A DNA stretch of 64,000 bases. Origin: Sandaracinus amylolyticus (lineage in GTDB: Bacteria; Myxococcota_A; Polyangia; Polyangiales; Sandaracinaceae). The translations under genes were made by a program, and so were the position numbers. A model generated the notes under the pieces. It did not search any database and was not told the origin of the DNA. It saw only the letters and a list, made by a program, of their open reading frames with translations. This document shows positions 1-64,000 of the stretch, in pieces. The stretch is from positions 7,006,001 through 7,070,000 of the forward strand of contig NZ_CP070225.1 of the NCBI RefSeq assembly GCF_021631985.1, in the 5' to 3' direction. Position 1 is the first letter of the stretch; every line of letters starts with the position of its first letter.

Positions 1-1
1 C

Positions 2-1666
2 GGCGACGTGCACGAGCGCGCGATGGAGGTGATCGCGCCGCTCGCTCATCCGCGCTGGCTGCGCGCGAGCGCGGATCGCACGAAGGCGTGCACGACGAGC
101 GAGGAGACCGACGAGCTCGTCGTGATCGGTGCGCACGGGCTGGTCGCGCGGCGGGTGATCGACGATGCGCCGAGCGACTGCGCGTGGATCGGCGAGCGTG
201 TCGTCGTGGTGTTCCGGCACGCGCCCACGCTCGCGATCGTCGATCCGTCGAGCGATGCGATCGAGCGCGTGGAGATCGGGCCGTGGGGACATCGCGTCGC
301 GGTGAGCGACGATTCGGCGCGCATCGCGATCGCGCACGAGGACGGGCGCGTCTCGATCGTCGACGTCGCGTCGCGCGCGGTGACCCGCGCCGAGGTGCGC
401 GGGCTCGCGGACTGGATCGTCTTCGACGAGGACGCGGTGATCGTCGCGCGGCGTGCGCCCGCCGCGCTCTTCCGGATCGTGAACGGTCGCGTCGCGCGCA
501 CCCGCACGCTCGCGGCGCCCGCGGTCACGATGACGCGCGGCGTCGATCCCACGATCGTGCTCGCGACGACCGACTGGACCGAGGAGTTCACGCCGCCTGC
601 GCACCTCGGCAATCACTACGTCCAGGATCAGATCGCCGAGCTCGACGCCCGCACGTTCGAGACACGTCGCGTGCTGCCGACGGCGCACCGCAGCCCGCGT
701 CAGGATGCAGCGGGAGGGCTCGATCGAGGCATCTCGCCGATCGGCGTCGACGTCACGCCCGATGGGCGTTGGATCGTCGCGTTCGCGGGCTCGGACGAGA
801 TCGCGATCCTCGATCCGACGCGGGGCCTCGCGCCGCGAACGATCGACGTGACGTCGCTCGGGCTCGGCGCACCGATCTCTGCGGTCGTGCTCGAGGGCGG
901 GACGATCGCCGCGAGCTCCGCGGCCGGGGGGCGCATCGTGCTGCTCGATCCGCGCACCGGACGGGCGCGCGACACGATCGCGCTCGCGCCCGACGACGCG
1001 ACGCTGCTGCGCGACGATCCCGACGCGCTGCGTCGTCGGTTCGGAGAGCGCGCGTTCTACGAGGGCACGCGGGCCGGGATCTCCTGTCAGAGCTGTCACC
1101 TGCACGGCGCGAGCGACGGGCTCGCCCACAACATCGGTGGCCAGGTGCTCGCGCCGACGCTCGACGTACACGGCGTGCGCGGCACCGCACCGTACCTGCG
1201 CGACGGCAGCTACCCGCGCATCGGCGATCTCCACGAGGTCGCTGACACGCTCTATCGCGGGTTCCGCGAGCCGGCGGGTGATCGCGCGGCGACGCTCGAG
1301 GCGTGGATCGCGTCGCTGCCGCCGCCCCTGCCGCTCGCGCGCGGCGATCTCGAGGCCGAGCGGCACGGGCTCGACGTGTTCGTGCGCTCGGGATGCCCCG
1401 ACTGCCACGCACTGCCCGCCGCGAGCGGGCTCGGACGTCATCCGATCGCGAGCGTGTTCCCGGACGCCGACGCGCCCGCCGACCTCTCGCTCGACACGCC
1501 GTCGCTGCGCGCGACCGGGCGGCGCAAGCGATGGCTGTTCGACGGCCGCGCCCGGACGCTCGGCGCGATCTTCATCCGCGAGAACGGCGCGGATCGCCAC
1601 GGCCACACGCGAGGGCGCTCGTCCGTGGAGATCGCCGATCTCGTTCGGTTCCTGGAGTCGATGTGA
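2..1666 (+). CDS. Multi-heme c-type cytochrome with propeller-like N-terminal half, 5' end cut by window
   Basis: The reading frame is open to the window edge and shows no signal peptide, so the true start lies upstream. The first ~340 visible residues are short beta-rich repeats with phrases such as VDVTPDGRWIVAFAGSDEIA, typical of YVTN/WD-like propellers. Two CxxCH heme motifs follow: CQSCH near visible residue 360 and CPDCH near 462. This resembles periplasmic di-heme peroxidase/MauG-like proteins fused to a propeller. It probably carries electrons or oxidises a small substrate in the periplasm; the substrate is unknown. Its stop overlaps the start of the next gene (ATGTGA), so the two are probably co-translated. 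Confidence 0.8.
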   Translation, partial: GDVHERAMEVIAPLAHPRWLRASADRTKACTTSEETDELVVIGAHGLVARRVIDDAPSDCAWIGERVVVVFRHAPTLAIVDPSSDAIERVEIGPWGHRVAVSDDSARIAIAHEDGRVSIVDVASRAVTRAEVRGLADWIVFDEDAVIVARRAPAALFRIVNGRVARTRTLAAPAVTMTRGVDPTIVLATTDWTEEFTPPAHLGNHYVQDQIAELDARTFETRRVLPTAHRSPRQDAAGGLDRGISPIGVDVTPDGRWIVAFAGSDEIAILDPTRGLAPRTIDVTSLGLGAPISAVVLEGGTIAASSAAGGRIVLLDPRTGRARDTIALAPDDATLLRDDPDALRRRFGERAFYEGTRAGISCQSCHLHGASDGLAHNIGGQVLAPTLDVHGVRGTAPYLRDGSYPRIGDLHEVADTLYRGFREPAGDRAATLEAWIASLPPPLPLARGDLEAERHGLDVFVRSGCPDCHALPAASGLGRHPIASVFPDADAPADLSLDTPSLRATGRRKRWLFDGRARTLGAIFIRENGADRHGHTRGRSSVEIADLVRFLESM

Positions 1667-2175
1667 GCGAGCTCGACGTGCTCCGGGCGAGCGGGTGGGC
1701 GGTCGCGCTGCTGCTCGTCGCGACCCTCTCGATGACGCCGCTCGCGCGCGTCCTGCCCCGGGCGCGCTCCGTGCGCCGGCCGCTCGGCATCGCGAGCGCG
1801 TTCGTCGCGTGCGCGCACGCCACGGTCGCGACACGTACGTACCTCGACTGGCAGGGACTTCCGTCCGAGGTCGCCGGCGTCGCGTGGCTCCGATCGGGTG
1901 CGCTGGCGCTCGCGCTGCTGCTGCCGCTGCTGATCACGTCGTTCCCGATCGCGACGCGGGCGCTGCGAATCCGCGCGTGGAAGCCGCTGCACCGGCTCGT
2001 CTACGCGGCCGCCGCGCTCGCGGTGCACCACGTGCTGCTGGCGCCGTTCGCGCCGCGGTGGTGGGGAATCGCGCTCGGCGCGGCATTCGCAGGGCTGGCG
2101 ATTTCGCGGGTGACGCCCCATCGTCGCTCGGGCGAGGTCCCCGTCGCCGATGCGGGCCGCTCGGTCGAGCCGTGA
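1663..2175 (+). CDS. Ferric-reductase-like (MsrQ/YedZ-type) heme membrane protein
   Basis: This 170-residue protein starts at a GTG that overlaps the stop of the cytochrome gene by four bases. It has about four to five hydrophobic helices. Conserved landmarks of the ferric reductase-like transmembrane domain are present: RRPLGIASAFVACAHA early, then WKPLHRLVYAAAALAVHHVL, with His residues placed to bind b-type heme. The family (MsrQ, cytochrome b subunits) passes electrons across the inner membrane. No MsrP-like molybdenum partner lies next to it; the overlapping c-type cytochrome is the obvious candidate partner. That pairing is inferred from position only. Confidence 0.7.
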   Translation: MSELDVLRASGWAVALLLVATLSMTPLARVLPRARSVRRPLGIASAFVACAHATVATRTYLDWQGLPSEVAGVAWLRSGALALALLLPLLITSFPIATRALRIRAWKPLHRLVYAAAALAVHHVLLAPFAPRWWGIALGAAFAGLAISRVTPHRRSGEVPVADAGRSVEP

Positions 2176-2224
2176 TGGTTCCGTGACTGAACGGTGCGTT
2201 GCCAAGTGGGCACACAGAGGCGAT

Positions 2225-3304
2225 ATGCTTGCGGCAACAAGGTTCGGCATGCGCCGGTACGACGTCGACTCCATCGACAACCGCGATCGCAAGGCGATCG
2301 AGCGGACGCTCAAGGTCCTCGAGCCGGTCCTCGAGCGCTTCTTCTCGCCGGTGATCCGCGGTCTGGACCGAGTGCCCTCGGGGCCGGGTCTGTACGTCGC
2401 GAACCACAACGGCGGCGTGCTCTTCCCGGACACGTACGTGCTCGGAGCGGCGCTCTATCGGCACGGCGGGCTCGAGGACCTGCCCTACGCGCTGGCGCAC
2501 GACATGGCGGTGCGGACGCCGATCGCGAACCAGATCCTGGTGCCGCTCGGCGGTGTGCGAGCGAGCCCCGCGAACGCACACAAGCTGTTCGAGGCGGGCC
2601 GCAAGGTGCTCGTCTATCCGGGCGGCGACGTCGAGGCGCTCCGGCCGTTCAAGGATCGCGACAAGATCGTGTTCGGCGAGCGTCGCGGGTATCTGCGGCT
2701 CGCGATCGAAGAAGGTGTGCCGCTGATCCCGGTGGTCACCGCGGGCGCGCACGCGGGGCTGATGGTGCTCGACGACGGCGGGCGCATCGCGCGGTGGCTG
2801 GGCATCGATCGGCTGCTGCGCGTGAAGGTGTGCCCGGTGGTGCTCTCGGTGCCGTGGGGGCTGACGATCGGGTTCCCGCCGCCGTACGTGCCGGTGCCGA
2901 CGCGGATGTTCATGGAGGTGCTCGAGCCGATCGAGCTGGATCGGGCGGGGCCCGAGGCGGCGAACGATCGGGAGTACGTCGAGCGGTGCCATCGACGCGT
3001 GGTGGGCACGATGCAGGCGTCGTTGACGCGCCTCGCGCGAGAGCGCGCGGTGGACAAGCGGGCGCGGCAGCTGTCGACGCTGGACCGGGTGGTGGACTGG
3101 GTGGGGCTCTCGCCCGAGCAGCGTGATGCGATCGAGGAGCTCGCGGTGCGGGCGCACGTGATGCCGGGGCGCGAAGTGGAGCGGCTGGCGTGGACGACCG
3201 TGCCCCCGGTGGACGAGCGGGAGCGGGAAGTGGAGCTCGACGAGCTGGAGAGCGGCGAGCACGTGATCGGGGTGGGGGCCGAGTCGGCGGTGGCTCGGGT
3301 CTGA
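2225..3304 (+). CDS. Lysophospholipid/diacylglycerol acyltransferase-like protein
   Basis: A 359-residue PlsC-superfamily protein. The ATG at 2225 is chosen because AGAGG lies eight bases upstream; an ATG at 2249 is the alternative. The block NHNGGVLFPD (about residues 60-69) is the acyltransferase His/Asp motif in the spaced form seen in MGAT/TMEM68-like members. VYPGGDVEALRPF is the second conserved block and IPVVTAGAHAG the third. The family moves acyl chains from acyl-CoA or acyl-ACP to glycerolipids at the membrane. There is no clear transmembrane helix, so it may be peripheral. It stands alone and is followed by a cluster of intergenic repeats. Confidence 0.75.
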   Translation: MLAATRFGMRRYDVDSIDNRDRKAIERTLKVLEPVLERFFSPVIRGLDRVPSGPGLYVANHNGGVLFPDTYVLGAALYRHGGLEDLPYALAHDMAVRTPIANQILVPLGGVRASPANAHKLFEAGRKVLVYPGGDVEALRPFKDRDKIVFGERRGYLRLAIEEGVPLIPVVTAGAHAGLMVLDDGGRIARWLGIDRLLRVKVCPVVLSVPWGLTIGFPPPYVPVPTRMFMEVLEPIELDRAGPEAANDREYVERCHRRVVGTMQASLTRLARERAVDKRARQLSTLDRVVDWVGLSPEQRDAIEELAVRAHVMPGREVERLAWTTVPPVDEREREVELDELESGEHVIGVGAESAVARV

Positions 3305-3341
3305 AGGGGGGTGGGGGGTGACCCTATTTGGGGGCACAAAC

Positions 3342-3443
3342 CTCAACCACGGTCGGGTTTCGTCTACGATTTAGGACGCAAAACTCAACCACGGTCAGCT
3401 TCCGTACCACCATCCACAGACACAAAACCTCAACCACGGTCGG
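3342..3443 (+). repeat. Intergenic repeat cluster A: three direct 15-mers
   Basis: Copies of CTCAACCACGGTCGG lie at 3342-3356 and 3429-3443, with a one-base variant (ending CAG) at 3384-3398. All three are in the same orientation, 42 and 45 bases apart. The sequences between them differ. Each copy is preceded by a short A-rich run (ACAAAC, GCAAAA, ACAAAAC). They fill the gap between the acyltransferase and the nuclease gene. No promoter was recognised inside. Confidence 0.9.
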
Positions 3444-3503
3444 TTCCACCCTTCCTCTTCGCGGACACCCGCGCCTCGCCTCCGCGCCGCGTATCCTTCC
3501 CCG

Positions 3504-5276
3504 GTGCTTCCGCGCCCCCTGTCCCGCAATCGCTTCGTCGCGATGGTCGCCCCCGACGGCCGAGCCGTCCGCGCCCTCGTCGAGGACGAGCCCCTCCCCC
3601 TCCCGACCCCCGCCACCCCCGGCGCGATCGTCCTCGCCCGCCGCGACGCCGACGCCGCCCACGTCCTCCGCGAGCTCGCCGCGCCCGGCACCGCCCTCGC
3701 CGAGCTCCACGCCATCGCCGCGCGCTTCGGCGTCGACATCGCCTTCCCCGACGAGGTCATGTCCGAGGTCGAGCGCACCGTCGCCGACCCGCGCCTCGAC
3801 GCGCCCGAGCTCACCGATCTCGAAGCGCTCCCCTTCGTCACCATCGACTCCGCCCACGCGAAGGATCTCGACCAAGCGATCCACGTCGCCCCCCGCCCCG
3901 ACGGCGGCTGGATCGTCCGCTACGCCATCGCCGACGCCGGCTCCTACGTCCCGCGCGGCAGCGCGCTCTTCGCCGAAGCCCTCCGCCGCGGCGCCAGCTA
4001 CTACCTGCCCGGCCTCTCGATCCCGATGCTCCCTCGCCCGCTCTCCGAGGGCATCGTCTCGCTCAACCCCGACGGCCCGCGCCGCGCGCTCGTCTTCGAG
4101 ATGCACCTCGACGCGCAGGGCCACTCGCTCGACACCCACCTCGTCCGCGCGCGCATCCGCAGCCGCGCGAAGCTGAGCTTCGAGTCGGTCCAGCAGCTCT
4201 TCGACGCGCCCGATCGCAGCGAGCTCAAGGGCACCGAGATGGAGCCCTCGCTCCGCGCGATGGCCGAGGTCGGGGAGGCGCGCCTGCGCGAGGCCGCCGA
4301 GCGCGACGTCGTGCGCTACCGCCGCCGCGACGTCGACGTCGCCCTCTCGAGCGCCGCGGGCGAGCGCTTCGTCGTGCTCGAAGGCGTGCGTGCCGATGTC
4401 GAGCTCTGGAACGAGCAGATCTCGCTCCTCTGCAACGCCGAGGGCGCGCGCCTCCTCGCCGAGACCGACGCCCCGTTCGTGCAGCCGATCTATCGCATCC
4501 ATCCGCCTCCCGATCCCGAGCGCGTCGAGAGCCTGCGCGAGGCGATCGTGCGCATCGTCGACGCGCATCGCCTCGGCGACGAGTGGAAGTGGGACGAAGG
4601 CCGCGCGAGCCTCGCGGTCTACGTCGCGTCGCTCCCCGAGCACGGCACGCACGCGCGTGTCGCGCGCGCCATCCAGCGCCAGGCGATCCTCACCAACGTG
4701 CGCTCCCGCTACGCGACCGAGCCCGCCACGCACTACGGCGCCGGCTTCGAGCCCTACGCGCGCTTCTCGGCGCCGATGCGCGAGGTCGTCGGTGTGTACC
4801 TCCACGCCGAAGCACTGCAGATGCTCGAAGGTCGCGGCGTCGACGGCGAGGACGCGGAGGCGCTCCGCGAGCGTGTGGTCGACGCCGCGAACCGCAGCAA
4901 GGACGTGCAGCGCGCGATCACCGATCTCGTGAATCGCCGGGTGATCGATCGACTCTTCGAGGCCGATCTCACGCACCCGCGCGCATCGCGGCGCGTGTGG
5001 CGCGGCACCGTGATGGGCGTCGCAGGCAGCAAGCTGCACGTGCAGCTCGACGACCCCGGCATCGACGTGAAGGTCTATCTCTACGATCTCGCGCAGGGCT
5101 GGGGCGGCGTGTGGCTCGAGCCCGACGAGCACGGCGTCGTGCTCCGCGAGCAGAAGACCAAGCGCGTGCGCGCGATCGTCGGCGACGCGATCACGATCCG
5201 CGTCGTGAAGCGAGACGAGAGTCGCGATCGCTGGGTGCTCGAGGCGCTCGCGATCGGCCCGGAGGCGGAGCGATGA
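3504..5276 (+). CDS. RNase II/R family 3'-5' exoribonuclease
   Basis: A 590-residue RNB-domain protein. The motif FVTIDSAHAKDLDQAI matches the catalytic TIDxxDAKDxDDA block that binds Mg2+, and SYYLPGLSIPMLPRPLSEG is the downstream RNB signature. The C-terminal ~80 residues (from RRVWRGTVMGVAGSKLHVQL) look like a degenerate S1/OB fold. No N-terminal cold-shock domains are evident, and the length is shorter than RNase R (~800) and nearer RNase II (~640). It should degrade RNA processively in the cytoplasm. The GTG at 3504 is used; an ATG at 3543 is possible. Its stop overlaps the next start (ATGA). Confidence 0.85.
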   Translation: MLPRPLSRNRFVAMVAPDGRAVRALVEDEPLPLPTPATPGAIVLARRDADAAHVLRELAAPGTALAELHAIAARFGVDIAFPDEVMSEVERTVADPRLDAPELTDLEALPFVTIDSAHAKDLDQAIHVAPRPDGGWIVRYAIADAGSYVPRGSALFAEALRRGASYYLPGLSIPMLPRPLSEGIVSLNPDGPRRALVFEMHLDAQGHSLDTHLVRARIRSRAKLSFESVQQLFDAPDRSELKGTEMEPSLRAMAEVGEARLREAAERDVVRYRRRDVDVALSSAAGERFVVLEGVRADVELWNEQISLLCNAEGARLLAETDAPFVQPIYRIHPPPDPERVESLREAIVRIVDAHRLGDEWKWDEGRASLAVYVASLPEHGTHARVARAIQRQAILTNVRSRYATEPATHYGAGFEPYARFSAPMREVVGVYLHAEALQMLEGRGVDGEDAEALRERVVDAANRSKDVQRAITDLVNRRVIDRLFEADLTHPRASRRVWRGTVMGVAGSKLHVQLDDPGIDVKVYLYDLAQGWGGVWLEPDEHGVVLREQKTKRVRAIVGDAITIRVVKRDESRDRWVLEALAIGPEAER

Positions 5277-6247
5277 GCGAGCGATACGCAGCCGATCTCG
5301 CGGCAGTGCGCGAGGCAGCAGAGCGCATCAGGCCCTGGGCGATCCGCACGCCGGTGATGACGTCGAGCACGATGGACGCGCGCGCCGGGCGGACGCTCTT
5401 CTTCAAGTGCGAGACGTTCCAGCGCGTCGGCGCGTTCAAGTTCCGCGGCGCGTGCAACGCGGTGATGAAGCTCGACGACGCGAGCGCGGCGCGCGGCGTC
5501 GCGACCCACTCGAGCGGCAACCACGCGCAGGCGCTCGCGCTCGCCGCGAAGCTGCGCGGCATCCCTGCGCACGTCGTGATGCCGACCAGCGCGCCCGCGA
5601 TCAAGAAAGAAGCGGTCCTCGGCTACGGCGCGAACGTCATCCCGTGCGCGCCCACCCTCGCCGCGCGCGAGGAGACGGCGGCGCGCGTGGTCGCGGAGAC
5701 CGGCGCGACGCTGATCCCGCCCTACGATCATCCCGACGTGATCGCGGGCCAGGGCACGATCGCGCTCGAGCTGCTCGAGGAGATCCCCGATCTCGACGCG
5801 ATCGTCGTTCCGATCGGCGGAGGCGGGATGATCAGCGGCATCGCGCTCGCGGCGCGCGAGCTCGCACCGCGCGTGAAGGTGATCGCCGCCGAGCCCGCGG
5901 GCGCCGACGACGCAGCGCGCAGCAAGGCGGGAGGCGTGCTCGTGCCTCAGACCGGGCCGAAGACGATCGCCGATGGGCTCCTGACGTCGCTGGGATCGCT
6001 GACGTGGCCGGTCGTGCGCGACGTCGTCGATCGCGTGATCACGGTCGACGAGGACGCGATCGTGCGCGCGATGCGGCTCGTGTTCGAGCGCATGAAGCTC
6101 GTCATCGAGCCGAGCGCCGCGGTCGGGGTCGCGGTCGCGCTGAGCGACGCGATGCGTGAGGTCGAAGGCGCGCAGCGCGTCGGCGTGGTGCTCTGCGGCG
6201 GGAACGTCGATCTCGATCGACTGCCGTGGATCACGCGGCCGGCGTGA
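5273..6247 (+). CDS. PLP-dependent serine racemase / threonine dehydratase-like enzyme
   Basis: A 324-residue fold-type II PLP enzyme translated from an ATGA overlap with the nuclease gene. The Schiff-base lysine is K56 in VGAFKFRGA. The phosphate loop is GGGGMISG, and SSGNHAQ contacts substrate. The length and the absence of a C-terminal ACT regulatory domain point to the serine racemase / hydroxyaspartate dehydratase branch rather than biosynthetic IlvA. It probably racemises or deaminates Ser/Thr or a beta-hydroxy amino acid. Its last 17 bases overlap the 3' end of the convergent exporter gene. Confidence 0.85.
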   Translation: MSERYAADLAAVREAAERIRPWAIRTPVMTSSTMDARAGRTLFFKCETFQRVGAFKFRGACNAVMKLDDASAARGVATHSSGNHAQALALAAKLRGIPAHVVMPTSAPAIKKEAVLGYGANVIPCAPTLAAREETAARVVAETGATLIPPYDHPDVIAGQGTIALELLEEIPDLDAIVVPIGGGGMISGIALAARELAPRVKVIAAEPAGADDAARSKAGGVLVPQTGPKTIADGLLTSLGSLTWPVVRDVVDRVITVDEDAIVRAMRLVFERMKLVIEPSAAVGVAVALSDAMREVEGAQRVGVVLCGGNVDLDRLPWITRPA

Positions 6248-7430
6248 CGCGCGCCAGCGCGTGCGCGCGGAAGAGGAAGACGAGCGACACCGCGGCGCAC
6301 GCGAGCATCACCGTCGTCATCGCGCGCGGCGTTCCATCGGAGAGCAGTCCCACTGCCGCCGACGAGGCCGCGGCAATCGCGAGCTGCATGGTGCCGAGGA
6401 GCGCCGATGCGAGACCGGCGCGTGCATGCTGGTGCTCGAGCGCGACCGCCGTCGCGTTCGGGTTCGTGAGCCCGAGCGTCGCGACGTAGATCCAGATCAA
6501 CGACGCGTGCACGAGCGCGGTCCCGTCGATCGCGGTCAGCCGCAGCACGACGCCGATCACGAGCGTCACGACGATCGCGGCGCGTGCGATCTCGCCCGGC
6601 TCGGCACGCATCAGCGCGCGACGATTGACCTGCGCGCTGAGCACGTACCCGGCGGCGTTCGCGCCGAAGATCCACGCGTAGGTCGCGGGCGCCATGCCGT
6701 GGTGCTCGATGAACACGAACGACGAGCCGGCGATGTACGCGAACAACCCGGCCTGCGCGAAGCCGCCGCCGAGCGCCGCGGTGACGAACACACGATCGCG
6801 CAGCACCTGCTTCGCAGCGTGAGCGATCGGCTCGGGCGCGCGGGGAGCTTGGACGTCTCGCAGACCGATCTGCGTCGCGACGAGGGCGAGCACTCCGAAG
6901 ACCGCGAGCGCGACGAAGATGGCGCGCCATCCCGCGACCGCGAGGAGCGCGCTGCCGAGCGACGGCGCGAGCACGGGCGCGGCGCCCATCACCAGGACGA
7001 GCAGCGACATGATCCGCGCCGCGTCGCGCCCCGACCAACGATCGCGCACGACCGCGCGCGTCACGACCATGCCCGCGGATCCGCCGACCGCCTGCACGAA
7101 GCGCGCGGCCGCGAGCAGCTCGATCGTCGGCGCGAGCGCGCACGCCACCGCACCGATCACGAAGAGGACGAGGCCGATCGCGAGCGGGCGGCGGCGCCCC
7201 AGCCGATCGGCGAGCGGTCCCCACACGAGCTGCGCGCTCGCGAGGCCGAGGAAGAACGTCGAGAGCGTGAGCTGCGTCGCGGCCGCGGAGGCGTGGAGGT
7301 CGCGCGCGATCTCGGGGAGCGCCGGGAGATACGCGTCGATCGAGAGCGGACCGATCGCGGTGAGCCCGCCGAGCAGGAGCACGAGGCCGAGCGCTCCACG
7401 CTCGGGAGGATCGGAGCTCGGAGCGCTCAT
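6231..7430 (-). CDS. Bcr/CflA-family multidrug MFS exporter
   Basis: A 399-residue inner-membrane protein with about 12 hydrophobic helices. The early block IGPLSIDAYLPALPEIARDL and the loop GPLADRLGRRRPL (MFS motif A) are characteristic of the Bcr/CflA drug:H+ antiporter subfamily. Later helices contain RFVQAVGGSAGMV and APVLAPSLG, also subfamily signatures. The ATG at 7430 has only a weak purine stretch upstream. It is convergent with, and overlaps, the racemase gene. The substrate cannot be read from sequence. Confidence 0.85.
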   Translation of the reverse strand: MSAPSSDPPERGALGLVLLLGGLTAIGPLSIDAYLPALPEIARDLHASAAATQLTLSTFFLGLASAQLVWGPLADRLGRRRPLAIGLVLFVIGAVACALAPTIELLAAARFVQAVGGSAGMVVTRAVVRDRWSGRDAARIMSLLVLVMGAAPVLAPSLGSALLAVAGWRAIFVALAVFGVLALVATQIGLRDVQAPRAPEPIAHAAKQVLRDRVFVTAALGGGFAQAGLFAYIAGSSFVFIEHHGMAPATYAWIFGANAAGYVLSAQVNRRALMRAEPGEIARAAIVVTLVIGVVLRLTAIDGTALVHASLIWIYVATLGLTNPNATAVALEHQHARAGLASALLGTMQLAIAAASSAAVGLLSDGTPRAMTTVMLACAAVSLVFLFRAHALARVTPAA

Positions 7431-7502
7431 CGAGAGGAGCCTTCGATGCAGAGGCTCGATTGAACAGGATGGTACAGGGACAACCGCAGGTGTGGCGTGC
7501 CT

Positions 7503-8975
7503 TCAGCGCACCCGCAGCACGAGCGTGTCGCGTGCCGCGATCGCGCGGAACGCCACGTCGACGAGATCACGCGCGGGCACGTCGGGACGCGCGCGCACCA
7601 CGACGCGCTGGTGCGGGAGGCGCGCGATCAGCGAGTCGAGATGCGCGAGGTTGATCCCGGCCGGTCGGCGCACCTCGGGCATGCGGAGGGTGATCCGCCG
7701 CTCGCGACGCGTGAGCGCATACGTGCCGGAGTCGATGTTCACCAGGAGATCGCGACGCGAGACCTCGCGGTCGTGCATCACGATCGTGACGGGCGCGCCT
7801 CGCAACGTTCCATCGGCGCTGCGTCGCACGAGCGCGATCGGACCGCGCGCGATCTCCGCGACCGAGACGAGCACGCGCGCGAGCACGTCGGCGCGCACCC
7901 GGGGCGCGACCGCGACGGCGACGGTTCGTCGCTCGGGCGCGTGCGCGCCGACCGCGCGCGCCACCTCGACGATCGCGGCCGGCGGACCGCCGAAGTGCCA
8001 GGGCAGGCGCACCGAGTCGCTCTCCGGCAGCACGGTCCCTGCGTCCGCCGGGAACACGATCTCGCCGTCACGCACGCGGACCGGCGGCATCGACGCGACG
8101 CGCACCTCGCGACGGCGCACGAGCACGATCACCGACGCGCGCACCGGCTCGCCGTCTTCTCCCGCGACGAGATCACGATCGCGCTCGAGGCGCGGGATCG
8201 GCGCGAGCGTGGTGGTCTCGAGGCGCGCCGTCGCGAGCGCGACGCGATCCTGCAGCGCACGAGAGAGGGGATCGCCGGCGCGCGCGCGCTCGCCGATGCG
8301 CTTCAGTGCACGGCTGACCTCGAGCATCGACGCGAGCTCTCGGCGCGACGAGGGCGCGAGCGAGGTCCAGGGCGCGGCGCAGGGCGCGCTCGGCGTGGCG
8401 CTCGCACAGGGATCGGGCGCGAACGCCGGAAGCTGCGCGGGATCGCCCGAGATGCCGAGCGCCTCGGTCGCAGCCGCGACGAGCAGGAGATCGCGGCGCG
8501 AGCCCTGGTAGCGCGACCAGTCGATGGTGTGATCGCCGCGTGCGATCGCCGCGCGCAGGTCGAGCGCGGAGAGCGCTTCGCGCGCGGGATCTCGATAGGC
8601 GACGCTCGAGACGACGGCACCGAGCTCGCTCCGGAGGTGCGCGTCGAGCTCGGGCTCGGCGACGCCGAGCGTCTCTGCCACGCGCGTCACGGGGATCGCG
8701 CGCTCGGCGCCGAGCTGGCTCGCGATCAGGAGATCGATCGCGATCGAGGCGCGCAGGTAGCGCGCTTCGAGGCGCGCCTCGGGCGTCGGTGCGCTGCGCG
8801 CGGTGCGGGTGAGCTCGCGCAGTGCGCCGAGGGTCTCGGTGCCTTCGCGATCCCACGGCGCGAGCACCGTGCGAACGGAGCGCAGCGCGGTCGCCTGTGC
8901 GCTCGTGCGCGATGGAGCGAGCACGAGCGAGCCGAGGAGCACGAGCAACGCGGAGCGGGAGACGATCGTCGACAT
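7503..8975 (-). CDS. Secreted protein of unknown function
   Basis: 490 residues, with a signal peptide (LLVLLGSLVLAPSRTSA, cleavage after about residue 26). I do not recognise a family. The N-terminal half is helical and Arg/Glu-rich. The C-terminal half is beta-rich, with repeated VxVRRR-type strands, and its last ~40 residues (PHQRVVVRARPDVPARDLVD) faintly recall the periplasmic ExbD/TolR fold. It is expected in the periplasm or exported. Codon use matches the neighbours. A 59-residue membrane ORF lies just upstream on the same strand. Confidence 0.65.
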   Translation of the reverse strand: MSTIVSRSALLVLLGSLVLAPSRTSAQATALRSVRTVLAPWDREGTETLGALRELTRTARSAPTPEARLEARYLRASIAIDLLIASQLGAERAIPVTRVAETLGVAEPELDAHLRSELGAVVSSVAYRDPAREALSALDLRAAIARGDHTIDWSRYQGSRRDLLLVAAATEALGISGDPAQLPAFAPDPCASATPSAPCAAPWTSLAPSSRRELASMLEVSRALKRIGERARAGDPLSRALQDRVALATARLETTTLAPIPRLERDRDLVAGEDGEPVRASVIVLVRRREVRVASMPPVRVRDGEIVFPADAGTVLPESDSVRLPWHFGGPPAAIVEVARAVGAHAPERRTVAVAVAPRVRADVLARVLVSVAEIARGPIALVRRSADGTLRGAPVTIVMHDREVSRRDLLVNIDSGTYALTRRERRITLRMPEVRRPAGINLAHLDSLIARLPHQRVVVRARPDVPARDLVDVAFRAIAARDTLVLRVR

Positions 8976-9074
8976 CGATATCCCACATCGTCCCCTCGCA
9001 TTTCGCGAAAGGTCCGCGCCGCGTGATGCGCGCGGGCGACTCGGTGTGTCGCGCCTCGCGCGCTGCGCCGCGTG

Positions 9075-9254
9075 TCATTCGGCGACGATCTCGACCTCGA
9101 CGAAATCGCTCTCCGGGGTAGGGCGCGGAGCGGGCGCGCGCGCCGGGCGATCGAGCGAATCGCGGTGCTGCCAGTACGTGAAGAGCGCGGCGAGCAGTGC
9201 GGCGAGGAGGACCCACCACTTCGTGCTCGCCTGGGACGGAACGCGAACGGCCAC
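9075..9254 (-). CDS. Small single-pass membrane protein (59 aa)
   Basis: The minus-strand frame from GTG at 9254 to TGA at 9075 encodes 59 residues. It has a short basic N-terminus, one hydrophobic helix (WWVLLAALLAALFTYW), a Pro/Ala/Arg-rich linker and an acidic tail ending in FVEVEIVAE. The positive-inside layout suggests a helix anchored in the inner membrane with the C-terminus outside. An in-frame stop lies just upstream of the GTG, so the start is nearly fixed. It precedes the secreted unknown protein on the same strand. No family is recognised; existence is inferred from composition. Confidence 0.45.
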   Translation of the reverse strand: MAVRVPSQASTKWWVLLAALLAALFTYWQHRDSLDRPARAPAPRPTPESDFVEVEIVAE

Positions 9255-9333
9255 GTGGGATCTCTAGCACCGCGCGGGTTGCCTCACGGTGCGCTTGGTG
9301 GTGCGCGGGCGCGCGTGGCAGGTGTCGGTCGGC

Positions 9334-10449
9334 ATGACGCGCAAGGCGACGACGTACTGGGACTACATCAAGGTCGAGGAGATCACGTCGCTCCAGGGCG
9401 GGCTCGAGGAGAGCGACGCGGGGCTCTCGAACGACGAGGTGCTCTTCATCACCGTGCACCAGATCGACGAGCTCTGGCTGAAGCTCGCGCTGCGCGAGCT
9501 GGTGTCCGTGCGTGGGCTGTTCGCGCAGGAGCGCGTGCCGGAGCAGTCGCTCGCGAGCGCGGTGCGCGGTCTTCGTCGGATGGCGCTGCTGTTCCATCAC
9601 ATCGCGCAGCACTTCGCGCTGATGGAGACGATGACGACGCGCGACTATCTCGCGTTCCGCGACAAGCTCTCGCCCGCGAGCGGGTTCCAGTCGGCGCAGC
9701 TGCGCGAGATCGAGATCCTGATGGGGTTGCGGGACTCGGAGCGGATCGCGCTGGGGCACGAACATGGGTACATGCAGGCGCTGCGGGCGCCGGATGGGAC
9801 GGAGTCGGCGGCGTCGCGCCGCGTCGCCGCGCGCCTCACGGACCGACCGACGTTGAGGGAAGCGCTGGATGAATGGCTGTTCCGCACACCGATCCAGGGC
9901 AGCACGCCGGACCGCGCGGGCGATGCCGAGACGGTGCGGAGGTTCGTCGAGCAGTACCTCGAGGCGCACGCGGGAGAGGTGCGCCGCGCGCAAGAGCTCG
10001 CGATGCACGACGCGCTCACGCCGCACGACGTCGAGCGGCTACGGGCCCGCTACGAGAAGGAGGTCGCGGGAGCGCGCGCGTTCCTCGAGGCGAGCGATGT
10101 GCCGGAAGACGAGCGCGCGCGGCGCGCGCGGGTGCGCGCGGCGTTGGTGTTCATCGAGGGCTATCGCGAGCTGCCGCTGTTGGCGTGGCCTCGCGAGGTG
10201 ATCGACGCGATCGTCGCGATCGAGCAGGCGTTCGTGATCTTCCGACAGCGGCACGCACGCATGGTCGAGCGGGTGATCGGACGTCGTACGGGGACCGGTG
10301 GCTCGGCCGGCGTGGACTATCTGGACCAGACGGCGCTGCGGTATCGGATCTTCCACGATGTGTGGGCGGTGCGGACGCTGTTGATCCGCGCGCAGGCGCT
10401 GCCGCCGGTGGAGACGCCGGAGGCGTACGCGTTGGGCGTTGGGCAGTAG
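9334..10449 (+). CDS. kynA: Tryptophan 2,3-dioxygenase
   Basis: A 371-residue heme enzyme that opens the indole ring of L-tryptophan to N-formylkynurenine, the first step of the kynurenine pathway. Conserved blocks are clear: FITVHQIDELWLKLALRE, SGFQSAQLREIEILMG, and near the C-terminus HARMVERVIGRRTGTGGSAG followed by YLDQTALRYRIFHDVW. His307 in the third block is the expected axial heme ligand. The ATG at 9334 matches the family N-terminus (TYWDYIKVEEITSLQ); an upstream GTG at 9289 would add unrelated residues. No other kynurenine genes are adjacent. Confidence 0.93.
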   Translation: MTRKATTYWDYIKVEEITSLQGGLEESDAGLSNDEVLFITVHQIDELWLKLALRELVSVRGLFAQERVPEQSLASAVRGLRRMALLFHHIAQHFALMETMTTRDYLAFRDKLSPASGFQSAQLREIEILMGLRDSERIALGHEHGYMQALRAPDGTESAASRRVAARLTDRPTLREALDEWLFRTPIQGSTPDRAGDAETVRRFVEQYLEAHAGEVRRAQELAMHDALTPHDVERLRARYEKEVAGARAFLEASDVPEDERARRARVRAALVFIEGYRELPLLAWPREVIDAIVAIEQAFVIFRQRHARMVERVIGRRTGTGGSAGVDYLDQTALRYRIFHDVWAVRTLLIRAQALPPVETPEAYALGVGQ

Positions 10450-10463
10450 GATCGGGCGCCGGG

Positions 10464-10478
10464 CTCAACCACGGTGAG
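10464..10478 (+). repeat. Degenerate copy of the 15-mer repeat, 3' side of the RAYT-like gene
   Basis: CTCAACCACGGTGAG matches the family for its first 12 bases. It lies between the convergent ends of the dioxygenase and the transposase-like gene. Confidence 0.6.
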
Positions 10479-10528
10479 TGGTTTCGGGCCTCGGCGCCGC
10501 GGAGTTCGAGGGACGCCACGCGAGGAGC

Positions 10529-11452
10529 TCAAGCGGCGTCTGCGAGCGCGTGGACCGCAACACGGTGCGTTCGCAACATCGACCACGTTCCCGCTGGGAA
10601 CGTCACGGCACGATCGCCGGCGCGCCATCGCGCCATCGCGTCGTGATAGGCGCGACGGAATTCACGGAGCTCGCGGATGGCCTCGACGAGCTCCGTCGCT
10701 CTTCCTCGGCCGACCGCGAACGTCGGATTTCGCTTTCGGACCGGTTCGTGGGCTCGTGCACGAACGTGCGGCGCGACGGACTGGCAACGACGCGCACCGA
10801 GGAACGCGACGCCACGGGCTCTGACTTCGATCCTCGCGTCGCGCTCCTGGCGCTCCACCTCTTGTGCGATCGCGCGTCGCATTTCGTCTGGGCTCCAGCC
10901 GCTCGAGATGCTCGGGAACGGGCTGAGCTCGAGCTCGACCGCGTCGGGCCACTGTTCGTTGTGAGGATCGAAGAACATCGGCGGACGACGCGCCTTCAAC
11001 ACGCCACGTCCGATCTCCCGTGGGCGCGTCTGCACTCCGGGCCAATCCTTCGCCTCTCGCACGAGCCCGGCGAGCACTGGATTGGCAATCGCGTAGGCGC
11101 TCTTCTGCACGACCGCATCGCGCGTACGAAGCTCGACGATGGATGAAGGCTCGTGATCCCAGACTGCTCCTTCCCATCTCCGGAGCACCTTGGTCCCGAG
11201 CGCGACCCAGCGATGCAGATCACGGAGAAAATCGGGAAGAACGCCGGCGACGTCGGTCACGACGAGGTGCTCGTGCGTGCTCATCAGAGTCGCAACGTGG
11301 ACGAGAACCCCGTGTTTGCGCGCGCACAGCGCGAGCGCGTACACGAAGAGGTTCCGCATCTGCTCGTCGGGCCGAAAGAGATGATGCCGACGCAGCGTGC
11401 GGCGGGTGATCAAGACGGTGGATCCTGGGCGAACGATGCGTGGCTGTGTCAT
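10529..11452 (-). CDS. REP-associated tyrosine transposase-like protein (RAYT / Y1-Tnp)
   Basis: 307 residues. The N-terminal half carries the landmarks of Y1 (IS200-like) single-strand transposases. LMSTHEHLVVTD (His60 and His62) is the metal-binding HUH-type motif, and the block AYAIANPVLAGLVREAKDWPG matches the YIxxNPVRAGLV signature, with Tyr120 the likely nucleophile. The C-terminal ~130 residues are Arg-rich and not recognised. RAYTs are normally single genes that process short palindromic REP repeats rather than moving themselves. Degenerate members of the local 15-mer repeat flank this gene on both sides. Codon use does not differ visibly from its neighbours. Confidence 0.8.
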   Translation of the reverse strand: MTQPRIVRPGSTVLITRRTLRRHHLFRPDEQMRNLFVYALALCARKHGVLVHVATLMSTHEHLVVTDVAGVLPDFLRDLHRWVALGTKVLRRWEGAVWDHEPSSIVELRTRDAVVQKSAYAIANPVLAGLVREAKDWPGVQTRPREIGRGVLKARRPPMFFDPHNEQWPDAVELELSPFPSISSGWSPDEMRRAIAQEVERQERDARIEVRARGVAFLGARRCQSVAPHVRARAHEPVRKRNPTFAVGRGRATELVEAIRELREFRRAYHDAMARWRAGDRAVTFPAGTWSMLRTHRVAVHALADAA

Positions 11453-11535
11453 GCGCGCGCATCGAGCAATCGCCGGACCGGTCGGGGCGCGAGCGAAAGG
11501 CTCGGGGTGATGGATGAGAAGTGGCGGAGGCTGGC

Positions 11536-11652
11536 GGCGGGCGTCTGACGGCCGTCAGGTCGTCGAGTCGAAAGCTCAACGTCGGTCGGTTCGCTCTCCG
11601 GGCGCTCCGGCATCCAGCACCGCTGCGCTCATCCGGCCCAACCACGGACGGG
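11536..11652 (+). repeat. Degenerate composite repeat upstream of the RAYT-like gene
   Basis: Two 11-bp units (11536-11546 and 11547-11557; complement of the TGACGCCCGYC type) are followed by CTCAACGTCGGTCGG at 11575-11589 and CCCAACCACGGACGG at 11638-11652. The 15-mers each differ from consensus at two positions. The second abuts the protease stop codon. The same order of units is seen in clusters at 39 kb and 46.7 kb. Confidence 0.65.
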
Positions 11653-12933
11653 CTATCGCTCGGACTCCTCGGCCCGGCACGCCGGCACGTACGCCCGACC
11701 ACGCGGGCGAAACGCACGCGGCCCCCGCACACGGACCCGGATCACGGCGCTCTCGCGCACCTCATCGAGGCGCCCCCTGACGTCCATCCACACCCACGCG
11801 ACCCGTTCCGTGATCGGCACCATCCGCAGATCGACCCCGAACACGAAGGCCGACGCCTGCCACGCGGGTACCTGCACGCGTAGGCGAAACCGACCGCGCG
11901 AGTCGATGCGGCCAGTGCGCTCGAGCTCCGCCACGTCGAGGCATCCGGGCACGGGGAGCGCCCACGTTCGATCGCCGCGAACTCGACTATCGAGGTCCCA
12001 ACCGAACAACTCGCGCCCTGCGACCTCCGTCCTCTCCCACTCGAGGAGTCGCTCGGCGAGGGCCTCGCGCTGGACGTCGATCGCAGCATCGCGGGCCTCC
12101 GCCGACGAAACCAGGCCGTGATCCGGCGCGCGACTCCAGGCCGCACACACCGTCGGCGCCTCGCCGGGCCCAACGTCGGTCGGCAGGCATGCGAGCGACG
12201 AGAGCGTCCCCACGAACGGCGCCGGCCCCGTCAACCACGGTGCGAGCAGCACCGCGACGCCGGGTGGCGCCAGCCCCGTGCTCACGACCGCGACCACGTG
12301 CCCCGCGTCGTCCAGCATCGGCGCCCCCGAGTTTCCGGGCAGGATCGTACACCCCGCGATCCGCGCGATCGCCGACGGGACGATTCGATCCGCACTCAGC
12401 GCTTGCGGCATGACCAGGCAGCGCTCGCGCCGCACGAACACCGTCCCATCCGAATGCGGTGATGCCCGGACGACCTCGAGTCGCCCGTCCGCGACCGGCG
12501 GCACGCGCGAGAGGGTGAGGTACGGGGCGTCGATCACCTCATGCAGCCGCAGCACGGCGTGGTCGGCGCCGACCTCGCGTCCCTCGTGAAGCAGGACGGC
12601 GGTCACAGCGCGCCAGTCGAGCGTCACCGCGTGCTCGTCGGGCAAGAAGAAGTGCATCGACGCAGCCGCTCCGGGCGCCCCGCTCGGGACGCAATGCGCG
12701 GCGGTGACGATCCGATCGCGCGCGATCAGCGTCGCGGTGCAGAACCCCACGTGTCCCGTCGCCGAGTACGAGAGGAGCGCACCGACCCCGTGCGGACAGG
12801 TCCCGTCCTCGCACTCGAAGCGCGGCCACGCCGCTTCCGGGGGTGGCTGCGGTGCGAGGCGGAATTGGGCCTGCGCCGCGTTCGGCGCGAAGGCGACCAC
12901 GACGATCGCGAGCACGAGGGAGCGTCGATGCAC
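11653..12933 (-). CDS. Secreted trypsin-like serine protease
   Basis: 426 residues from GTG at 12933, which has GGGAGG five bases upstream; the longer ATG reading at 12969 would bury the signal peptide. The signal sequence (SLVLAIVVVAFAPNAAQA) directs export. The chymotrypsin-fold triad is visible: His80 in TAAHC, Asp124 in GADHAVLRL, Ser202 in LPGNSGAP. A C-terminal ~170-residue extension of unknown fold contains paired Cys residues and beta-rich stretches and could be a binding domain. It probably acts on proteins outside the cell or in the periplasm. Confidence 0.85.
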   Translation of the reverse strand: MHRRSLVLAIVVVAFAPNAAQAQFRLAPQPPPEAAWPRFECEDGTCPHGVGALLSYSATGHVGFCTATLIARDRIVTAAHCVPSGAPGAAASMHFFLPDEHAVTLDWRAVTAVLLHEGREVGADHAVLRLHEVIDAPYLTLSRVPPVADGRLEVVRASPHSDGTVFVRRERCLVMPQALSADRIVPSAIARIAGCTILPGNSGAPMLDDAGHVVAVVSTGLAPPGVAVLLAPWLTGPAPFVGTLSSLACLPTDVGPGEAPTVCAAWSRAPDHGLVSSAEARDAAIDVQREALAERLLEWERTEVAGRELFGWDLDSRVRGDRTWALPVPGCLDVAELERTGRIDSRGRFRLRVQVPAWQASAFVFGVDLRMVPITERVAWVWMDVRGRLDEVRESAVIRVRVRGPRAFRPRGRAYVPACRAEESER

Positions 12934-13238
12934 CGCCACCTCCCACGGAAACCGGTCGTACTCCGACATCGTGCACGAGAGCGGGTTCCGTGGACACCGG
13001 GCGGCAGCTCAACGTGGGACGGGATCGCCGCGACCCTAGCCGGGGACAGCCCCAGGCTCACGCAGAGTCAACCACGGTCGGTGCGCGGGTCTCATCAACG
13101 CTCGGCACACGACTCCCGGGTCAACCACGGTCGGCCCACACCCCCCGCGCGCCGCCTCGCACACGCGAGGCGAGCGCGCGCCATCCGCGCGCGGACGTAG
13201 CATCCAAATTTCTCACGACGCCGCTCAGGGCACGTCGC
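12934..13238. other. Intergenic region between divergent genes, holding repeat cluster B
   Basis: This 305-bp gap separates the protease start from the small gene at 13239. It holds two good repeat copies, GTCAACCACGGTCGG at 13067-13081 and 13120-13134, 53 bases apart. It also holds weaker relatives at 13008-13022 (CTCAACGTGGGACGG) and around 13091. No convincing promoter elements were seen. This is the only cluster here between divergent genes. Confidence 0.7.
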
Positions 13239-13619
13239 ATGCACATGACCCCCGACATGACCGGGTGGGGCATCGACCGTAGCAACACGATCGAGCGTGC
13301 ACGCATCGAAGCGCGCGCTCGCAGGATGGGCACCGCGGTGCGCAGTGCGTACGACGCGTTCGATCGCTGTGCGCGCTCCGGCCGCGGCGAGCTCGAGCGC
13401 GCGTGGCACGAGCTCGACGACCGCGTGCAGGACCTCGCGATCATCACCGCGCTCCTTCCCGCGCACCACGTCGTGCGCCTCGCAGCGGAGCACGTCCGCA
13501 TCGCGCACGCGCGCTGGACCGAAGATCCCGACGCCGAGCGCCTTCCGATCGCGCTCGCCCTCGCGCTCCTCGATCGCGCGCTCAGCGAGACCGATCGCGG
13601 CCTCGATCACGCCGCCTGA
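13239..13619 (+). CDS. Small hypothetical helical protein
   Basis: 126 residues from ATG at 13239 (a second ATG is at 13245). It is almost wholly helical and Ala/Arg-rich, without signal peptide, Cys pairs or recognisable motif. The plus frame has the GC-rich third positions of the neighbours, whereas the opposing frame at 13095-13610 is less natural. Its stop is immediately followed by the convergent stop of the flavin oxidoreductase. I do not recognise a function. Confidence 0.5.
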   Translation: MHMTPDMTGWGIDRSNTIERARIEARARRMGTAVRSAYDAFDRCARSGRGELERAWHELDDRVQDLAIITALLPAHHVVRLAAEHVRIAHARWTEDPDAERLPIALALALLDRALSETDRGLDHAA

Positions 13620-14708
13620 TCACGCGACGAATCCCTTCCAGTTGCGCATGTAGCGCACGAATCCCTCGCTCAGCGCGCGCGCCCGCAGCTCGTCCTCGGT
13701 GACCGGCGGCGTCCTCAGCTCGCCCTGCTCGAGCCCGTGCACGATGCGCGGCCACTCCGGGTTCGCGATCGCCGATCGCCCGAGCGCGATCGCGTCCGCA
13801 CCCTTCGCGAGCTGCGCCTCGCCCTCCTCGCGCGTCCAGATCTGCCCCGCGACGACGATCTTCACGCGCTCGCCGAGCGCCTCGCGGAAGAGCGTCGTCG
13901 GGTGCGACTCCGGACGCTTCTTCGTGCTCAGCGCCGACCTCCACAGGGACAGGTGCAGCACCTCCATCCCGTCCGCCGCGAGCCACCGCGCGACCTCGAT
14001 CGTCTCGTCGAGGTCGATGCCCTTCGCCTGCCCGAAATCCTCGGGCGAAAGACGCACCGCGAGCGCCAACCCCGGTGCCGCCGCGCGCACCGCCCGCAGC
14101 ACCTCGCGGATCAACCGCGCACGATTCTCGAGCGGCCCGCCCCAGCGATCCTCACGCCGGTTGTAGACGCTGCTGAGGAACTGAGAGAGCAGATATCCGT
14201 GCGCGCCGTGCAGCTCGACCGCGTCGAAGCCCGCCTCCGCACATCGCCGCGCCGCGCTCGCGAAGTCCTCGATCACCCGCGCGATGTCCTCCTCGGTCCC
14301 CGCGCGCGGCGTCACCGTCCCGGGCTCTTCGTGCGCGCTCGCGCTCCACGTCGGAAGCCCACTCACCGACGGAGTCGCGCGCAGCCCTCCGTGGAACAGC
14401 TGCACGCTCGCGACCGCGCCCGCGTTCTTGATGCGCGCCGCGAGCCGCCGCAGCCCCGGCAACATCGCATCGTCGTGCACGCCGAGCTCACCCGGCCACG
14501 CCTTGCCGTCCTGCGACACGTGCGCGGCGCACGTCTCGATCAGCCCGAACCCACCTTCGGCCCGACGCGCCAGGAACGCGAGCTCGTCGTCCGAGAGCGT
14601 CCCGTCCGGATGGCTCTGCATGTTCGTGAGCGGCGCGAGCCACACGCGGTTCGGCGCGACGACACCCGGACGGAGCACCACGGGAGAGAGCAGCGGGAGA
14701 TTCGACAT
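13620..14708 (-). CDS. Old Yellow Enzyme family NADH:flavin oxidoreductase
   Basis: A 362-residue FMN-binding TIM barrel. PNRVWLAPLTNMQSHPDG is the N-terminal signature. FDAVELHGAHGYLLSQFLSS, followed by NRREDRWGGPLENRARL, is the highly conserved OYE core, and the C-terminal phosphate-binding stretch is present (GADAIALGRSAIANPEW). The start at 14708 gives the normal family N-terminus; an ATG at 14732 would add eight residues. Such enzymes reduce activated C=C bonds such as enones or nitro compounds. It is cytoplasmic and convergent with the small gene at 13239. The physiological substrate is unknown. Confidence 0.9.
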   Translation of the reverse strand: MSNLPLLSPVVLRPGVVAPNRVWLAPLTNMQSHPDGTLSDDELAFLARRAEGGFGLIETCAAHVSQDGKAWPGELGVHDDAMLPGLRRLAARIKNAGAVASVQLFHGGLRATPSVSGLPTWSASAHEEPGTVTPRAGTEEDIARVIEDFASAARRCAEAGFDAVELHGAHGYLLSQFLSSVYNRREDRWGGPLENRARLIREVLRAVRAAAPGLALAVRLSPEDFGQAKGIDLDETIEVARWLAADGMEVLHLSLWRSALSTKKRPESHPTTLFREALGERVKIVVAGQIWTREEGEAQLAKGADAIALGRSAIANPEWPRIVHGLEQGELRTPPVTEDELRARALSEGFVRYMRNWKGFVA

Positions 14709-14761
14709 CGCGCGGAGGGTACCCCGCTGCAAGACGCCCTGCCGCGCCTACATCGTCGTCC

Positions 14762-15238
14762 GTGCCCAGCGCCACCGAGCTGATCGAGTCCGACGAGAGC
14801 GTCTCGTTCGGCACCTGCGGCCCGATCGTGGTCATGGTGTGGACCGGCATCGCGACGCGCGAGCGTCTCGAGCGCGCCGCCGAGCTCGTCGTCATGCACG
14901 CCGCGCGCGGCGGCCCCGTCGGCATCCTCAGCGTCGTCGAGCACGGCGCGCCGATCCCGCCGCCCGAGGTCGTCGCGCTCGCGACCGATCGCATCCTCGC
15001 CGGCGCGCCCGAGCTCGCGGGCTCCGCGTTCGTCATCGAGGGCGGCGGCGAGTGGGCGATGAGCGCCCTCGACGTCGCGTCCACCGCGCATCGACGCCAC
15101 CACGACGTGCTCGTCCGCAAGTACTGCCACGACACCCGCGAGGCGAGCGCATGGCTCACGGCACGCTGCGGCGGGGCACCGACGCGCGCCGAGCTGATCG
15201 CCGCGGTCGAGCTCGTTCGCGCCGCGCTCCTCCGCTGA
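14762..15238 (+). CDS. Hypothetical protein, SpoIIAA/STAS-like size
   Basis: 158 residues from a GTG at 14762. The pattern (GPIVVMVWTGIATRERLERA, then VGILSVVEHGAPIP) alternates strand and helix and recalls the small alpha/beta sandwich of SpoIIAA/STAS-like domains, but no motif is decisive. There is no signal peptide or membrane segment. It is transcribed divergently from the OYE gene (53-bp gap) and its stop directly abuts that of the SDR gene. Function unknown. Confidence 0.6.
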   Translation: MPSATELIESDESVSFGTCGPIVVMVWTGIATRERLERAAELVVMHAARGGPVGILSVVEHGAPIPPPEVVALATDRILAGAPELAGSAFVIEGGGEWAMSALDVASTAHRRHHDVLVRKYCHDTREASAWLTARCGGAPTRAELIAAVELVRAALLR

Positions 15239-16297
15239 TCACGCCTCGAGGCGCACGTCGCGGACCCACTCGATCGTGCGGCGCAGCCCCTCGCTCGGCG
15301 CGACGTGCGGCCGATACCCGAGCTCGCGCTCGGCGCGCGCCGTCGAGAAGAAGAAGTCCTCGCAGATGACGTGCACGTGGAAGCGATGGAACGGCACGTC
15401 TGCGCCGGTGAGCCGGTGCACGCCCTCGAGCAGGCGCGCCGCGAGCGCGGTGCGCCGCCGACCGAGCCAGCGACGCGGCATGCGGATGCCCTTCGCCTCC
15501 GCGTACGGCCGCAGGAACTCGAAGTAGTTCGGCGCGTTCCCCTCGCCGACGAAGTACGCGCGCCCGCCCACCGCATCGCGCGTCGCAGGATCGTGCAGCT
15601 TCGCCGCCGCGAGCAGATGCGCGTGCACCACGTTGTCGACGTAGACCACGTCGAAGCGCGCCCGCCCGTCGCCGAGCAGCACCGGCACCGAGCCCGACGC
15701 GAACGCCCGCAGGCTCGTCACGATCGCGTGGGGATCGTTCGGTCCGTACACGTGCACCGGGCGCACCGCGCACGTGCGCAGACCGTCTCGACGATCCGCT
15801 CCGAGCACGATGCGCTCGCCCTCGATCTTCGTCCGCACGTAGTCGTGCAGCGGCGTCTCGGGATACGGCAACGACTCGTCGCCGTGCGCGATCGGCGTCT
15901 CGCGCAGCACGACGTCCTCGGTGCTCGTGTACACGAGGAACGGCACGCCGAGCTCGCGGCACACCTCGACGACGTTGCGCGCGCCCTCGACGTTCACCGC
16001 GTCGATCCTCGGGTTCTTCTTCAGCCCGACGTCGACCAGCGACGCGAGGTGGAAGACCGTGTGCGCGCCACGCAGCACCTCGCGCAACGCATCGCGCGAT
16101 CGCACGTCGACGATCGACGAGGTCACCTTCGTCCCGAGCGCGAGCTCGGTGCGCCACGGCGAGAGGTCGACGACGTGCACCGAGTCGAAGCGCGGCCACG
16201 CCGAAGGGCGCTCCACGCTTGGCTCGCCCGCGAGCATCTCGACGAGGCGACGCCCCACGAATCCACTGCCCCCGATCACGACGGCGCTGCGGCTCAT
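15239..16297 (-). CDS. NAD(P)-dependent epimerase / 3-beta-hydroxysteroid dehydrogenase-like SDR
   Basis: A 352-residue extended SDR. The Rossmann motif is VVIGGSGFVGRR at the N-terminus, and the catalytic YxxxK appears as YVRTK. The following RPVHVYGPND block and the C-terminal FHVHVICEDFFFS region resemble bacterial 3-beta-HSD/isomerase members such as sterol-4-alpha-carboxylate dehydrogenases. It should oxidise or epimerise a hydroxyl on a sterol, sugar or related substrate. The ATG at 16297 places the dinucleotide motif at its normal position. No sterol biosynthesis genes are in the window. Confidence 0.85.
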   Translation of the reverse strand: MSRSAVVIGGSGFVGRRLVEMLAGEPSVERPSAWPRFDSVHVVDLSPWRTELALGTKVTSSIVDVRSRDALREVLRGAHTVFHLASLVDVGLKKNPRIDAVNVEGARNVVEVCRELGVPFLVYTSTEDVVLRETPIAHGDESLPYPETPLHDYVRTKIEGERIVLGADRRDGLRTCAVRPVHVYGPNDPHAIVTSLRAFASGSVPVLLGDGRARFDVVYVDNVVHAHLLAAAKLHDPATRDAVGGRAYFVGEGNAPNYFEFLRPYAEAKGIRMPRRWLGRRRTALAARLLEGVHRLTGADVPFHRFHVHVICEDFFFSTARAERELGYRPHVAPSEGLRRTIEWVRDVRLEA

Positions 16298-16390
16298 GCG
16301 CCGCTCGTACCACGACTCGCACGTGTCGTGCCGTGCTCCGTGCACGCCTGCCGCGTATGCTCGACGGGCAACCCCGGTGAGGAGAGCCGC

Positions 16391-17524
16391 ATGCGTCCAT
16401 TCCTCGACCGCGCCGCATCCGTCCTCGTCGCGCTCACGCTGCTGATCACCGCGACCGCGTGCAGCATCCTCGTCGACCCCGACGAAGGCAGGCTGGGCCA
16501 GCAATCGGGCGTCGACGGAGGACCGCCACCCGACGCGTTCCCGGGCGTGCCGTGCGATCTGGAGTGCGACGACGGCATCGTGTGCACGGTCGATCGCTGC
16601 CTCGACGGCGCATGCGTGCACCAGCGCGACGACGGCGCATGCGGCGGCCCGGGTGACGCGTGCGTCGGCATCCGGACGTGCGATCCCCCGCGCTCCGCGA
16701 ACGACAGCGGCTGCGTCTTCGGCGCACCCATCGAGTGCGACGACGGTGTCCCGTGCACCGACGACGAGTGCGATCCCGAGAGCGGCACCTGCCGCTTCGT
16801 GCCCGACCACGGCGCGTGCGACGACGGCATCGACTGCACGCTCGACCTCTGCGATCCGTCGCGCGACGACAACGGGTGCACGCACGCCGCGGACGACGCG
16901 ATCTGCGACGATGGCTTCTGTCGCTCCGGCGGTCGGTGTGACCCCGCGCGCGGCTGCACCGGAGGCACGGCGCGCGACTGCAGCGACACCTCGCGCTGCA
17001 CGACCGATCGCTGCGACGAGGTCCTGGCGATGTGCGTGCGCACCGTCGTCGACGCCGACGGTGACGGCTTCACCGCGCAGCGCGTGCTCGGCGAGTCGTG
17101 CATCGACGGGACCGACTGCGACGACGCGCGCGCCGCGGTGCACCCCGGCGCGACCGAGGTCTGCAGCAACGCGATCGACGACGACTGCGACGGCGCACCC
17201 GACGACGGCTGCGGCGGGTGCCGTCCGATCGCGGGCGCGTGCCCGAGCGGCTGGACGTACTCGAACGACGGGCGCGATCACACGTGCTCGGTGTCGTTCA
17301 CCCCGCCCTTCGGCGTGCGCGAGTACTGTCGCTACTCCGAAGAAGGCGTGCTCGGCTTCTATTGGATGCTCGCGGTGCCCTACAACTGCCCGTCGGGCGC
17401 GCGGTACGCGCCGAACGCGGCCACCGGCTACTGCTTGTGGGAAGGCCTCACGCTCCCCGCGGGCGCGACGATCGACTGCACCTCGGTGGGCTCGGGGCGC
17501 ATGTCGTTCCGCTGGCCCTGCTGA
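16391..17524 (+). CDS. Cys-rich lipoprotein with MopE-like metal-binding motif
   Basis: 377 residues with a lipoprotein signal (LLITATAC lipobox) preceded by GGAG. About eight Cys-rich units of the DGIxCTxDxCxxxxxxC type follow. One copy of the MopE/Cu-binding signature then appears, DADGDGFTAQRVL continuing through CDDARAAVHPGATEVC and NAIDDDCDGAPDDGC. A C-terminal ~100-residue domain contains further Cys pairs. In the Myxococcota such proteins are surface lipoproteins that may bind Ca2+ or Cu. The metal and role are unproven. It is followed by repeat cluster C. Confidence 0.8.
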   Translation: MRPFLDRAASVLVALTLLITATACSILVDPDEGRLGQQSGVDGGPPPDAFPGVPCDLECDDGIVCTVDRCLDGACVHQRDDGACGGPGDACVGIRTCDPPRSANDSGCVFGAPIECDDGVPCTDDECDPESGTCRFVPDHGACDDGIDCTLDLCDPSRDDNGCTHAADDAICDDGFCRSGGRCDPARGCTGGTARDCSDTSRCTTDRCDEVLAMCVRTVVDADGDGFTAQRVLGESCIDGTDCDDARAAVHPGATEVCSNAIDDDCDGAPDDGCGGCRPIAGACPSGWTYSNDGRDHTCSVSFTPPFGVREYCRYSEEGVLGFYWMLAVPYNCPSGARYAPNAATGYCLWEGLTLPAGATIDCTSVGSGRMSFRWPC

Positions 17525-17567
17525 GCCCGACGCGCTCGAGCGCGGGCGTCGCCAGACGCCGAAAAAG

Positions 17568-17649
17568 CTCAACCACGGTCGGTCCGGCACTGGCGTGCAG
17601 CGTCGCGCCGTACCGCGAAATGATTGAGGAAAACCTCAACCACGGTCGG
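17568..17649 (+). repeat. Intergenic repeat cluster C: two direct 15-mers
   Basis: Perfect CTCAACCACGGTCGG at 17568-17582 and 17635-17649, 67 bases apart in the same orientation. A-rich leads (GAAAAAG and GGAAAAC) precede each. The cluster lies between the convergent ends of the lipoprotein and kinase genes. Confidence 0.9.
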
Positions 17650-17742
17650 TCCCGCACCGGCCGTTCCTCGGGACACCCCTCCCCGTCCGGTAGCGCCGAC
17701 CCTCCGACCACTCGCGTCGCGCTCGTGGTCCTCGCGCGCCGC

Positions 17743-18723
17743 TCACTCGTCCCAGTCGAGCGCGTCGACGCGCGCACCGCCGACGTGCAGCGCCGCCGCC
17801 ATCGCGCGCGCATCGGGCCAGCGATCCGCGGGGTCGGTCGCGAGCGCACGATCGATCGTGTCGACGAACGCCGGTCCGATCTCGGGGCGCAGCGCAGCGA
17901 GCGAGGGCGCATCGGTCTCGGTCACGCGCGTCATCAACGTGCCGAGGTCGTCGGCGTCGAACGGAGGCACGCCCACCGTCGCGGTGAAGAGCACCGCCGC
18001 CGCAGCCCACACGTCGGAGCGCGCGTCGAGCGGCAGGCCCGCCCACTGCTCCGGGCTCATGTAGTGCGGCGTCCCGATCTTCACGCCGTCGTGGGTGCGA
18101 TGCACCGGTGACGACGCACGCGCCTCGGTGCTCTTCGCGACGCCGAAGTCGAGCAGCTTCACGCGCAGAGAGCCGAGCTCGTCGCGCGCGAGGAACACGT
18201 TCTCCGGCTTCACGTCGCGGTGGATGATCCCGCGCGCGTGCGCCGCGGCGAGCGTCGCGAGGAGCTGATGCCCGATCTCCACCACCAGCGCGGCGTCGAG
18301 CGGACCGCGCTCGATCGCGGTCGCGAGATCTTCACCCTCGAGCAGCTCGATCGCGATGTACCAGCGCCCGCCCTCGTCCTGTCCCGCGCCCATCACGCGC
18401 ACCACCCCGGGGTGCGCGATCTCCCGCATGATCTCGGCCTCGTGCAGCAGGCGCGCGACGTGATCGCGATCGTGCGCGAGCCGATCGTGCAGCACCTTCA
18501 CCGCGACCGCGTCGCCGGTGTGCTGATCGACGCCGCCGAACACCGCCGCGTGCGCGCCCGATCCGAGCAGGCGCTCGACGCGATATCGACCCGCGACGAT
18601 CGCGCCGATGCGCTCGCCGCTCGGCGGCGCCTCGAGCGCGCCGGTGGGCACCGCGTCGACCATCGTGTCGCGCGACGGTGCCTCGCCCATCCACTCGTCG
18701 TCTCGCTTCCCCGACGCGGCCAC
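17743..18723 (-). CDS. Hanks-type Ser/Thr protein kinase
   Basis: A 326-residue kinase consisting of little more than the catalytic domain. Visible landmarks are the Gly loop LGSGAHAAVFGG, Lys76 in VAVKVL, the HRDVKPENV catalytic loop (HRD 168-170), DFG at 192-194 and the activation segment MSPEQW. There is no transmembrane helix or sensor domain, so it should be cytosolic. All catalytic residues are intact. The first ~40 residues are low-complexity and the real start could be a later Met. It is separated by 15 bp from the peptidase gene upstream on the same strand, so co-transcription is possible. Confidence 0.9.
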   Translation of the reverse strand: MAASGKRDDEWMGEAPSRDTMVDAVPTGALEAPPSGERIGAIVAGRYRVERLLGSGAHAAVFGGVDQHTGDAVAVKVLHDRLAHDRDHVARLLHEAEIMREIAHPGVVRVMGAGQDEGGRWYIAIELLEGEDLATAIERGPLDAALVVEIGHQLLATLAAAHARGIIHRDVKPENVFLARDELGSLRVKLLDFGVAKSTEARASSPVHRTHDGVKIGTPHYMSPEQWAGLPLDARSDVWAAAAVLFTATVGVPPFDADDLGTLMTRVTETDAPSLAALRPEIGPAFVDTIDRALATDPADRWPDARAMAAALHVGGARVDALDWDE

Positions 18724-18738
18724 GAGCGAGCGAGCATA

Positions 18739-20658
18739 TCAGCGGAGATGGCGCGCGAGGTACTCGAGGATCACCGCGTACCACTGGCGCACGTTGCGCG
18801 GCTTCTGGATCCAGTGGCCCTCGTCGGGGAAGACGAGCAGCTCGCTCTCGACGCCATGCGCCTGCAGCGACTCGAAGAGCGCGAGCGCTTCCCCGATCGG
18901 CACGCGGTAGTCCTTCTCGCCGTGCACGACCAACGTCGGCGTGCGCCATTCGCCGATCCCCGCGTGCGGCGAGTGACGCTCCACGTCGCCCTGCCACGGC
19001 GTCGCGCCCATCATCGCGCCGAACGTCGCCGGATGATCGCACGTGCCGTAGAACGCGCGCAGATCGAAGAGCCCGGCGTGCGTGACCAGCGCGCGGAAGC
19101 GATCGGTGCGACCCGCGATCCACGACGTCATGTACCCGCCGAACGAGCCGCCCATCGCCGCGATGCGCGACGCGTCCACGTCGTCGCGCGCGGCGAGCGC
19201 ATCGGTCACTCGCATCAGATCGTCGAAGCAGCGCCCGCCCCAGTCGCCCCACACGCCCGCGACGAACGCGTGCCCGTGCCCGGTCGATCCGCGCGGATTC
19301 GGCAGCGCGACGGCATAGCCCGCCGACGCCGCGACGAGCGGGTTCCATCGCCAGTGCCATCCGTCGGCCCACTGGCTGATCGGACCGCCGTGGATCCACA
19401 GCAGCGTCGGGTGCGGTCCTTCGCCGCGCGGGAGCACGAGCATCGTGCGCACCTGCGCGCCGTCGGCGCCCTGCACCTCGAACGTCTCGACGCGCACACC
19501 TTCGATGCACGACGCATCGAAGCCGCTCGGATCGGCGAGCGCCGCGCCCCCGACGATCACGGCGCGCGGCGGCGCGAAGAGCGTGCTCTGGATCGCGACG
19601 AGGCGTGCACCGCTCCGACGCACACACGAGAAGCTGCCGCGCTCCGCGAGGACGACGTGCTCGCCGCGCTCGACGTCGATGCGCGCGACGACCACCCGGC
19701 CCTCGTCGTCCGCGGTGCAGACGACCGACTCGCCCTGCGCGTCCCACTGCTCCGGGATCGGCCAGCGATCCCAGCGCGACGCGAGTACGCGCTCGGATCC
19801 GCTCGCGAGATCGATCACCACGAGCGCGCGCTCGTCGCAGCGTCCTTCGCGCCGTCGCTCGCGCTGCGCCGCGACGCGTGTGCCGTCGGGTGAGAGCCGC
19901 AGGTGCGAGTACGACGTGCGGTCGAGGACGCCGAGATCGCGCGCACTCCCGCTCTCGACGTCGATCACCCGCACCGCCGCGCTGCGGATGCGATCGACGT
20001 CGGCGCGCATCGTGCCGATCACGAGCGTGCGACCGTCGCTCGAGAGATCCCAGTCGACCTCGCGGTGCTCGCGATCGGCACGCGGAGTGACGTCGACGCG
20101 CCCGCCTCCGTTCGTGTCGTAGCGGACGAGGTGCGGCGCCGCGGCCGGCACCCACGCGTCCCAGTGCCGCACCGGCAGCGCGCGATAGCGCAGCCCACGC
20201 GGGCCCACTTCCTCGATCTCGCGCGCATGCGCGCGCTGCGCGTCGTGCGGCACGTCGGGCCACACCGGCGCGCGCACGATCATCACGTCGGCGTGCTGCG
20301 CGACGAGGAAGTCGTCCACGCCGAGCGGCTCGTCGGTCACGCGCTGCGGCTCGCCGTGCGGCGGCAGCATCCACACCTGCGCGCGCTGATCATCGCCGGG
20401 CTCCGGCGCCTTTCCGACGGGACGATTCGACAGGAAGAGCAGCGCGCCGTCGTGCCGGAAGCGCGGCGCGCGATCGTTCGACGGACCGTGGGTGAGGCGC
20501 GTCGCAGGACGTCCGTCGAGCGGGATGCGCCAGAGATCGTGCACGTACTTCGATGCGCGCTCGTCGGGCCGCGCGATCGCCGCCGCGAGCCAGGTGCCGT
20601 CGGGGCTGGGCGCGATCTCGGCGAGCCGTCCCAGCGTCGTCAGCGTCTCGACGTCCAC
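18739..20658 (-). CDS. S9-family (prolyl oligopeptidase-type) serine peptidase
   Basis: 639 residues from GTG at 20658, chosen because AAGGAGGAGA sits two bases upstream. The N-terminal ~380 residues form beta-propeller repeats with SPDGT motifs. The C-terminal alpha/beta hydrolase domain has the nucleophile Ser505 in GGSFGGYMT, Asp583 in HGEKDYR and His615 in PDEGHW. The oxyanion region is WIHGGP. Such enzymes are acylaminoacyl- or oligopeptidases cleaving short peptides. No signal peptide is seen, so it should be cytoplasmic. The start lies 11 bp after the TPR lipoprotein stop; the two form an operon. Confidence 0.92.
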   Translation of the reverse strand: MDVETLTTLGRLAEIAPSPDGTWLAAAIARPDERASKYVHDLWRIPLDGRPATRLTHGPSNDRAPRFRHDGALLFLSNRPVGKAPEPGDDQRAQVWMLPPHGEPQRVTDEPLGVDDFLVAQHADVMIVRAPVWPDVPHDAQRAHAREIEEVGPRGLRYRALPVRHWDAWVPAAAPHLVRYDTNGGGRVDVTPRADREHREVDWDLSSDGRTLVIGTMRADVDRIRSAAVRVIDVESGSARDLGVLDRTSYSHLRLSPDGTRVAAQRERRREGRCDERALVVIDLASGSERVLASRWDRWPIPEQWDAQGESVVCTADDEGRVVVARIDVERGEHVVLAERGSFSCVRRSGARLVAIQSTLFAPPRAVIVGGAALADPSGFDASCIEGVRVETFEVQGADGAQVRTMLVLPRGEGPHPTLLWIHGGPISQWADGWHWRWNPLVAASAGYAVALPNPRGSTGHGHAFVAGVWGDWGGRCFDDLMRVTDALAARDDVDASRIAAMGGSFGGYMTSWIAGRTDRFRALVTHAGLFDLRAFYGTCDHPATFGAMMGATPWQGDVERHSPHAGIGEWRTPTLVVHGEKDYRVPIGEALALFESLQAHGVESELLVFPDEGHWIQKPRNVRQWYAVILEYLARHLR

Positions 20659-20669
20659 GCTCTCCTCCT

Positions 20670-21569
20670 TCAGGGCGCGCGACCCGAGGCGATCAGCACG
20701 TCGCGATGGAGCGCCTCGGACTCGACGAGCCACGGATGATCGGGCGGGAGCGCCCCGCGTCGCAACTGCAGCGCGCGCTCGATCGGCGCGAGGGCGTCGG
20801 CGGGACGGCCGAGGTCCATCTGCGCGATCGCGATGTTGTGCAGCACGATCGCAACGCTCGGATGGGTGGGTCCGAGCGTGCGCTCTCGCGCGACGAGCGC
20901 GCGCTGGAAGAACGCGAGCGCGCCCTCGACGTCGCCCTGCGCGCGCCGGATGTTGCCGAGGCTGTTGAGCGCCGCGTCGTACGCCGCGTCGCTGCGCGCA
21001 TCGAGCGCCTCGAGCACGCGCACGCCCTCCTCGAGCTGCTGCGCGGACTCGGCAGCACGGCCCTGGAATTCCAAGCAGATCCCGAGGTTCACCGCGGCGC
21101 GCGCGACCTCCACCGAGAGCGCACCCTCGCGCGCGCGACGCCGCTCCAGCACGTCGCGGAACATCGCTTCGGCCTCGGGATATCGACCCACGTAGTCGAG
21201 CGCCGACGCGAGGGCGTGCGTGGTCGCGAGCAACGCCTCCGCGTCGTCGAGCCCGAGCCGGAGCGCGCGCGCCCGCTCGAGCTCGGCGATCGCGTCCTCG
21301 AAGCTGCCGAGCGCCGTCAGCACCTCGCCGCGCAGCGATCGCGCCGCGGCCTCGAGCGCGGGATCGCCGCCCGGCGCGAGCTGCGCGACGACTCCGTCGA
21401 CGACCTGCAGCGCGCGCTCGAAGTCGCCCCCGGCCAGCTCGCGCTGCGACGCCTCGAGCTGCGCCCATCGCGGATCGTCGGGCGCGACGAGCTCGGGCGC
21501 CGAGATCGAGGGCGCGGTGCAGCAACCGGCGAGCGCGAGGACGAACGAGAGCGCGACGAAGATCCGCAT
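20670..21569 (-). CDS. TPR-repeat lipoprotein
   Basis: 299 residues with a lipoprotein signal peptide (FVLALAGC lipobox). Tandem tetratricopeptide repeats fill most of the mature protein. Clear units include SVEVARAAVNLGICLEFQGR, AAYDAALNSLGNIRRAQGD and SVAIVLHNIAIAQMDLGRP. TPR solenoids bind protein partners, and this one would be tethered to the outer or inner membrane. It shares a transcript with the S9 peptidase; whether the proteins interact is unknown. Confidence 0.85.
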   Translation of the reverse strand: MRIFVALSFVLALAGCCTAPSISAPELVAPDDPRWAQLEASQRELAGGDFERALQVVDGVVAQLAPGGDPALEAAARSLRGEVLTALGSFEDAIAELERARALRLGLDDAEALLATTHALASALDYVGRYPEAEAMFRDVLERRRAREGALSVEVARAAVNLGICLEFQGRAAESAQQLEEGVRVLEALDARSDAAYDAALNSLGNIRRAQGDVEGALAFFQRALVARERTLGPTHPSVAIVLHNIAIAQMDLGRPADALAPIERALQLRRGALPPDHPWLVESEALHRDVLIASGRAP

Positions 21570-21627
21570 CGCGCGGTGCGTCGCACGAGCCCACGCTCGT
21601 CGCAAGACCGCGCTCCGTGGGTCGGGC

Positions 21628-22521
21628 ATGCTCGCGTGCGTGACCTCTCCGCCCTCGATCGACTCCGTGATGCACGAGACGCGCGCGCTCGTGCGCGAGC
21701 TCGGGCTCGAGCACGTCGAGCCCGTCGTGATCGCCGATCGCAGCAACCTCGTGCTGCACCTCGCTCCGCATCCGCTCGTCGCGCGCGTCGCGATGGCGAC
21801 CTCGATGGTGCGCGTCGGGATGCAGTGGCTGCGTCGCGAGGTCGAGCTCTCGCGCTTCCTCGACGCGCGCGGTGCGTCCGTGACCCGCCCGAGCACGACG
21901 ATCGACGCCGGTCCCTTCGAGCGCGCGGGCCTCGTGATCAGCGTGTGGGATCTCGAGACGATCACGGCGAACGCGATCGATCCGCAGCGCGCCGGCGCGC
22001 GGCTCGCCGAGGCGCATCGCCTGCTCGCTGCGCACGATGCGCCCGCGCTGCCGGAGTGGGGCGGGTGGGACGAAGCGCGCGCGGTGCTCGAGCGCGCCCG
22101 CGAGAGCGGCGCGTGGAGCGCGTCGGAGGCACATCGCGTCGCGTCGGCGTGGGAGCGCGCCGAGCGCATCGTCGAGTCGGCGCGCGCGCGCACCGCGTCG
22201 TTCCAGCCGGTGCACGGCGACGCGCACCTCGGCAACGTGCTCGCGACGTCGCGCGGCCCGGTGTGGACCGACTGGGAGGACGCGTTCGTCGGACCGATCG
22301 AGTGGGACCTCGCGTGCCTGCGCTCCAAGGCCGAGCTCTTCGGCGAGGAGCGCGAGACCATCGACGCGATCACCGCGGCCTACGACGGGCCCTACGATCC
22401 CGAGCTCGCGCGCGAGCTCGGCCTGGTGCGCAACCTCCAGGTGATCCCGTGGCTCGCGGTGTTCGCGGAGCGCGACCCCTCGCTGCTGCCGCGGATGCGC
22501 GCGCGGATCGCGAAGCTCTGA
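21628..22521 (+). CDS. Aminoglycoside phosphotransferase (APH)-fold kinase
   Basis: A 297-residue APH/choline-kinase-like protein. The catalytic loop is PVHGDAHLGNVL (Brenner motif, Asp base) and the metal-binding Asp is in WTDWEDAFVGPIEWDLA. The N-terminal lobe is short and lacks an obvious HTH or second domain. It probably phosphorylates a small hydroxylated metabolite; antibiotic resistance cannot be claimed. The ATG at 21628 is used, with GTG 21640 and ATG 21670 as alternatives. It is transcribed divergently from the TPR lipoprotein gene. Confidence 0.8.
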   Translation: MLACVTSPPSIDSVMHETRALVRELGLEHVEPVVIADRSNLVLHLAPHPLVARVAMATSMVRVGMQWLRREVELSRFLDARGASVTRPSTTIDAGPFERAGLVISVWDLETITANAIDPQRAGARLAEAHRLLAAHDAPALPEWGGWDEARAVLERARESGAWSASEAHRVASAWERAERIVESARARTASFQPVHGDAHLGNVLATSRGPVWTDWEDAFVGPIEWDLACLRSKAELFGEERETIDAITAAYDGPYDPELARELGLVRNLQVIPWLAVFAERDPSLLPRMRARIAKL

Positions 22522-22523
22522 CG

Positions 22524-23339
22524 TCACGCCTCGTGCACGAGGCGCAGGACCTCGGCGTACTCGGAAGGCGACGCGCGCTCGAAGCCCTCGGCCTCCATCG
22601 CGAGCCGCAGCGCCGAAGGCCCGCGACCCGCGGTCGCACCGAAGAGTCGCTCCACGATGTCGTCGGCGCTCTCGCGCTCGAGCGCGTGCGTCACCACGAG
22701 CGCGTCGGTCGGCACCTCGCCCGTGACCGCGATCGACTCGAGCATCGGCACGCGACTCTCGGACACGTACGTCGAGATGCCGGCGTGGAGCGCCGAGATC
22801 GAGTCGTCCGACACCGCGACCGCGGTGATGTCGGCCTTGCCGTCGAGCACCGCCGCGATCGCCTCGGGCTGCGATCCGAGGAAGACCTCTTCGCGCACCA
22901 CCGCGTCGTACGAGGCGCGCGTCTTCCGGATGTGCTCGCGCGCGAGCAAGTAGCCGCCGAGCGAGGAGCGATCGACCCACGCTGCGCGCAGGCCGCGCGC
23001 GCGCTCGAGATCGACCTTGCCGCGCAGCGCGAGGATCGCGGTGCGGTACGTCGAGCGGCCGCGCCGCGCGAGCTTGAACGTCGCCCACGCGTGCGGCTGG
23101 ATGCGCGCGCACACCAGCGGTGGAGCCCAGACCAGGTGCGCCTGCTTGCCGACCACCGCGGCCTCGAGGTCCGCGTAGGACTCGGCGAGCTCGAACCGCA
23201 CGGTCGCGCCGAGCCGGCGCTCGAGATCGCTGCGGGCGAGCTCGCTGCGCGCGAGCGCGGTCGCCGCGCCCATCGCCTTCGCCACGAAGAACCGGATCAG
23301 CACCCCGTGGTCTTTGCGGATGCGCGCGGCGAAGTCCAT
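22524..23339 (-). CDS. PhnD-like periplasmic-binding-fold protein without a signal peptide
   Basis: 271 residues resembling phosphate/phosphonate ABC-transporter binding proteins. Relevant blocks are RLGATVRFELAESYADLEAA, GKQAHLVWAPPLVCARI and ILALRGKVDLERARGLRAAW, and later DGKADITAVAVSD. The bilobed ligand-binding fold is therefore likely. No export signal or lipobox is present, and no permease or ATPase is nearby. It therefore probably acts in the cytosol as a ligand sensor or has been repurposed. It is convergent with the APH-fold gene, with only 2 bp between stops. Confidence 0.65.
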   Translation of the reverse strand: MDFAARIRKDHGVLIRFFVAKAMGAATALARSELARSDLERRLGATVRFELAESYADLEAAVVGKQAHLVWAPPLVCARIQPHAWATFKLARRGRSTYRTAILALRGKVDLERARGLRAAWVDRSSLGGYLLAREHIRKTRASYDAVVREEVFLGSQPEAIAAVLDGKADITAVAVSDDSISALHAGISTYVSESRVPMLESIAVTGEVPTDALVVTHALERESADDIVERLFGATAGRGPSALRLAMEAEGFERASPSEYAEVLRLVHEA

Positions 23340-23348
23340 CGCTCGCGC

Positions 23349-23960
23349 TCAGCAGTCGAGACAGGCCCACTCCACGATGCCGTCGCCCGAGCCGAAGCGC
23401 TGCATCGTGTACTTCTCGATGTCGATCAGGAAATCCAGCCCGTTCTGCGTCGCGTTCTCGGTGCAGCAGCCGTCGCAGTCGTCGTCCGAGCACATGTCGT
23501 AGACCGTCACGTCGATCTCGCGATCGCCCTGCCGGATGCGTAGCGTCTTGAGCCCGTACTGCGCGAAGTCGCGAGAGTGGATGGCCGCGATGTTGTGCGA
23601 CATCACCCACTCTTCCGACTGCACGCCGTCGAGCCCGGCGAACATCCCGGCCCAGGTGCAGCCGTTGTAGCGGACGCACTCCTCGCTCCCGGGGTCCGGG
23701 TAGGACTCGAAGTTGGTCAGGTTCGCGCGGTGCCACTCGAGCTCGGTGGGCTCGGTGCCGGCGTCGTGCGTCGCGATCGACGCATCGGCTCCGGGCTCCG
23801 ATGCATCGGCGCGAGGCGACGAGCCGTCGGCGCGCACGCCGCTGTCGAGCACCGCGCCGCCGTCGTGCCCGGGCTCGTCGTCGGGCGGTGGAAGCAGCCT
23901 GGCTTCGCAGCCGCCGACGACCAGACACGCAACCGCTGCGAGCACGTGGATGGGCTTCAT
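23349..23960 (-). CDS. Expansin-like (double-psi beta-barrel) lipoprotein
   Basis: 203 residues with a lipobox (ACLVVGGC), then an Asp/Ala/Gly-rich linker of about 50 residues. A compact Cys-rich domain follows. Its features, CVRYNGCTWAGMFAG, the VMSHNIAAIHSRDF stretch, then LKTLRIRQGDREIDVTVYDM and a CC pair, resemble the six-stranded DPBB fold of expansin-like proteins. Expansins loosen or bind polysaccharide walls without hydrolysis. The second, carbohydrate-binding domain of true expansins is missing. The assignment is from pattern only; another small Cys-rich fold is possible. Confidence 0.55.
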   Translation of the reverse strand: MKPIHVLAAVACLVVGGCEARLLPPPDDEPGHDGGAVLDSGVRADGSSPRADASEPGADASIATHDAGTEPTELEWHRANLTNFESYPDPGSEECVRYNGCTWAGMFAGLDGVQSEEWVMSHNIAAIHSRDFAQYGLKTLRIRQGDREIDVTVYDMCSDDDCDGCCTENATQNGLDFLIDIEKYTMQRFGSGDGIVEWACLDC

Positions 23961-24093
23961 CGCGAGTCCCTCTCTCTCTCCGCGCCGAGCGTCCTGCTCG
24001 GCCGCGAGGTGAGTGGGGCCGCGACGCCGGATCGAGTCACCGAACGAGCTGCGCACCCGGGCAGCCCGCGCGGCGAGTTTCGTCACGGCGCGC

Positions 24094-24489
24094 TCAGGCC
24101 GGGACGACCCTCGGCGAGATCGCGAGCGCCCAGCCGCGCGCCTCGGGGCCCGCGGGGATCAGCACGCGGAGCAGGTAGTACACCGGCAGCGCGACCGGCG
24201 CGCCGAACAGGAACGTCATCGCGAAGAGCGCGCGTCCCAGGGGGTCGAGACCTTCGTCCTCCACCAGCAGCGCGCCGTAGATCAGCAGCACGATGAACTG
24301 GGTGATGACGTGGCTCGCCAGCAGCACCAGGCCCGCGCCGCTCGACGTGCCCGCGACGAGGAACGTCGCGATCGCGAGCGTGAGCAGGAGACCGGGCGTG
24401 AGCGCGAGGACCCCGAGCAGGCCGCGGTCGCGCCGACGATCGAACTGAGGACGAGCAGCGTGGGAGAGCTGGAGTCGTGAGTTCGGCAT
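24094..24489 (-). CDS. Small membrane protein of unknown function
   Basis: 131 residues from ATG at 24489, which is preceded by AAAGGAG. A basic N-terminus precedes three hydrophobic helices: LLGVLALTPGLLLTLAIATF, LVLLASHVITQFIVLLIYGA and ALFAMTFLFGAPVALPVYYL. It belongs in the inner membrane. The order of helices and the PVYYLLR motif recall PLDc_N-like or DUF-type small membrane proteins, but I cannot assign a family. It is the only gene between the lipoprotein and thioesterase genes on this strand. Confidence 0.65.
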   Translation of the reverse strand: MPNSRLQLSHAARPQFDRRRDRGLLGVLALTPGLLLTLAIATFLVAGTSSGAGLVLLASHVITQFIVLLIYGALLVEDEGLDPLGRALFAMTFLFGAPVALPVYYLLRVLIPAGPEARGWALAISPRVVPA

Positions 24490-24665
24490 GGTGTGCTCCT
24501 TTGCAACGACCATGCGGCTCGCGATCGCGGGTGATCAGCCCGCGCGAGGAGGACACTCGGTTGCGATTTCCACAACGATCGGGGTCGTGGGGACGAGTGA
24601 CCTCGGGCGAGGTCGGAGAGCCGGCGCGGCTCTCGCGCCACCCGGAACGCCGGGCGTGCCTCGCG

Positions 24666-25064
24666 CTAGACCGGCAGCTTCGCCGAAGCGAGCGTCACCA
24701 GCGCGCTCGCGATCGACGCGCCCTTCGTGGTCGTGACCTCGACCTCGCACACCACGATGCGCTTGCCGGCGCTGCGTCGTCGCGCCTCCGCGACCAACAC
24801 GTCCCCGACCTGCGCGGGCGCGAGATAGCTCGTCGCGAGCGACACCGTCACCACGCCCTGCCCGTCGATCGACGGCTGCAGCGCGATCGCCGCGCCCGCC
24901 GCGGTGTCGATCAGCGACGCGATCACCCCGCCGTGGGCGATGCCCCGGGTGTTCGCGTGCTCGTCGCGGATCTCGAGCTCGATGCGGCACGCGCCGTCGC
25001 TGCGCGAGACGATGCGCAGACCGAGCCACGACGCGAAGCGCGAGGTCGCGAGCAGATCGTCCAT
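24666..25064 (-). CDS. PaaI/hotdog-fold thioesterase
   Basis: A 132-residue single hotdog domain. The signature ANTRGIAHGGVIASLIDTAA contains the conserved HGG and the Asp at the start of the central helix, as in PaaI and 4-hydroxybenzoyl-CoA thioesterases. It should hydrolyse acyl- or aryl-CoA thioesters in the cytoplasm as a tetramer. The ATG at 25064 is chosen because the longer frame runs into the divergent lipoprotein gene. Its substrate is not readable from sequence. Confidence 0.85.
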   Translation of the reverse strand: MDDLLATSRFASWLGLRIVSRSDGACRIELEIRDEHANTRGIAHGGVIASLIDTAAGAAIALQPSIDGQGVVTVSLATSYLAPAQVGDVLVAEARRRSAGKRIVVCEVEVTTTKGASIASALVTLASAKLPV

Positions 25065-25089
25065 CGCGGCCGAGTATGCTCCGCGCGCG

Positions 25090-26244
25090 ATGAGGACACG
25101 ACGAGCGACGATCGCGATCATGCTGCTGCTGACCGGCTGTCCCACGCCGCGCGGTGATGGCGCACGGAGCACGACGAGCGGCAGCGAAGAGGAGACGACC
25201 CCGACGCGCGAGCGCACCGACCTCACCCGCGAGGGCGTGCTCGCGCTCGGCGACTATCTCTTCGAGCTCGAAGAGGGCGAGGGCGAGCGCACGACCACCT
25301 CGCGCCGCATCGCGCAGCTCGCGCGGGTGAGCGGGGACGAGCTCGAGCTCTCGATCGACGGCGCGCCGCGACGGGTCTCGCGCCAGGCCGCAGGACCGAT
25401 GTTCTGTCTGCGCGCACCGCTCGCGATCACCGAGGGCGATCTGCGCATCGCGCTCGACGCAGGCGCGCCGGTGCACGTCGCCGCGTCCGATGCGACCCAC
25501 GCGCGCGTCGGTCCGGTGCCGCGCACCGCGTTCTCGCGCGTCCTCGATCGCAGCGCGCTCTCGCTCGAGGGATGTCGCGACGAGCGCGCGAGCGGGACGT
25601 CGTACGTCGCCGCGACCCATCCCGGCGATCAGGCGTGCATGTTCTCGGATCCCGATCCCATCGACGAGAGCGACGGGCTTCCGATCCCCTCGGGCGTCTC
25701 GCTCGAAGAGCTCGATCGCGAAGGCGGCTGGGCGCACGTGCGCGTCTTCGTCCCCGGCGGATCGATCGAGGGCTGGATCGCGAGCGAGCTGATCTCGACG
25801 AGCGCGCCCTCGACCTCGATCGACTGGAGCGCGGCCGCGCTGCGCCCCGATCGCTGCGCGTTTCCCGGCCGCGCCGCGAGCCCCGCACCGCCGCGCGCAT
25901 GGATCGAGCGCAGTGACGACACGATCCCCCTCCCGCCCGCCGCGGACTTCGAGCGCACGCTGCGCGACGCCGATCCTCGGGTGCGCGGCTGCTGGGACGA
26001 GCTGCCGATCGATCAGCGCCCGAACCGTCCCGCGCGCGTCGAGGTGCGCATCGGGATCGACGGCGACGGCCAGGTCGATCTCGCCGCGGTGGTGCGCTCC
26101 GAGAACGCGCCCGCATCGCTCACCCGCTGCATCGCGGAGCGCGTTCGCCGCATCCGGTTCCCGCCGCCGCGCACCGGCGTCACGCTGCGTCGCACCTACG
26201 CGTTCGATCCCGCGCCGGTGGAGACGAGCGACGAGGAGCTCTGA
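25090..26244 (+). CDS. Lipoprotein with AgmX/PglI-type C-terminal domain
   Basis: 384 residues with a lipobox (IMLLLTGC). The central region has beta-rich segments with an SH3-like stretch (LDREGGWAHVRVFVPGG then IEGWIASELI). The last ~100 residues (RVEVRIGIDGDGQVDLAAVV then CIAERVRRIRFPPP) match the TonB-C-like fold found at the end of the myxobacterial AgmX/PglI gliding and pilus-related proteins. It is a likely envelope protein. Its TGA is immediately followed by the TTG start of the FAD enzyme, so translation is probably coupled. Confidence 0.75.
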   Translation: MRTRRATIAIMLLLTGCPTPRGDGARSTTSGSEEETTPTRERTDLTREGVLALGDYLFELEEGEGERTTTSRRIAQLARVSGDELELSIDGAPRRVSRQAAGPMFCLRAPLAITEGDLRIALDAGAPVHVAASDATHARVGPVPRTAFSRVLDRSALSLEGCRDERASGTSYVAATHPGDQACMFSDPDPIDESDGLPIPSGVSLEELDREGGWAHVRVFVPGGSIEGWIASELISTSAPSTSIDWSAAALRPDRCAFPGRAASPAPPRAWIERSDDTIPLPPAADFERTLRDADPRVRGCWDELPIDQRPNRPARVEVRIGIDGDGQVDLAAVVRSENAPASLTRCIAERVRRIRFPPPRTGVTLRRTYAFDPAPVETSDEEL

Positions 26245-27363
26245 TTGCATTTCGACGCGATCGTCATCGGTGCCGGCGTGGTCGGGCTCGCGTGCGCGGA
26301 GCGCCTCGCGCGCGACGGTCGCAGTGTGTTGATGATCGAGCGCCACCCGACGTTCGGTCACGAGACGAGCTCGCGCAATTCGCAGGTCGTACACGCCGGG
26401 CTCTACTACGCGCCGGGATCGCTCAAGGCGCGGCTCTGCGTCGCGGGACGTCACGCGCTCGTCGCGTGGTGCGCGCAGCACGGCGTCGCGCTGCGCACGA
26501 TCGGCAAGCTCGTGGTCGCGGTCGACGAGGACGAGATCGCGCCGCTGCACGCGCTGCGGGATCGCGCGCTCGAGAACGGCGTCGACGACGTCGTGATCCT
26601 CGACGCCGAGGAGATCCACCGCCGCGAGCCCGACGTGATCGCGCGCGCCGCGTTGTGGTCACCGTCGAGCGGCATCGTCGACGCCCACGGTGTGATGGCC
26701 TCGCTGCTCGCGGCCGCGCGCGCACATCGCGCGTTCGACGTCGCGTTCCGTCACGAGCTCGTGCGCGCGGAGCGCATCGGCAGCGGATACCGGCTCGTGG
26801 TGCGCGACGATGCGGGGCGCGAGAGCGAGGTGCACGCGACGCGCGTGGTGAACGCGGCGGGCCTCGAAGCGGACACGATCGCCGCGCGCATCGGCATCGA
26901 CATCGACGACGCGCGGTATCGCCAGCGCTGGGTGAAGGGCAGCTACTGCGCGCTGCGTCGCGGCGCGCTGCGCGTGCGCTCGCTCGTGTATCCGATGCCG
27001 CCCGCGAGCCTGGTCGGGCTCGGCGTGCACCTCACGCTCGAGCTCGATGGCGCGCTGCGCCTCGGCCCCGACGTCGAGCCGATCACGACGCGGGTTGCCG
27101 ATCACGGCGTGCGCGACGAGCTCGCGCCGCGCTTCCACGCTGCGGCCTCGCGATTCCTCCGCGGCATCGCGCGCGACGACGTCACGCCCGATCGCGCCGG
27201 CATCCGCCCGAAGCTGATCGCGCACGAGGGCGAGGTGCGCGACTTCGTGATCGCCGAGGAGTCCTCGCGTGGGCTGCCCGGCTGGGTCGATCTGATCGGC
27301 ATCGAGTCGCCCGGGCTCACCGCGTCGCTCGCGATCGCCGACGAGGTCGCGCGCTTCGTGTGA
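26245..27363 (+). CDS. L-2-hydroxyglutarate dehydrogenase/oxidase-like FAD enzyme
   Basis: 372 residues of the DAO superfamily. The dinucleotide-binding motif is AIVIGAGVVGLACAERLA, followed by ETSSRNSQVVHAGLYYAPGS, a hallmark of the LhgO/L2HGDH branch. The C-terminal block VTPDRAGIRPKLI is also family-like. It should oxidise L-2-hydroxyglutarate or a similar 2-hydroxy acid to the 2-oxo acid and pass electrons to FAD. The start is a TTG at 26245, directly after the previous stop; no ATG near the N-terminus would preserve the FAD motif. Confidence 0.85.
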   Translation: MHFDAIVIGAGVVGLACAERLARDGRSVLMIERHPTFGHETSSRNSQVVHAGLYYAPGSLKARLCVAGRHALVAWCAQHGVALRTIGKLVVAVDEDEIAPLHALRDRALENGVDDVVILDAEEIHRREPDVIARAALWSPSSGIVDAHGVMASLLAAARAHRAFDVAFRHELVRAERIGSGYRLVVRDDAGRESEVHATRVVNAAGLEADTIAARIGIDIDDARYRQRWVKGSYCALRRGALRVRSLVYPMPPASLVGLGVHLTLELDGALRLGPDVEPITTRVADHGVRDELAPRFHAAASRFLRGIARDDVTPDRAGIRPKLIAHEGEVRDFVIAEESSRGLPGWVDLIGIESPGLTASLAIADEVARFV

Positions 27364-27408
27364 CCGGCGCGGCTTGCGCGCGTGCGCGCGCCGGACGACA
27401 TCTCGCGC

Positions 27409-28932
27409 ATGACAACCCGCCCGCTCGTCGTGCTCTCGCTGCTCGCCGTATCTCTCCTCGGGTGCGGTGACGACGACGATGGAACGGGCATGCCGGACGC
27501 CGGCCCGATGGACGCGGGCGCGCCCGACTCGGGCACCGATGCGAGCCTCGCGGACGCGGGCAGCGAAGGCGATCTGATGCGCGACTTCTGCGAGCCCCTC
27601 GCCGAGCTCGTGTGCACGCGCGCCGCCGCGGACGAGTGCGGCTGCGGTGCCGCGCTGCCGGGAGGCGAGGTCGACGTCGAGGGATGCACCGCGCGCTTCG
27701 CCGAGCAGTGCACCAGCGCGTGGGCCGCGCTCACGACCGGCGATGCGCGCGTCGACGCCGCGCGCGCCGCCGAGTGCGTCGAGCTGATCGGATCGAGCAC
27801 CACCGGCTGTCAGCTCCCGCCCGCGGTGGGCATCGTGATCGCGCACTGCGCGCCCTTCGCCTACGGGCCGGGCGCGATCGACGAAGCGTGCTCGAGCCCG
27901 CTCTGCGCCGAGGGCACGGGGATCTGCGCGGAAGGCACCTGCCGCGCGCGCGCCGGCGCGGGCACCGCGTGCTCACCCGAGCAGCCCTTCCAGTGCGCGG
28001 TCGGCCTGGTGTGCCTCGGCGGTCAGTGCGCGTCGCCGCCGGTGAGCGGTGAGGCGTGCGAGCAGAACGGTCAGTGCGCGCTCGGGCTTCGCTGCACCGA
28101 CGGTCGATGCGGCACGCTCGGCGCGCTCGACTCGTCGTGCGAGAGCACGGGCCAGTGCGACGAAGCGCTGGTCTGCGGCGAGGGCTCGACCTGCGTCGCG
28201 CGCGATCGCGAGACGTGCTCGCCCGACGACGCGTGCGGCAACCTCCAGACCTGCCGCGCTCCGCGTGCCTGCGCACCGCGCGGCGGCGCCGGCGCGACCT
28301 GCGTCGAGTCGCGCGACTGCGAGCCCGCGCTGCACTGCGCCGACGACAGCCGCACCTGTGTCGCGCGCCCCACCGACGGCGAGCCCTGCGCGCCCGGCAA
28401 CGTGTGCGCGCTCGGCCTCGGCTGCGACATGGACGGAGGCGGCACCTGCCGTCCGCTGCCCACCGCGGGGCAACCCTGCGCGTACTCCGACGGCCTCACG
28501 CCCTTCGTGTGCGCGGCGGGTCTCGCGTGCATCGACAACGCGTGCGCCGCAGTCCCCGGCGAGGGCGAGCCCTGCGCGTTCGGCAACGTCTGCGCAGACG
28601 GCCTCGGATGCGACTTCACGCGCGAGGGCAGCTTCTGCATCGTCCCGCGGACCGCGGGCGGCGCGTGCGAGAGCGATCGCAGCTGCGCCGACGCGTTCCA
28701 CTGCGGCCCCGAGGGCACGTGTGTCGCCGACCAGCCGAGCGGCTCGACCTGCAGCGCCGGCAACGAGTGCGCGGGGGTGTGCGTCCCGAGCGCGAGCGGC
28801 GGCTTCGTGTGCGCCGATCGTCCCGACGCGGGCGAGACGTGCCTCTTCGACGACGACTGCGGCGACACGATGGTGTGCGATCCGGTCGCGAGCGCAGCGC
28901 GCTGCGGCGGAGAGATCTGCGCAGTGCTCTAG
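27409..28932 (+). CDS. Large Cys-rich lipoprotein
   Basis: 507 residues with a lipobox (VSLLGC), then an Asp/Ala/Gly/Pro linker (GMPDAGPMDAGAPDSG). About a dozen Cys-rich units follow, of the type GxxCxxxxxCxxGLxCxxGxCxxxP. Examples are QPFQCAVGLVCLGGQC and GNVCALGLGCDMDGGGTC. The repeats recall Dickkopf/EGF-like disulfide modules common in Myxococcota surface lipoproteins. No catalytic motif is present, so an adhesion or structural role at the cell surface is the simplest guess. Confidence 0.8.
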   Translation: MTTRPLVVLSLLAVSLLGCGDDDDGTGMPDAGPMDAGAPDSGTDASLADAGSEGDLMRDFCEPLAELVCTRAAADECGCGAALPGGEVDVEGCTARFAEQCTSAWAALTTGDARVDAARAAECVELIGSSTTGCQLPPAVGIVIAHCAPFAYGPGAIDEACSSPLCAEGTGICAEGTCRARAGAGTACSPEQPFQCAVGLVCLGGQCASPPVSGEACEQNGQCALGLRCTDGRCGTLGALDSSCESTGQCDEALVCGEGSTCVARDRETCSPDDACGNLQTCRAPRACAPRGGAGATCVESRDCEPALHCADDSRTCVARPTDGEPCAPGNVCALGLGCDMDGGGTCRPLPTAGQPCAYSDGLTPFVCAAGLACIDNACAAVPGEGEPCAFGNVCADGLGCDFTREGSFCIVPRTAGGACESDRSCADAFHCGPEGTCVADQPSGSTCSAGNECAGVCVPSASGGFVCADRPDAGETCLFDDDCGDTMVCDPVASAARCGGEICAVL

Positions 28933-28941
28933 ACTGAGGCG

Positions 28942-29322
28942 ATGGACGATCGCATCGCGGAGCTGGAGCGGGAGATCGAGTCGCTGCGGGCGCGCCTCGA
29001 CGCGCTCGCGGAGCAGGGCGCGCCAGGGCGCACGTCGCTGCGCATCCACCGGCGCTGTCCGGTCTGCGATCATCGCTCGGTGCTGCGCATCGAGCGGGTC
29101 GCGGATCGCTCGCACGGCGCGATCGAGGCGCTGGCGCCGCTGATCGAGTCGGGCTTCCTCGAGCAGCGAGGGCTCGGTCAGTTCGTCGTGTACGTCTGCC
29201 GGCAGTGCGGGCTCGCGGAATGGTACGTGGCGCGGATCGAGGAGATCCCGCTCGATCATCCGTCGGTGCGCGTCGCCGAGGGCCCGCCCAAGCCGCCCGA
29301 GGGATCGGGCCCGTTCCGGTGA
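28942..29322 (+). CDS. Small zinc-ribbon protein with coiled-coil start
   Basis: 126 residues. A short N-terminal coiled coil (RIAELEREIESLRARLDAL) is followed by a split zinc ribbon: CPVCDH near residue 39 and CRQCG near residue 86. The C-terminus is Pro-rich. The family is not recognised. Proteins with this layout often bind nucleic acid or protein partners in the cytoplasm. It starts 10 bp after the Cys-rich lipoprotein stop, so the two may share a transcript although their cell locations differ. Confidence 0.7.
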   Translation: MDDRIAELEREIESLRARLDALAEQGAPGRTSLRIHRRCPVCDHRSVLRIERVADRSHGAIEALAPLIESGFLEQRGLGQFVVYVCRQCGLAEWYVARIEEIPLDHPSVRVAEGPPKPPEGSGPFR

Positions 29323-29329
29323 TGCATGG

Positions 29330-29358
29330 ATGCATGGCTGCGCCCTTCCGCCATGCAT
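29330..29358. terminator. Hairpin 8 bp after the zinc-ribbon gene
   Basis: ATGCATGGC at 29330-29338 pairs perfectly with GCCATGCAT at 29350-29358 across an 11-base loop. A partial extra GATGCATG precedes it. There is no T-run, so intrinsic termination is uncertain. Confidence 0.4.
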
Positions 29359-29364
29359 TCGTGC

Positions 29365-29553
29365 ATACCCCCTGAGGTCGCGCGGAGCGCCGAGATCTCC
29401 GTCGGTCGCGCCGCCCGCCTGACCGCGATCGTTCGCGCCCCAGCACGCCACCGCACCACCTGCGCGCACCGCGCAGGTGTGCGCACGACCGGCCGCGAGC
29501 TGCACGATCGCCGCGCCGAAGACGCGACGTGGAGGACTTCGAAGATCGACCAC
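29365..29553 (-). pseudogene. Remnant of an RCC1-repeat protein gene
   Basis: On the minus strand, an uninterrupted stretch encodes IVQLAAGRAHTCAVRAGGAV followed by ACWGANDRGQAGG. This is one complete RCC1-type propeller blade of the kind found in large secreted myxobacterial proteins. Full-length proteins carry five or more blades; here a single blade remains. An in-frame TAA (about 29616) lies upstream and unrelated sequence downstream. There is no signal peptide. I read it as a decayed gene fragment beside the inverted-repeat element, not as a functional gene. Confidence 0.55.
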
Positions 29554-29618
29554 GGCGCGCCCGTACCGGTCACGTACGACTGCGTCCGCACCGAATGAGG
29601 AGAGTCGGAAGATTGATT

Positions 29619-29763
29619 AGGAGAGCAGGAGGAGAAGGAATACCACGTCGATTGGGCGCGCTCGGAGCATCGCAAAGTCACCAATCACTACTCGGGTAAA
29701 TTCGCGAGCACCAGAATCACTGCAGACGATCCGACGTGGTGTTCCTATCCTTCCTGCTCTCCT
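29619..29763. mobile_element. MITE-like element: 145 bp with ~32-bp imperfect terminal inverted repeats
   Basis: The left arm (29619-29650, beginning AGGAGAGCAGGA) and the right arm (29732-29763, ending TCCTGCTCTCCT) are inverted copies matching at 27 of 32 positions, around an interior of 81 bp. Outer partial copies lie at 29598-29609 and 29778-29789. The region is clearly more AT-rich than its surroundings. No coding capacity and no certain target duplication are seen. A large RNA hairpin is the alternative reading. Confidence 0.5.
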
Positions 29764-29798
29764 CAGCGGCTCGGATCTCCTGCTCTCCTCGCTCGCGC

Positions 29799-30386
29799 TC
29801 AGTCGATCACCAGCTGCGAGACGAGCGGGATCGCGCTCGCGAGGTGGTAGTGGTTCGGTGAGCGCTGCATGACCGTCGCGTGGAGCTCTTCGAGCTGCGC
29901 CTTGGTCGCGCCTGCCGCGCGGATGCGCACGACGTAGCGGATCGCCGGGCACCCCGGCGGGACTTCCTGCGTGAGCCCGAGCGGGCCGCGCAGATCGATC
30001 GTCCCGCGGGTCTCGATCGAGAGCTCGTCGATCGCGATGCCCATCGCGGCGGCGTTGCACGCGTAGCCGAAGATCAGACAGGCGTTCAGCGCGGCGAAGA
30101 GCAGCTCCTGCGGGTTCGGGCCCGAGTCCTCACCGAAGAGCTCGCGCGGCTCGTCGCTCCGGATCACGTGCCGTCGCGCGATGTTCTGTCCGCCGAGCTC
30201 GTAGCCCTCGACGCTCGACTCGACGCGCGCCTGTCCCTTCCAGCGCGAGGTCACGCGGAACCCCGCGAGCGCGGCGGAGGGGTCGCCGCCGACGTGCTCG
30301 ACGATCTGCTGCAGCGCCGCGAGGTCGAAGCCGTTGATGCGCGGCGAGCTGGTGGTGTGGGTCTGGACGGCGGTCTGGATCGTCAT
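29799..30386 (-). CDS. OsmC-family protein
   Basis: 195 residues. The core FRVTSRWKGQARVESSVEGY followed by the helix block GPNPQELLFAALNACLIFGY matches OsmC/Ohr-like proteins, where the Cys in the second block is one of the peroxidatic pair. The second Cys is probably the one in GYACNAAAMG, close to the first rather than in the usual distant position, so peroxidase activity is uncertain. Members detoxify organic hydroperoxides. An N-terminal ~40-residue extension precedes the domain. It lies 26 bp downstream of the diiron gene on the same strand and probably in its operon. Confidence 0.8.
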   Translation of the reverse strand: MTIQTAVQTHTTSSPRINGFDLAALQQIVEHVGGDPSAALAGFRVTSRWKGQARVESSVEGYELGGQNIARRHVIRSDEPRELFGEDSGPNPQELLFAALNACLIFGYACNAAAMGIAIDELSIETRGTIDLRGPLGLTQEVPPGCPAIRYVVRIRAAGATKAQLEELHATVMQRSPNHYHLASAIPLVSQLVID

Positions 30387-30412
30387 GTCTCGTTCTCTCT
30401 TTCGTGGTGGGG

Positions 30413-31303
30413 TCAGCGCTTCGAGAGCGCGTCGAGGCTCCGGCGGAACGCGGGGTGCGTCGCGCCGCTCTCGAGGAAGGTCGTGCGGTAGGACGCGCGC
30501 TGGGCGTCGCGCAGCTGCGTGCGCACGTCGCGCGAGAGCTCGCGTCCGGTCATGCGCTCGAGCGACACCAGGTCGAGCTCGACCTGCGCGCAGAGCCCGT
30601 CCTCGAGCACCGCGCAGATGCGCCGGTAGTCGTCGATGCCGCGCCGAACGTCGCTCGGTGAGAGGCGCGCCGCGAGGGTGTCGACGATCATCGCATCGAG
30701 CCGCGCGTGCTGCGCTTCCTCGAGCCAGTGCTGGCGCAGCAGGCTCGCGAAGAGCGGCTCGAGGCGGGTCTCGCCCTGGACCGACTCGACGTAGTGGCGC
30801 TGGGTCATCCACTCGACGTGGAGGATCACCAGCGCGACCCCGAGCGCGTCGTGCGCGAGCACCGCGTCCGCGATCTCGCTCGCGGGACCGATCACGTCGC
30901 ACGTCACGCCGACGTCGCGCGCGAAGCGATCGGCGAACCGATCGAAGAGCTGGATGTGCTTCGCCTCTTCGCCCGCGAACTGCAGCAGCGCGCGGATCTC
31001 GTCGTCGTCCGCGCCGAGCCGGTCGCGCACGTGATCGAGGACGAAGGGGAGGATGAATTCCTCGACCAGCCCGAAGAGGCGCAGGTACGAGCTGGCGCGC
31101 ACGTGGTCGAGCGCGAGGCGCGTGCTCGCGTCGAGCGCGTCCACTGCGTCGACGCCGCTCAGCGCGACGGGCAACATCGGTCGCGTGACGTCGAAGCGCG
31201 CGTCGTCGGGCAGCACGTCCTCGATGCGCCACGCGACGCGCTGCGACGCTTGGAGGACGTGGCGATACGGGTGCTCGTTGCGCAGCTCGACCTGCTCGTG
31301 CAT
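30413..31303 (-). CDS. Ferritin-like diiron protein
   Basis: 296 residues, nearly all helical. Two ExxH motifs, FAGEEAKHIQLF (Glu112/113, His116) and HWLEEAQHARL (Glu195/196, His199), plus acidic residues in LVEEFILPFV (81-82) and HVEWMTQRHY (Glu164), give the ligand set of a four-helix-bundle diiron centre. It could be an AurF-like oxygenase or a desaturase-like enzyme; the substrate is unknown. The ATG at 31303 has GAGGAG upstream. It is divergent from the AAA/winged-helix regulator across an 85-bp gap. Confidence 0.75.
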   Translation of the reverse strand: MHEQVELRNEHPYRHVLQASQRVAWRIEDVLPDDARFDVTRPMLPVALSGVDAVDALDASTRLALDHVRASSYLRLFGLVEEFILPFVLDHVRDRLGADDDEIRALLQFAGEEAKHIQLFDRFADRFARDVGVTCDVIGPASEIADAVLAHDALGVALVILHVEWMTQRHYVESVQGETRLEPLFASLLRQHWLEEAQHARLDAMIVDTLAARLSPSDVRRGIDDYRRICAVLEDGLCAQVELDLVSLERMTGRELSRDVRTQLRDAQRASYRTTFLESGATHPAFRRSLDALSKR

Positions 31304-31308
31304 GGCTC

Positions 31309-31399
31309 TGCTCCTCTCGTTTCGTTCGCGACGAGGAGCACGATGGCGCGCGGCGCGCGGACGCTCATGAAGCGGGGATGAAGACGCGATGAGAAAGCG
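31309..31399. promoter_or_regulatory. Divergent control region with inverted and 11-bp direct repeats
   Basis: TGCTCCTC (31309-31316) and GAGGAGCA (31333-31340) form an 8-bp inverted pair. Three successive 11-bp units each begin ATGA (31367, 31378, 31389). An 11-bp period of direct repeats is what OmpR/PhoB-type winged helices bind, matching the C-terminal domain of the neighbouring regulator. The third unit overlaps the ATG at 31389. Confidence 0.35.
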
Positions 31400-33368
31400 C
31401 GGAACCTCCGGAAGCACGCGAAACGACGACGGTTTTCGCGCGCCTGGAGCGAACGTCGCCGAGCGCATGAAGCACGCTGCGGCGGCCGCGTTCGTCGGTC
31501 GCGCCGACGAGCTCGCGTGGCTCGAGCGCGCGCTCCTCGACGACGAGACGCCGGTCGTGTTCGTGCACGGCATCGCCGGCATCGGGAAGAGCGCGCTGCT
31601 CCACGCGCTCTCGGCGCGGCTCGCGGCGCGCGGTGCCGAGATCATCGAGCTCGACGGTCGCGAGATCGAGCCGATCGAGCGTGGGTTCCTCGGCGCGCTC
31701 GCCATCGACGCGGATCTCGATGGCGTGATGCGCACGCTCGACGCGCGCGACTCGATCGTCGTGCTGCTCGTCGACGAGCGCGACGCGCTGCGGCTGCTCG
31801 AGGGCTGGCTGCGGCGCCGCTTCGTCCCCGCGATGCCGGCGCGCGTGCGGCTCGTGCTCGCCGGTCGCAGCGCGCCCTCGAGCGCGTGGACCGCCGCGCC
31901 GGGGTGGGACGCGATCGTGCGCACGCTCCACGTCGGTCCGCTCGGCAGCGCCGACGCCGACGCGCTGCTCGCGCGCGACTCGCTCGCACCGGCCACCCGC
32001 GCACGCCTCGGCGCGCTCGCGAACGGACACCCGCTCGCCCTGAAGCTCGCGTCGGCCGCGATCGCCGCGCGTCCCGATCTACCGCTCGACGAGATCGAGA
32101 GCCGGCACGTCGTCGCCGAGCTCACCCGCCGCTTCCTCGCCGACGTCGACGATCCGATCGCGCGCGCCGCGGTCGAGGCGGCGTCGGTCCTGCGCCGCGT
32201 GACGCGCCCGCTGCTCGCGCAGATGCTCGGCGAAGAGCACGCCGACACGGCGGTGTCGGCGCTGCGCGCGCTGCCCTTCGTCGAGAGCGGGCCCGATGGC
32301 CTGGTGCTCCATCAGACCGTGCGCTCTGCGGTCGAGCGCTCGATGCGCGCGCTCGATCCCGCGCGCCACCTCGAGCTGCGCAAGCGCGCGTGGGCCCACC
32401 TGCGCGCCGAGATCCACGCAGCGCCGCGCGCGCGCTCGTGGCGCCTCACCGCAGACACGCTCTACCTCGTCGAGCGCCCCGAGATCCGCGAGGCGTTCTT
32501 CCCGACGGACGAGCACGCGCTCACGATGGACGCCGCGCTCCTCTCGGATCACGACGCGATCGTCGCGATCGCGCGCGCCCACCTGCGCGATGACGAGGTG
32601 GCGATGCTCGACGCGTGGTGGGCGCGCGTGCCCGACGCCTTCCACGTCGCGCGCGACGAGGAAGGACGGATCGTCGGGTTCTACGTGCTCGCGTTCGCGG
32701 AGCGCGTCGATCCCGCGCTCTCGCAGCTCGATCCGGTGCTCGCGCGCTGGCTCGCACACCTGCGCGAAGCACCGATCCCGGCGGGCCGCCCCGCGCTCTT
32801 CAACCGCGTGATGGTCGACGCGCAGCGCGGCGAAGCGCCCTCCTCCTCGCGCGCCGCGTACTGGCTCGACGCGAAGCGCACCTACGTCGAGCGGCTCGAT
32901 CTCGCGCGCATCTACGTCGCTGCGCACTCGCTCGACGTGCTGCCCGTGCTCTCGAAGCTCGACTTCCGCTACCTCGCGGGGCTCACGGTTCCGCTCGAGC
33001 GCGCGCACGTGCACACGTTCACGCTCGACTTCGGCGAGGGCGTGCTCGCGTGGCTCTCCCGCCTGGTGGACGCGCAGTACGAGCAGCCCGCGCCGCGCTT
33101 CGTGATCGATCGCGACGCGTGCGAGCTCGTCGTCGACGGATCGCGCGCTCGCCTCACGCGGCTCGAGCTGGGCGTGCTGCGATACCTCGAGGATCGCGGC
33201 AGCGCGGTAGTGTCGCGTCAGGAGCTGATCGAAGGCGTGTGGGGCCAGGCCTACAGCGGGAGCAACGTGGTCGACGCGGTCATCCGCACGCTGCGCAAGA
33301 AGCTCGGCCCCCACGCCGACGCGATCGAGACGGTCACGGGCTTCGGCTATCGACTGCGCGGGCGCTGA
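31389..33368 (+). CDS. AAA/NACHT-like ATPase with C-terminal OmpR-type winged helix
   Basis: 659 residues. Walker A is GIAGIGKS at 61-68 after FVGRADELAWLERAL, typical of STAND/AAA_16 ATPases. A helical middle region of ~400 residues follows. The last ~90 residues (from FVIDRDACELVVDG, with RLTRLELGVLRYLEDRG, VSRQELIEGVWG and VIRTLRKKLG) are a trans_reg_C winged helix. This is a single-protein signal-transducing regulator, expected to oligomerise on ATP and ligand. It probably controls the divergent diiron-OsmC genes. The start may instead be the ATG at 31467, which would leave the 11-bp repeats upstream. Confidence 0.85.
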   Translation: MRKRGTSGSTRNDDGFRAPGANVAERMKHAAAAAFVGRADELAWLERALLDDETPVVFVHGIAGIGKSALLHALSARLAARGAEIIELDGREIEPIERGFLGALAIDADLDGVMRTLDARDSIVVLLVDERDALRLLEGWLRRRFVPAMPARVRLVLAGRSAPSSAWTAAPGWDAIVRTLHVGPLGSADADALLARDSLAPATRARLGALANGHPLALKLASAAIAARPDLPLDEIESRHVVAELTRRFLADVDDPIARAAVEAASVLRRVTRPLLAQMLGEEHADTAVSALRALPFVESGPDGLVLHQTVRSAVERSMRALDPARHLELRKRAWAHLRAEIHAAPRARSWRLTADTLYLVERPEIREAFFPTDEHALTMDAALLSDHDAIVAIARAHLRDDEVAMLDAWWARVPDAFHVARDEEGRIVGFYVLAFAERVDPALSQLDPVLARWLAHLREAPIPAGRPALFNRVMVDAQRGEAPSSSRAAYWLDAKRTYVERLDLARIYVAAHSLDVLPVLSKLDFRYLAGLTVPLERAHVHTFTLDFGEGVLAWLSRLVDAQYEQPAPRFVIDRDACELVVDGSRARLTRLELGVLRYLEDRGSAVVSRQELIEGVWGQAYSGSNVVDAVIRTLRKKLGPHADAIETVTGFGYRLRGR

Positions 33369-34334
33369 TCACACCGGCGACTCGCGGGTGCGCACCATGC
33401 GATCGAACACGCGCCCGAACGTCTCGTTCATGAGCAGGTGGCGCAGCGGCCAGAGCGGAGAGTGGCAGTCCGCGACTCCGATCTTCCCGGTCCACAGCTC
33501 GGAGAGCGCAGCGGCCGCTTCGGTCGCGAGCACGTCGAGATACTTCGCGCCGAGCTCCGCGCTCGCCTTCGCGGGTGCGCCCGCGTAGGTCTCGCGCTCG
33601 TAGTACTGCTGCTTGAGCGGCAGGCTGCGCAGCAGCTCGAGGAACGTCGCCTTCTCGCCCTTCTGCATCGCGGGCAGACCGCGCTCGACGAGATCGAGCT
33701 CGATCGAGCGCGGCGGAAGCGAGTGATACGCGGGGTCGACGTGCTGACCGACGAGGTGCAGCAAGAGCGAGGTCTCGACGAGCCCGCCGTGCGAGTCGCC
33801 CTTCAGCTCCTCGCGCGAGATCCCGCCGATCCCGCCGAGCAACGTCGCGAGATCGGAGCTCCCTCCGGTCAATCGTTTGACCAGCAACGAAAAGACGGAA
33901 ACCATCCCGACGCCGGTGCGACGGTGCGCGTCGTGCGCGCCCTTCTCGAGCGCGAGGATGTGGCGCGGCCCGCCGTGGAAGCTGCCGACCCACACGTGCC
34001 GGAAGCCCTGACGCCCGAGGCTCTCGCCGATCTCCGCGAGCACCTGCGCGACGGTCTCGGGGCGGAACTTGATCGAGCCCACGTGCGGCAGCACGTCGGC
34101 CGCCATCCATACCCAGGGCAAGCGCACGAACGTCATCTCGGGATGCCGCGCGTGCAGCAGCTCCGCAGTGCGCGCGACGAGCCCCTCGGCCTCGCGCAGA
34201 TCCGCTTGGACCGGCAGATGCGGTCCATGCACCTCGAGCGGCGAGCACGACACGATGACGACGGTGCGCGCGCGATCGAGCGCGGCGATGTCGGGACCGC
34301 GCAGCTCGGCCCATTCGCGGATCAGCGTGCTCAT
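33369..34334 (-). CDS. Creatininase-family amidohydrolase
   Basis: 321 residues. SPLEVHGPHLPVQADL contains the metal ligands of the family (Glu34, His36, His39, Asp45), and VGSFHGGPRHI carries the later His. The family cleaves cyclic amides such as creatinine or acts in cofactor maturation (MftE, ArfB); the present member cannot be placed. The ATG overlaps the stop of the upstream PLP gene (ATGA), so it is the last gene of a three-gene coupled operon. It ends flush against the stop of the AAA/winged-helix gene. Confidence 0.85.
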   Translation of the reverse strand: MSTLIREWAELRGPDIAALDRARTVVIVSCSPLEVHGPHLPVQADLREAEGLVARTAELLHARHPEMTFVRLPWVWMAADVLPHVGSIKFRPETVAQVLAEIGESLGRQGFRHVWVGSFHGGPRHILALEKGAHDAHRRTGVGMVSVFSLLVKRLTGGSSDLATLLGGIGGISREELKGDSHGGLVETSLLLHLVGQHVDPAYHSLPPRSIELDLVERGLPAMQKGEKATFLELLRSLPLKQQYYERETYAGAPAKASAELGAKYLDVLATEAAAALSELWTGKIGVADCHSPLWPLRHLLMNETFGRVFDRMVRTRESPV

Positions 34335-35767
34335 GCGAAGAGCTGGTTCACGTAGTGGATGAGGATCGCCTTGGTGAGCGGGCGCGGGAGCGCCTGGAGG
34401 ATCGTGTTGATCGACGCGCTCTCCTCGGGGACTCCGACCGACGTGCCCGCCGCCGCGAGCAGCTGCGCGAACGTCGCCTCGTCGAGCGTCGCGGGATCGA
34501 TCGACGCCGCGGCCTGGGCGATCCCCGCGACCATCGCGTCGTCGCGCGTCGGCATCGCGCGCGCCTCGTCCACGCACGCGCGCAGATCGGCGAGGAACGC
34601 GTCCACGTGCGGCACGTTCGCGTGGGTGATCGAGAGGTGCAGGTTCTCGCGATGTCCCGCGAACCCGAGCTGCGGCTGCACGTACCAGCCGCGCTTCTTC
34701 ATGAGGTCGGCGATCACGAAGATCGGGACCTCGTCGCTCGTGAACGCGACGAGCGTCATGTCGGGCTCGGCCATCACCCGCAGCCCGGGGATCGCGTCGA
34801 TGCCCTCGGCGTAGCGGCGCGTGGCATCGCGCATCTCCTTCGCGATGCGCAGATAACCCTCGTCACCCATGCGCATCATCGTCGCCCACGCGCCGGCGAG
34901 CGGCCCGCCGCTCTTGCTGCTCTGGATCGTCGCGTTGACGATCGTGTAGCCGGTCCACTCGCTGCACGCGTAGAGCTGGTGCTTGCGCAGCGAGCGATCG
35001 CGATAGAGCACCACGCTCGCGCCCTTCGGGCAGTAGCCGTACTTGTGCAGATCCATCGAGAGGCTCGACACCCCGGGCACCCGGAAGTCGAAGCGCGGCA
35101 CCGCCTCGCCGAGCCGCTCGAGGTACGGCAGGAGGAGCCCGCCCATGCATCCGTCGACGTGCATCCAGAGGTCGTGCTCGATCGCGAGCGCGGCGAGCGC
35201 CTCGATCGGATCGATCACGCCGTGCGCGTACGAGGGCGCGGAGCCGACGAGCATGATGGTGCGGTCGGTGATCGCGGCGCGCGCGGCGGCGACGTCGGCG
35301 CGGAACGTCGTGGGATCGACCTGGAACGCGACGAGCTCGACGTCGAGGTAGTGCGCGGCCTTGTGGAACGCGGCGTGGGCAGTGACCGGCACCAGCAGCT
35401 GCGGGCGCGTGATCTCGGGGCGCAGCGCGCGCGCACGATCACGCGCCGCTTTGACCGCGAGCATGATCGACTCGGTGCCGCCGCTCGTGAAGTTGCCGAC
35501 GACGTGCTCGTCGCCGTGCACGTGGGTCGCGCACATGCGCACGACCTCGTTCTCGAGACGGAGTAGGCTCGGGAACGACGTGGGGTCCAGGCCGTTCTCG
35601 GAGAGGAACATCAGATACGCGCGCTTGCCGAGATCGAGCGCGTCGTGCTTCGCGTCGAACACGTAGCCGAACGCGCGTCCTCCGCGCCATGGCACGTCGC
35701 GCTCGCGGTACTGCTCGAGCGCCTCGATGATCTCGCCGCTGGTGCGGCCCTGTGCCGGGATCTTCAC
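34331..35767 (-). CDS. Sphingosine-1-phosphate lyase-like PLP enzyme
   Basis: 478 residues of the group II decarboxylase fold. The FTSGGTES block binds the PLP phosphate, MHVDGCMGG (Asp205) contacts the pyridine nitrogen, and Lys242 in SMDLHKYGYCPKG is the Schiff-base lysine. The string FDFRVPGVSSLSMDLHKYG is closest in pattern to sphingosine-1-phosphate lyases, with glutamate/tyrosine decarboxylases as alternatives. No membrane anchor is seen. The GTG start at 35767 overlaps the TetR stop. Myxococcota make sphingolipids, so a long-chain-base phosphate is a reasonable but unproven substrate. Confidence 0.8.
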   Translation of the reverse strand: MKIPAQGRTSGEIIEALEQYRERDVPWRGGRAFGYVFDAKHDALDLGKRAYLMFLSENGLDPTSFPSLLRLENEVVRMCATHVHGDEHVVGNFTSGGTESIMLAVKAARDRARALRPEITRPQLLVPVTAHAAFHKAAHYLDVELVAFQVDPTTFRADVAAARAAITDRTIMLVGSAPSYAHGVIDPIEALAALAIEHDLWMHVDGCMGGLLLPYLERLGEAVPRFDFRVPGVSSLSMDLHKYGYCPKGASVVLYRDRSLRKHQLYACSEWTGYTIVNATIQSSKSGGPLAGAWATMMRMGDEGYLRIAKEMRDATRRYAEGIDAIPGLRVMAEPDMTLVAFTSDEVPIFVIADLMKKRGWYVQPQLGFAGHRENLHLSITHANVPHVDAFLADLRACVDEARAMPTRDDAMVAGIAQAAASIDPATLDEATFAQLLAAAGTSVGVPEESASINTILQALPRPLTKAILIHYVNQLFA

Positions 35768-36381
35768 TGCTCGCCCTCCCCCCCGAAGCCCTGCTCGAGC
35801 TCCGCGAACGTCTCGCGACCGAGGCGCACGAGATCCGTGCTCGCGCCGCCCTCGAGCCACTCGCGCAGGCTCGCGCGCACCGCGCCGATCACCGCCGACG
35901 CGCGCACCCGGGCGCGACGCTTGCCGCGCGAGGTGTCGCGCTCCCCGCGCGCGAACGCCTGCTCGAGCAGCTCCTCGAACGCACGATCGAGCTGGAGCTC
36001 GCGGCCGATCAGCGCAGGCTCGGACTGCACGAGGCGGTACTGCGCGAGCATGCGCTCTCGCTCGTCCTGGTAGCGGCGCGCGAGCGCGAGGCAGGCGCGG
36101 CGCACCGTCTCGAACGCGGTCTCGCGCTCGCGTGGGACGAGCGCCGAGGCGAGCAGCACGAGCCGCTCGTCGCGCTCGGGGAAGACCAGTGCTTCCTTGG
36201 TCGCGAAGTAGCGGAACGCGGTGCGCCGCGAGAGCCCGGCGGCCTGCGCGACGTCGTCCATCGTGGTCGCGGCGTAGCCGCGCTCGGCGAACAGCGCGTA
36301 CGCCGCGGAGACGAGCGCCGCGTGGCGCGACGAGCGGTTCTTCTCGCGCTGGGGCTCGCTCTCGGTCGTCTCCTCGGTCAC
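35764..36381 (-). CDS. TetR-family repressor
   Basis: 205 residues from GTG at 36381; a nearby GTG at 36384 is equally possible, and ATG 36429 would place the operator inside the gene. The N-terminal helix-turn-helix is AYALFAERGYAATTMDDVAQ then AAGLSRRTAFRYFATKEAL. The C-terminal ligand domain is helical and ends in an acidic/Gly tail. It is the first gene of an operon with the PLP lyase and creatininase (GTGA and ATGA overlaps). It almost certainly represses itself through the palindromes just upstream. Confidence 0.88.
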   Translation of the reverse strand: MTEETTESEPQREKNRSSRHAALVSAAYALFAERGYAATTMDDVAQAAGLSRRTAFRYFATKEALVFPERDERLVLLASALVPRERETAFETVRRACLALARRYQDERERMLAQYRLVQSEPALIGRELQLDRAFEELLEQAFARGERDTSRGKRRARVRASAVIGAVRASLREWLEGGASTDLVRLGRETFAELEQGFGGEGEQ

Positions 36382-36400
36382 CACGAGGATCTGACGAAAG

Positions 36401-36443
36401 TGGCACTGAGTGTCAAGATATTCTGGCACTCAGTGCCAGAATA
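36401..36443. promoter_or_regulatory. Double TetR operator
   Basis: A perfect 25-bp palindrome (12-bp arms around C at 36431) spans 36419-36443, with core TGGCACTCAGTGCCA. A second, one-mismatch copy (TGGCACTGAGTGTCA) lies at 36401-36415. Their centres are 23 bp apart, on nearly the same helical face. They sit directly upstream of the TetR coding start. Confidence 0.75.
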
Positions 36444-36624
36444 CTCTCACGCCTTTCTTCGCGTAGCGCGGCTGGTAGAGCTCGACCTTCACGTCGCCGG
36501 GCATGACGAAGTGGATGGTCAGGCCGTAGCCCTGATGGCTCACCTCGTCGGTGAGCACGACGCCGCGCGAGGACGCGCGCAGCTCGTCGGCGCGATAGAA
36601 CAGCGCGTGCATCCCTCGGATCAT
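36430..36624 (-). pseudogene. Internally deleted VOC (glyoxalase-fold) gene
   Basis: 64 residues. The start, MIRGMHALFYRADELRAS, and the end, HQGYGLTIHFVMPGDVKVEL followed by YQPRYAKK, match the first and last parts of a VOC-family protein of normally ~120 residues. The middle strands and one metal-binding half are missing. The frame is kept across the junction, so a short product is possible. However, a single babab module without its pair cannot form the usual site. Its stop codon lies within the TetR operator. Confidence 0.55.
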
Positions 36625-36645
36625 CGCGGAACGCACGCGTGGCGA

Positions 36646-38358
36646 TTATTCGCCGGCGAGGGTCGTGAGGCTCTCGATGCGCGCGGGCGCGGTGGCGCGC
36701 GCGGCGGTGATCGACGCTTGCGCGCTCGCGGGGACGGCGCGCACGAGCTGCACGTTGCCGTCCTCCGCGTCGCGGCTGATGTCGTCGACCCACGCGGCGA
36801 CCCACTCCATCTGGGTGAGCGCGCGGAAGCGACGCTCCATGCAGTCGTCGGTGTCGTAGTCGACGATCGTCGCGAAGATCGAGAGCGTCCCGTCGGCGTT
36901 GTCGACGAGCTCGATCATGCGCGCCTGCGACGGATAGTCGGCGATCGCGCTGGTCATGATCTCCCAGTAGCCGGGGTGCGCCGCATCGGGGCCGGGCACC
37001 GCGCGCACGCGGTTGTCGTGGGTGTGACCGACGAGCCACGCGATGACCTCGGCGCGCGACGCGACGAGCGTCTCGATCTCCTCGGGCGTGAGCGCGTCCT
37101 CGACCTCGTCGCCGCCGACCTCGCCGACGATGCGATCGATCGACGTGGTCGAGTGATGCGACGCCAGCATGACGAGCACGCCGTCCGCGACCGCGCGATC
37201 GAGCTCGGGGATCAGCCAGCCGTCGACGGTGGGGCGACGGATCATGCCCTTCGAGCCGCCGGTGAGATCGCTGGTGTCGATCGAGAGGATGCGGAGCAGG
37301 CCGGGGATCGCGTCGTAGGTCCAGTTCGCACCGAGCGAGGTGTCGACCTCGCCCGTCGCGGGATAGCCGTGGCCCGCGGGGCCGTGCGGGCCGTTCGAGG
37401 GCGCGGCGCGGAGCATGTCGACGATGTCGTCGCGATCGACGATCGCGCGATCGGGATCGGCGGGGATCGGACCGGTGGTCACGGGCGCGTACCAGAGGCG
37501 GTAGTCGCGCGTGCCGCTCGGCGCGTCGGTGCCGAGCGCGGTCTCGCGGAGACGATCGGTGGGCGCGGACACGCCGACGACCTCGACGTCGTGGTTGCCG
37601 GGCACGAAGAGCCAGGGCGCGGGGAACGGCGTGGGATCGAAGGGATCCTTGGGATCGTTGCCCTGGCCGGGCACCGGATCGTCGTCTTCGCCCGAGTCGG
37701 TGTGGAGCGCGGGCGTGCCGTTCATCAGATCGATGACCCACTGGATCTCGTTCTGCTGCGCGCTATCGGCGCAGTCGCCGGTGACGACGCCGAAGTCGTA
37801 GGGACGCTCTTCGCGCTCGACGCGCGCGAGGGTGCGGCTCATCGCGGAGACGGCGCGCGGGAGATAGGCCTCTTGCGCGCGGAGGCCCCCGGGGATCGCA
37901 GCGTTGTCGATGCGCGCGAGGCGCGTGGGCGACTCGTCGTCGACGAGCTGGAAATCGGAGAGGTGCGCGAACCAGGCGAGCGAGCGACGCTCGGTGGTCG
38001 CGGTGGTGGTGGCGCCGAGATCGGTGCGCGTGAGGTGCGGCTGTCCGGGGCCGACGTCGACGAGGTGGTAGTCGAGGCCGCGGTACATCGTCTCGCCGAT
38101 GTCGAACGCGGGGTTGCGAGGACCGGAGCGCTCTTGGCGATCGACGTGCGGGACGAGCGTGCTGACGAGGGTGCTCGCGACGTGGGGGAGCGGCGTGGCG
38201 GGCGCGGGATCGCTGTCCTCGCAGCGCGGAAAGCGCAGGCCCATGTGTGGGTCGCCGCCGTCTTCGGGAACGCTCGCGTCGAGCGGTGCGGAGTCGTCGT
38301 CGCCGCCGCACGCGGTAACGGCGAGGACGATGGAAGCGAAGAGAGCGAGTCGGCGCAT
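36646..38358 (-). CDS. Metallophosphoesterase lipoprotein
   Basis: 570 residues with a lipobox (IVLAVTAC) and acidic linker. Calcineurin-like motifs are in order: FAHLSDFQLVDDE, VVTGDCAD, VPGNHD, ASHHST and GHTHDNRV. These bind two metal ions and hydrolyse phosphomonoesters or diesters. Large insertions between motifs and its lipid anchor suggest an envelope enzyme. It is longer than minimal phosphoesterases (~300 residues). The substrate is unknown. It lies 21 bp from the VOC fragment and is divergent from the small secreted protein gene. Confidence 0.88.
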   Translation of the reverse strand: MRRLALFASIVLAVTACGGDDDSAPLDASVPEDGGDPHMGLRFPRCEDSDPAPATPLPHVASTLVSTLVPHVDRQERSGPRNPAFDIGETMYRGLDYHLVDVGPGQPHLTRTDLGATTTATTERRSLAWFAHLSDFQLVDDESPTRLARIDNAAIPGGLRAQEAYLPRAVSAMSRTLARVEREERPYDFGVVTGDCADSAQQNEIQWVIDLMNGTPALHTDSGEDDDPVPGQGNDPKDPFDPTPFPAPWLFVPGNHDVEVVGVSAPTDRLRETALGTDAPSGTRDYRLWYAPVTTGPIPADPDRAIVDRDDIVDMLRAAPSNGPHGPAGHGYPATGEVDTSLGANWTYDAIPGLLRILSIDTSDLTGGSKGMIRRPTVDGWLIPELDRAVADGVLVMLASHHSTTSIDRIVGEVGGDEVEDALTPEEIETLVASRAEVIAWLVGHTHDNRVRAVPGPDAAHPGYWEIMTSAIADYPSQARMIELVDNADGTLSIFATIVDYDTDDCMERRFRALTQMEWVAAWVDDISRDAEDGNVQLVRAVPASAQASITAARATAPARIESLTTLAGE

Positions 38359-38436
38359 CGCTCGCGATGGTACGTCGAGGTGACGACTGCGCGACAGTAT
38401 CGTGACGCGTGGGTCAGCGATTTTCGGAGGTGGGCG

Positions 38437-38901
38437 GTGAAGAGGATCGCGATCGCGGTGGCGCTCGGGGTCGTGCTCGGGTGGGCGCGCGCGGATGCGC
38501 AGGGCGGCGGGGAGCAGACGGTGCTCGGGCCGGGGCTCTACGTGTTCCAGACGCGCACGCGGGCGGCGACCTGCGGGGACGACGAGCGGACGGGGTACGT
38601 GACGTCGTTCGTGGCGCCGATCGATGGCGTGCCGGGGAGTCGCACGATGCGCATGCGGACCCCGGACTCGCAGTACTGGTCGTCGTGGACGATCACGATC
38701 GGGGGTGACGACGCGATCAGCGGGGAGGCGTTCCTGACGGGGTCGTCGGGGCCGAATCGACCGGTGTCGCGGTTCACGGTGCGGCGCGATCGGGATCGGT
38801 TCACGGGGCAGGGCGTGCGGAGCTACGACGCGACGGTCGGGGGTGCGACGCGAAGGTGCGAGGTGACGTACGACGCGCTGTTGCGGCGCATCGACGCGTG
38901 A
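38437..38901 (+). CDS. Small secreted protein of unknown function
   Basis: 154 residues from GTG at 38437, with GGAGG seven bases upstream. A signal peptide (AIAVALGVVLGWARADA) precedes a beta-rich mature domain of about 130 residues with two Cys residues (TCGDDE and RRCEV) that could pair. Phrases such as VSRFTVRRDRDRFTGQG suggest a lipocalin-like or small beta-barrel fold. No family is recognised. Repeat cluster D starts three bases after its stop. Confidence 0.6.
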   Translation: MKRIAIAVALGVVLGWARADAQGGGEQTVLGPGLYVFQTRTRAATCGDDERTGYVTSFVAPIDGVPGSRTMRMRTPDSQYWSSWTITIGGDDAISGEAFLTGSSGPNRPVSRFTVRRDRDRFTGQGVRSYDATVGGATRRCEVTYDALLRRIDA

Positions 38902-38904
38902 GGA

Positions 38905-39104
38905 CCGACCGGGGTTGAGGGAGGGAACGCGAATTCCCTTTTGTTTTCGCGTCCTCGGAACCGACCGTGGTTGAGGTTTGATGACGCCCGTCAGACGCCC
39001 GCCTGGCGCCCGTCACCTCGAAACCCGACCGTGGTTGAGCGTTCTGCTGACGCCCGCCTGACGCCCGCCTGACGCCCGCCACCGCCAACCCGACCGTGGT
39101 TGAG
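38905..39104 (-). repeat. Intergenic repeat cluster D: four 15-mers with two sets of 11-bp iterons
   Basis: On the minus strand, CTCAACCACGGTCGG is at 39090-39104, 39025-39039 and 38961-38975, and a one-base variant (CCCCGG centre) at 38905-38919. Spacings are 56, 64 and 65. Two of the three spacers hold three 11-bp units: 38982-39014 (TGACGCCCGTC type, degenerate) and 39048-39080 (TGACGCCCGCC, three perfect copies). The cluster fills the gap between two convergent genes. Confidence 0.9.
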
Positions 39105-39112
39105 CTCTCCCC

Positions 39113-40933
39113 CTACCGCCCGCGCCCCTCACGCTCCTCGCGCAGCACCTCCGCCCACCGGATCCACGCGCTCCCCGCGTGCTGCACGAAGTCGTTCCGC
39201 GACGTCAGGTCCACCTGCGACCCCGGCATCCCCCCGAGCGCCCGCTCCGGCCTCGCGAACAGATGCGTCGGCCCCGGCGCCCATCGCCACCGCAACAGCT
39301 GCCCGAGCCCGCGCTCCACCACTGCCCGCGCCCGCGTCGTGTCCCGCCCGTGGTGCCGCAGCAGCAAGTACGTGTTGATGAACGCCTCGGTCCGCGACCC
39401 CACCGGCGTCAGCCTCGGCAACAAGAGCGGCCCCACGCCGTACCCGCCCTCGACGTTCCACGGCGTCTCGCCCTCGCGATACTGCAGGTGCTCGTTCCAC
39501 TCGAGCCACCGCCGACAGAAGTCGATCGCCTCCTCGCTGTCCGCGCGCCCCCGCGCCTCGCCCGCCGCGATGCACGTCCAGTGCTCTTCACCGTAGTAGT
39601 AGCGGCTCCCGAGGAAGCTCCACCCCGCGCCCGTCAGGTGCGCCATCAACCTCCGCGCCGCCTCGAGATCGCGCTCGTCGCCCAGCACCTCGTGCGCGCG
39701 CAGCAGCGCGAACGCCGCCTCGCCGCTGTAGTACATGTGCTGCACGTCGATCGGCCGCTGCGCCTCGAGGTCGTACTCGTGCATCAGCTCGCCGTCCTCG
39801 CGCTGCTGCGCGCGCAAGAACGCAGTGAGCCCTTCCAGCAGTCGCTGCGTGATCGGGTGCGGCTCCTTCGCGTGGATCTCCGACGCGGCGATCACCGTGA
39901 GCGCCGCCGATCCCACCTCCACGCGACCGTGCGACTCGACGCACGGATTCCCTCCGCATCGCCGCATCGCATACCGCTCGATCCACGACAGCGCGCGCAG
40001 CGCGCCCTCGCGCGCCTCGGGCATCCCGTGCAGTCGATCCACCTGCGCGACGAAGTACGCAGTCCCCGCGTGGCGCGGCAGGTTGTACGGCTCGCGTCGC
40101 GGCCCATCGGTCGTCGCGTCGTAGACGTAGGTCCATGCGCCGTCGTAGCGCTGGTGTCGCAACAAGAACGCGGCGCCCTCGACCGATGCGCGACGCAGCG
40201 TCTCCTCGTCCACCAGCTCGCGCGACGTGCGCGGATCGGGATACGTCGACTCCGCGATGGTGTGCGATCGGAACCGGAGCACCTCACCGCGCGCCTGCAC
40301 CTCGTCGCCATCGCTCTCGAGCTCGGCCGCGAGCTGCTCGATCAGCGCGTGCATCGGCACACCGAACGAGAGGTCGGCGAGCGGCGTGCGCACACCGAGG
40401 TCGTACGAGCGCTGCGCGCGCAGCTGCTCCGGCGTCAGATACGCGACGCGCTCTCCCAGTCGCGCCACCAGCCCTTCGCGCAGCGGCACCAAACCCAGCT
40501 CGCGCACCGCGAGGATCGGCGGGAGGATCGGCCCTTCGCCGAGCACACACTCGATCGTGAAGCGCACGCGCCCGTCGTCGGTGCGCGTCCATCCATCGAG
40601 CCCCGTCACGCGATCATCCGTCGCGAAGAGCTCGCCCGCGCGCGTCACCGCGCGCTCGAGCGACACGTTCTCTTCGACGTGCCGCGTCACCGGCACCCCG
40701 CGATGCCACGCGGTCACGATCACGTCGCCGCGCCACGCGCCCGCGCTCGCTGGCGCCGCCTCGACCGGCGTCCCGATCCGCCGCGCATCGAGCGACGCGA
40801 GCGCCCATCGCGCCGCATCGTCGTCCGGTGCGGCACGCTCGTCGATGCGCGTGCGCAGCGCACCGATCACACCCGCGAGCAGCGCGACGACCAGCGCCGC
40901 GAGCACGCCCTGCACGAAGCGTCGCTGCGTCAT
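39113..40933 (-). CDS. Membrane-anchored alpha/alpha-toroid protein
   Basis: 606 residues with one N-terminal membrane anchor ([17 protein letters not shown]). From about residue 230 there are repeated helix pairs with motifs such as [37 protein letters not shown] and [19 protein letters not shown]. These are typical of (alpha/alpha)6 barrels (terpene cyclase-like, lyase or GH families). A His/Tyr/Glu-rich segment ([19 protein letters not shown]) could form an active cleft, but no known catalytic signature is firm. It overlaps the upstream membrane gene by ATGA, so the two are co-translated. Confidence 0.7.
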
Positions 40934-41388
40934 CGCGCGCGCGGCAGGAGGAAGTAGACCTGCGCCGCGGGAAACACGACGAGGTACGGAACCAACAGCA
41001 CGAGCGCGACGAGCAAGAGCACCGCGCCGCCCTGCCCCACCGGCCCGTAGAGCCCGTAGAGGTTCCCGATCGTGTAGGCGAGCGCCGCGATCACGACGAT
41101 CCCGATCGCGAGCGTGACGCCCGCGACGATCTTCGCGACGCGCTCGGCCATCGCATGCCCGCGCAGCAGGAGCACGCCGCTCGCGACGAACCCCGCACCG
41201 ATCATCGATGCGCCGACGTCCACCGGCCACCACCGGATCGGCAGGAACGCCCACACGCCGATCACGAACAGCGCGCCGAGCACCAGATCGATCACGCCCA
41301 TCGCGGTCCGTCGCGCAGGTGGGCTCGTCGTCACCGGCACCGGCGCGACTTCGCGCTCCACGTCCTTCTTCTTCGCGCGCTGGCTCAT
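40930..41388 (-). CDS. Four-helix membrane protein
   Basis: 152 residues. A charged 30-residue N-terminus ([13 protein letters not shown]) is followed by four hydrophobic helices: [50 protein letters not shown] and [18 protein letters not shown]. There are no catalytic residues. The ATGA overlap with the toroid gene implies coupling, so it may serve as its membrane partner. Family unknown. Confidence 0.7.
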
Positions 41389-41434
41389 CTCGCGCGCGAC
41401 GGTAGTCCGCGCCGCGCGGCGGATCCAGATGCGG

Positions 41435-41560
41435 TCAGAACGGCGGGCCGCACACCTCGCCCGAGCGCGCTTCGTCGCACACGCGCGGCTCGTATGGCTC
41501 GGCGGCGCAACCGCCGATCGCCACGAGCGCTGGGAGCGCGACCAATCGCACGATGCGCAT
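41435..41560 (-). CDS. Very small lipoprotein (41 aa)
   Basis: The minus-strand frame from ATG 41560 to TGA 41435 encodes 41 residues. It has a basic N-terminus, a hydrophobic stretch and a clean lipobox (ALVAIGGC), then a 23-residue mature tail with two more Cys ([15 protein letters not shown]). The mature peptide is too short for an enzyme and could be a disulfide-bonded envelope peptide. It sits between the YheU-like gene and the four-helix membrane gene on the same strand. Confidence 0.5.
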
Positions 41561-41570
41561 GCGACCGATC

Positions 41571-41867
41571 CTATCTCCGTCCGCGCAGCTCTCTCGCGCG
41601 CACCAGGTTCACGCTCTGCGCCTTCGCGTCGAAGAGCACGACCACCTCGCCGCGCTTCAGCTGCTCGCGCACCTGCGCGACCTTCGTCTCGAGCTGCACG
41701 TCGCGCTCGCCGTACTCGGTGCCCTCGCGCGTGACGAATTCCTCGATCACCCCGCGGAGCGCCGCAGGGCTGAGACGCTCCCACGGCACCTCGACCTCGG
41801 CCGGAAGGTCCTCGTCGATGCCCGCGCCCTCGTCGTCGCGCTCCACCCGTGTCTCGTCGTCGCTCAC
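41571..41867 (-). CDS. YheU-family (UPF0270) protein
   Basis: 98 residues from GTG at 41867 (ATG 41903 would add 12 Arg-rich residues). The sequence [20 protein letters not shown], then [20 protein letters not shown] and [16 protein letters not shown], matches the gammaproteobacterial YheU family closely, including the REGTDYG block. A 30-residue acidic N-terminal extension is additional. The family's function is unknown. It is divergent from the pyruvate phosphate dikinase gene. Confidence 0.8.
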
Positions 41868-41955
41868 GCCGGAGTTGCTGAATCGCCGGCATCGTCGCGG
41901 CAAGCGGAAGATCGACTGGGGTTTTTCCCGGCGGCGACTAATCTATCGGCCCGAC

Positions 41956-44622
41956 ATGACCCGTCTCGTCTATCGCTTCGGTGTGAGCGCGACCGATGGC
42001 CGCGCGCAGATGAAGGACCTCCTCGGCGGCAAAGGCGCGAACCTCGCGGAGATGGCCGCCGCAGGGCTGCCGGTGCCGCCCGGTTTCACCATCTCGACCG
42101 CGGTCTGCAAGGACGTGAGCGAGCATCACGGCGAGCTCCCGAAGCAGCTGTGGCCGGAGATCGACGCCGCGCTCGCCGAGGTCGAGGCGAAGATGGAGCT
42201 GAAGTTCGGCGATCCCTCGCGCCCGCTGCTCGTCTCGGTGCGCTCCGGCGCCGCGGTCTCGATGCCGGGCATGATGGACACGGTGCTCAACCTCGGCATG
42301 AACGACGCCGTCGCCGAGGGCCTCGCCAAGCGCACCAACAACCCACGCTTCGCGTGGGACGCGTACCGGCGCTTCATCCAGATGTTCGCCGACGTCGTGA
42401 TGGACGCGAAGCGCAGCGCGTTCGAGGACGCGATGGACGCGCTCAAGCACGAGCGCGGCGCGAAGACCGATCAGGAGCTCACGGCCGACGATCTCCACGA
42501 GCTCGTGAAGCGCTTCAAGCAGGTCTATCGCGATCAGCTCGGCCAGGACTTCCCGAACGATCCGAGGGTGCAGCTCGAGCGCGCGATCCTCGCGGTGTTC
42601 CGCTCGTGGATGAGCGAGCGCGCGGTGAAGTACCGCGAGGTGCAGCAGATCCGCGGCTTGCTCGGGACTGCGGTGAACGTGCAGGCGATGGTCTTCGGCA
42701 ACATGGGCCAGACCAGCGGCACCGGCGTGTGCTTCACGCGCAACCCCGCGACCGGCGCGAAGGAGCTCTACGGCGAGTACCTCATCGACGCGCAGGGCGA
42801 GGACGTCGTCGCGGGCACCCGCACGCCGCTCCCGATCTCCACGCTGCGCGACAAGATGCCGGAGATCCACGGACAGCTCGTCGAGATGGCGCAGCGCCTC
42901 GAGCGCCACTTCAAGAACGTGCAGGACATCGAGTTCACGGTGCAGGAGAGCAAGCTCTTCCTGCTCCAGACCCGCCACGGAAAGCGCACCGGCGCAGCCG
43001 CGGTGAAGGTCGCCGTCGATCTCGTCGCCGAAGGGCTCGTCACGAAGGACGAGGCGATCGCGAACCTCGTCGAGCCGACGCACGTCGATCAGCTGCTGCA
43101 CCCGCACTTCGCCGACGAGAACGGCTACCGCAAGGCGGGCAAGGTGCTCGCGAAGGGCCTCAACGCGTCGCCGGGCGCGGCGGTCGGTCGCATCGTGTTC
43201 GACGCCGACGTCGCCGAGGAATGGAAGTCGCGCGGCGAGAAGGTGATCCTCGCGCGCATCGAGACGAGCCCCGAGGACGTCGCGGGCATGCACGCCGCGG
43301 AAGGCGTGCTCACGACGCGCGGCGGCATGACGAGCCACGCGGCGGTCGTCGCGCGCGGCTGGGGCAAGCCGTGTGTCGCGGGCGTCGGTGAGCTGCAGAT
43401 CGACTATCGCGCGAAGACGCTGAAGAGCGGCGATCGCGTGGTGAAGGAAGGCGACTGGATCAGCCTCAACGGCACGACCGGCGAGGTGATCGAGGGCAAG
43501 GCCGCTCTCGCCGACGCGCTGGTGAGCGGTGAGCTCGCGACCTTCATGGCGTGGGTCGACGAGGTGCGCACGCTCAAGGTCCGCACCAACGCCGACACGC
43601 CGAAGGACGCGAAGGTCGCGCGCGACTTCGGCGCCGAGGGCATCGGCCTCGTGCGCACCGAGCACATGTTCTTCGAGGAGAGCCGCATCCTCGCGATGCG
43701 CGAGATGATCCTCGCGGACACGATCGAGGCGCGGAAGAAGGCGCTCGCGAAGCTGCTGCCGCATCAGCGCGAGGACTTCGTCGGGATCTTCCGGGTGATG
43801 GAGGGGCTGCCGGTCACGATCCGCCTGCTCGATCCGCCGCTCCACGAGTTCCTGCCGCACGAGCGCGTGCAGCAGGACGAGCTCGCGAAGGTGATGGGCG
43901 TCAACGTCGAGCGGCTGCGCTCGCGCGTCTCGTCGCTCGGCGAGGCGAACCCGATGCTCGGCCACCGCGGCTGCCGCCTCGGCATCACGCACCCCGAGAT
44001 CACCGAGATGCAGACCCGCGCGATCCTCGAGGCCGCGTGCTCGGTGACCAAGGAAGGCAAGAAGGTGCTCCCCGAGATCATGGTGCCGCTCGTCGGGCAC
44101 CGGACCGAGCTCGCGCACCAGAAGGCGATCGTGCTGCGCGTCGCGGAGGACGTCTTCCGCGAGCAGGGCATGCGCGTGGAGTTCAAGGTCGGCACGATGA
44201 TCGAGGTGCCGCGCGCCGCGCTGCGCGCCGGTGAGATCGCGGAGGAGGCCGAGTTCTTCAGCTTCGGCACCAACGACCTCACGCAGATGACGCTCGGCTT
44301 CTCGCGCGACGACATCGCGAGCTTCCTGCCGAAGTACCTCGCGCAGGGCGTGCTGCAGGACGATCCGTTCCAGACGCTCGACGTCGACGGCGTGGGCCAG
44401 CTCGTGAAGCTCGCGACCGAGAAGGGCCGCGCCCAGCGTCCGGGCATGAAGATCGGCATCTGCGGCGAGCACGGCGGCGACCCGCGCTCGATCGCGTTCT
44501 GCGCCGACGTCGGGCTCGACTACGTGAGCTGCTCGCCCTTCCGCGTACCGGTCGCGCGCCTCGCGGCAGCGCAGTCGGCGCTGAAGAAGAAGGGCGTGAA
44601 GGGCAAGGTCGGCGAGGCCTGA
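41956..44622 (+). CDS. ppdK: Pyruvate, phosphate dikinase
   Basis: 888 residues, the standard length. The N-terminal ATP-grasp domain begins [20 protein letters not shown] and contains [20 protein letters not shown]. The phosphohistidine swivel is [16 protein letters not shown] with His461. The C-terminal TIM barrel has [26 protein letters not shown] and the active Cys segment [10 protein letters not shown]. It interconverts pyruvate, ATP and Pi with PEP, AMP and PPi. The ATG follows a plausible AT-rich -10 (CTAATC). No regulatory RP1 kinase gene is next to it. Confidence 0.97.
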
Positions 44623-44635
44623 TCAAAGCGAATTT

Positions 44636-44657
44636 CGAGGCGATGCATCGCGCCTCG
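44636..44657. terminator. Hairpin downstream of ppdK
   Basis: CGAGGCG (44636-44642) pairs with CGCCTCG (44651-44657). The loop region is part of a perfect 12-bp palindrome, GCGATGCATCGC. It begins 14 bases after the ppdK stop. No T-run follows, so it may act with Rho or as an RNA-stabilising end. Confidence 0.45.
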
Positions 44658-44761
44658 ATGATGCTCGTAAGTCGCTGACTTCACTCGACTTTCAGACGGT
44701 CGCGAACAACGCGGAAGGGCCGCGGATCGGGTAGAATGGAGCCTCTCTCGGAGGAGGTTCC

Positions 44762-45865
44762 ATGACCCCCGATCCCGGCCCTTCGTCGATTCAAGTGCTC
44801 GACGCTCTCGAGGCCGTCCGCAGGCGCCCTGCGATGTACTTCGGCGACACCGGCTCGATGGGCCTGCACCATCTCGTGTGGGAGGTCATCGCGAATTCGA
44901 TCGACCAACACCTCGCACGAGAAGCGACGCACCTGCGCGTCGACGTCGACGACGAGGGCTGGATCACGATCGAGGGCGACGGGCCAGGCATCCCCACCGC
45001 GCCGCTCCGCGACGGACCGCGGGTGCTCGAGGACATCTTCCTGCGCTTGCACCACGGGCCCTCGCGGTTCGATCACTTCCCGCACGTGCACGTCGCGCCG
45101 TCGATGCACGGCGTGGGGCTCGCGGCGGTGAGCGCGGTGTGCGCGCGGCTCGAGGTCGAGAGCCGACATCGCGGCGAGCACTGGAGGGCGGCGTTCGAGC
45201 GCGGCGTGATGGTCGAGCCGGCGCGGAGCATCGGGCCCTCGGAGCGATCGGGCACGCGCATCCGGATGCTGCCCGATGCGCAGATCTTCTCGAATGCGAG
45301 GGTCGATCACGCGCTCGTGGAAGAGCGCCTGCGCGAGCTCGCGTGGCTCTGCCCGCTGCTCGCGATCCGCTGGCAGGGCACGACGCTGCCCGGGCGCGGC
45401 GGACCGGCGGGATGGGTGCGCGAGATCGCGGGGGACGCGCTCCTCGCAGGCACGCTGCTCTCGACGACGCGCGACGTCGACGACGTGCAGGTCGACCTCG
45501 CGCTCGGGTGGACGGATCGTGACGAGACGACGGTGCGCTCGTTCGTGAACTTCGGCGCGACGCAGCGAGGCACGCACGTGCGCGGCGTGTACGCGGCGCT
45601 CGTCGCGATGGCGCGCGCGGTGGGCAGCGATGCGGATGCGCGCGTCGTGCACGAGCTGCTGCTGCCTGGGCTCGTGGTGGTGGTGCACGTCGGTCTCTTC
45701 GACGCGAGCTTCGGCTCGCCGACGCGCGATCACCTGGTGACGCCGCTCGCCGAGGTCGCGACGCGAACGGCGATCGAGCGCGCGCTGCGCGTCGTGCTCG
45801 CGCCGCGGTCGGCGCTCGCGACGTTCTTGCGCGGGCGGCTCGGCGTCGGCGACGCGATGACGTGA
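44762..45865 (+). CDS. Stand-alone GyrB/ParE-like GHKL ATPase
   Basis: 367 residues equal to the ATPase and transducer halves of GyrB, with no TOPRIM or C-terminal domain. LEAVRRRPAMYFGDTG and LHHLVWEVIANSIDQHLA are GyrB-like; Glu41 and Asn45 match the catalytic Glu and Mg-binding Asn. HVAPSMHGVGLAAVSAVCAR corresponds to the GyrB lid/HGVG region. The adenine-binding DxGxG motif reads EGDGPGIP, so the usual Asp position appears to be Gly with an Asp one residue later. It cannot cut DNA alone. GGAGGAGG precedes the ATG; TAGAAT at 44732 is a possible -10. Confidence 0.8.
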   Translation: MTPDPGPSSIQVLDALEAVRRRPAMYFGDTGSMGLHHLVWEVIANSIDQHLAREATHLRVDVDDEGWITIEGDGPGIPTAPLRDGPRVLEDIFLRLHHGPSRFDHFPHVHVAPSMHGVGLAAVSAVCARLEVESRHRGEHWRAAFERGVMVEPARSIGPSERSGTRIRMLPDAQIFSNARVDHALVEERLRELAWLCPLLAIRWQGTTLPGRGGPAGWVREIAGDALLAGTLLSTTRDVDDVQVDLALGWTDRDETTVRSFVNFGATQRGTHVRGVYAALVAMARAVGSDADARVVHELLLPGLVVVVHVGLFDASFGSPTRDHLVTPLAEVATRTAIERALRVVLAPRSALATFLRGRLGVGDAMT

Positions 45866-45935
45866 CTCACGCGGCGGAGCCCACGTCGCCGTCGCGCGAC
45901 TGTGGGCGTCGACCGTCGCGACCACGCTGTTCCTC

Positions 45936-46583
45936 ATGCGTGCACTCTGCTCGATCGGGCTCGCGCTCGTCCTCGTGGCGCCGTGCGCCGCGCGCGCTCA
46001 GGACACCACCGAAGACGAGCGAGGCGTAGCGACACCGCGGGACGTCGCGATCGCACAGGCGAGCTTCGAGGCGAGCGCGCCCGTCGTGCCGGCGGTCGAT
46101 CCGACGCTGCGCGACGTGCACCTCGCGCTGCAGATCGGCACCCTCGCCTCGCTCGCGCTCACGGCGTCGCTCGGTGTGATCGCGGCGTACAACCAGGAGA
46201 CGGTCTTCAGCGACGGCCAGTGCAACGACGCGCAGGGCGATCCGATCTTCGGGTTCGAGTACGGCTGCGAGCACCTGAGCACGCTGCACGGGATCGCAGG
46301 TGTGACGACGACGACGCTCTACACCGCGTCGATCGTCACCGGCGCGATGATGCCCGAGCAGGATGACGTGCCGCAGTGGCTCTACGATCTGATCACGGCG
46401 GTGCACGTGGGTGGGATGGTGCTGCTCCCGCTCGCGGGGTTGCTCTCGGCGTATCCGGGCGTGGTCGGGGTCGACGAAGAGTCGCAGCAGGACTTCTCGA
46501 AGGTGCTGCGCACGGTGCACGCGGCGTTCGCGGTGACGACGACGGCGGCGTACGTGACGACGCTGGTGTTCGACTGGACGTGA
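45936..46583 (+). CDS. Four-helix membrane protein with one His per helix
   Basis: 215 residues with a signal-like N-terminus (LALVLVAPCAARAQ) and an acidic linker. Four hydrophobic helices follow, each starting with His: DVHLALQIGTLASLALTASL, LHGIAGVTTTTLYTAS, AVHVGGMVLLPLAGLLS and VHAAFAVTTTAAYVTTLVF. Paired His on four helices is the arrangement of b561-type di-heme proteins, though no known family is recognised. Two Cys in the first loop (QCNDA, YGCEH) may pair. If heme binds, it would carry electrons across or along the membrane. Confidence 0.65.
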   Translation: MRALCSIGLALVLVAPCAARAQDTTEDERGVATPRDVAIAQASFEASAPVVPAVDPTLRDVHLALQIGTLASLALTASLGVIAAYNQETVFSDGQCNDAQGDPIFGFEYGCEHLSTLHGIAGVTTTTLYTASIVTGAMMPEQDDVPQWLYDLITAVHVGGMVLLPLAGLLSAYPGVVGVDEESQQDFSKVLRTVHAAFAVTTTAAYVTTLVFDWT

Positions 46584-46605
46584 GGCGGGGGCGGGATGCC
46601 GCAGA

Positions 46606-46752
46606 CCGACCGGGGTTGAGATCTTCCGCGGAATTACGGCCCAATTCGCACCGGGGGCGACACGCCACGAACCGACCGTGGTTGAGCTCTGGCCTGGCGC
46701 CCGTCGGACGGCCGCCAGGCGCCCGCCACCCCGAGAACCGACCGTGGTTGAG
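46606..46752 (-). repeat. Intergenic repeat cluster E: three 15-mers with 11-bp iterons
   Basis: On the minus strand, CTCAACCACGGTCGG is at 46738-46752 and 46672-46686, and the CCCCGG-centre variant at 46606-46620; both spacings are 66. The second spacer holds three 11-bp units (46695-46705, 46706-46716, 46717-46727) of the type in cluster D, followed likewise by ACC. The cluster lies between convergent genes. Confidence 0.9.
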
Positions 46753-46801
46753 TTTCCTCGACGATCTTCGCGCCCTCACCCCGGCACGCCCCTCGCACCG
46801 A

Positions 46802-47683
46802 TCACCGCGCCCGCCGCCCGAGATGCGCGAGCAGCGACCGCACGTTCGGCTGCGTCGACGCCGCACGCGTCGTCAGCGCCGTGATCGGCGCGCTCGGCAG
46901 CGACCACTCCGGCAACAGCCTCACCAACGCGCCGCTCGCGAGCGCGTCCTCCACCAGGAAGTCCGAGACCACCGTCACGCCCAGCCCCGCCACCGCCGCA
47001 GCCACCAGCGCCTCACCGTCGTTCGTCGTGAACGTCGGCCGCACCACGACCGCACGCCGCCGGCGTCCTCGCGCGAACGGCCACGTCGTGTTCGGGCCCA
47101 CCGTGCTCATCGCGAGCAGCGCGTGCTGCTCGAGCTCCTCGGGCGCCCGCAACATCCCCCTCGCCGCGAGGTACGCGGGCGCCGCCACCAACACGTGCTC
47201 GTAGCTGCCCAATCGCCGCGCCACGAGGCTCGAGTCCGGCAGCGCACCGAGCCGCACCGCCAGGTCCACCCGCTCCGCCGCGAGATCCACCAGGCGCGGC
47301 TCGAGGATCAGCTCGAGCTTCACGCCGGGATGCGCGCGATGCCACGCCAGGATCGGCGCCACCAGTCGCCGCCGCCCCAGCGCGGGCGGAACGCTCACCC
47401 GCAGCACACCGCCGAGCCGCCCTCCGAGCGCCGACGTCGTCGCCTCGAGCGCCCGCGCATCACGCAGCAACCTGCGCGCACCCTCGACGAAGCTCGCGCC
47501 GGCGTCGGTCAGCCGCAACGTGCGCGAGCTCCGATCGAGCAGCGTCACGCCGAGCCGCGCCTCCACACGCGCCACTGCGCGGCTCAGCGCGGGCTGCGTG
47601 ATCCCGCGCCGACGCGCCGCTGCCGAGATGCTTCCCGCATCGACGATCGCGATCAGCACCTCCGCGTCCCGCAGCGTCTCCAT
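46802..47683 (-). CDS. LysR-family transcriptional regulator
   Basis: 293 residues. The N-terminal winged helix is AIVDAGSISAAARRRGITQP then ALSRAVARVEARLGVTLLDR, canonical for LysR. The rest is the two-lobe effector domain (GVLRVSVPPALGRRRLVAPI and later VAAAVAGLGVTVVSDFLVE). The ATG at 47683 is used; ATG 47701 would add six residues. It is divergent from the quinone oxidoreductase gene across 61 bp, the normal LysR arrangement, so it probably controls that gene and itself. Confidence 0.9.
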   Translation of the reverse strand: METLRDAEVLIAIVDAGSISAAARRRGITQPALSRAVARVEARLGVTLLDRSSRTLRLTDAGASFVEGARRLLRDARALEATTSALGGRLGGVLRVSVPPALGRRRLVAPILAWHRAHPGVKLELILEPRLVDLAAERVDLAVRLGALPDSSLVARRLGSYEHVLVAAPAYLAARGMLRAPEELEQHALLAMSTVGPNTTWPFARGRRRRAVVVRPTFTTNDGEALVAAAVAGLGVTVVSDFLVEDALASGALVRLLPEWSLPSAPITALTTRAASTQPNVRSLLAHLGRRAR

Positions 47684-47744
47684 GCCCTCGATGCATAGCA
47701 TCCATGCCCGTAGCGACATGCACCGTCGGGCACGCTCCCTCTCG

Positions 47745-48692
47745 ATGCGCGCCGCGATCCACCACCGCTTCGGCCCTCCCGACGTGCTCTCCATCGAGGA
47801 GCTCCCGCCTCCGCGACCGCGTCCCCACGAGGTCCTGGTGCGCGTCGAGGCCGCCGCGCTGAACCCGAAGGACGTGCTGATCCGCAAGGGCCGCTACCGC
47901 GTGCTCAGCGGCGCGCGCTTCCCGATGGGCTCGGGCTTCGACCTCGCCGGCGTCGTCGAGTCCGTCGGCTCGCGCGTGCACGATCGCAGAGTCGGTGATC
48001 GGGTGTTCGGCATGCTCGACGGCTTCCGCGGCCGCACCTGCGCCGAGCTCGTCGCGATCCGCGCCGACCACTGCGCACCCGCGCCCGAGGGCCTCTCGTT
48101 CGTCGAGGCCGCATCCCTGCCGCTCGCGGCGTCCACGGCGCTCCAGGCCCTGCGCGACGTCGCGCGTGTCGGCCCCGGCGATCGCGTGCTGCTCCACGGC
48201 GCATCGGGCGGCGTCGGCGTGCACGCGATCCAGATCGCGAAGGCGCTCGGCGCGCACGTGACCACCACGTCGGGCGCACACAACCTCGAGCGCTGCGCGT
48301 CGCTGGGCGCCGACGTGACGCTCACCTACGACGATCCCGCGACGCCGTTCGCCGCCGGCGCACGTTACGACGCGATCGTCGACGTCTACGGCAATCGCCG
48401 CTTCGCGTGGGCGCGCCGCGGCCTCACCGCACGCGGCACCTACGTCACCACCGTGCCTTCCCGCGCGCTCTTCCTCGACGTCGCGCGCACCGCGTTCACC
48501 TCTCCGAAGGCGCGCCTCGTCATGGTGCGATCGCGCGCCCGCGACCTCGAGACGATCGCATCGATGGTGCGCGCCGGCGCGCTCCGCCCGGTGATCGATC
48601 GCGTGCTCCCGCTCGAGTCGATCGCCGAAGCCCACGCGCACCTCGAGACGCGCCACGCCCGCGGCAAAGTCGTGCTCACGATCCACCGCTGA
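47745..48692 (+). CDS. Zinc-independent MDR quinone oxidoreductase-like protein
   Basis: 315 residues. The fold is GroES-like N-terminus (LVRVEAAALNPKDVLIRKG, GSGFDLAGVVESVG) plus Rossmann domain with LLHGASGGVGVHAIQIAKAL. The zinc-binding Cys/His set of alcohol dehydrogenases is absent, as in QOR/NADPH:quinone reductases. It should reduce quinones or enones with NADPH. The ATG at 47745 gives the usual MRAAxxxRFG start; ATG 47718 is possible. It is probably under the divergent LysR. Confidence 0.9.
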   Translation: MRAAIHHRFGPPDVLSIEELPPPRPRPHEVLVRVEAAALNPKDVLIRKGRYRVLSGARFPMGSGFDLAGVVESVGSRVHDRRVGDRVFGMLDGFRGRTCAELVAIRADHCAPAPEGLSFVEAASLPLAASTALQALRDVARVGPGDRVLLHGASGGVGVHAIQIAKALGAHVTTTSGAHNLERCASLGADVTLTYDDPATPFAAGARYDAIVDVYGNRRFAWARRGLTARGTYVTTVPSRALFLDVARTAFTSPKARLVMVRSRARDLETIASMVRAGALRPVIDRVLPLESIAEAHAHLETRHARGKVVLTIHR

Positions 48693-48724
48693 CAGGTCGC
48701 GGCGCGGCGTGTCAGCCTCGCGGC

Positions 48725-49345
48725 GTGTCGCGTCTCGCCGTCCTCACCACGCTCGCTGCTCTCCTCACCCTCGCCTGCGCGCCCGACGAGGGCACGCCGG
48801 TGCGCGTCGACGAAGAGACGATCCGCCCCGACGCCCCGCCGCTCGCGCCGTTCACCGAGTGCACGGTGACGACCGCGCGCGAGCCCGCGACCTCGGCCGC
48901 GCACGAGACCGTGTGCGCCGAGATCGACTATCCGTTCCATCCGCCCGCGTCGGGACGGCACTACTCGCAGTGGGCCGACTTCGGCACCTACGACGCGCCG
49001 GTGCCGTGGGGCTTCCTCGTCCACTCGCTGGAGCACGGCGCGATCGTCCTCGCCTACCGCTGCGAGCCCGACGACTGCGACACGCTCGTCGCCGAGCTCC
49101 AGGCGATCGCCGACGCACGCGTCGATCCTCTCTGCCGCACCGGCGACACGCCCTCGCGCTTCGTGATCGTCCCCGATCCCACGCTCGACGTCGCGATCGC
49201 CGCCGTCGCGTGGGAGCACGTCTACCTCGCGACGTGCCTCGATCTCGAGTCGCTCCAGGCGTTCGTCGACGCGCACTACGCGCAGGCGCCCGAAGACCTC
49301 TGCGCCGCGGGCGTCGATCGCTCGGCGACCGGCTGGTGCGAGTGA
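48725..49345 (+). CDS. DUF3105 lipoprotein
   Basis: 206 residues from GTG at 48725, with a lipobox (ALLTLAC). The conserved HPPASGRHYSQWADFGTYD and VPWGFLVHSLEHGAIVLAY blocks match DUF3105, whose members are exported or membrane-anchored and of unknown function. Conserved His and Glu in these blocks could bind metal. It carries six Cys after the lipid-anchored one. It starts 32 bp after the oxidoreductase and ends in a 28-bp palindrome shared with the convergent gene. Confidence 0.8.
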   Translation: MSRLAVLTTLAALLTLACAPDEGTPVRVDEETIRPDAPPLAPFTECTVTTAREPATSAAHETVCAEIDYPFHPPASGRHYSQWADFGTYDAPVPWGFLVHSLEHGAIVLAYRCEPDDCDTLVAELQAIADARVDPLCRTGDTPSRFVIVPDPTLDVAIAAVAWEHVYLATCLDLESLQAFVDAHYAQAPEDLCAAGVDRSATGWCE

Positions 49346-49369
49346 TGGTCAAGTCGACTTGACCATCAC
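49342..49369. terminator. Perfect 28-bp palindrome joining two convergent gene ends
   Basis: Arms GTGATGGTCAAGTC (49342-49355) and its complement (49356-49369) match at every base with no loop. Both stop codons (TGA at 49343-49345 and its minus counterpart at 49349-49351) lie inside it. It may terminate transcription from both sides, although no T-run is present. Confidence 0.6.
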
Positions 49370-50521
49370 CTCGTTCGGCGCACCGCAGTGCGGGCAGCGC
49401 GCGATCTCCATCGCGTACGGCCCGCCGCAGTGCCCGCAGAAGATGCGCCCGCCGATCCCGCCGATGCGCACCACGTCGGGATGGATCGCCTCGAGCTCGG
49501 CGGTGCTCATCCGGTCGTCCTCGGCGGCCGGGGTCCACACCACCTCGAACGCGACGAGCTCGCTCGCGCCGATCCGATCGATCGAGTCGAGCAGGCGCTT
49601 CACGTCGGCCACGTCCTGCGGTCGGAAGTCGTGGATCTCGCGCCGCGCCGCGACGATCAGCGTGATCAGCACCACGCCCTGTCCCTCGTGCTCCTTCGCG
49701 CGCAGCGCGCCGGGATCGGCGGTGCGCAACGTCGAGCCCTCGGCGCGCACCACCTCCTTGGTGAACTTCGCGCGCGCGCTCTGCGCGAGCCGCATGAACA
49801 CGCCTTGCGCCTGGGGCGGCGACATCGGTCGGAAATTCATCTCCCCCGCGTAGAGCCACGCGAGCTCGACGCTGCGCAGCAAGCGCACCGTCGCGTGGAG
49901 CAGCGCGGCGCGACCTTCCTTGGTCCCGGTGCGCCCGCTCTTCGCCATCGTCGCGAGCTCGTGCTGCACGAAGCGACGCGCACGCCAGTCGATCACGAGC
50001 CGCAGCTGGGTGAGATCGACCCCGTTCCACAAGGGCGACTGGGCGCGCGGGATCGGGCCCGAGCCCGCGAACGTCGTGTCGTCGTCGCGCAGCGATCGCG
50101 AGTGCCGGTGCGACTGCACGAGCACCCAGACGATCAGCCCGCCGACGAGCAAGGGCGCGAAGCAGACGAAGCACCCGCGCGACGAGATCGTCGTGCGACG
50201 ACTGCTGCTCGATCGCGGCACATCCTCCTCGGCGCGCGAGTCGTGGGGACCGAACAGCTCGCGGTCGCGCTCACGACGCTCGCGCTCTTCGCGCTCGCGA
50301 CGCTCGCGCTCCCGCTCCATCCACTCGAGCGTCCCGGGCCCGCCGCCGCCGCTCCGGCGACTCCCACCGCCGTACGAGCCACCACCACCACCGTGCGAGC
50401 CGCCGCCGTGATCGCCCCAGTCCCCGCCGCCGAAGCTCCCGCCGGTCTCCTGCGCGCTCGCGATCGCTGCGAACAGCACGAGCACCATCACGATCGCGAT
50501 GGTGGTCCCACGCACGCGCAT
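49349..50521 (-). CDS. Gly-rich, zinc-ribbon membrane protein (DUF1517-like)
   Basis: 390 residues. After a signal peptide (VLVLFAAIASAQ) come a Gly/Ser/His-rich repeat region, an Arg/Glu-rich stretch that could form a coiled coil, and one transmembrane helix (FAPLLVGGLIVWVLVQS). A helical domain follows (LTQLRLVIDWRARRFVQHEL, LLHATVRLLRSVELAWLYAG) that resembles DUF1517. The C-terminus is a zinc ribbon: CGHCG then CPHCG. Topology suggests a cytosolic or periplasmic globular domain tethered to the membrane. Function unknown. Confidence 0.7.
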   Translation of the reverse strand: MRVRGTTIAIVMVLVLFAAIASAQETGGSFGGGDWGDHGGGSHGGGGGSYGGGSRRSGGGGPGTLEWMERERERREREERERRERDRELFGPHDSRAEEDVPRSSSSRRTTISSRGCFVCFAPLLVGGLIVWVLVQSHRHSRSLRDDDTTFAGSGPIPRAQSPLWNGVDLTQLRLVIDWRARRFVQHELATMAKSGRTGTKEGRAALLHATVRLLRSVELAWLYAGEMNFRPMSPPQAQGVFMRLAQSARAKFTKEVVRAEGSTLRTADPGALRAKEHEGQGVVLITLIVAARREIHDFRPQDVADVKRLLDSIDRIGASELVAFEVVWTPAAEDDRMSTAELEAIHPDVVRIGGIGGRIFCGHCGGPYAMEIARCPHCGAPNEVMVKST

Positions 50522-50719
50522 CGCGCGCGAGCGTATCAGCGATCACCGCGGCATCGGGCTCGCGTCGAAGAGCGCGAGCCTCGCGTCGGTCGCGAAGAGG
50601 CGACGTGAGCGTGACCGAGAGGTGGGTCGAGGTGCGTGATCGCCGCCTCACCCAGAAGGGTGATTCTATTCATGTAGAAAGGAATCGGATAGTGATGCCG
50701 TATTCACGAGGAGCCTGCC
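50522..50719. promoter_or_regulatory. AT-richer leader upstream of the carotenoid oxygenase
   Basis: This 198-bp gap lies between divergent genes. Its last ~70 bp are distinctly more AT-rich than the surroundings (TTCTATTCATGTAGAAAGG, GGATAGTGATG), as expected for a promoter. GAGGAG precedes the ATG by eight bases. No single -35/-10 pair stands out. Confidence 0.4.
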
Positions 50720-52798
50720 ATGAAGTACTGGTTCCCGAAGACGGCACTGATCTCGAGCCGCGCACCGGTGGCGAACGAAGCGCTCGAGGTGTTCGAAGGC
50801 CAGCTGCCGAGTGACCTCGAAGGGCACGTGTTCGCCAATGCCGCCGTGGGCGACATGGAGCACGAGAGCCCGAGTCAGCGCTCGGACAACACTCCATTCC
50901 TCAACGGCGACGGCTTCATCTTCCGCGTCAGTTTTCCCGGCGCGAAGGGCGGAGACGCGACGCTCTCGTCGCGGCCGATCGAGACTCCCTGCCACGTCGC
51001 CGATCGGCTCTTGTCGAACGATCCGGAGCGCGAGAGTTGGCGTTTCTCGAATTACGGAATCGCGCGCATCTCGATCACCCATCTCGGCGGACGCAATTTC
51101 GCGAACACCGCGTTGCTGCCGATCCCGCCGAAGCACGACGGTGCGCCCCACCGCCTGCTCGCCACCTACGACGCGGGTCGTCCGTTCGAGATCGATCCGG
51201 TCACGCTGCGCACCGTGCGCCCCATCGGCACCAACACCGATTGGCAGGGCACGTTGATGGTGAAACGGCCCTTCCCGTTCACGAACTCGAGCGCTCATCC
51301 CGCGTACGATCCCAAGACGCGCGAGCTCTTCACGGTGAACTTCGTGCGCGACGTGGACACGCTCGTGCGCCGATTGATGCAGTGGCTCCCGAGCTTCGTG
51401 CCATTCGATCTGCCCGGTGATCCGCTCGACACGCTCGCGCTCCTCGAAGGGCTCGAGATGTCCGGCCTCGGCTTCCTCGGCCCGGTGGACCTCGGCCATC
51501 GCGTGGAGCTCGTGAAGCGCGCGCTCGAGCTCCTCTACAGCATGATCGTCAAGGATCCGCCGAAGCGCGCGACCTACGTCATGCGCGTCGACGACGCCGG
51601 TGCCGTCAAGAAGTGGAAGCTGATCGACGAGGACGGCGAGCCCGTCGAGATCATGCACTCGTCGCATCAGGTCGGGCTCACCGAGGACCACATCCTGGTG
51701 CTCGACACCGGCTTCAAGTTCGAGATCGATCAGCTCTGGTCGCGCCTCGCCGGAGGCGACAAGAGCGTGGAGCGCGCGCTGCGAGGATGGCTCTCGAAGC
51801 CCCAGCCGCGGCCGACCCCCGTGTACATCGTGAAGCGCGCGGATCTGCAGGACGACGTCACCGAGGTGCGCGTCGTATCGGGCAAGCTCGATGGCGAGAT
51901 CGTCCACTTCTTCACGAACTACGAGCTCCACGACGGACGCATCGTGATGCACGTCGCCGATCAGCGGTCGAGCGATGCGGCCGAGTTCGTGACCGACAGC
52001 GACCTCCAGCAGGTGGACCCGAACAAGGCGATCCCCCGCGAGGCGATCGGTGGGCTCTCGGCGCCGATGGATCTGAACGACTTCGCCTGTCTGCAGATCG
52101 ATCCCGCGACTGGCATCGTTCGGAGGAAGACGGCCGAGCACAACTTCGATCACACGTTCGGGATCGGGCTCATCACCGCGCCCGACTTCCCGATGTGGCG
52201 CGACGGCACTCCGATCACTCGCGGCACCGGCGAGCCCAACGGGCCGCGACCGGCGAAGGAGATCGACGCGTGCGTGTTCTTCTACGCACACGGGTTCATC
52301 CCGAGCCTGCTCTCACAGCTCGTCTTCGATCTCTATTCGAAGCGCCCGAGCCCGGTGATCACGCCGAAGAAGATGCTCGAGCTCGCGAAGAGCGGAGGCA
52401 CGGCAGCGACGGTGTGCCGATTCGACACCGTGCGGAATCGAGTCGTCGATTTCTGCAAGATGCCGCCGGGCGCGGTGATCATCTCGCCGCAATTCGTGCC
52501 CGGCACGGAAGGCCGTCATTTCCTCGTCTGCAACGTGTTCACCGACACGAGCAAGGAGATCTGGGTCTTCGACGCGATGAGCCTGTCGAAGCCGCTCTGC
52601 AAATTGCGCCGCAAGGGCGGCGAGCTTCTGCCCTGGCCGTACACGCTGCACACCTGCTGGTTGCCGCCCGACATCCAGAAGGTGCCGAGCGTGAAGTGGG
52701 ATCACGGATCCGACTTCGCGCACGTGAAGGACGCCGATCCCGAGGTCTACGAGTTCCTCGAGACCAAGGTGTTCCCGCTCCTCTATCCCGACGATTGA
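50720..52798 (+). CDS. Carotenoid cleavage oxygenase (RPE65/CCD family), unusually long
   Basis: 692 residues, well above the ~480-550 usual for the family. Hallmarks are FEGQLPSDLEGHVFANA near the start, FLNGDGFIFRVSF, and four widely spaced His-containing blocks that supply the iron ligands: HSSHQVG, VHFFTNYELHD, HNFDHTFG and LHTCWLPP. The enzyme uses Fe(II) and O2 to split conjugated double bonds of carotenoids or stilbenes. Extra residues are spread as insertions rather than added as a domain. No carotenoid biosynthesis genes are nearby. It is convergent with the kinase-ATPase gene (5-bp gap). Confidence 0.9.
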   Translation: MKYWFPKTALISSRAPVANEALEVFEGQLPSDLEGHVFANAAVGDMEHESPSQRSDNTPFLNGDGFIFRVSFPGAKGGDATLSSRPIETPCHVADRLLSNDPERESWRFSNYGIARISITHLGGRNFANTALLPIPPKHDGAPHRLLATYDAGRPFEIDPVTLRTVRPIGTNTDWQGTLMVKRPFPFTNSSAHPAYDPKTRELFTVNFVRDVDTLVRRLMQWLPSFVPFDLPGDPLDTLALLEGLEMSGLGFLGPVDLGHRVELVKRALELLYSMIVKDPPKRATYVMRVDDAGAVKKWKLIDEDGEPVEIMHSSHQVGLTEDHILVLDTGFKFEIDQLWSRLAGGDKSVERALRGWLSKPQPRPTPVYIVKRADLQDDVTEVRVVSGKLDGEIVHFFTNYELHDGRIVMHVADQRSSDAAEFVTDSDLQQVDPNKAIPREAIGGLSAPMDLNDFACLQIDPATGIVRRKTAEHNFDHTFGIGLITAPDFPMWRDGTPITRGTGEPNGPRPAKEIDACVFFYAHGFIPSLLSQLVFDLYSKRPSPVITPKKMLELAKSGGTAATVCRFDTVRNRVVDFCKMPPGAVIISPQFVPGTEGRHFLVCNVFTDTSKEIWVFDAMSLSKPLCKLRRKGGELLPWPYTLHTCWLPPDIQKVPSVKWDHGSDFAHVKDADPEVYEFLETKVFPLLYPDD

Positions 52799-52803
52799 CG
52801 CGC

Positions 52804-55800
52804 TCAGGAGCGCCAGAGTCGAATGGCGTGCTCGGGCTCGGCCCATCCGCGCTCGGCGAGCGACTGCAGCGCTCCCTCGCGCGGGGCCTCGATCATCCGG
52901 CGCGACCACGACGCATCGCCGATCAGGCCGCAGCGGGCGCGCCACTCGTCGACCCGCTCCGGCGCGGCGTGCTCGGCGGCGACCACCGCGACGTCGGCGA
53001 GCACGCCGACGTAGTGCTGGATCGCGTGCATGCCGAAGCGGCCCATCGTCGCCCACGCGTCGTCGAGCCGCACCAGCGCCGCGCTCGCGCCGCCCTCGTA
53101 GAGATCGCAGCGCGCGAGGTGGACCGCGTGCATCAGGTGCAGGAGCTGGAAGCCGCCCACGCGGAACGCCGCGATGCCGGCGTCGGCCTCGGCGCGCGCC
53201 TGGTCGGGCCTCCCACGCCATAGCCGCACCCACGGCGCGACGCGCACGCCGAGGTGCGCGCGCAGATATCGATCGTCGCGCGACTCGGCGTCGCGCATCG
53301 CCGCGTCGAGGAGCGCGCTCGCCTCCGCGATGTCACCGCGCGCGCAGAGGGCCTCGAGCTGCACGATCACCGCGGTGTCCACCTGCCACTGCAGCCCGCG
53401 GATCGACGCCAGCTCGGTGCGCGCGCGCTGGGACGCGGCGAGCGCGTCGTCGAGCCGTGCCTCCATCCATGCGGCGCCGGCCTCGGCGACCGCGAGGATC
53501 GCGCGCGCCTCGGGCGTGCCCACACGCTCGGTGAGGGTGCGCGCGGTCCGCGTCAGCGTCTCGGTGCGCGCGAGATCGATCAGCGTGCCCGCCGTCTGCA
53601 CGAGGTGGATCGTCACCGCGCGCAGGAGACGGAACGGCTCGCCGGCGGCGCGCGCGAGATCGACGTGGAACGTCTGCGCGACACCGGTCGCGAGCGGGTC
53701 CGACATCGAGAGGCCGAGCGTGGCGGCGTGCAGCGCGTCGATGCGCGCGAGGTCGTCGGCGCTCGCGGTGATCGGTGCGCCCTCGGATGGCGCGACGAGG
53801 TGATGGTTCGCGGCGAGCGAGTACCACGACTGGACGCGCGCGATGGCCTCGGGAGGAGAGCTCGGCAGGTCCAGGTCGATGCGATCGAGGACGCGCCGCA
53901 GCACCGCGATTCCCTCGTCGTGATGACCGCTGAAGAGGAGCTGCTCGGCCGCGAGGCGCTCCGCGAGCACGCCCTCCTCGAGCGAGCGCGCGTGCTCCGC
54001 GGCGAGGCGGTACCACTTCGCCGCCTCGGCGCCGCGACCGACCTGCGCGAGCGCATCACCGAGCCGCATGCGCACACCCGCGCGCACGCGCTCGTCGGCG
54101 ACCGGCGAGTCGTGCGCGAGCTCGAGCCGCATCGCCTCGAGGTGCGGCAGCCCGCGCTCGTGCGCGAGGCGCGCCGCGTCGAGATCGCGAGTGAGCGCGA
54201 GCTCGAGATCGCCCGCCGAGCGCGAGTGATCCGCGGCGCGTCCGATGTCGCCCGGCGTGTGCGTCGCGATCGCGTCGGCGAGCGCGCGGTGCGTGGCGCG
54301 GCGATCGTCGTCGTCGAGCGACGCCTGCACCGCCTCGGCCCAGCGCCGGTGATAGAGCTCGACGAGATCGTCGCCGCGCACGAGGCGCGAGGTGAGCAGT
54401 CGCCGCGCTCGCAAGCGCGTGAGCGCGGGCAGGTAGTCGCGATCACGCCCGCCGCTCGCCGCGACTGCGACGCTCGATCGCAGCGGCGCGTCGGCGATCG
54501 CGAGCACGGTGACGAGGCGCTTCGCGAAGGCGTCGCGGTGGTCGGTCCGCGACGGAGACGACACCGCGGGATCCCACGCGGCGATCACGTCGCCGAGCGG
54601 ATCGGCGGTCGCCTCGAGCGCGCCGCCGCGCAGCGCGTACGACGCGAGCGCCTCGACGAGAAAGGGATTGCCCGCCGCGAGCGTCGCGATGCGCTCGGCA
54701 CGGTCGCCGAGCTCTGGCGCGAGCCGCACGGCGAGGCGCGCGCTCTCCGCGAGATCGAGCGGCTGGAGCTCGAGCGCCAGATCCGGCACGAGCCCCGCGA
54801 CGTCCGCGCTGCGCGATCCGACGAGCACCGCGATCGGCGGCGCGCCCCGCGCGAGGAGCTCGAGCACCTCGACGCTCGTCTCGTCCGCCCACTGCAGATC
54901 GTCGACGACGACGAGCGCGGGGCGATCGCCGGCGAGCGCGGCGATCCAGCGCGTGAGCGCGCTCGCGAGGGCGCGGCGCGATGCGTCCTCGGTCATCGTG
55001 ATCGCGGTGGAGGCCTCGACGCCGTGACGCTCCGCGAGCGAAGGGAACGCGCGCGCGAGCGCGGTCGCTTGCTGGACGTCGAGCTCGGGCACCTCGTGAT
55101 CGCGCAGCCCCTCGCCGAGCGCCGACGCGATCTCGTCGAGGCCGCGCAGCGGTGATCGATCGGCGGGATAGCAGCGACCACGCAGCACGCGCGCGCGGGG
55201 GCCCAGCTCGCGCACGAACGCGCTCAGCACCGAGCTCTTGCCGATCCCACCCGGGCCGAGCAGCGCGGCGACGCCCGGTGCGGGCGCGTCGAGCCACGCG
55301 CGCAGCGCAGCGAGCGGAGCCTCGCGTCCGATCGGCGCGTTCGCGATCGGGATGCTCGACAGACGAGCGCGCGACGGAGCGGCGTCGAGCGCGGCGAGCA
55401 CCGCGTCCGCGCCGGGACGCGCATGGGGATCGCTCGAGAGGAGCTCGACGCAGAGCGATGCGAGCGCGTCGTCGCCCTTGTCTCGCAGTCGGGCGCGCAG
55501 CGCATCGGGCGAGGCGCGGCGCTTGGCGAGCAGCACGGTGCCCATGTCCCCATCGAACGGGAGCGCGCCGGTGAGCGCCTCGAAGAGCATCACGCCGAGC
55601 GCATACCAGTCGACCGCGGGCGCAGTGCTCGACTCGAACCACTGCTCGGGCGCCATGTAGTGCGGAGAGCCCAGGCCGGCTGCGCCGTCCTCGGGAGCGC
55701 CGTAGTGCGAGACACAGCCGTAGTCGGTCAACATCGCGCGTCCGTCGCGCGCGATCAGCACGTTGGACGGTTTGAGATCGCAGTGTGTCAGTCCGGCGTC

Positions 55801-56160
55801 GTGCAGAGTCCGGAGGCCATTGGCGATCTGGCGGAACACCGCACGTCGGTCGTGGGCAGCGCTCTCCGCGAGCGTGCTGCCCTCGACGTACTCCATCGTG
55901 AAGAAGACCTGCGAGCCCTCGCCGTGGAGCTCGTAGAGCTGAACGAGGTGAGGATCACTGACGTGCACGAGCGCGCGGAATTCGCGCTTGAACGCCGGGA
56001 GATCCTCGAGATCGGGCGCGGCGAGGCACTTGATCGCGACGGGCAGCGCGTGCTGATCGTCGATCGCGTGGAACACCGCGCCGTGCGTGCCGGCGCCGAC
56101 GAGCGTCGGAGATCGAAACCGTGGAGGCAGCGAAGCCGCGAGATCATCGATCGACATCAT
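52804..56160 (-). CDS. Ser/Thr kinase fused to AAA ATPase and TPR-like region
   Basis: 1118 residues. A kinase domain (1-260) has Lys44 in VAIK, THCDLKPSNVLI (HCD 126-128 in place of HRD), DYG at 146-148 in place of DFG, and MAPEQW. It is followed by an AAA_16-type ATPase with LLGPGGIGKSS (P-loop 302-309) and Walker B VVVDDLQWADE. The remaining ~550 residues are helical repeats. This is the PknK/large-ATP-regulator layout common in Myxococcota. All key Asp/Lys residues are kept, so activity is plausible. The ATG overlaps the AAA activator stop (ATGA), implying a shared pathway. Confidence 0.9.
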   Translation of the reverse strand: MMSIDDLAASLPPRFRSPTLVGAGTHGAVFHAIDDQHALPVAIKCLAAPDLEDLPAFKREFRALVHVSDPHLVQLYELHGEGSQVFFTMEYVEGSTLAESAAHDRRAVFRQIANGLRTLHDAGLTHCDLKPSNVLIARDGRAMLTDYGCVSHYGAPEDGAAGLGSPHYMAPEQWFESSTAPAVDWYALGVMLFEALTGALPFDGDMGTVLLAKRRASPDALRARLRDKGDDALASLCVELLSSDPHARPGADAVLAALDAAPSRARLSSIPIANAPIGREAPLAALRAWLDAPAPGVAALLGPGGIGKSSVLSAFVRELGPRARVLRGRCYPADRSPLRGLDEIASALGEGLRDHEVPELDVQQATALARAFPSLAERHGVEASTAITMTEDASRRALASALTRWIAALAGDRPALVVVDDLQWADETSVEVLELLARGAPPIAVLVGSRSADVAGLVPDLALELQPLDLAESARLAVRLAPELGDRAERIATLAAGNPFLVEALASYALRGGALEATADPLGDVIAAWDPAVSSPSRTDHRDAFAKRLVTVLAIADAPLRSSVAVAASGGRDRDYLPALTRLRARRLLTSRLVRGDDLVELYHRRWAEAVQASLDDDDRRATHRALADAIATHTPGDIGRAADHSRSAGDLELALTRDLDAARLAHERGLPHLEAMRLELAHDSPVADERVRAGVRMRLGDALAQVGRGAEAAKWYRLAAEHARSLEEGVLAERLAAEQLLFSGHHDEGIAVLRRVLDRIDLDLPSSPPEAIARVQSWYSLAANHHLVAPSEGAPITASADDLARIDALHAATLGLSMSDPLATGVAQTFHVDLARAAGEPFRLLRAVTIHLVQTAGTLIDLARTETLTRTARTLTERVGTPEARAILAVAEAGAAWMEARLDDALAASQRARTELASIRGLQWQVDTAVIVQLEALCARGDIAEASALLDAAMRDAESRDDRYLRAHLGVRVAPWVRLWRGRPDQARAEADAGIAAFRVGGFQLLHLMHAVHLARCDLYEGGASAALVRLDDAWATMGRFGMHAIQHYVGVLADVAVVAAEHAAPERVDEWRARCGLIGDASWSRRMIEAPREGALQSLAERGWAEPEHAIRLWRS

Positions 56161-57653
56161 CGCTCCCGACGGATGTCGTGAGTGCGGATCAACGTGTAGA
56201 GATGAGAGCGGGCGACATCGAGCCGGCGCGCGGCCTCGGAGACGTTCCAGTCGACGCTGGTGAGCACGTCGCGGATGTAGCGCGCCTGGAACGCGCGAGT
56301 CGCCTCGCCGAGCGTCTCGGCGACTGCGGCATCCTGCGACGCGGGGAACACGTCGGACGGGTGCACCGACTGGCGCCCACTGCCCGCCGCGCGGATGGCG
56401 CCCGCTTCGATCGCATGCGCGAGCTGCCGCACGTTGCCGGGCCAGTCGTGCGCCTCGCACGCGCTGATCGCGTCGCGCGTGAGCACGATGGTGCCGAGCC
56501 CGTGGCGCTCCGCGGCGCGCTCGCAGAAATGTCGCGCGAGCGGCGCGATGTCGTCGCTGCGCGCGGCGAGCGCGGGCACGTCGACGGGCATCACCGAGAG
56601 TCGGTAATAGAGGTCCTCGCGGAAGCGCTTCTCTTCGACGGCGTGCGCGAGATCGGAATTGGTCGCCGCGATCACGCGGATGTCGGCGCGTCGCGGCGCG
56701 GGCGCGCCGAGCGGTTGATAGGTGCGCGCCTGGAGGAGCGTGAGCAGCTTCGCCTGGCTCGAGAGAGAGAGCTCGGCGATCTCGTCGAGGAAGAGCGTGC
56801 CTCCCTCGGCCGCGGCGACACGACCTTCGGTGTCGTGGAACGCGGTGGAGTGCGCGCCGCGACGGGCGCCGAAGAGCTCGCTCTCGAAGAGCGCCTCGGG
56901 CACGGCCGCGCAATTCACTTCGACGAACGGACCGACGGCGCGACGGCTGTTCGCGATGATCGCGCGCGCGAGCTGTGATTTGCCGGTGCCCGAGGGGCCG
57001 GTGATCAGGAGATCGATGTCGAGCGGTGCGACGAGACCGACGTGGCGGAACACGTTCGCGAGCGCGGCGCTGCGGCCGACGATGTCGTCGAGGCGCAGGC
57101 GCTCGCGATAGGGGCGCGTGGGATCGCTGGTCACGACCGCGGCGCGATCGGCGAGCACGCTGCGAGCTGCGGGCGCGAGCAAGCGCGCGACGAGCGCGGC
57201 GTATTGCTCGACGTCGGGTGGGAACGGACGGCCGCCGCGCGTCTCCTGGACGTAGACGACGCCGAGCGAGCCGATGGGCGCGCAGAGGACCGCGCCGATC
57301 TGACTGCGCTTCACGCTCGGGCGATCGCTGAAGCGGCCGTCGGCGAACGCGGAGAGCGTCTGGATCGTCTCGCCCTGCGAGAGCGCGGCGGCGATGATGC
57401 CCTGCGAGATCGAACGTCGGACGTCGCTCGTCGCCTGGGTGTCGATGCCGCGCGAGGTCTCGAACTCGGGCGTGTCGATCGCGCCGGACGAGGAGAGCGC
57501 GAGGTAGCCGAGCTGTGCGCCGGTCAGCTCGAGGAAGAGCTCGAGCGCTTGATCGAGGAAGAGCCGCGGATCGCGCTCGGCGCCGAGCTCGAGGATGCGT
57601 AGGAAGACGTCGCGTTCACGCCGGACGGTCTCGTCGTCGGATCGAGCGCCCAT
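56157..57653 (-). CDS. GAF-AAA-Fis regulator with altered sigma-54 loop
   Basis: 498 residues. A GAF-like sensor (about 20-170) precedes an AAA+ domain: GPSGTGKS (219-226), GTLFLDE (285-291), RFREDLYYRLSV and the WPGNVRQL block. The C-terminus is a Fis-type helix-turn-helix (VSEAARRLDVARSHLYTLIR). The sigma-54 contact loop, normally GAFTGA, here reads GAHSTA (266-271). Without it, classical sigma-54 activation is doubtful. It is the first gene of a coupled pair with the large kinase-ATPase, whose phosphorylation or sensing may control it. Confidence 0.88.
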   Translation of the reverse strand: MGARSDDETVRRERDVFLRILELGAERDPRLFLDQALELFLELTGAQLGYLALSSSGAIDTPEFETSRGIDTQATSDVRRSISQGIIAAALSQGETIQTLSAFADGRFSDRPSVKRSQIGAVLCAPIGSLGVVYVQETRGGRPFPPDVEQYAALVARLLAPAARSVLADRAAVVTSDPTRPYRERLRLDDIVGRSAALANVFRHVGLVAPLDIDLLITGPSGTGKSQLARAIIANSRRAVGPFVEVNCAAVPEALFESELFGARRGAHSTAFHDTEGRVAAAEGGTLFLDEIAELSLSSQAKLLTLLQARTYQPLGAPAPRRADIRVIAATNSDLAHAVEEKRFREDLYYRLSVMPVDVPALAARSDDIAPLARHFCERAAERHGLGTIVLTRDAISACEAHDWPGNVRQLAHAIEAGAIRAAGSGRQSVHPSDVFPASQDAAVAETLGEATRAFQARYIRDVLTSVDWNVSEAARRLDVARSHLYTLIRTHDIRRER

Positions 57654-57704
57654 CTGCCTCCTGCGAGGCAGTGTATCCAGCGCAGGACACGAACTGAATG
57701 CGAA

Positions 57705-58109
57705 TCACGCGGCGAGGTGGCCGAGCGCGCGAGAGAGCTCGAGACGGCTGCCGACCTCGAGGGCGCGATAGACGGCCTTGAGGTGATGCCGAACGGTGTT
57801 CTGCGAGATGCCGAGATGACGCGCGATCTCTTCGACGGTGGCGCCGGCGGCGGCGCACTCGGCGACTTCGCGCTGGCGTTGGCTGAGGCTTCCGCCGCGC
57901 GCGTGCACGACGACGACGAGGAAGCGGCGGCGCGGGCCCGAGAGGTCGCGGAGCATCGCGCGTCGACCGTCGAGCCAGATGGCGTCTTCGCCTGCGGCGT
58001 AGGCGTTGGCGAGGCGGCGCTGCGCTTCTGGATCGAGGGTCGGCAGCGAGCCGTACTCCGGGGAGCCCGTGGGATCACACACGAAGAATTCGGTCGCCGG
58101 CGGCAGCAT
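57705..58109 (-). CDS. LuxR-type regulator (short)
   Basis: 134 residues from ATG at 58109; a TTG at 58139 is an equally reasonable start. The C-terminal ~60 residues are a GerE/LuxR helix-turn-helix: LSQRQREVAECAAAGATVEE then IARHLGISQNTVRHHLKAVY. The N-terminal ~70 residues are a small alpha/beta region too short for PAS or receiver domains. No phospho-acceptor pattern is seen. It is upstream of, and on the same strand as, the GAF-AAA regulator, 51 bp apart. Confidence 0.8.
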   Translation of the reverse strand: MLPPATEFFVCDPTGSPEYGSLPTLDPEAQRRLANAYAAGEDAIWLDGRRAMLRDLSGPRRRFLVVVVHARGGSLSQRQREVAECAAAGATVEEIARHLGISQNTVRHHLKAVYRALEVGSRLELSRALGHLAA

Positions 58110-58411
58110 GGAGAGGCGCGGCAGCAGATCCTGCGCCAACGCGGATCTGCGGCGGAGCGGGAACGAGGTGTTCGGCGGACCGGACGAGAGGGGGTCGGGA
58201 GTGTCTGGTGGGGAGGACAGGCGCGGGGCGAGGGCCGACCGTGGTTGAGGTTTTGGGCCTGATCTGGGGATGCCCGTTCGTGGTCGGAAACCGACCGTGG
58301 TTGAGCTTCGTGGCCCTCTCCGCGGACCCCCAACCACGGTCGAAAACCGACCGTGGTTGAGGTTCCCGACGGAAATCACTCACGATTTCCGCCCACCCCC
58401 ACCAAGCGACC
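58110..58411. other. Intergenic region holding repeat cluster F
   Basis: This 302-bp gap lies between the LuxR gene start and the aldo/keto reductase stop. Its first ~120 bp might still be coding if LuxR starts upstream; the rest is dominated by the repeats. No promoter for LuxR was recognised. Confidence 0.6.
58235..58361 (-). repeat. Intergenic repeat cluster F: three 15-mers plus one inverted partner
   Basis: On the minus strand, CTCAACCACGGTCGG is at 58347-58361, 58291-58305 and 58235-58249, exactly 56 apart. A plus-strand copy, CAACCACGGTCG at 58331-58342, faces CGACCGTGGTTG at 58348-58359 across AAAAC, giving a perfect 12-bp stem. This is the only inverted pair seen in the window. Confidence 0.9.
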
Positions 58412-59413
58412 TCAATCCGGCAGCATCGCCATCGCCGCCGCCGGATACCGCTCCCCCGACGCAGCCCCCTTCGGCGCGATCCGGTCGATCTCCGCCAGCT
58501 CCTCCCTCGTGAGCCCCACGTCGAGCGCCCCGAGGTTCTCGTCGAGGTACTTCCGCCGCTTCGTCCCCGGGATCGGCACGATGTCCTCGCCCTGCGCGAG
58601 CACCCACGCGAGCGCGAGCTGCGCCGCGGTGCATCCCTTCTTCACCGCGAGCGCCTGCACGTGCGCGACGAGCTCGAGGTTCTTCGCAAACGCTTCGCCC
58701 TGGAACCGCGGCGAGTGGCGCCGGTAGTCGTCCTCCGCGAGATCCTCGAACCGCTTGATCTGCCCGGTGAGGAACCCGCGACCGAGCGGCGAGTACGCGA
58801 CGAACCCCACGCCGAGCTCACGACATGCCGCGAGCGTTCCGTCCTCGGGCTCACGGCTCCACAGCGAGTACTCGCTCTGCAGCGCCGCGATCGGATGCAC
58901 CGCGCACGCAGCACGCAGCGTCTTCGGCCCGACCTCCGAGAGCCCGAGGTGACGCACCTTCCCCGCGCGCACCAGCTCCGCCATCGCACCGACCGTCTCC
59001 TCGATCGGCACCCGCGGGTCCTTCCGGTGCAGGTAGTAGAGATCGATCGTCTCGATGCCGAGCCGCTTCAGGCTCGCGTCGCACGCCTTCTTCACGTACG
59101 CGGGCGAGCCGTCGATCCCACGCACGCTCGCATCGCTCGCGTCGCGCACGATCCCGAACTTCGTCGCGAGCACCACGCGGTCGCGATGCTTCTGTACGAA
59201 GGGCCCGAGCAGCTTCTCGTTCTCGCCCGTGCCGTACATGTCCGCGGTGTCGTAGAACGTCACGCCGCGCGCGAGCGCGTGCTCGAGCGTCGCGCGCGAC
59301 TCGTCGTCGTCGCGCCCTGCGTAGAAGTCGCTCATCCCCATGCAGCCGAGGCCGAGCGCGGACACCGAGAGACCGGAGCGCCCGAGCGTGCGCGTCTTCA
59401 TCGTCGTCGTCAT
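58412..59413 (-). CDS. Aldo/keto reductase
   Basis: 333 residues from ATG at 59413, which overlaps the MerR stop (ATGA); a Met four residues later is possible. The catalytic tetrad is visible: Asp55 and Tyr60 in [14 protein letters not shown], Lys85 in LATKFG and His129 in [19 protein letters not shown] is typical of the YakC/AKR13 branch. It reduces aldehydes or ketones with NADPH in the cytoplasm. It is co-translated with the MerR regulator and so is probably induced by the same signal, possibly reactive carbonyls. Confidence 0.95.
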
Positions 59414-59808
59414 CGCGTCTTCGTTCCCTTCTTCTTCGTCGTCGTCGCTTCGCCGTACATCGCGATCTTCTTGCGAATGATCGCGAGGTTCCCCGCGAGC
59501 TCGTCGAGCCGCGCCTGCACGCGTGCTTCGTGCTGCTCGAGCAGCGCGCGTCGCGCAGGCCGCGTGTCGTCGCCGCGCCGCACCAGCGCGGCGTAGCGGA
59601 GCATGTCGCGGATGGGCATCCCGGTGGCCTGGAGCTTCCGGAGGAAGTCGATCATCCGGAGCTCGCGCTCGCCGTACCGTCGATGTCCGCTCGACGCGCG
59701 CGGCACGCGCCCGAGCAGCCCGATGCGCTCGTAGTAGCGGAGCGTGTGCGGCGACAGACCGGTGCGCGCGGCGGCGTCGCGGATCGTGAGCGCGAGCTCG
59801 TCGTCCAT
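59410..59808 (-). CDS. MerR-family regulator
   Basis: 132 residues from ATG at 59808. The winged HTH is [20 protein letters not shown] followed by [20 protein letters not shown], and a dimerisation coiled coil ends in a Lys/Thr-rich tail. No metal-binding Cys are present, which places it with carbonyl- or drug-sensing members (AdhR/YfmP/TipA-like). An ATG at 59820 overlaps the predicted -10, favouring 59808. It controls the overlapping aldo/keto reductase gene. Confidence 0.92.
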
Positions 59809-59823
59809 GATGCGATGCATGCA

Positions 59824-59846
59824 ACTTCGAGCGCGCTCGAAGTCAA
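59824..59846 (-). promoter_or_regulatory. MerR operator and -35 element
   Basis: A perfect 20-bp palindrome (ACTTCGAGCG and its complement) at 59824-59843 follows the -35 TTGACT (59846-59841, minus strand) and sits in the enlarged spacer, the classic MerR promoter layout. The likely -10 falls near 59817-59822, so the transcript would begin only a few bases before the ATG at 59808. Confidence 0.7.
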
Positions 59847-59893
59847 GCGCGGGGCTGGCGCTCTGCGCCACGAGCCCCAGATCGCCGAGTCCG

Positions 59894-60979
59894 ATGCGCG
59901 AGCGGATCGAGCCTGGGGTGGTCGCGGGCGGATGGTGGGAGAAGCTCGAGGACGGGCGCGTGCGCTGCGATCTCTGTCCCCGGCGCTGCACGCTCCACGC
60001 AGGACAGCGCGGCTTCTGCTTCGTGCGTCAGGAGCGCGAGGGCGCGATCGTGCTCACGAGCTACGGCCAGGGCTCGGGGCTCTGCGTCGATCCGATCGAG
60101 AAGAAGCCGCTCTCGCACTTCCATCCCGGCACGTCGGTGCTCTCGTTCGGCACCATCGGCTGCAACCTCGGATGCAAGTTCTGCCAGAACTGGGACATCT
60201 CGAAGACGCGCGAGATGGAGCGCGCGCACGAGCATGCGACGCCCGAGCAGGTCGCGACGCTCGCGCGCGAGCTCGGCTGCCGCAGCGTCGCGTTCACGTA
60301 CAACGATCCCGTCACCTGGGCGGAGTACGCGATCGACAGCGCGCACGCCGCGCGCGAGCTCGGCGTCGCGACCGTCGCGGTGACCGCGGGCTACGTCGAT
60401 CCGAGCGCGCGCGAGCAGTTCTTCGGCGCGATGGACGCCGCGAACGTCGACCTCAAAGCGTTCACCGAGGACTTCTACAAGCGCGTGTGCGCCGCGCGTC
60501 TCGCGCCGGTGCTCGAGACCATCGAGTGGCTGCACCGCGAGACGAACGTGTGGCTCGAGCTCACGACGCTGCTCATCCCCGGGCACAACGACTCGGACGC
60601 CGAGATCGAGCAGCTCGCGTCGTGGGTGCTCGATCGGCTCGGGCCCGACGTGCCGCTGCACTTCACCGCGTTCCATCCCGACTTCCGCATGGAGGACGTG
60701 CCGCCCACGCCGCCCGAGACGCTGCGCCGCGCGCGAGCACGCGCGAAGTCGCTCGGGCTGCACCACGTGTACACCGGGAACGTGCGCGACGAAGAGGGCT
60801 CGATGACGCTCTGCGCGTCGTGCGGCGCGCGCCTGATCACGCGCGACGGCTACCACGTGCGCGAGTACACGCTCGATGCGCGCGGCGCGTGCCCCTCGTG
60901 CGGTGCGGTGCTCGCCGGGCGCTTCGACGCGAAGCCGCGCGGCTTCGTGCAGCGGCGTCGCGTCTCGCTGCTCCAGTGA
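59894..60979 (+). CDS. amrS: AmmeMemoRadiSam-system radical SAM enzyme
   Basis: 361 residues. The N-terminal CDLCPRRC knuckle and the radical SAM cluster CNLGCKFCQNW (Cys90, 94, 97) are those of AmrS (formerly in the PflA-like group). HFHPGTSVLSFGTIGC precedes the cluster, and FTYNDPVTWAEY and DLKAFTEDFYK are further family blocks. The C-terminus has a CASCG/CPSCG zinc ribbon. It generates a 5'-deoxyadenosyl radical; the partner AMMECR1 and Memo genes, which normally accompany it, are not in the window. Confidence 0.9.
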   Translation: MRERIEPGVVAGGWWEKLEDGRVRCDLCPRRCTLHAGQRGFCFVRQEREGAIVLTSYGQGSGLCVDPIEKKPLSHFHPGTSVLSFGTIGCNLGCKFCQNWDISKTREMERAHEHATPEQVATLARELGCRSVAFTYNDPVTWAEYAIDSAHAARELGVATVAVTAGYVDPSAREQFFGAMDAANVDLKAFTEDFYKRVCAARLAPVLETIEWLHRETNVWLELTTLLIPGHNDSDAEIEQLASWVLDRLGPDVPLHFTAFHPDFRMEDVPPTPPETLRRARARAKSLGLHHVYTGNVRDEEGSMTLCASCGARLITRDGYHVREYTLDARGACPSCGAVLAGRFDAKPRGFVQRRRVSLLQ

Positions 60980-61017
60980 ATTGCCTGAGTGCTCGTCCCG
61001 GAGGGCCCGGACGGGAG

Positions 61018-61032
61018 CGCGCGCAGCGCGCG
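61018..61032. terminator. GC hairpin after amrS
   Basis: CGCGCGC (61018-61024) and GCGCGCG (61026-61032) pair around a single A. It lies 39 bases after the amrS stop; no T-run follows, so it may be a weak or Rho-assisted stop. Confidence 0.35.
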
Positions 61033-61093
61033 GACGGAGCGGCGAGCCGATTCGTTCCGTGATTGCGCCGGAGCAGGGCGCGGCTAGCTCGCC

Positions 61094-61507
61094 TTGGTGG
61101 GCGCGACCCATGCGTTCGAGGAGCACGTCGGCGAAGTGCGCGTCCGCATCGACGCGAGCACCCTCGACGAGCTCTTCGCGGAGGCGGGGCGTGCGTTCGC
61201 GGAGCTCGCGTGCGGCGAGCTGCCGAGCGCCGGAGATCACGCCGAGCGCATCGCGGTGCGAGCGCGCGATCGCGACGCGCTGCTCGTCGCGCTGCTCGAC
61301 GAGCTCGTGTTCCGCGCCGAGGTCGAGGGGCGCGTGTATCCCGCGCTCGAGGCGCGAGTGCGCTCCGATCGCGAGCTCGAGGCGACGCTGCACGCGGCGC
61401 CCCAGGACGTGCGCCCGCGCCTCCACGTGAAGGCCGCGACGCTGCACGGCGTGGCGATCATCGAAGCCCCCTGCGGCGTGTCCGCGACGGTGGTGCTCGA
61501 CGTGTGA
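61094..61507 (+). CDS. Archease (RtcB activator)
   Basis: 137 residues from TTG at 61094, with GTG at 61097 as alternative; no ATG is available. RDRDALLVALLDELVFRAEV is the archease core, and VKAATLHGVAI is the conserved C-terminal block. His in ATHAFEEH and acidic residues match the metal-binding set. Archease speeds guanylation of RtcB and broadens its cofactor use. It is directly upstream of rtcB (17 bp), as in many bacteria. Confidence 0.9.
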   Translation: MVGATHAFEEHVGEVRVRIDASTLDELFAEAGRAFAELACGELPSAGDHAERIAVRARDRDALLVALLDELVFRAEVEGRVYPALEARVRSDRELEATLHAAPQDVRPRLHVKAATLHGVAIIEAPCGVSATVVLDV

Positions 61508-61524
61508 GCCCACGGAGATCTCCC

Positions 61525-62985
61525 ATGCAGATGCAGACGCACCACTTCGACATGCACGCGCCGCTCGAGCGCATCGACGCGGTCACGTGGGAGCTGCCGT
61601 CCTGCTATCGCCGCGACATGCGCGTGCCGGTCCGCATCTTCGCGGACGAGACGCTGATCGAGTCCGCGCTGCACGATCGTTGTCTCGAGCAGCTCGTGAA
61701 CGTCGCGACGCTGCCCGGCGTGGTGCGTCACGTGCTCGCGATGCCCGACGTGCACGAGGGCTACGGGTTCCCGGTGGGCGGCGTCGCGGCGACCGCGCTG
61801 CCCGACGGAGTGATCTCGCCCGGCGGCATCGGCTTCGACGTGAACTGCGGCGTGCGGCTGCTCGTGTCGACGCTTCGCGCGACCGACGTCGCCCACGCAC
61901 TGCCCGCGGTGATGCACGAGATCTCGCGCTCGATCCCGACCGGCTACGGGCATGGCGGGCGCGCGCCGCTGGACGACGCGGCGATCGATCGGGTGCTCGC
62001 CGGCGGCGCGCAGTACCTGGTGCGCGAGCGACGCGCCGGCGTGGACGACGATCTCGATCGCATCGAGTCGGGCGGGATGCTCCCGGGCGCCGATCCCACG
62101 CTGGTCTCGGAGCGCGCGCGCACCCGCGGTCGCGATCAGCTCGGCACGCTGGGCGGCGGCAACCACTTCCTCGAGGTGCAGCGCGTCGCGCGCGTGCACG
62201 ACGAGGTGCTCGCGGCGCGGCTCGGCATCGTCGAGGGCAACCTCACGGTGCTGGTGCACACCGGATCGCGCGGGCTCGGTCACCAGGTGTGCACCGACTT
62301 CGTGCGGCGCATGGACGAGCGCTCGGACGCGCTCGGGATCGTGCTCCCCGATCGTCAGCTCGCGTGCGCCCCGCTCTCGTCGCCCGAGGGGCGCGAGTAC
62401 CTCGCCGCGATGGCCGCCGCGGCGAACTTCGCGTTCGCGAACCGACAGACGATCACCCACACGGTCCGCGCGATCTTCGCGCGCATGCTCCACGCGTTCG
62501 GCGATCCGACGCTCCACCTCGTCTACGACGTCGCGCACAACGTCGCGAAGATCGAGCGCTATCCCGAGGGCGAGCTCTGCGTGCACCGCAAGGGCGCGAC
62601 GCGCGCGCTGGGCCCCTCGAGCGCCGAGCTCGCGCCGGCGCTGCGCGGCATCGGACAGCCGGTGCTGATCCCCGGGAGCATGGGCACCGCGTCGTTCGTG
62701 ATGGTCGGTCGTGATGCGTCGGCGGAGCTCTCGTTCTCCAGCGCGTGCCACGGCGCGGGTCGCCTGATGAGCCGCGGCGCGGCGCGACGCGCGGTGCAGG
62801 GCCACGTGCTGCGTCACGAGCTCGAGGCGCGCGGCATCGTCGTGAAGTGCCCGTCGAGCCCCGAGCTCGCAGAGGAAGCACCGCTCGCCTACAAGGACGT
62901 CGATCGCGTGGTCGACGTCGTCGAGCGCGCGGGCATCGCGACCAAGGTCGCGCGTCTCGAGCCGCTCGGCGTGCTGAAAGGATGA
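61525..62985 (+). CDS. rtcB: RNA 3'-phosphate/5'-OH ligase RtcB
   Basis: 486 residues. Conserved blocks include MPDVHEGYGFPVGGVAA, GGIGFDVNCGVRLL (metal-binding Cys), GTLGGGNHFLEV, VHTGSRGLGHQV and SACHGAGRLMSRG, where His409 is the nucleotidylated residue. It joins 2',3'-cyclic phosphate or 3'-phosphate RNA to 5'-OH RNA using GTP and Mn2+. GGAG precedes the ATG. It forms an operon with archease and the CBS gene; no RtcR regulator or RtcA cyclase is nearby. Confidence 0.96.
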   Translation: MQMQTHHFDMHAPLERIDAVTWELPSCYRRDMRVPVRIFADETLIESALHDRCLEQLVNVATLPGVVRHVLAMPDVHEGYGFPVGGVAATALPDGVISPGGIGFDVNCGVRLLVSTLRATDVAHALPAVMHEISRSIPTGYGHGGRAPLDDAAIDRVLAGGAQYLVRERRAGVDDDLDRIESGGMLPGADPTLVSERARTRGRDQLGTLGGGNHFLEVQRVARVHDEVLAARLGIVEGNLTVLVHTGSRGLGHQVCTDFVRRMDERSDALGIVLPDRQLACAPLSSPEGREYLAAMAAAANFAFANRQTITHTVRAIFARMLHAFGDPTLHLVYDVAHNVAKIERYPEGELCVHRKGATRALGPSSAELAPALRGIGQPVLIPGSMGTASFVMVGRDASAELSFSSACHGAGRLMSRGAARRAVQGHVLRHELEARGIVVKCPSSPELAEEAPLAYKDVDRVVDVVERAGIATKVARLEPLGVLKG

Positions 62986-62989
62986 GCCG

Positions 62990-63457
62990 ATGACGACGAT
63001 GGGTGAGCTCTGCAATCGCACGGTGTCGATCGCCGAGCCGCGCGAGCGCGTGATCGATGCGGCGCGGCGGATGCGCGATCACCACGTCGGTTGTCTCGTG
63101 GTGGTCGAGGATCGCGACGGAGGGCGCGTGCCGGTGGGGCTGGTGACCGATCGTGATCTCGTCGTGGGCGCGCTCGCGACGCGGCCGGGATCGATCGAGC
63201 AGCTCGAGGTGCGCGACGTGATGAGCGCGCATCCGGTGATGGCGCGGGAGGAAGAGCCGCTGCTCGACGTGCTCTCGCGCATGCGCGCCCACGGCGTGCG
63301 TCGCGTTCCGGTGGTCGATCGCGCGGGTGTGCTCCAGGGGATCTTCGCGGTCGACGACATCCTCGAGCACGTGACCGAGCACCTCGATCAGGTCGTGCGA
63401 CTGCTCGGACGAGAGCGCGACCACGAGCGCGACGAGACCTCTCCGCGCGCGAGCTGA
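62990..63457 (+). CDS. Two-CBS-domain protein
   Basis: 155 residues made of a CBS pair: first SIAEPRERVIDAARRMRDHH to GLVTDRDLV, second VMAREEEPLLDVLSRMRAHG to GIFAVDDIL. CBS pairs bind adenine nucleotides or SAM and act as energy sensors. A short charged tail follows. It starts four bases after the rtcB stop, so it is co-translated with the RNA-repair genes, although no link of CBS proteins to RtcB is established. Its last 70 bases overlap the convergent membrane gene. Confidence 0.88.
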   Translation: MTTMGELCNRTVSIAEPRERVIDAARRMRDHHVGCLVVVEDRDGGRVPVGLVTDRDLVVGALATRPGSIEQLEVRDVMSAHPVMAREEEPLLDVLSRMRAHGVRRVPVVDRAGVLQGIFAVDDILEHVTEHLDQVVRLLGRERDHERDETSPRAS

Positions 63458-63981
63458 CCGAGGGCGCGACCGATGACGTACGTCGCGATCACGATCATCA
63501 CCGCGACGAACATCAGGAACGGCACGACGTGCGGGAACACCGGCTCGAAGCCCGGCCACACCCGAAAGACCAGGTTCACGTCGTAGCGCGCGGCACCGGG
63601 CACCAGCCGGGTCAGGCTCGCGAGCACGAAGAGCGCGAGCGATGCGCGCCACCACGCCCGCGGATCCCACCCGATCGTACGGACCGCGGCGATGGCGAGC
63701 CCGACCGTGCCCGCGTGGATCAGGAGCGGCGTGGGCTCGGGCGCGCGGCCGAGCGCGAGGAGATTCCCGAGCCACATCGTCGTGCCGAGCGTCGTCCAGA
63801 TCGCGGCCACGCTGGTGAGCGACACGCTCCCGAGCGCGATGCCCAGCGCGAGCAGGAGCGGCGCGAGATGACACGCCCAGAGCAGCTCGTAGGCCGAGCC
63901 GTCGTACACCAGCCACATCACCAGCACGTGCGCGACCCACACCGCGAACGCGCCGCTCGCGAGCAGCACCCGGGACACCAC
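63388..63981 (-). CDS. Six-helix membrane protein, 5' end possibly beyond window
   Basis: At least 197 residues. About six hydrophobic helices are visible, including LASGAFAVWVAHVLVMWLVY, LLALGIALGSVSLTSVAAIW, LLIHAGTVGLAIAAV and VVPFLMFVAVMIVIATYVI. The family is not recognised; its size and Trp-rich helix ends suggest a small integral-membrane enzyme or carrier. The frame stays open to the window end, so a start upstream of the GTG at 63981 cannot be excluded. The Ser/Arg-rich tail lies antisense to the CBS gene. Confidence 0.6.
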   Translation of the reverse strand: MVSRVLLASGAFAVWVAHVLVMWLVYDGSAYELLWACHLAPLLLALGIALGSVSLTSVAAIWTTLGTTMWLGNLLALGRAPEPTPLLIHAGTVGLAIAAVRTIGWDPRAWWRASLALFVLASLTRLVPGAARYDVNLVFRVWPGFEPVFPHVVPFLMFVAVMIVIATYVIGRALGQLARGEVSSRSWSRSRPSSRTT

Positions 63982-64000
63982 GGCTTCGATCTGCGCACCG

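Follow-up and report, generated by a model that had tools for sequence, protein, structure and literature searches.

A RAYT-like Y1 transposase and probable cognate REP-like repeats concentrated near its gene in two Sandaracinus genomes

REP sequences accumulated near rayt, within about 200 kb, were reported in 2010 for three marine gammaproteobacteria and for Thauera, and a preferential local production of REPs near the gene was suggested (PMC2817692, in the sections covering these genomes). The relevant part of PMC3733652 describes most REP families as distributed over the whole genome, and the long-tailed TnpAY1 subclasses 2.1 and 2.3 are presented without REP-like sequences in the corresponding portion of PMC6006769. 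The locus described here lies in a stretch of 64,000 nucleotides, hereafter the window (G000:C1:7006001-7070000), of the 10.96 Mb genome G000 of Sandaracinus amylolyticus. As in the systems of PMC2817692, to the extent that its text details them, a Y1 transposase accompanies repeats concentrated near the gene, palindromic ones there and, in full units, here; pairing and locality are therefore of a kind already known from 2010. The hosts here are Myxococcota, whereas the local-REP hosts in those sections are proteobacteria. Unlike what is described there, the population is found at orthologous positions of two species, a GTGG ahead of a short hairpin is confined to full units, and the protein extends into a tail of some 150 residues. 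New are the RAYT clade, the atypical nature of the repeat and its conservation at orthologous positions. No title on myxobacterial REPs was found in a search of a literature collection with few subscription journals. The locus is very probably a RAYT, a TnpAREP-like Y1 transposase, with its cognate REP-like repeats.

The gene occupies positions 10529..11452 of the window on the minus strand and encodes a 307-long RAYT-like Y1 HUH protein with a C-terminal FPAGT. Its translation bears out the HEH motif at residues 60-62 and Tyr120 in AYAIANP, both of which had been read in the preliminary description. H60, H62 and Y120 are invariant across 28 aligned homologues, as is a P-x-G-T motif in the C-terminal tail. 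The middle residue of the HUH motif is Glu, not hydrophobic, in the ten RAYTs of G000 and of its congener G008 in which the motif was read; the survey of upstream and downstream cores also took in two further G008 RAYTs (7.677 and 1.522 Mb), which are absent from the protein alignment and tree. The model NF047646 (REP_Tyr_transpos) is matched by 28 of the 28 homologues at E <= 0.01. It scores the window protein at 44.8 bits, below the curated cut-off of 80, and the protein is therefore named RAYT-like, not a member by that model. Pfam and PHROGs gave no match to it at E <= 0.01. The profile of the 28 homologues has as its top PDB match E. coli TnpAREP (4ER8; E 6.4e-5). The AlphaFold model of the window protein (pLDDT 89.5) aligns with the same structure over 155 residues (Z 14.1, rmsd 3.0), followed by the IS608 and ISDra2 transposases with Z 8-10. 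The Y1 HUH fold with HxH and the tyrosine of Y---NP by which RAYT/TnpAREP proteins are recognised are thus found in the predicted fold and in the alignment, and on these grounds the ORF is assigned to the TnpAREP/RAYT kind.

Comparison with the three nearest groups of proteins refines this assignment. The window protein shares with E. coli TnpAREP the fold of the catalytic part, HxH and the tyrosine, but the latter is 165 residues long, is 16-18% identical and lacks the central Glu of the window HUH motif. With TnpAY1 2.1 and 2.3 it has in common the Y---NP motif and a long C-terminal extension, whereas the window-type RAYT comes with repeats; PMC6006769, in the part that deals with these subclasses, supports a comparison of features, not a subclass assignment. 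The IS200/IS605 transposases IS608 and ISDra2 have the same core fold, and differ from the window type in that the latter has a class 2 Y motif (Y---NP, as PMC6006769 defines it in that part), diverged copies and dispersed short units. The other five G000 RAYTs are 53-55% identical to the window protein, and in DNA comparisons between genomes RAYT paralogues agree at about 66-80%. The near-identical multiple copies expected of an IS200/IS605 insertion sequence are not seen among the RAYTs of G000.

At up to 3 mismatches CCGACCGTGGTTGAG is present 29 times in the window against 3.21 expected, a number reached by none of 100 shuffles. The surroundings of the gene are as had been described before: three degenerate minus-strand 15-mers that each differ from CCGACCGTGGTTGAG at 2 positions, and two 11-bp units. 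The 15-mers are CTCACCGTGGTTGAG 3' of the gene (10464..10478), the leader copy CCGACCGACGTTGAG (11575..11589), which starts 137 bases before the ATG, and a second upstream copy CCGTCCGTGGTTGGG (11637..11651). The 11-bp units (11536-11546 and 11547-11557, minus strand) lie between the gene and the leader 15-mer. Downstream of the G008 orthologue CCCACCGTGGTTGAG is found. An inverted CCGACCGACGTTGAG on the plus strand (9843..9857) sits within a tryptophan 2,3-dioxygenase gene, in G008 too (790618-790632), and could reflect either coincidence in coding sequence or an old insertion. Three arrays of the window are on the minus strand: F (3342..3443; 3 copies, 2 of them exact), E (13067..13134; 2 copies, 1 mismatch) and D (17568..17649; 2 exact copies, one with the full hairpin-2 tail). 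The plus strand carries C (38905..39104; 4 copies and two runs of three 11-mers), B (46606..46752; 3 copies with 11-mers) and A (58235..58361; 3 exact direct copies and one inverted degenerate copy at 58329-58343). The 11-mer is ruled out as an independent repeat, with 67 occurrences in the window at 2 mismatches against 76 expected. A stricter form is enriched in the arrays (37 occurrences in 4,429 bases, compared with 233 in 1.3 Mb; both strands were counted, and near-palindromic units hence twice) but in 5 of 14 places only. The claim that clusters lacking the gene repeat its composite order holds, by the start positions of the 11-mers, for arrays C and B, where these follow the 15-mer, and fails for arrays H and K, where they precede it. 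Elsewhere in the window, a 37-base motif of the form GTGCGACGACGG...TGC recurs imperfectly (16564-16852) and may encode a cysteine-rich repeat.

All six G000 RAYTs are preceded on the gene strand by the core CCRACC[CG]ACGTTGMG, at 72-74 bases from the start in five of them and at 137 in the window gene. A GC-rich palindrome-like stretch, recognised by eye, lies ahead of the leader core in the five others, and 11-mers come after it in the window gene and its G008 orthologue. The full dispersed unit consists of 11-mers, about 9 bases, CCGACCGTGG and a hairpin TTGAGG-TTTT-CCTCAA. Two full units fold as DNA with z of -4.6 and -4.3, two leaders with -3.3 and -0.8, and the inverted core pair of array A with -7.3. 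The core alone gives about -0.4 (-0.39), and the 15-mer by itself as a strong hairpin is unsupported. A stem of at least 6 pairs at the 3' half of the core is present in 19 of 64 copies against 6.06 expected, with 0 of 1000 shuffles as high. At the place of the GT[AG]G foot of a REP palindrome, full units have GTGG (GTGG-TTGAGG-TTTT-CCTCAA), though only 9 of the 64 copies keep the exact tail, and most leaders have CACG. Leader and dispersed cores differ (ACGTTG versus TGGTTG). The tail of the dispersed unit is one loop base away from the leader of the G008 RAYT at 7.677 Mb, a resemblance suggesting that the dispersed units may descend from the 5' leader of a RAYT.

Exact CCGACCGTGGTTGAG is found 28 times in G000 against 0 for the reversed pattern, and 82 against 17 at up to 2 mismatches. 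Twenty-two exact copies lie at 6.77-7.06 Mb, within 243 kb of the window RAYT (7.0165 Mb), and the remaining six at 9.87-10.17 Mb. In 11-mer counts made without a preset pattern, no word of 6.82-7.22 Mb is more over-represented than the repeat. It does not rank first in any of the remaining five G000 stretches examined, yet GACCGTGGTTG appears 5 times in 9.86-10.02 Mb. Other words stood out in these counts: one around CGGACGGTAGG, perhaps of a second repeat family, is over-represented in 6.06-6.26 and 9.86-10.02 Mb, and words of CCGCCTCCGGGTGGTGG occur 9-13 times in the 200-kb stretch 3.60-3.80 Mb. Matches to the CCRACCNNSGTTGVG pattern number 51 in G000 and 56 in G008 (2 and 0 for the reversed control), of which 45 and 52, a few by chance, are dispersed and not leaders. 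The many intergenic copies that characterise a REP sequence are thus present, at a copy number low for REPs.

With leader copies excluded there are 23 dispersed clusters in each genome. Those within 250 kb of the window RAYT number 11 in G000 (1.07 expected; binomial P 1.8e-9) and those within 250 kb of the window-type RAYT 12 in G008 (1.11 expected; P 1.4e-10), clusters being taken as independent and the two genomes not being independent of each other, since most sites are common to both. Counting any RAYT, 19 of 23 clusters in each genome lie within 250 kb, a distance that covers 25% and 29% of the chromosomes, and four clusters per genome are farther away. The dispersed clusters may be a non-autonomous element, as had been proposed. 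The single nearby source gene of that proposal is contradicted by the six RAYTs of the genome. Confinement of the repeats to about 250 kb might also be expected of a laterally acquired block that brought RAYT and repeats together, the latter being the remnant of a donor's genome-wide population and no local spread having taken place; a widely spread population of related core indeed exists in Sorangium cellulosum So ce26. We consider this origin unlikely: gene order around the RAYT is common to G000 and G008 at about 90% identity, G+C is even along the window (0.697-0.730) and a second, smaller group of repeats surrounds the G000 RAYTs at 9.785 and 9.973 Mb.

Genome G008 (10.3 Mb, same genus) carries the orthologue of the window RAYT, 86% identical, at 0.789 Mb. 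Of its 31 exact 15-mers, 30 are at 0.610-1.008 Mb, within 220 kb of this gene. Ten arrays near the gene and array K (9.866 Mb) occupy orthologous sites in the two genomes. Over all 11 array pairs identity is 477/537 in the core, 685/1177 in the spacer and 1621/1966 in the flank. In the equal-copy pairs (B, G, H, I, K) it is 207/210 (98.6%), 299/449 (67%) and 898/1087, respectively, a contrast between core and spacer that is somewhat inflated because the alignments are anchored on cores, themselves picked for similarity at up to 2 mismatches, and because tandem copies are possibly mispaired. Since the ten near-gene arrays are orthologous, there has been little visible spread from the window RAYT since the split, and the arrays near the gene are mostly older than the separation of the species, not the product of fresh spread. 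A G008 array at 0.610 Mb has no counterpart within the G000 stretches compared. This five-copy array (G008:C1:610363-610604) lies where synteny with G000 7.2146 Mb stops in those stretches, a possible rearrangement point.

The congeners differ by the presence or absence of two RAYT genes and one array, differences for which gain and loss are alike possible. The G000 RAYT at 9.973 Mb (1,065 unmatched bases) corresponds to 32 bases at the G008 site and the G008 RAYT at 4.459 Mb (1,398 unmatched bases) to 21 bases at the G000 site. The array at 9975986-9976115, 2.3 kb from the polymorphic 9.973-Mb RAYT, accounts for 183 bases in G000 against 4 in G008. The single copy at 10.079 Mb has a variant form in G008, where the one at 10.172 Mb is not recognisable. 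The G008 RAYT paralogue at G008:C1:1521676-1522590 shows an in-frame TGA in the search alignment and is possibly decaying.

The exact 15-mer is found in 6 of 377 genomes of the phylum, with more than one copy in G000 and G008 only and one in each of four others. Both multi-copy genomes carry a RAYT, and no repeat population without a RAYT was found among the 377. Another congener, G009, has no RAYT match and two 1-mismatch 15-mers against one in the control. RAYT matches occur in 8 of 10 genomes of the family, all except G004 and G009. A scan of named genomes gave three relatives, one in Minicystis rosea (55%) and two in So ce26 (54% and 52%). Thirteen So ce26 stretches plus one further locus were examined and five RAYTs located. 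In a survey of 18 RAYTs (12 of G000 and G008, 5 of So ce26, 1 of Minicystis) the core lies on the gene strand within 1 kb upstream of 16, with a variant in the other two; relatives with unrelated repeats, which would speak against the pairing, were not found among them. The core is inverted within 1 kb downstream of nine; two of these copies are the one inside the dioxygenase gene, the sole inverted copy on the downstream side of the window gene, and its G008 counterpart. The orientation of the cores is somewhat mixed: an opposite-strand core is also present upstream of 4 of the 18 and a same-strand core downstream of 3. As background, the 12-base core pattern occurs 11 times in 540 kb of G000 sequence that surrounds three other RAYTs.

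All five So ce26 RAYTs have cores within 1 kb (12-base pattern), upstream on the gene strand and downstream inverted. The one at 4.335 Mb has upstream GACCGTGGTTG, the dispersed Sandaracinus-type core, and its nearest array of the 15-base pattern is more than 4 kb away. Pattern matches in So ce26 number 192, with 1 in the control, and the places among the 100 matches listed span 0.17-6.17 Mb, so that the repeats are widely spread there. In Minicystis two CTCACCCACGTTGGCG copies lie upstream of the RAYT and the genome has 9 matches against 4 in the control, no clear population. Four genomes of one genus (G299, G345, G372, G374) and G075 have 0-4 pattern matches. More distant RAYTs of G001, G005, G006 and G007 (36-43% identity) are without the core, 8 of 11 having another leader word and 3 neither; one So ce26 RAYT carries both. 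The leader word AAGTRCGNGAGATCA was counted at 1 mismatch 18, 4, 12 and 16 times in these four genomes (controls 0, 1, 0, 0), which have 7, 3, 20 and 26 RAYT matches: no large population, with a small one possible in G001. A tree of 31 RAYTs groups the proteins of G000, G008, Sorangium and Minicystis with support 87/88; it is drawn open and the grouping is therefore unsure. Its automatic leader labels, covering 160 bases upstream, missed the Sorangium cores, and the survey was repeated over 1 kb.

The placement of the arrays relative to genes bears on whether the 15-mers might be host sites, for a regulator or a chromosome-organising protein, that lie near the RAYT by chance with a degenerate copy in its promoter. 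In a crude ORF scoring, 10 of the 12 multi-copy arrays (all but E and D) face an antiparallel gene whose 3' end is within 79 bases, and this regularity would suit such sites, as would the near-identity of cores between species in the five equal-copy pairs. Three of the 12 arrays (I, E, A) and 5 of 18 places overlap an ORF call, maybe a false one; 13 of 18 do not. An origin signal is ruled out because dnaA is no closer than 1.1 Mb to the arrays in either genome, the chromosomes being taken as circular. This distance, the inverted cores on both sides of So ce26 RAYT relatives, the complete lack of one array in G008 and the missing population in G009, which has no RAYT match, make host sites quite improbable. 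Tandem duplication and gene conversion in a few ancient arrays, with no need of a transposase, agree with the unequal copy numbers of orthologous arrays at up to 2 mismatches (A 3 versus 7, C 4 versus 6) but leave unexplained why one core recurs at more than a dozen separate sites and beside most RAYTs, and why the site at 9.976 Mb is empty, and are very unlikely.

The pairing of RAYT and repeats looks real and old because the repeats stay within about 250 kb of the RAYT in two species and a related core lies beside the Sorangium relatives. We favour a scheme in which the protein would bind core and hairpin as single-stranded DNA and Tyr120 would cut such DNA at the core. The short units, which would derive from a RAYT 5' leader, would be copied or moved preferentially to nearby intergenic sites and then kept there for long times by rewriting or selection. 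More speculatively, and with considerable doubt on our part, this Myxococcota RAYT clade could keep chromosome-local sites whose core is fixed by selection or continual RAYT-dependent rewriting while the surroundings drift, a domesticated system that would work on a single chromosomal stretch and not a genome-wide parasite.

What RAYTs do for their hosts is, to our knowledge, unsettled. Congeners with reciprocal presence and absence of RAYTs, a polymorphic nearby array and a conserved local population constitute a natural experiment in which the upkeep of repeats by a RAYT, and the reason why they stay near the gene, become testable. In addition, REP-like repeats are hereby described for a long-tailed RAYT clade.
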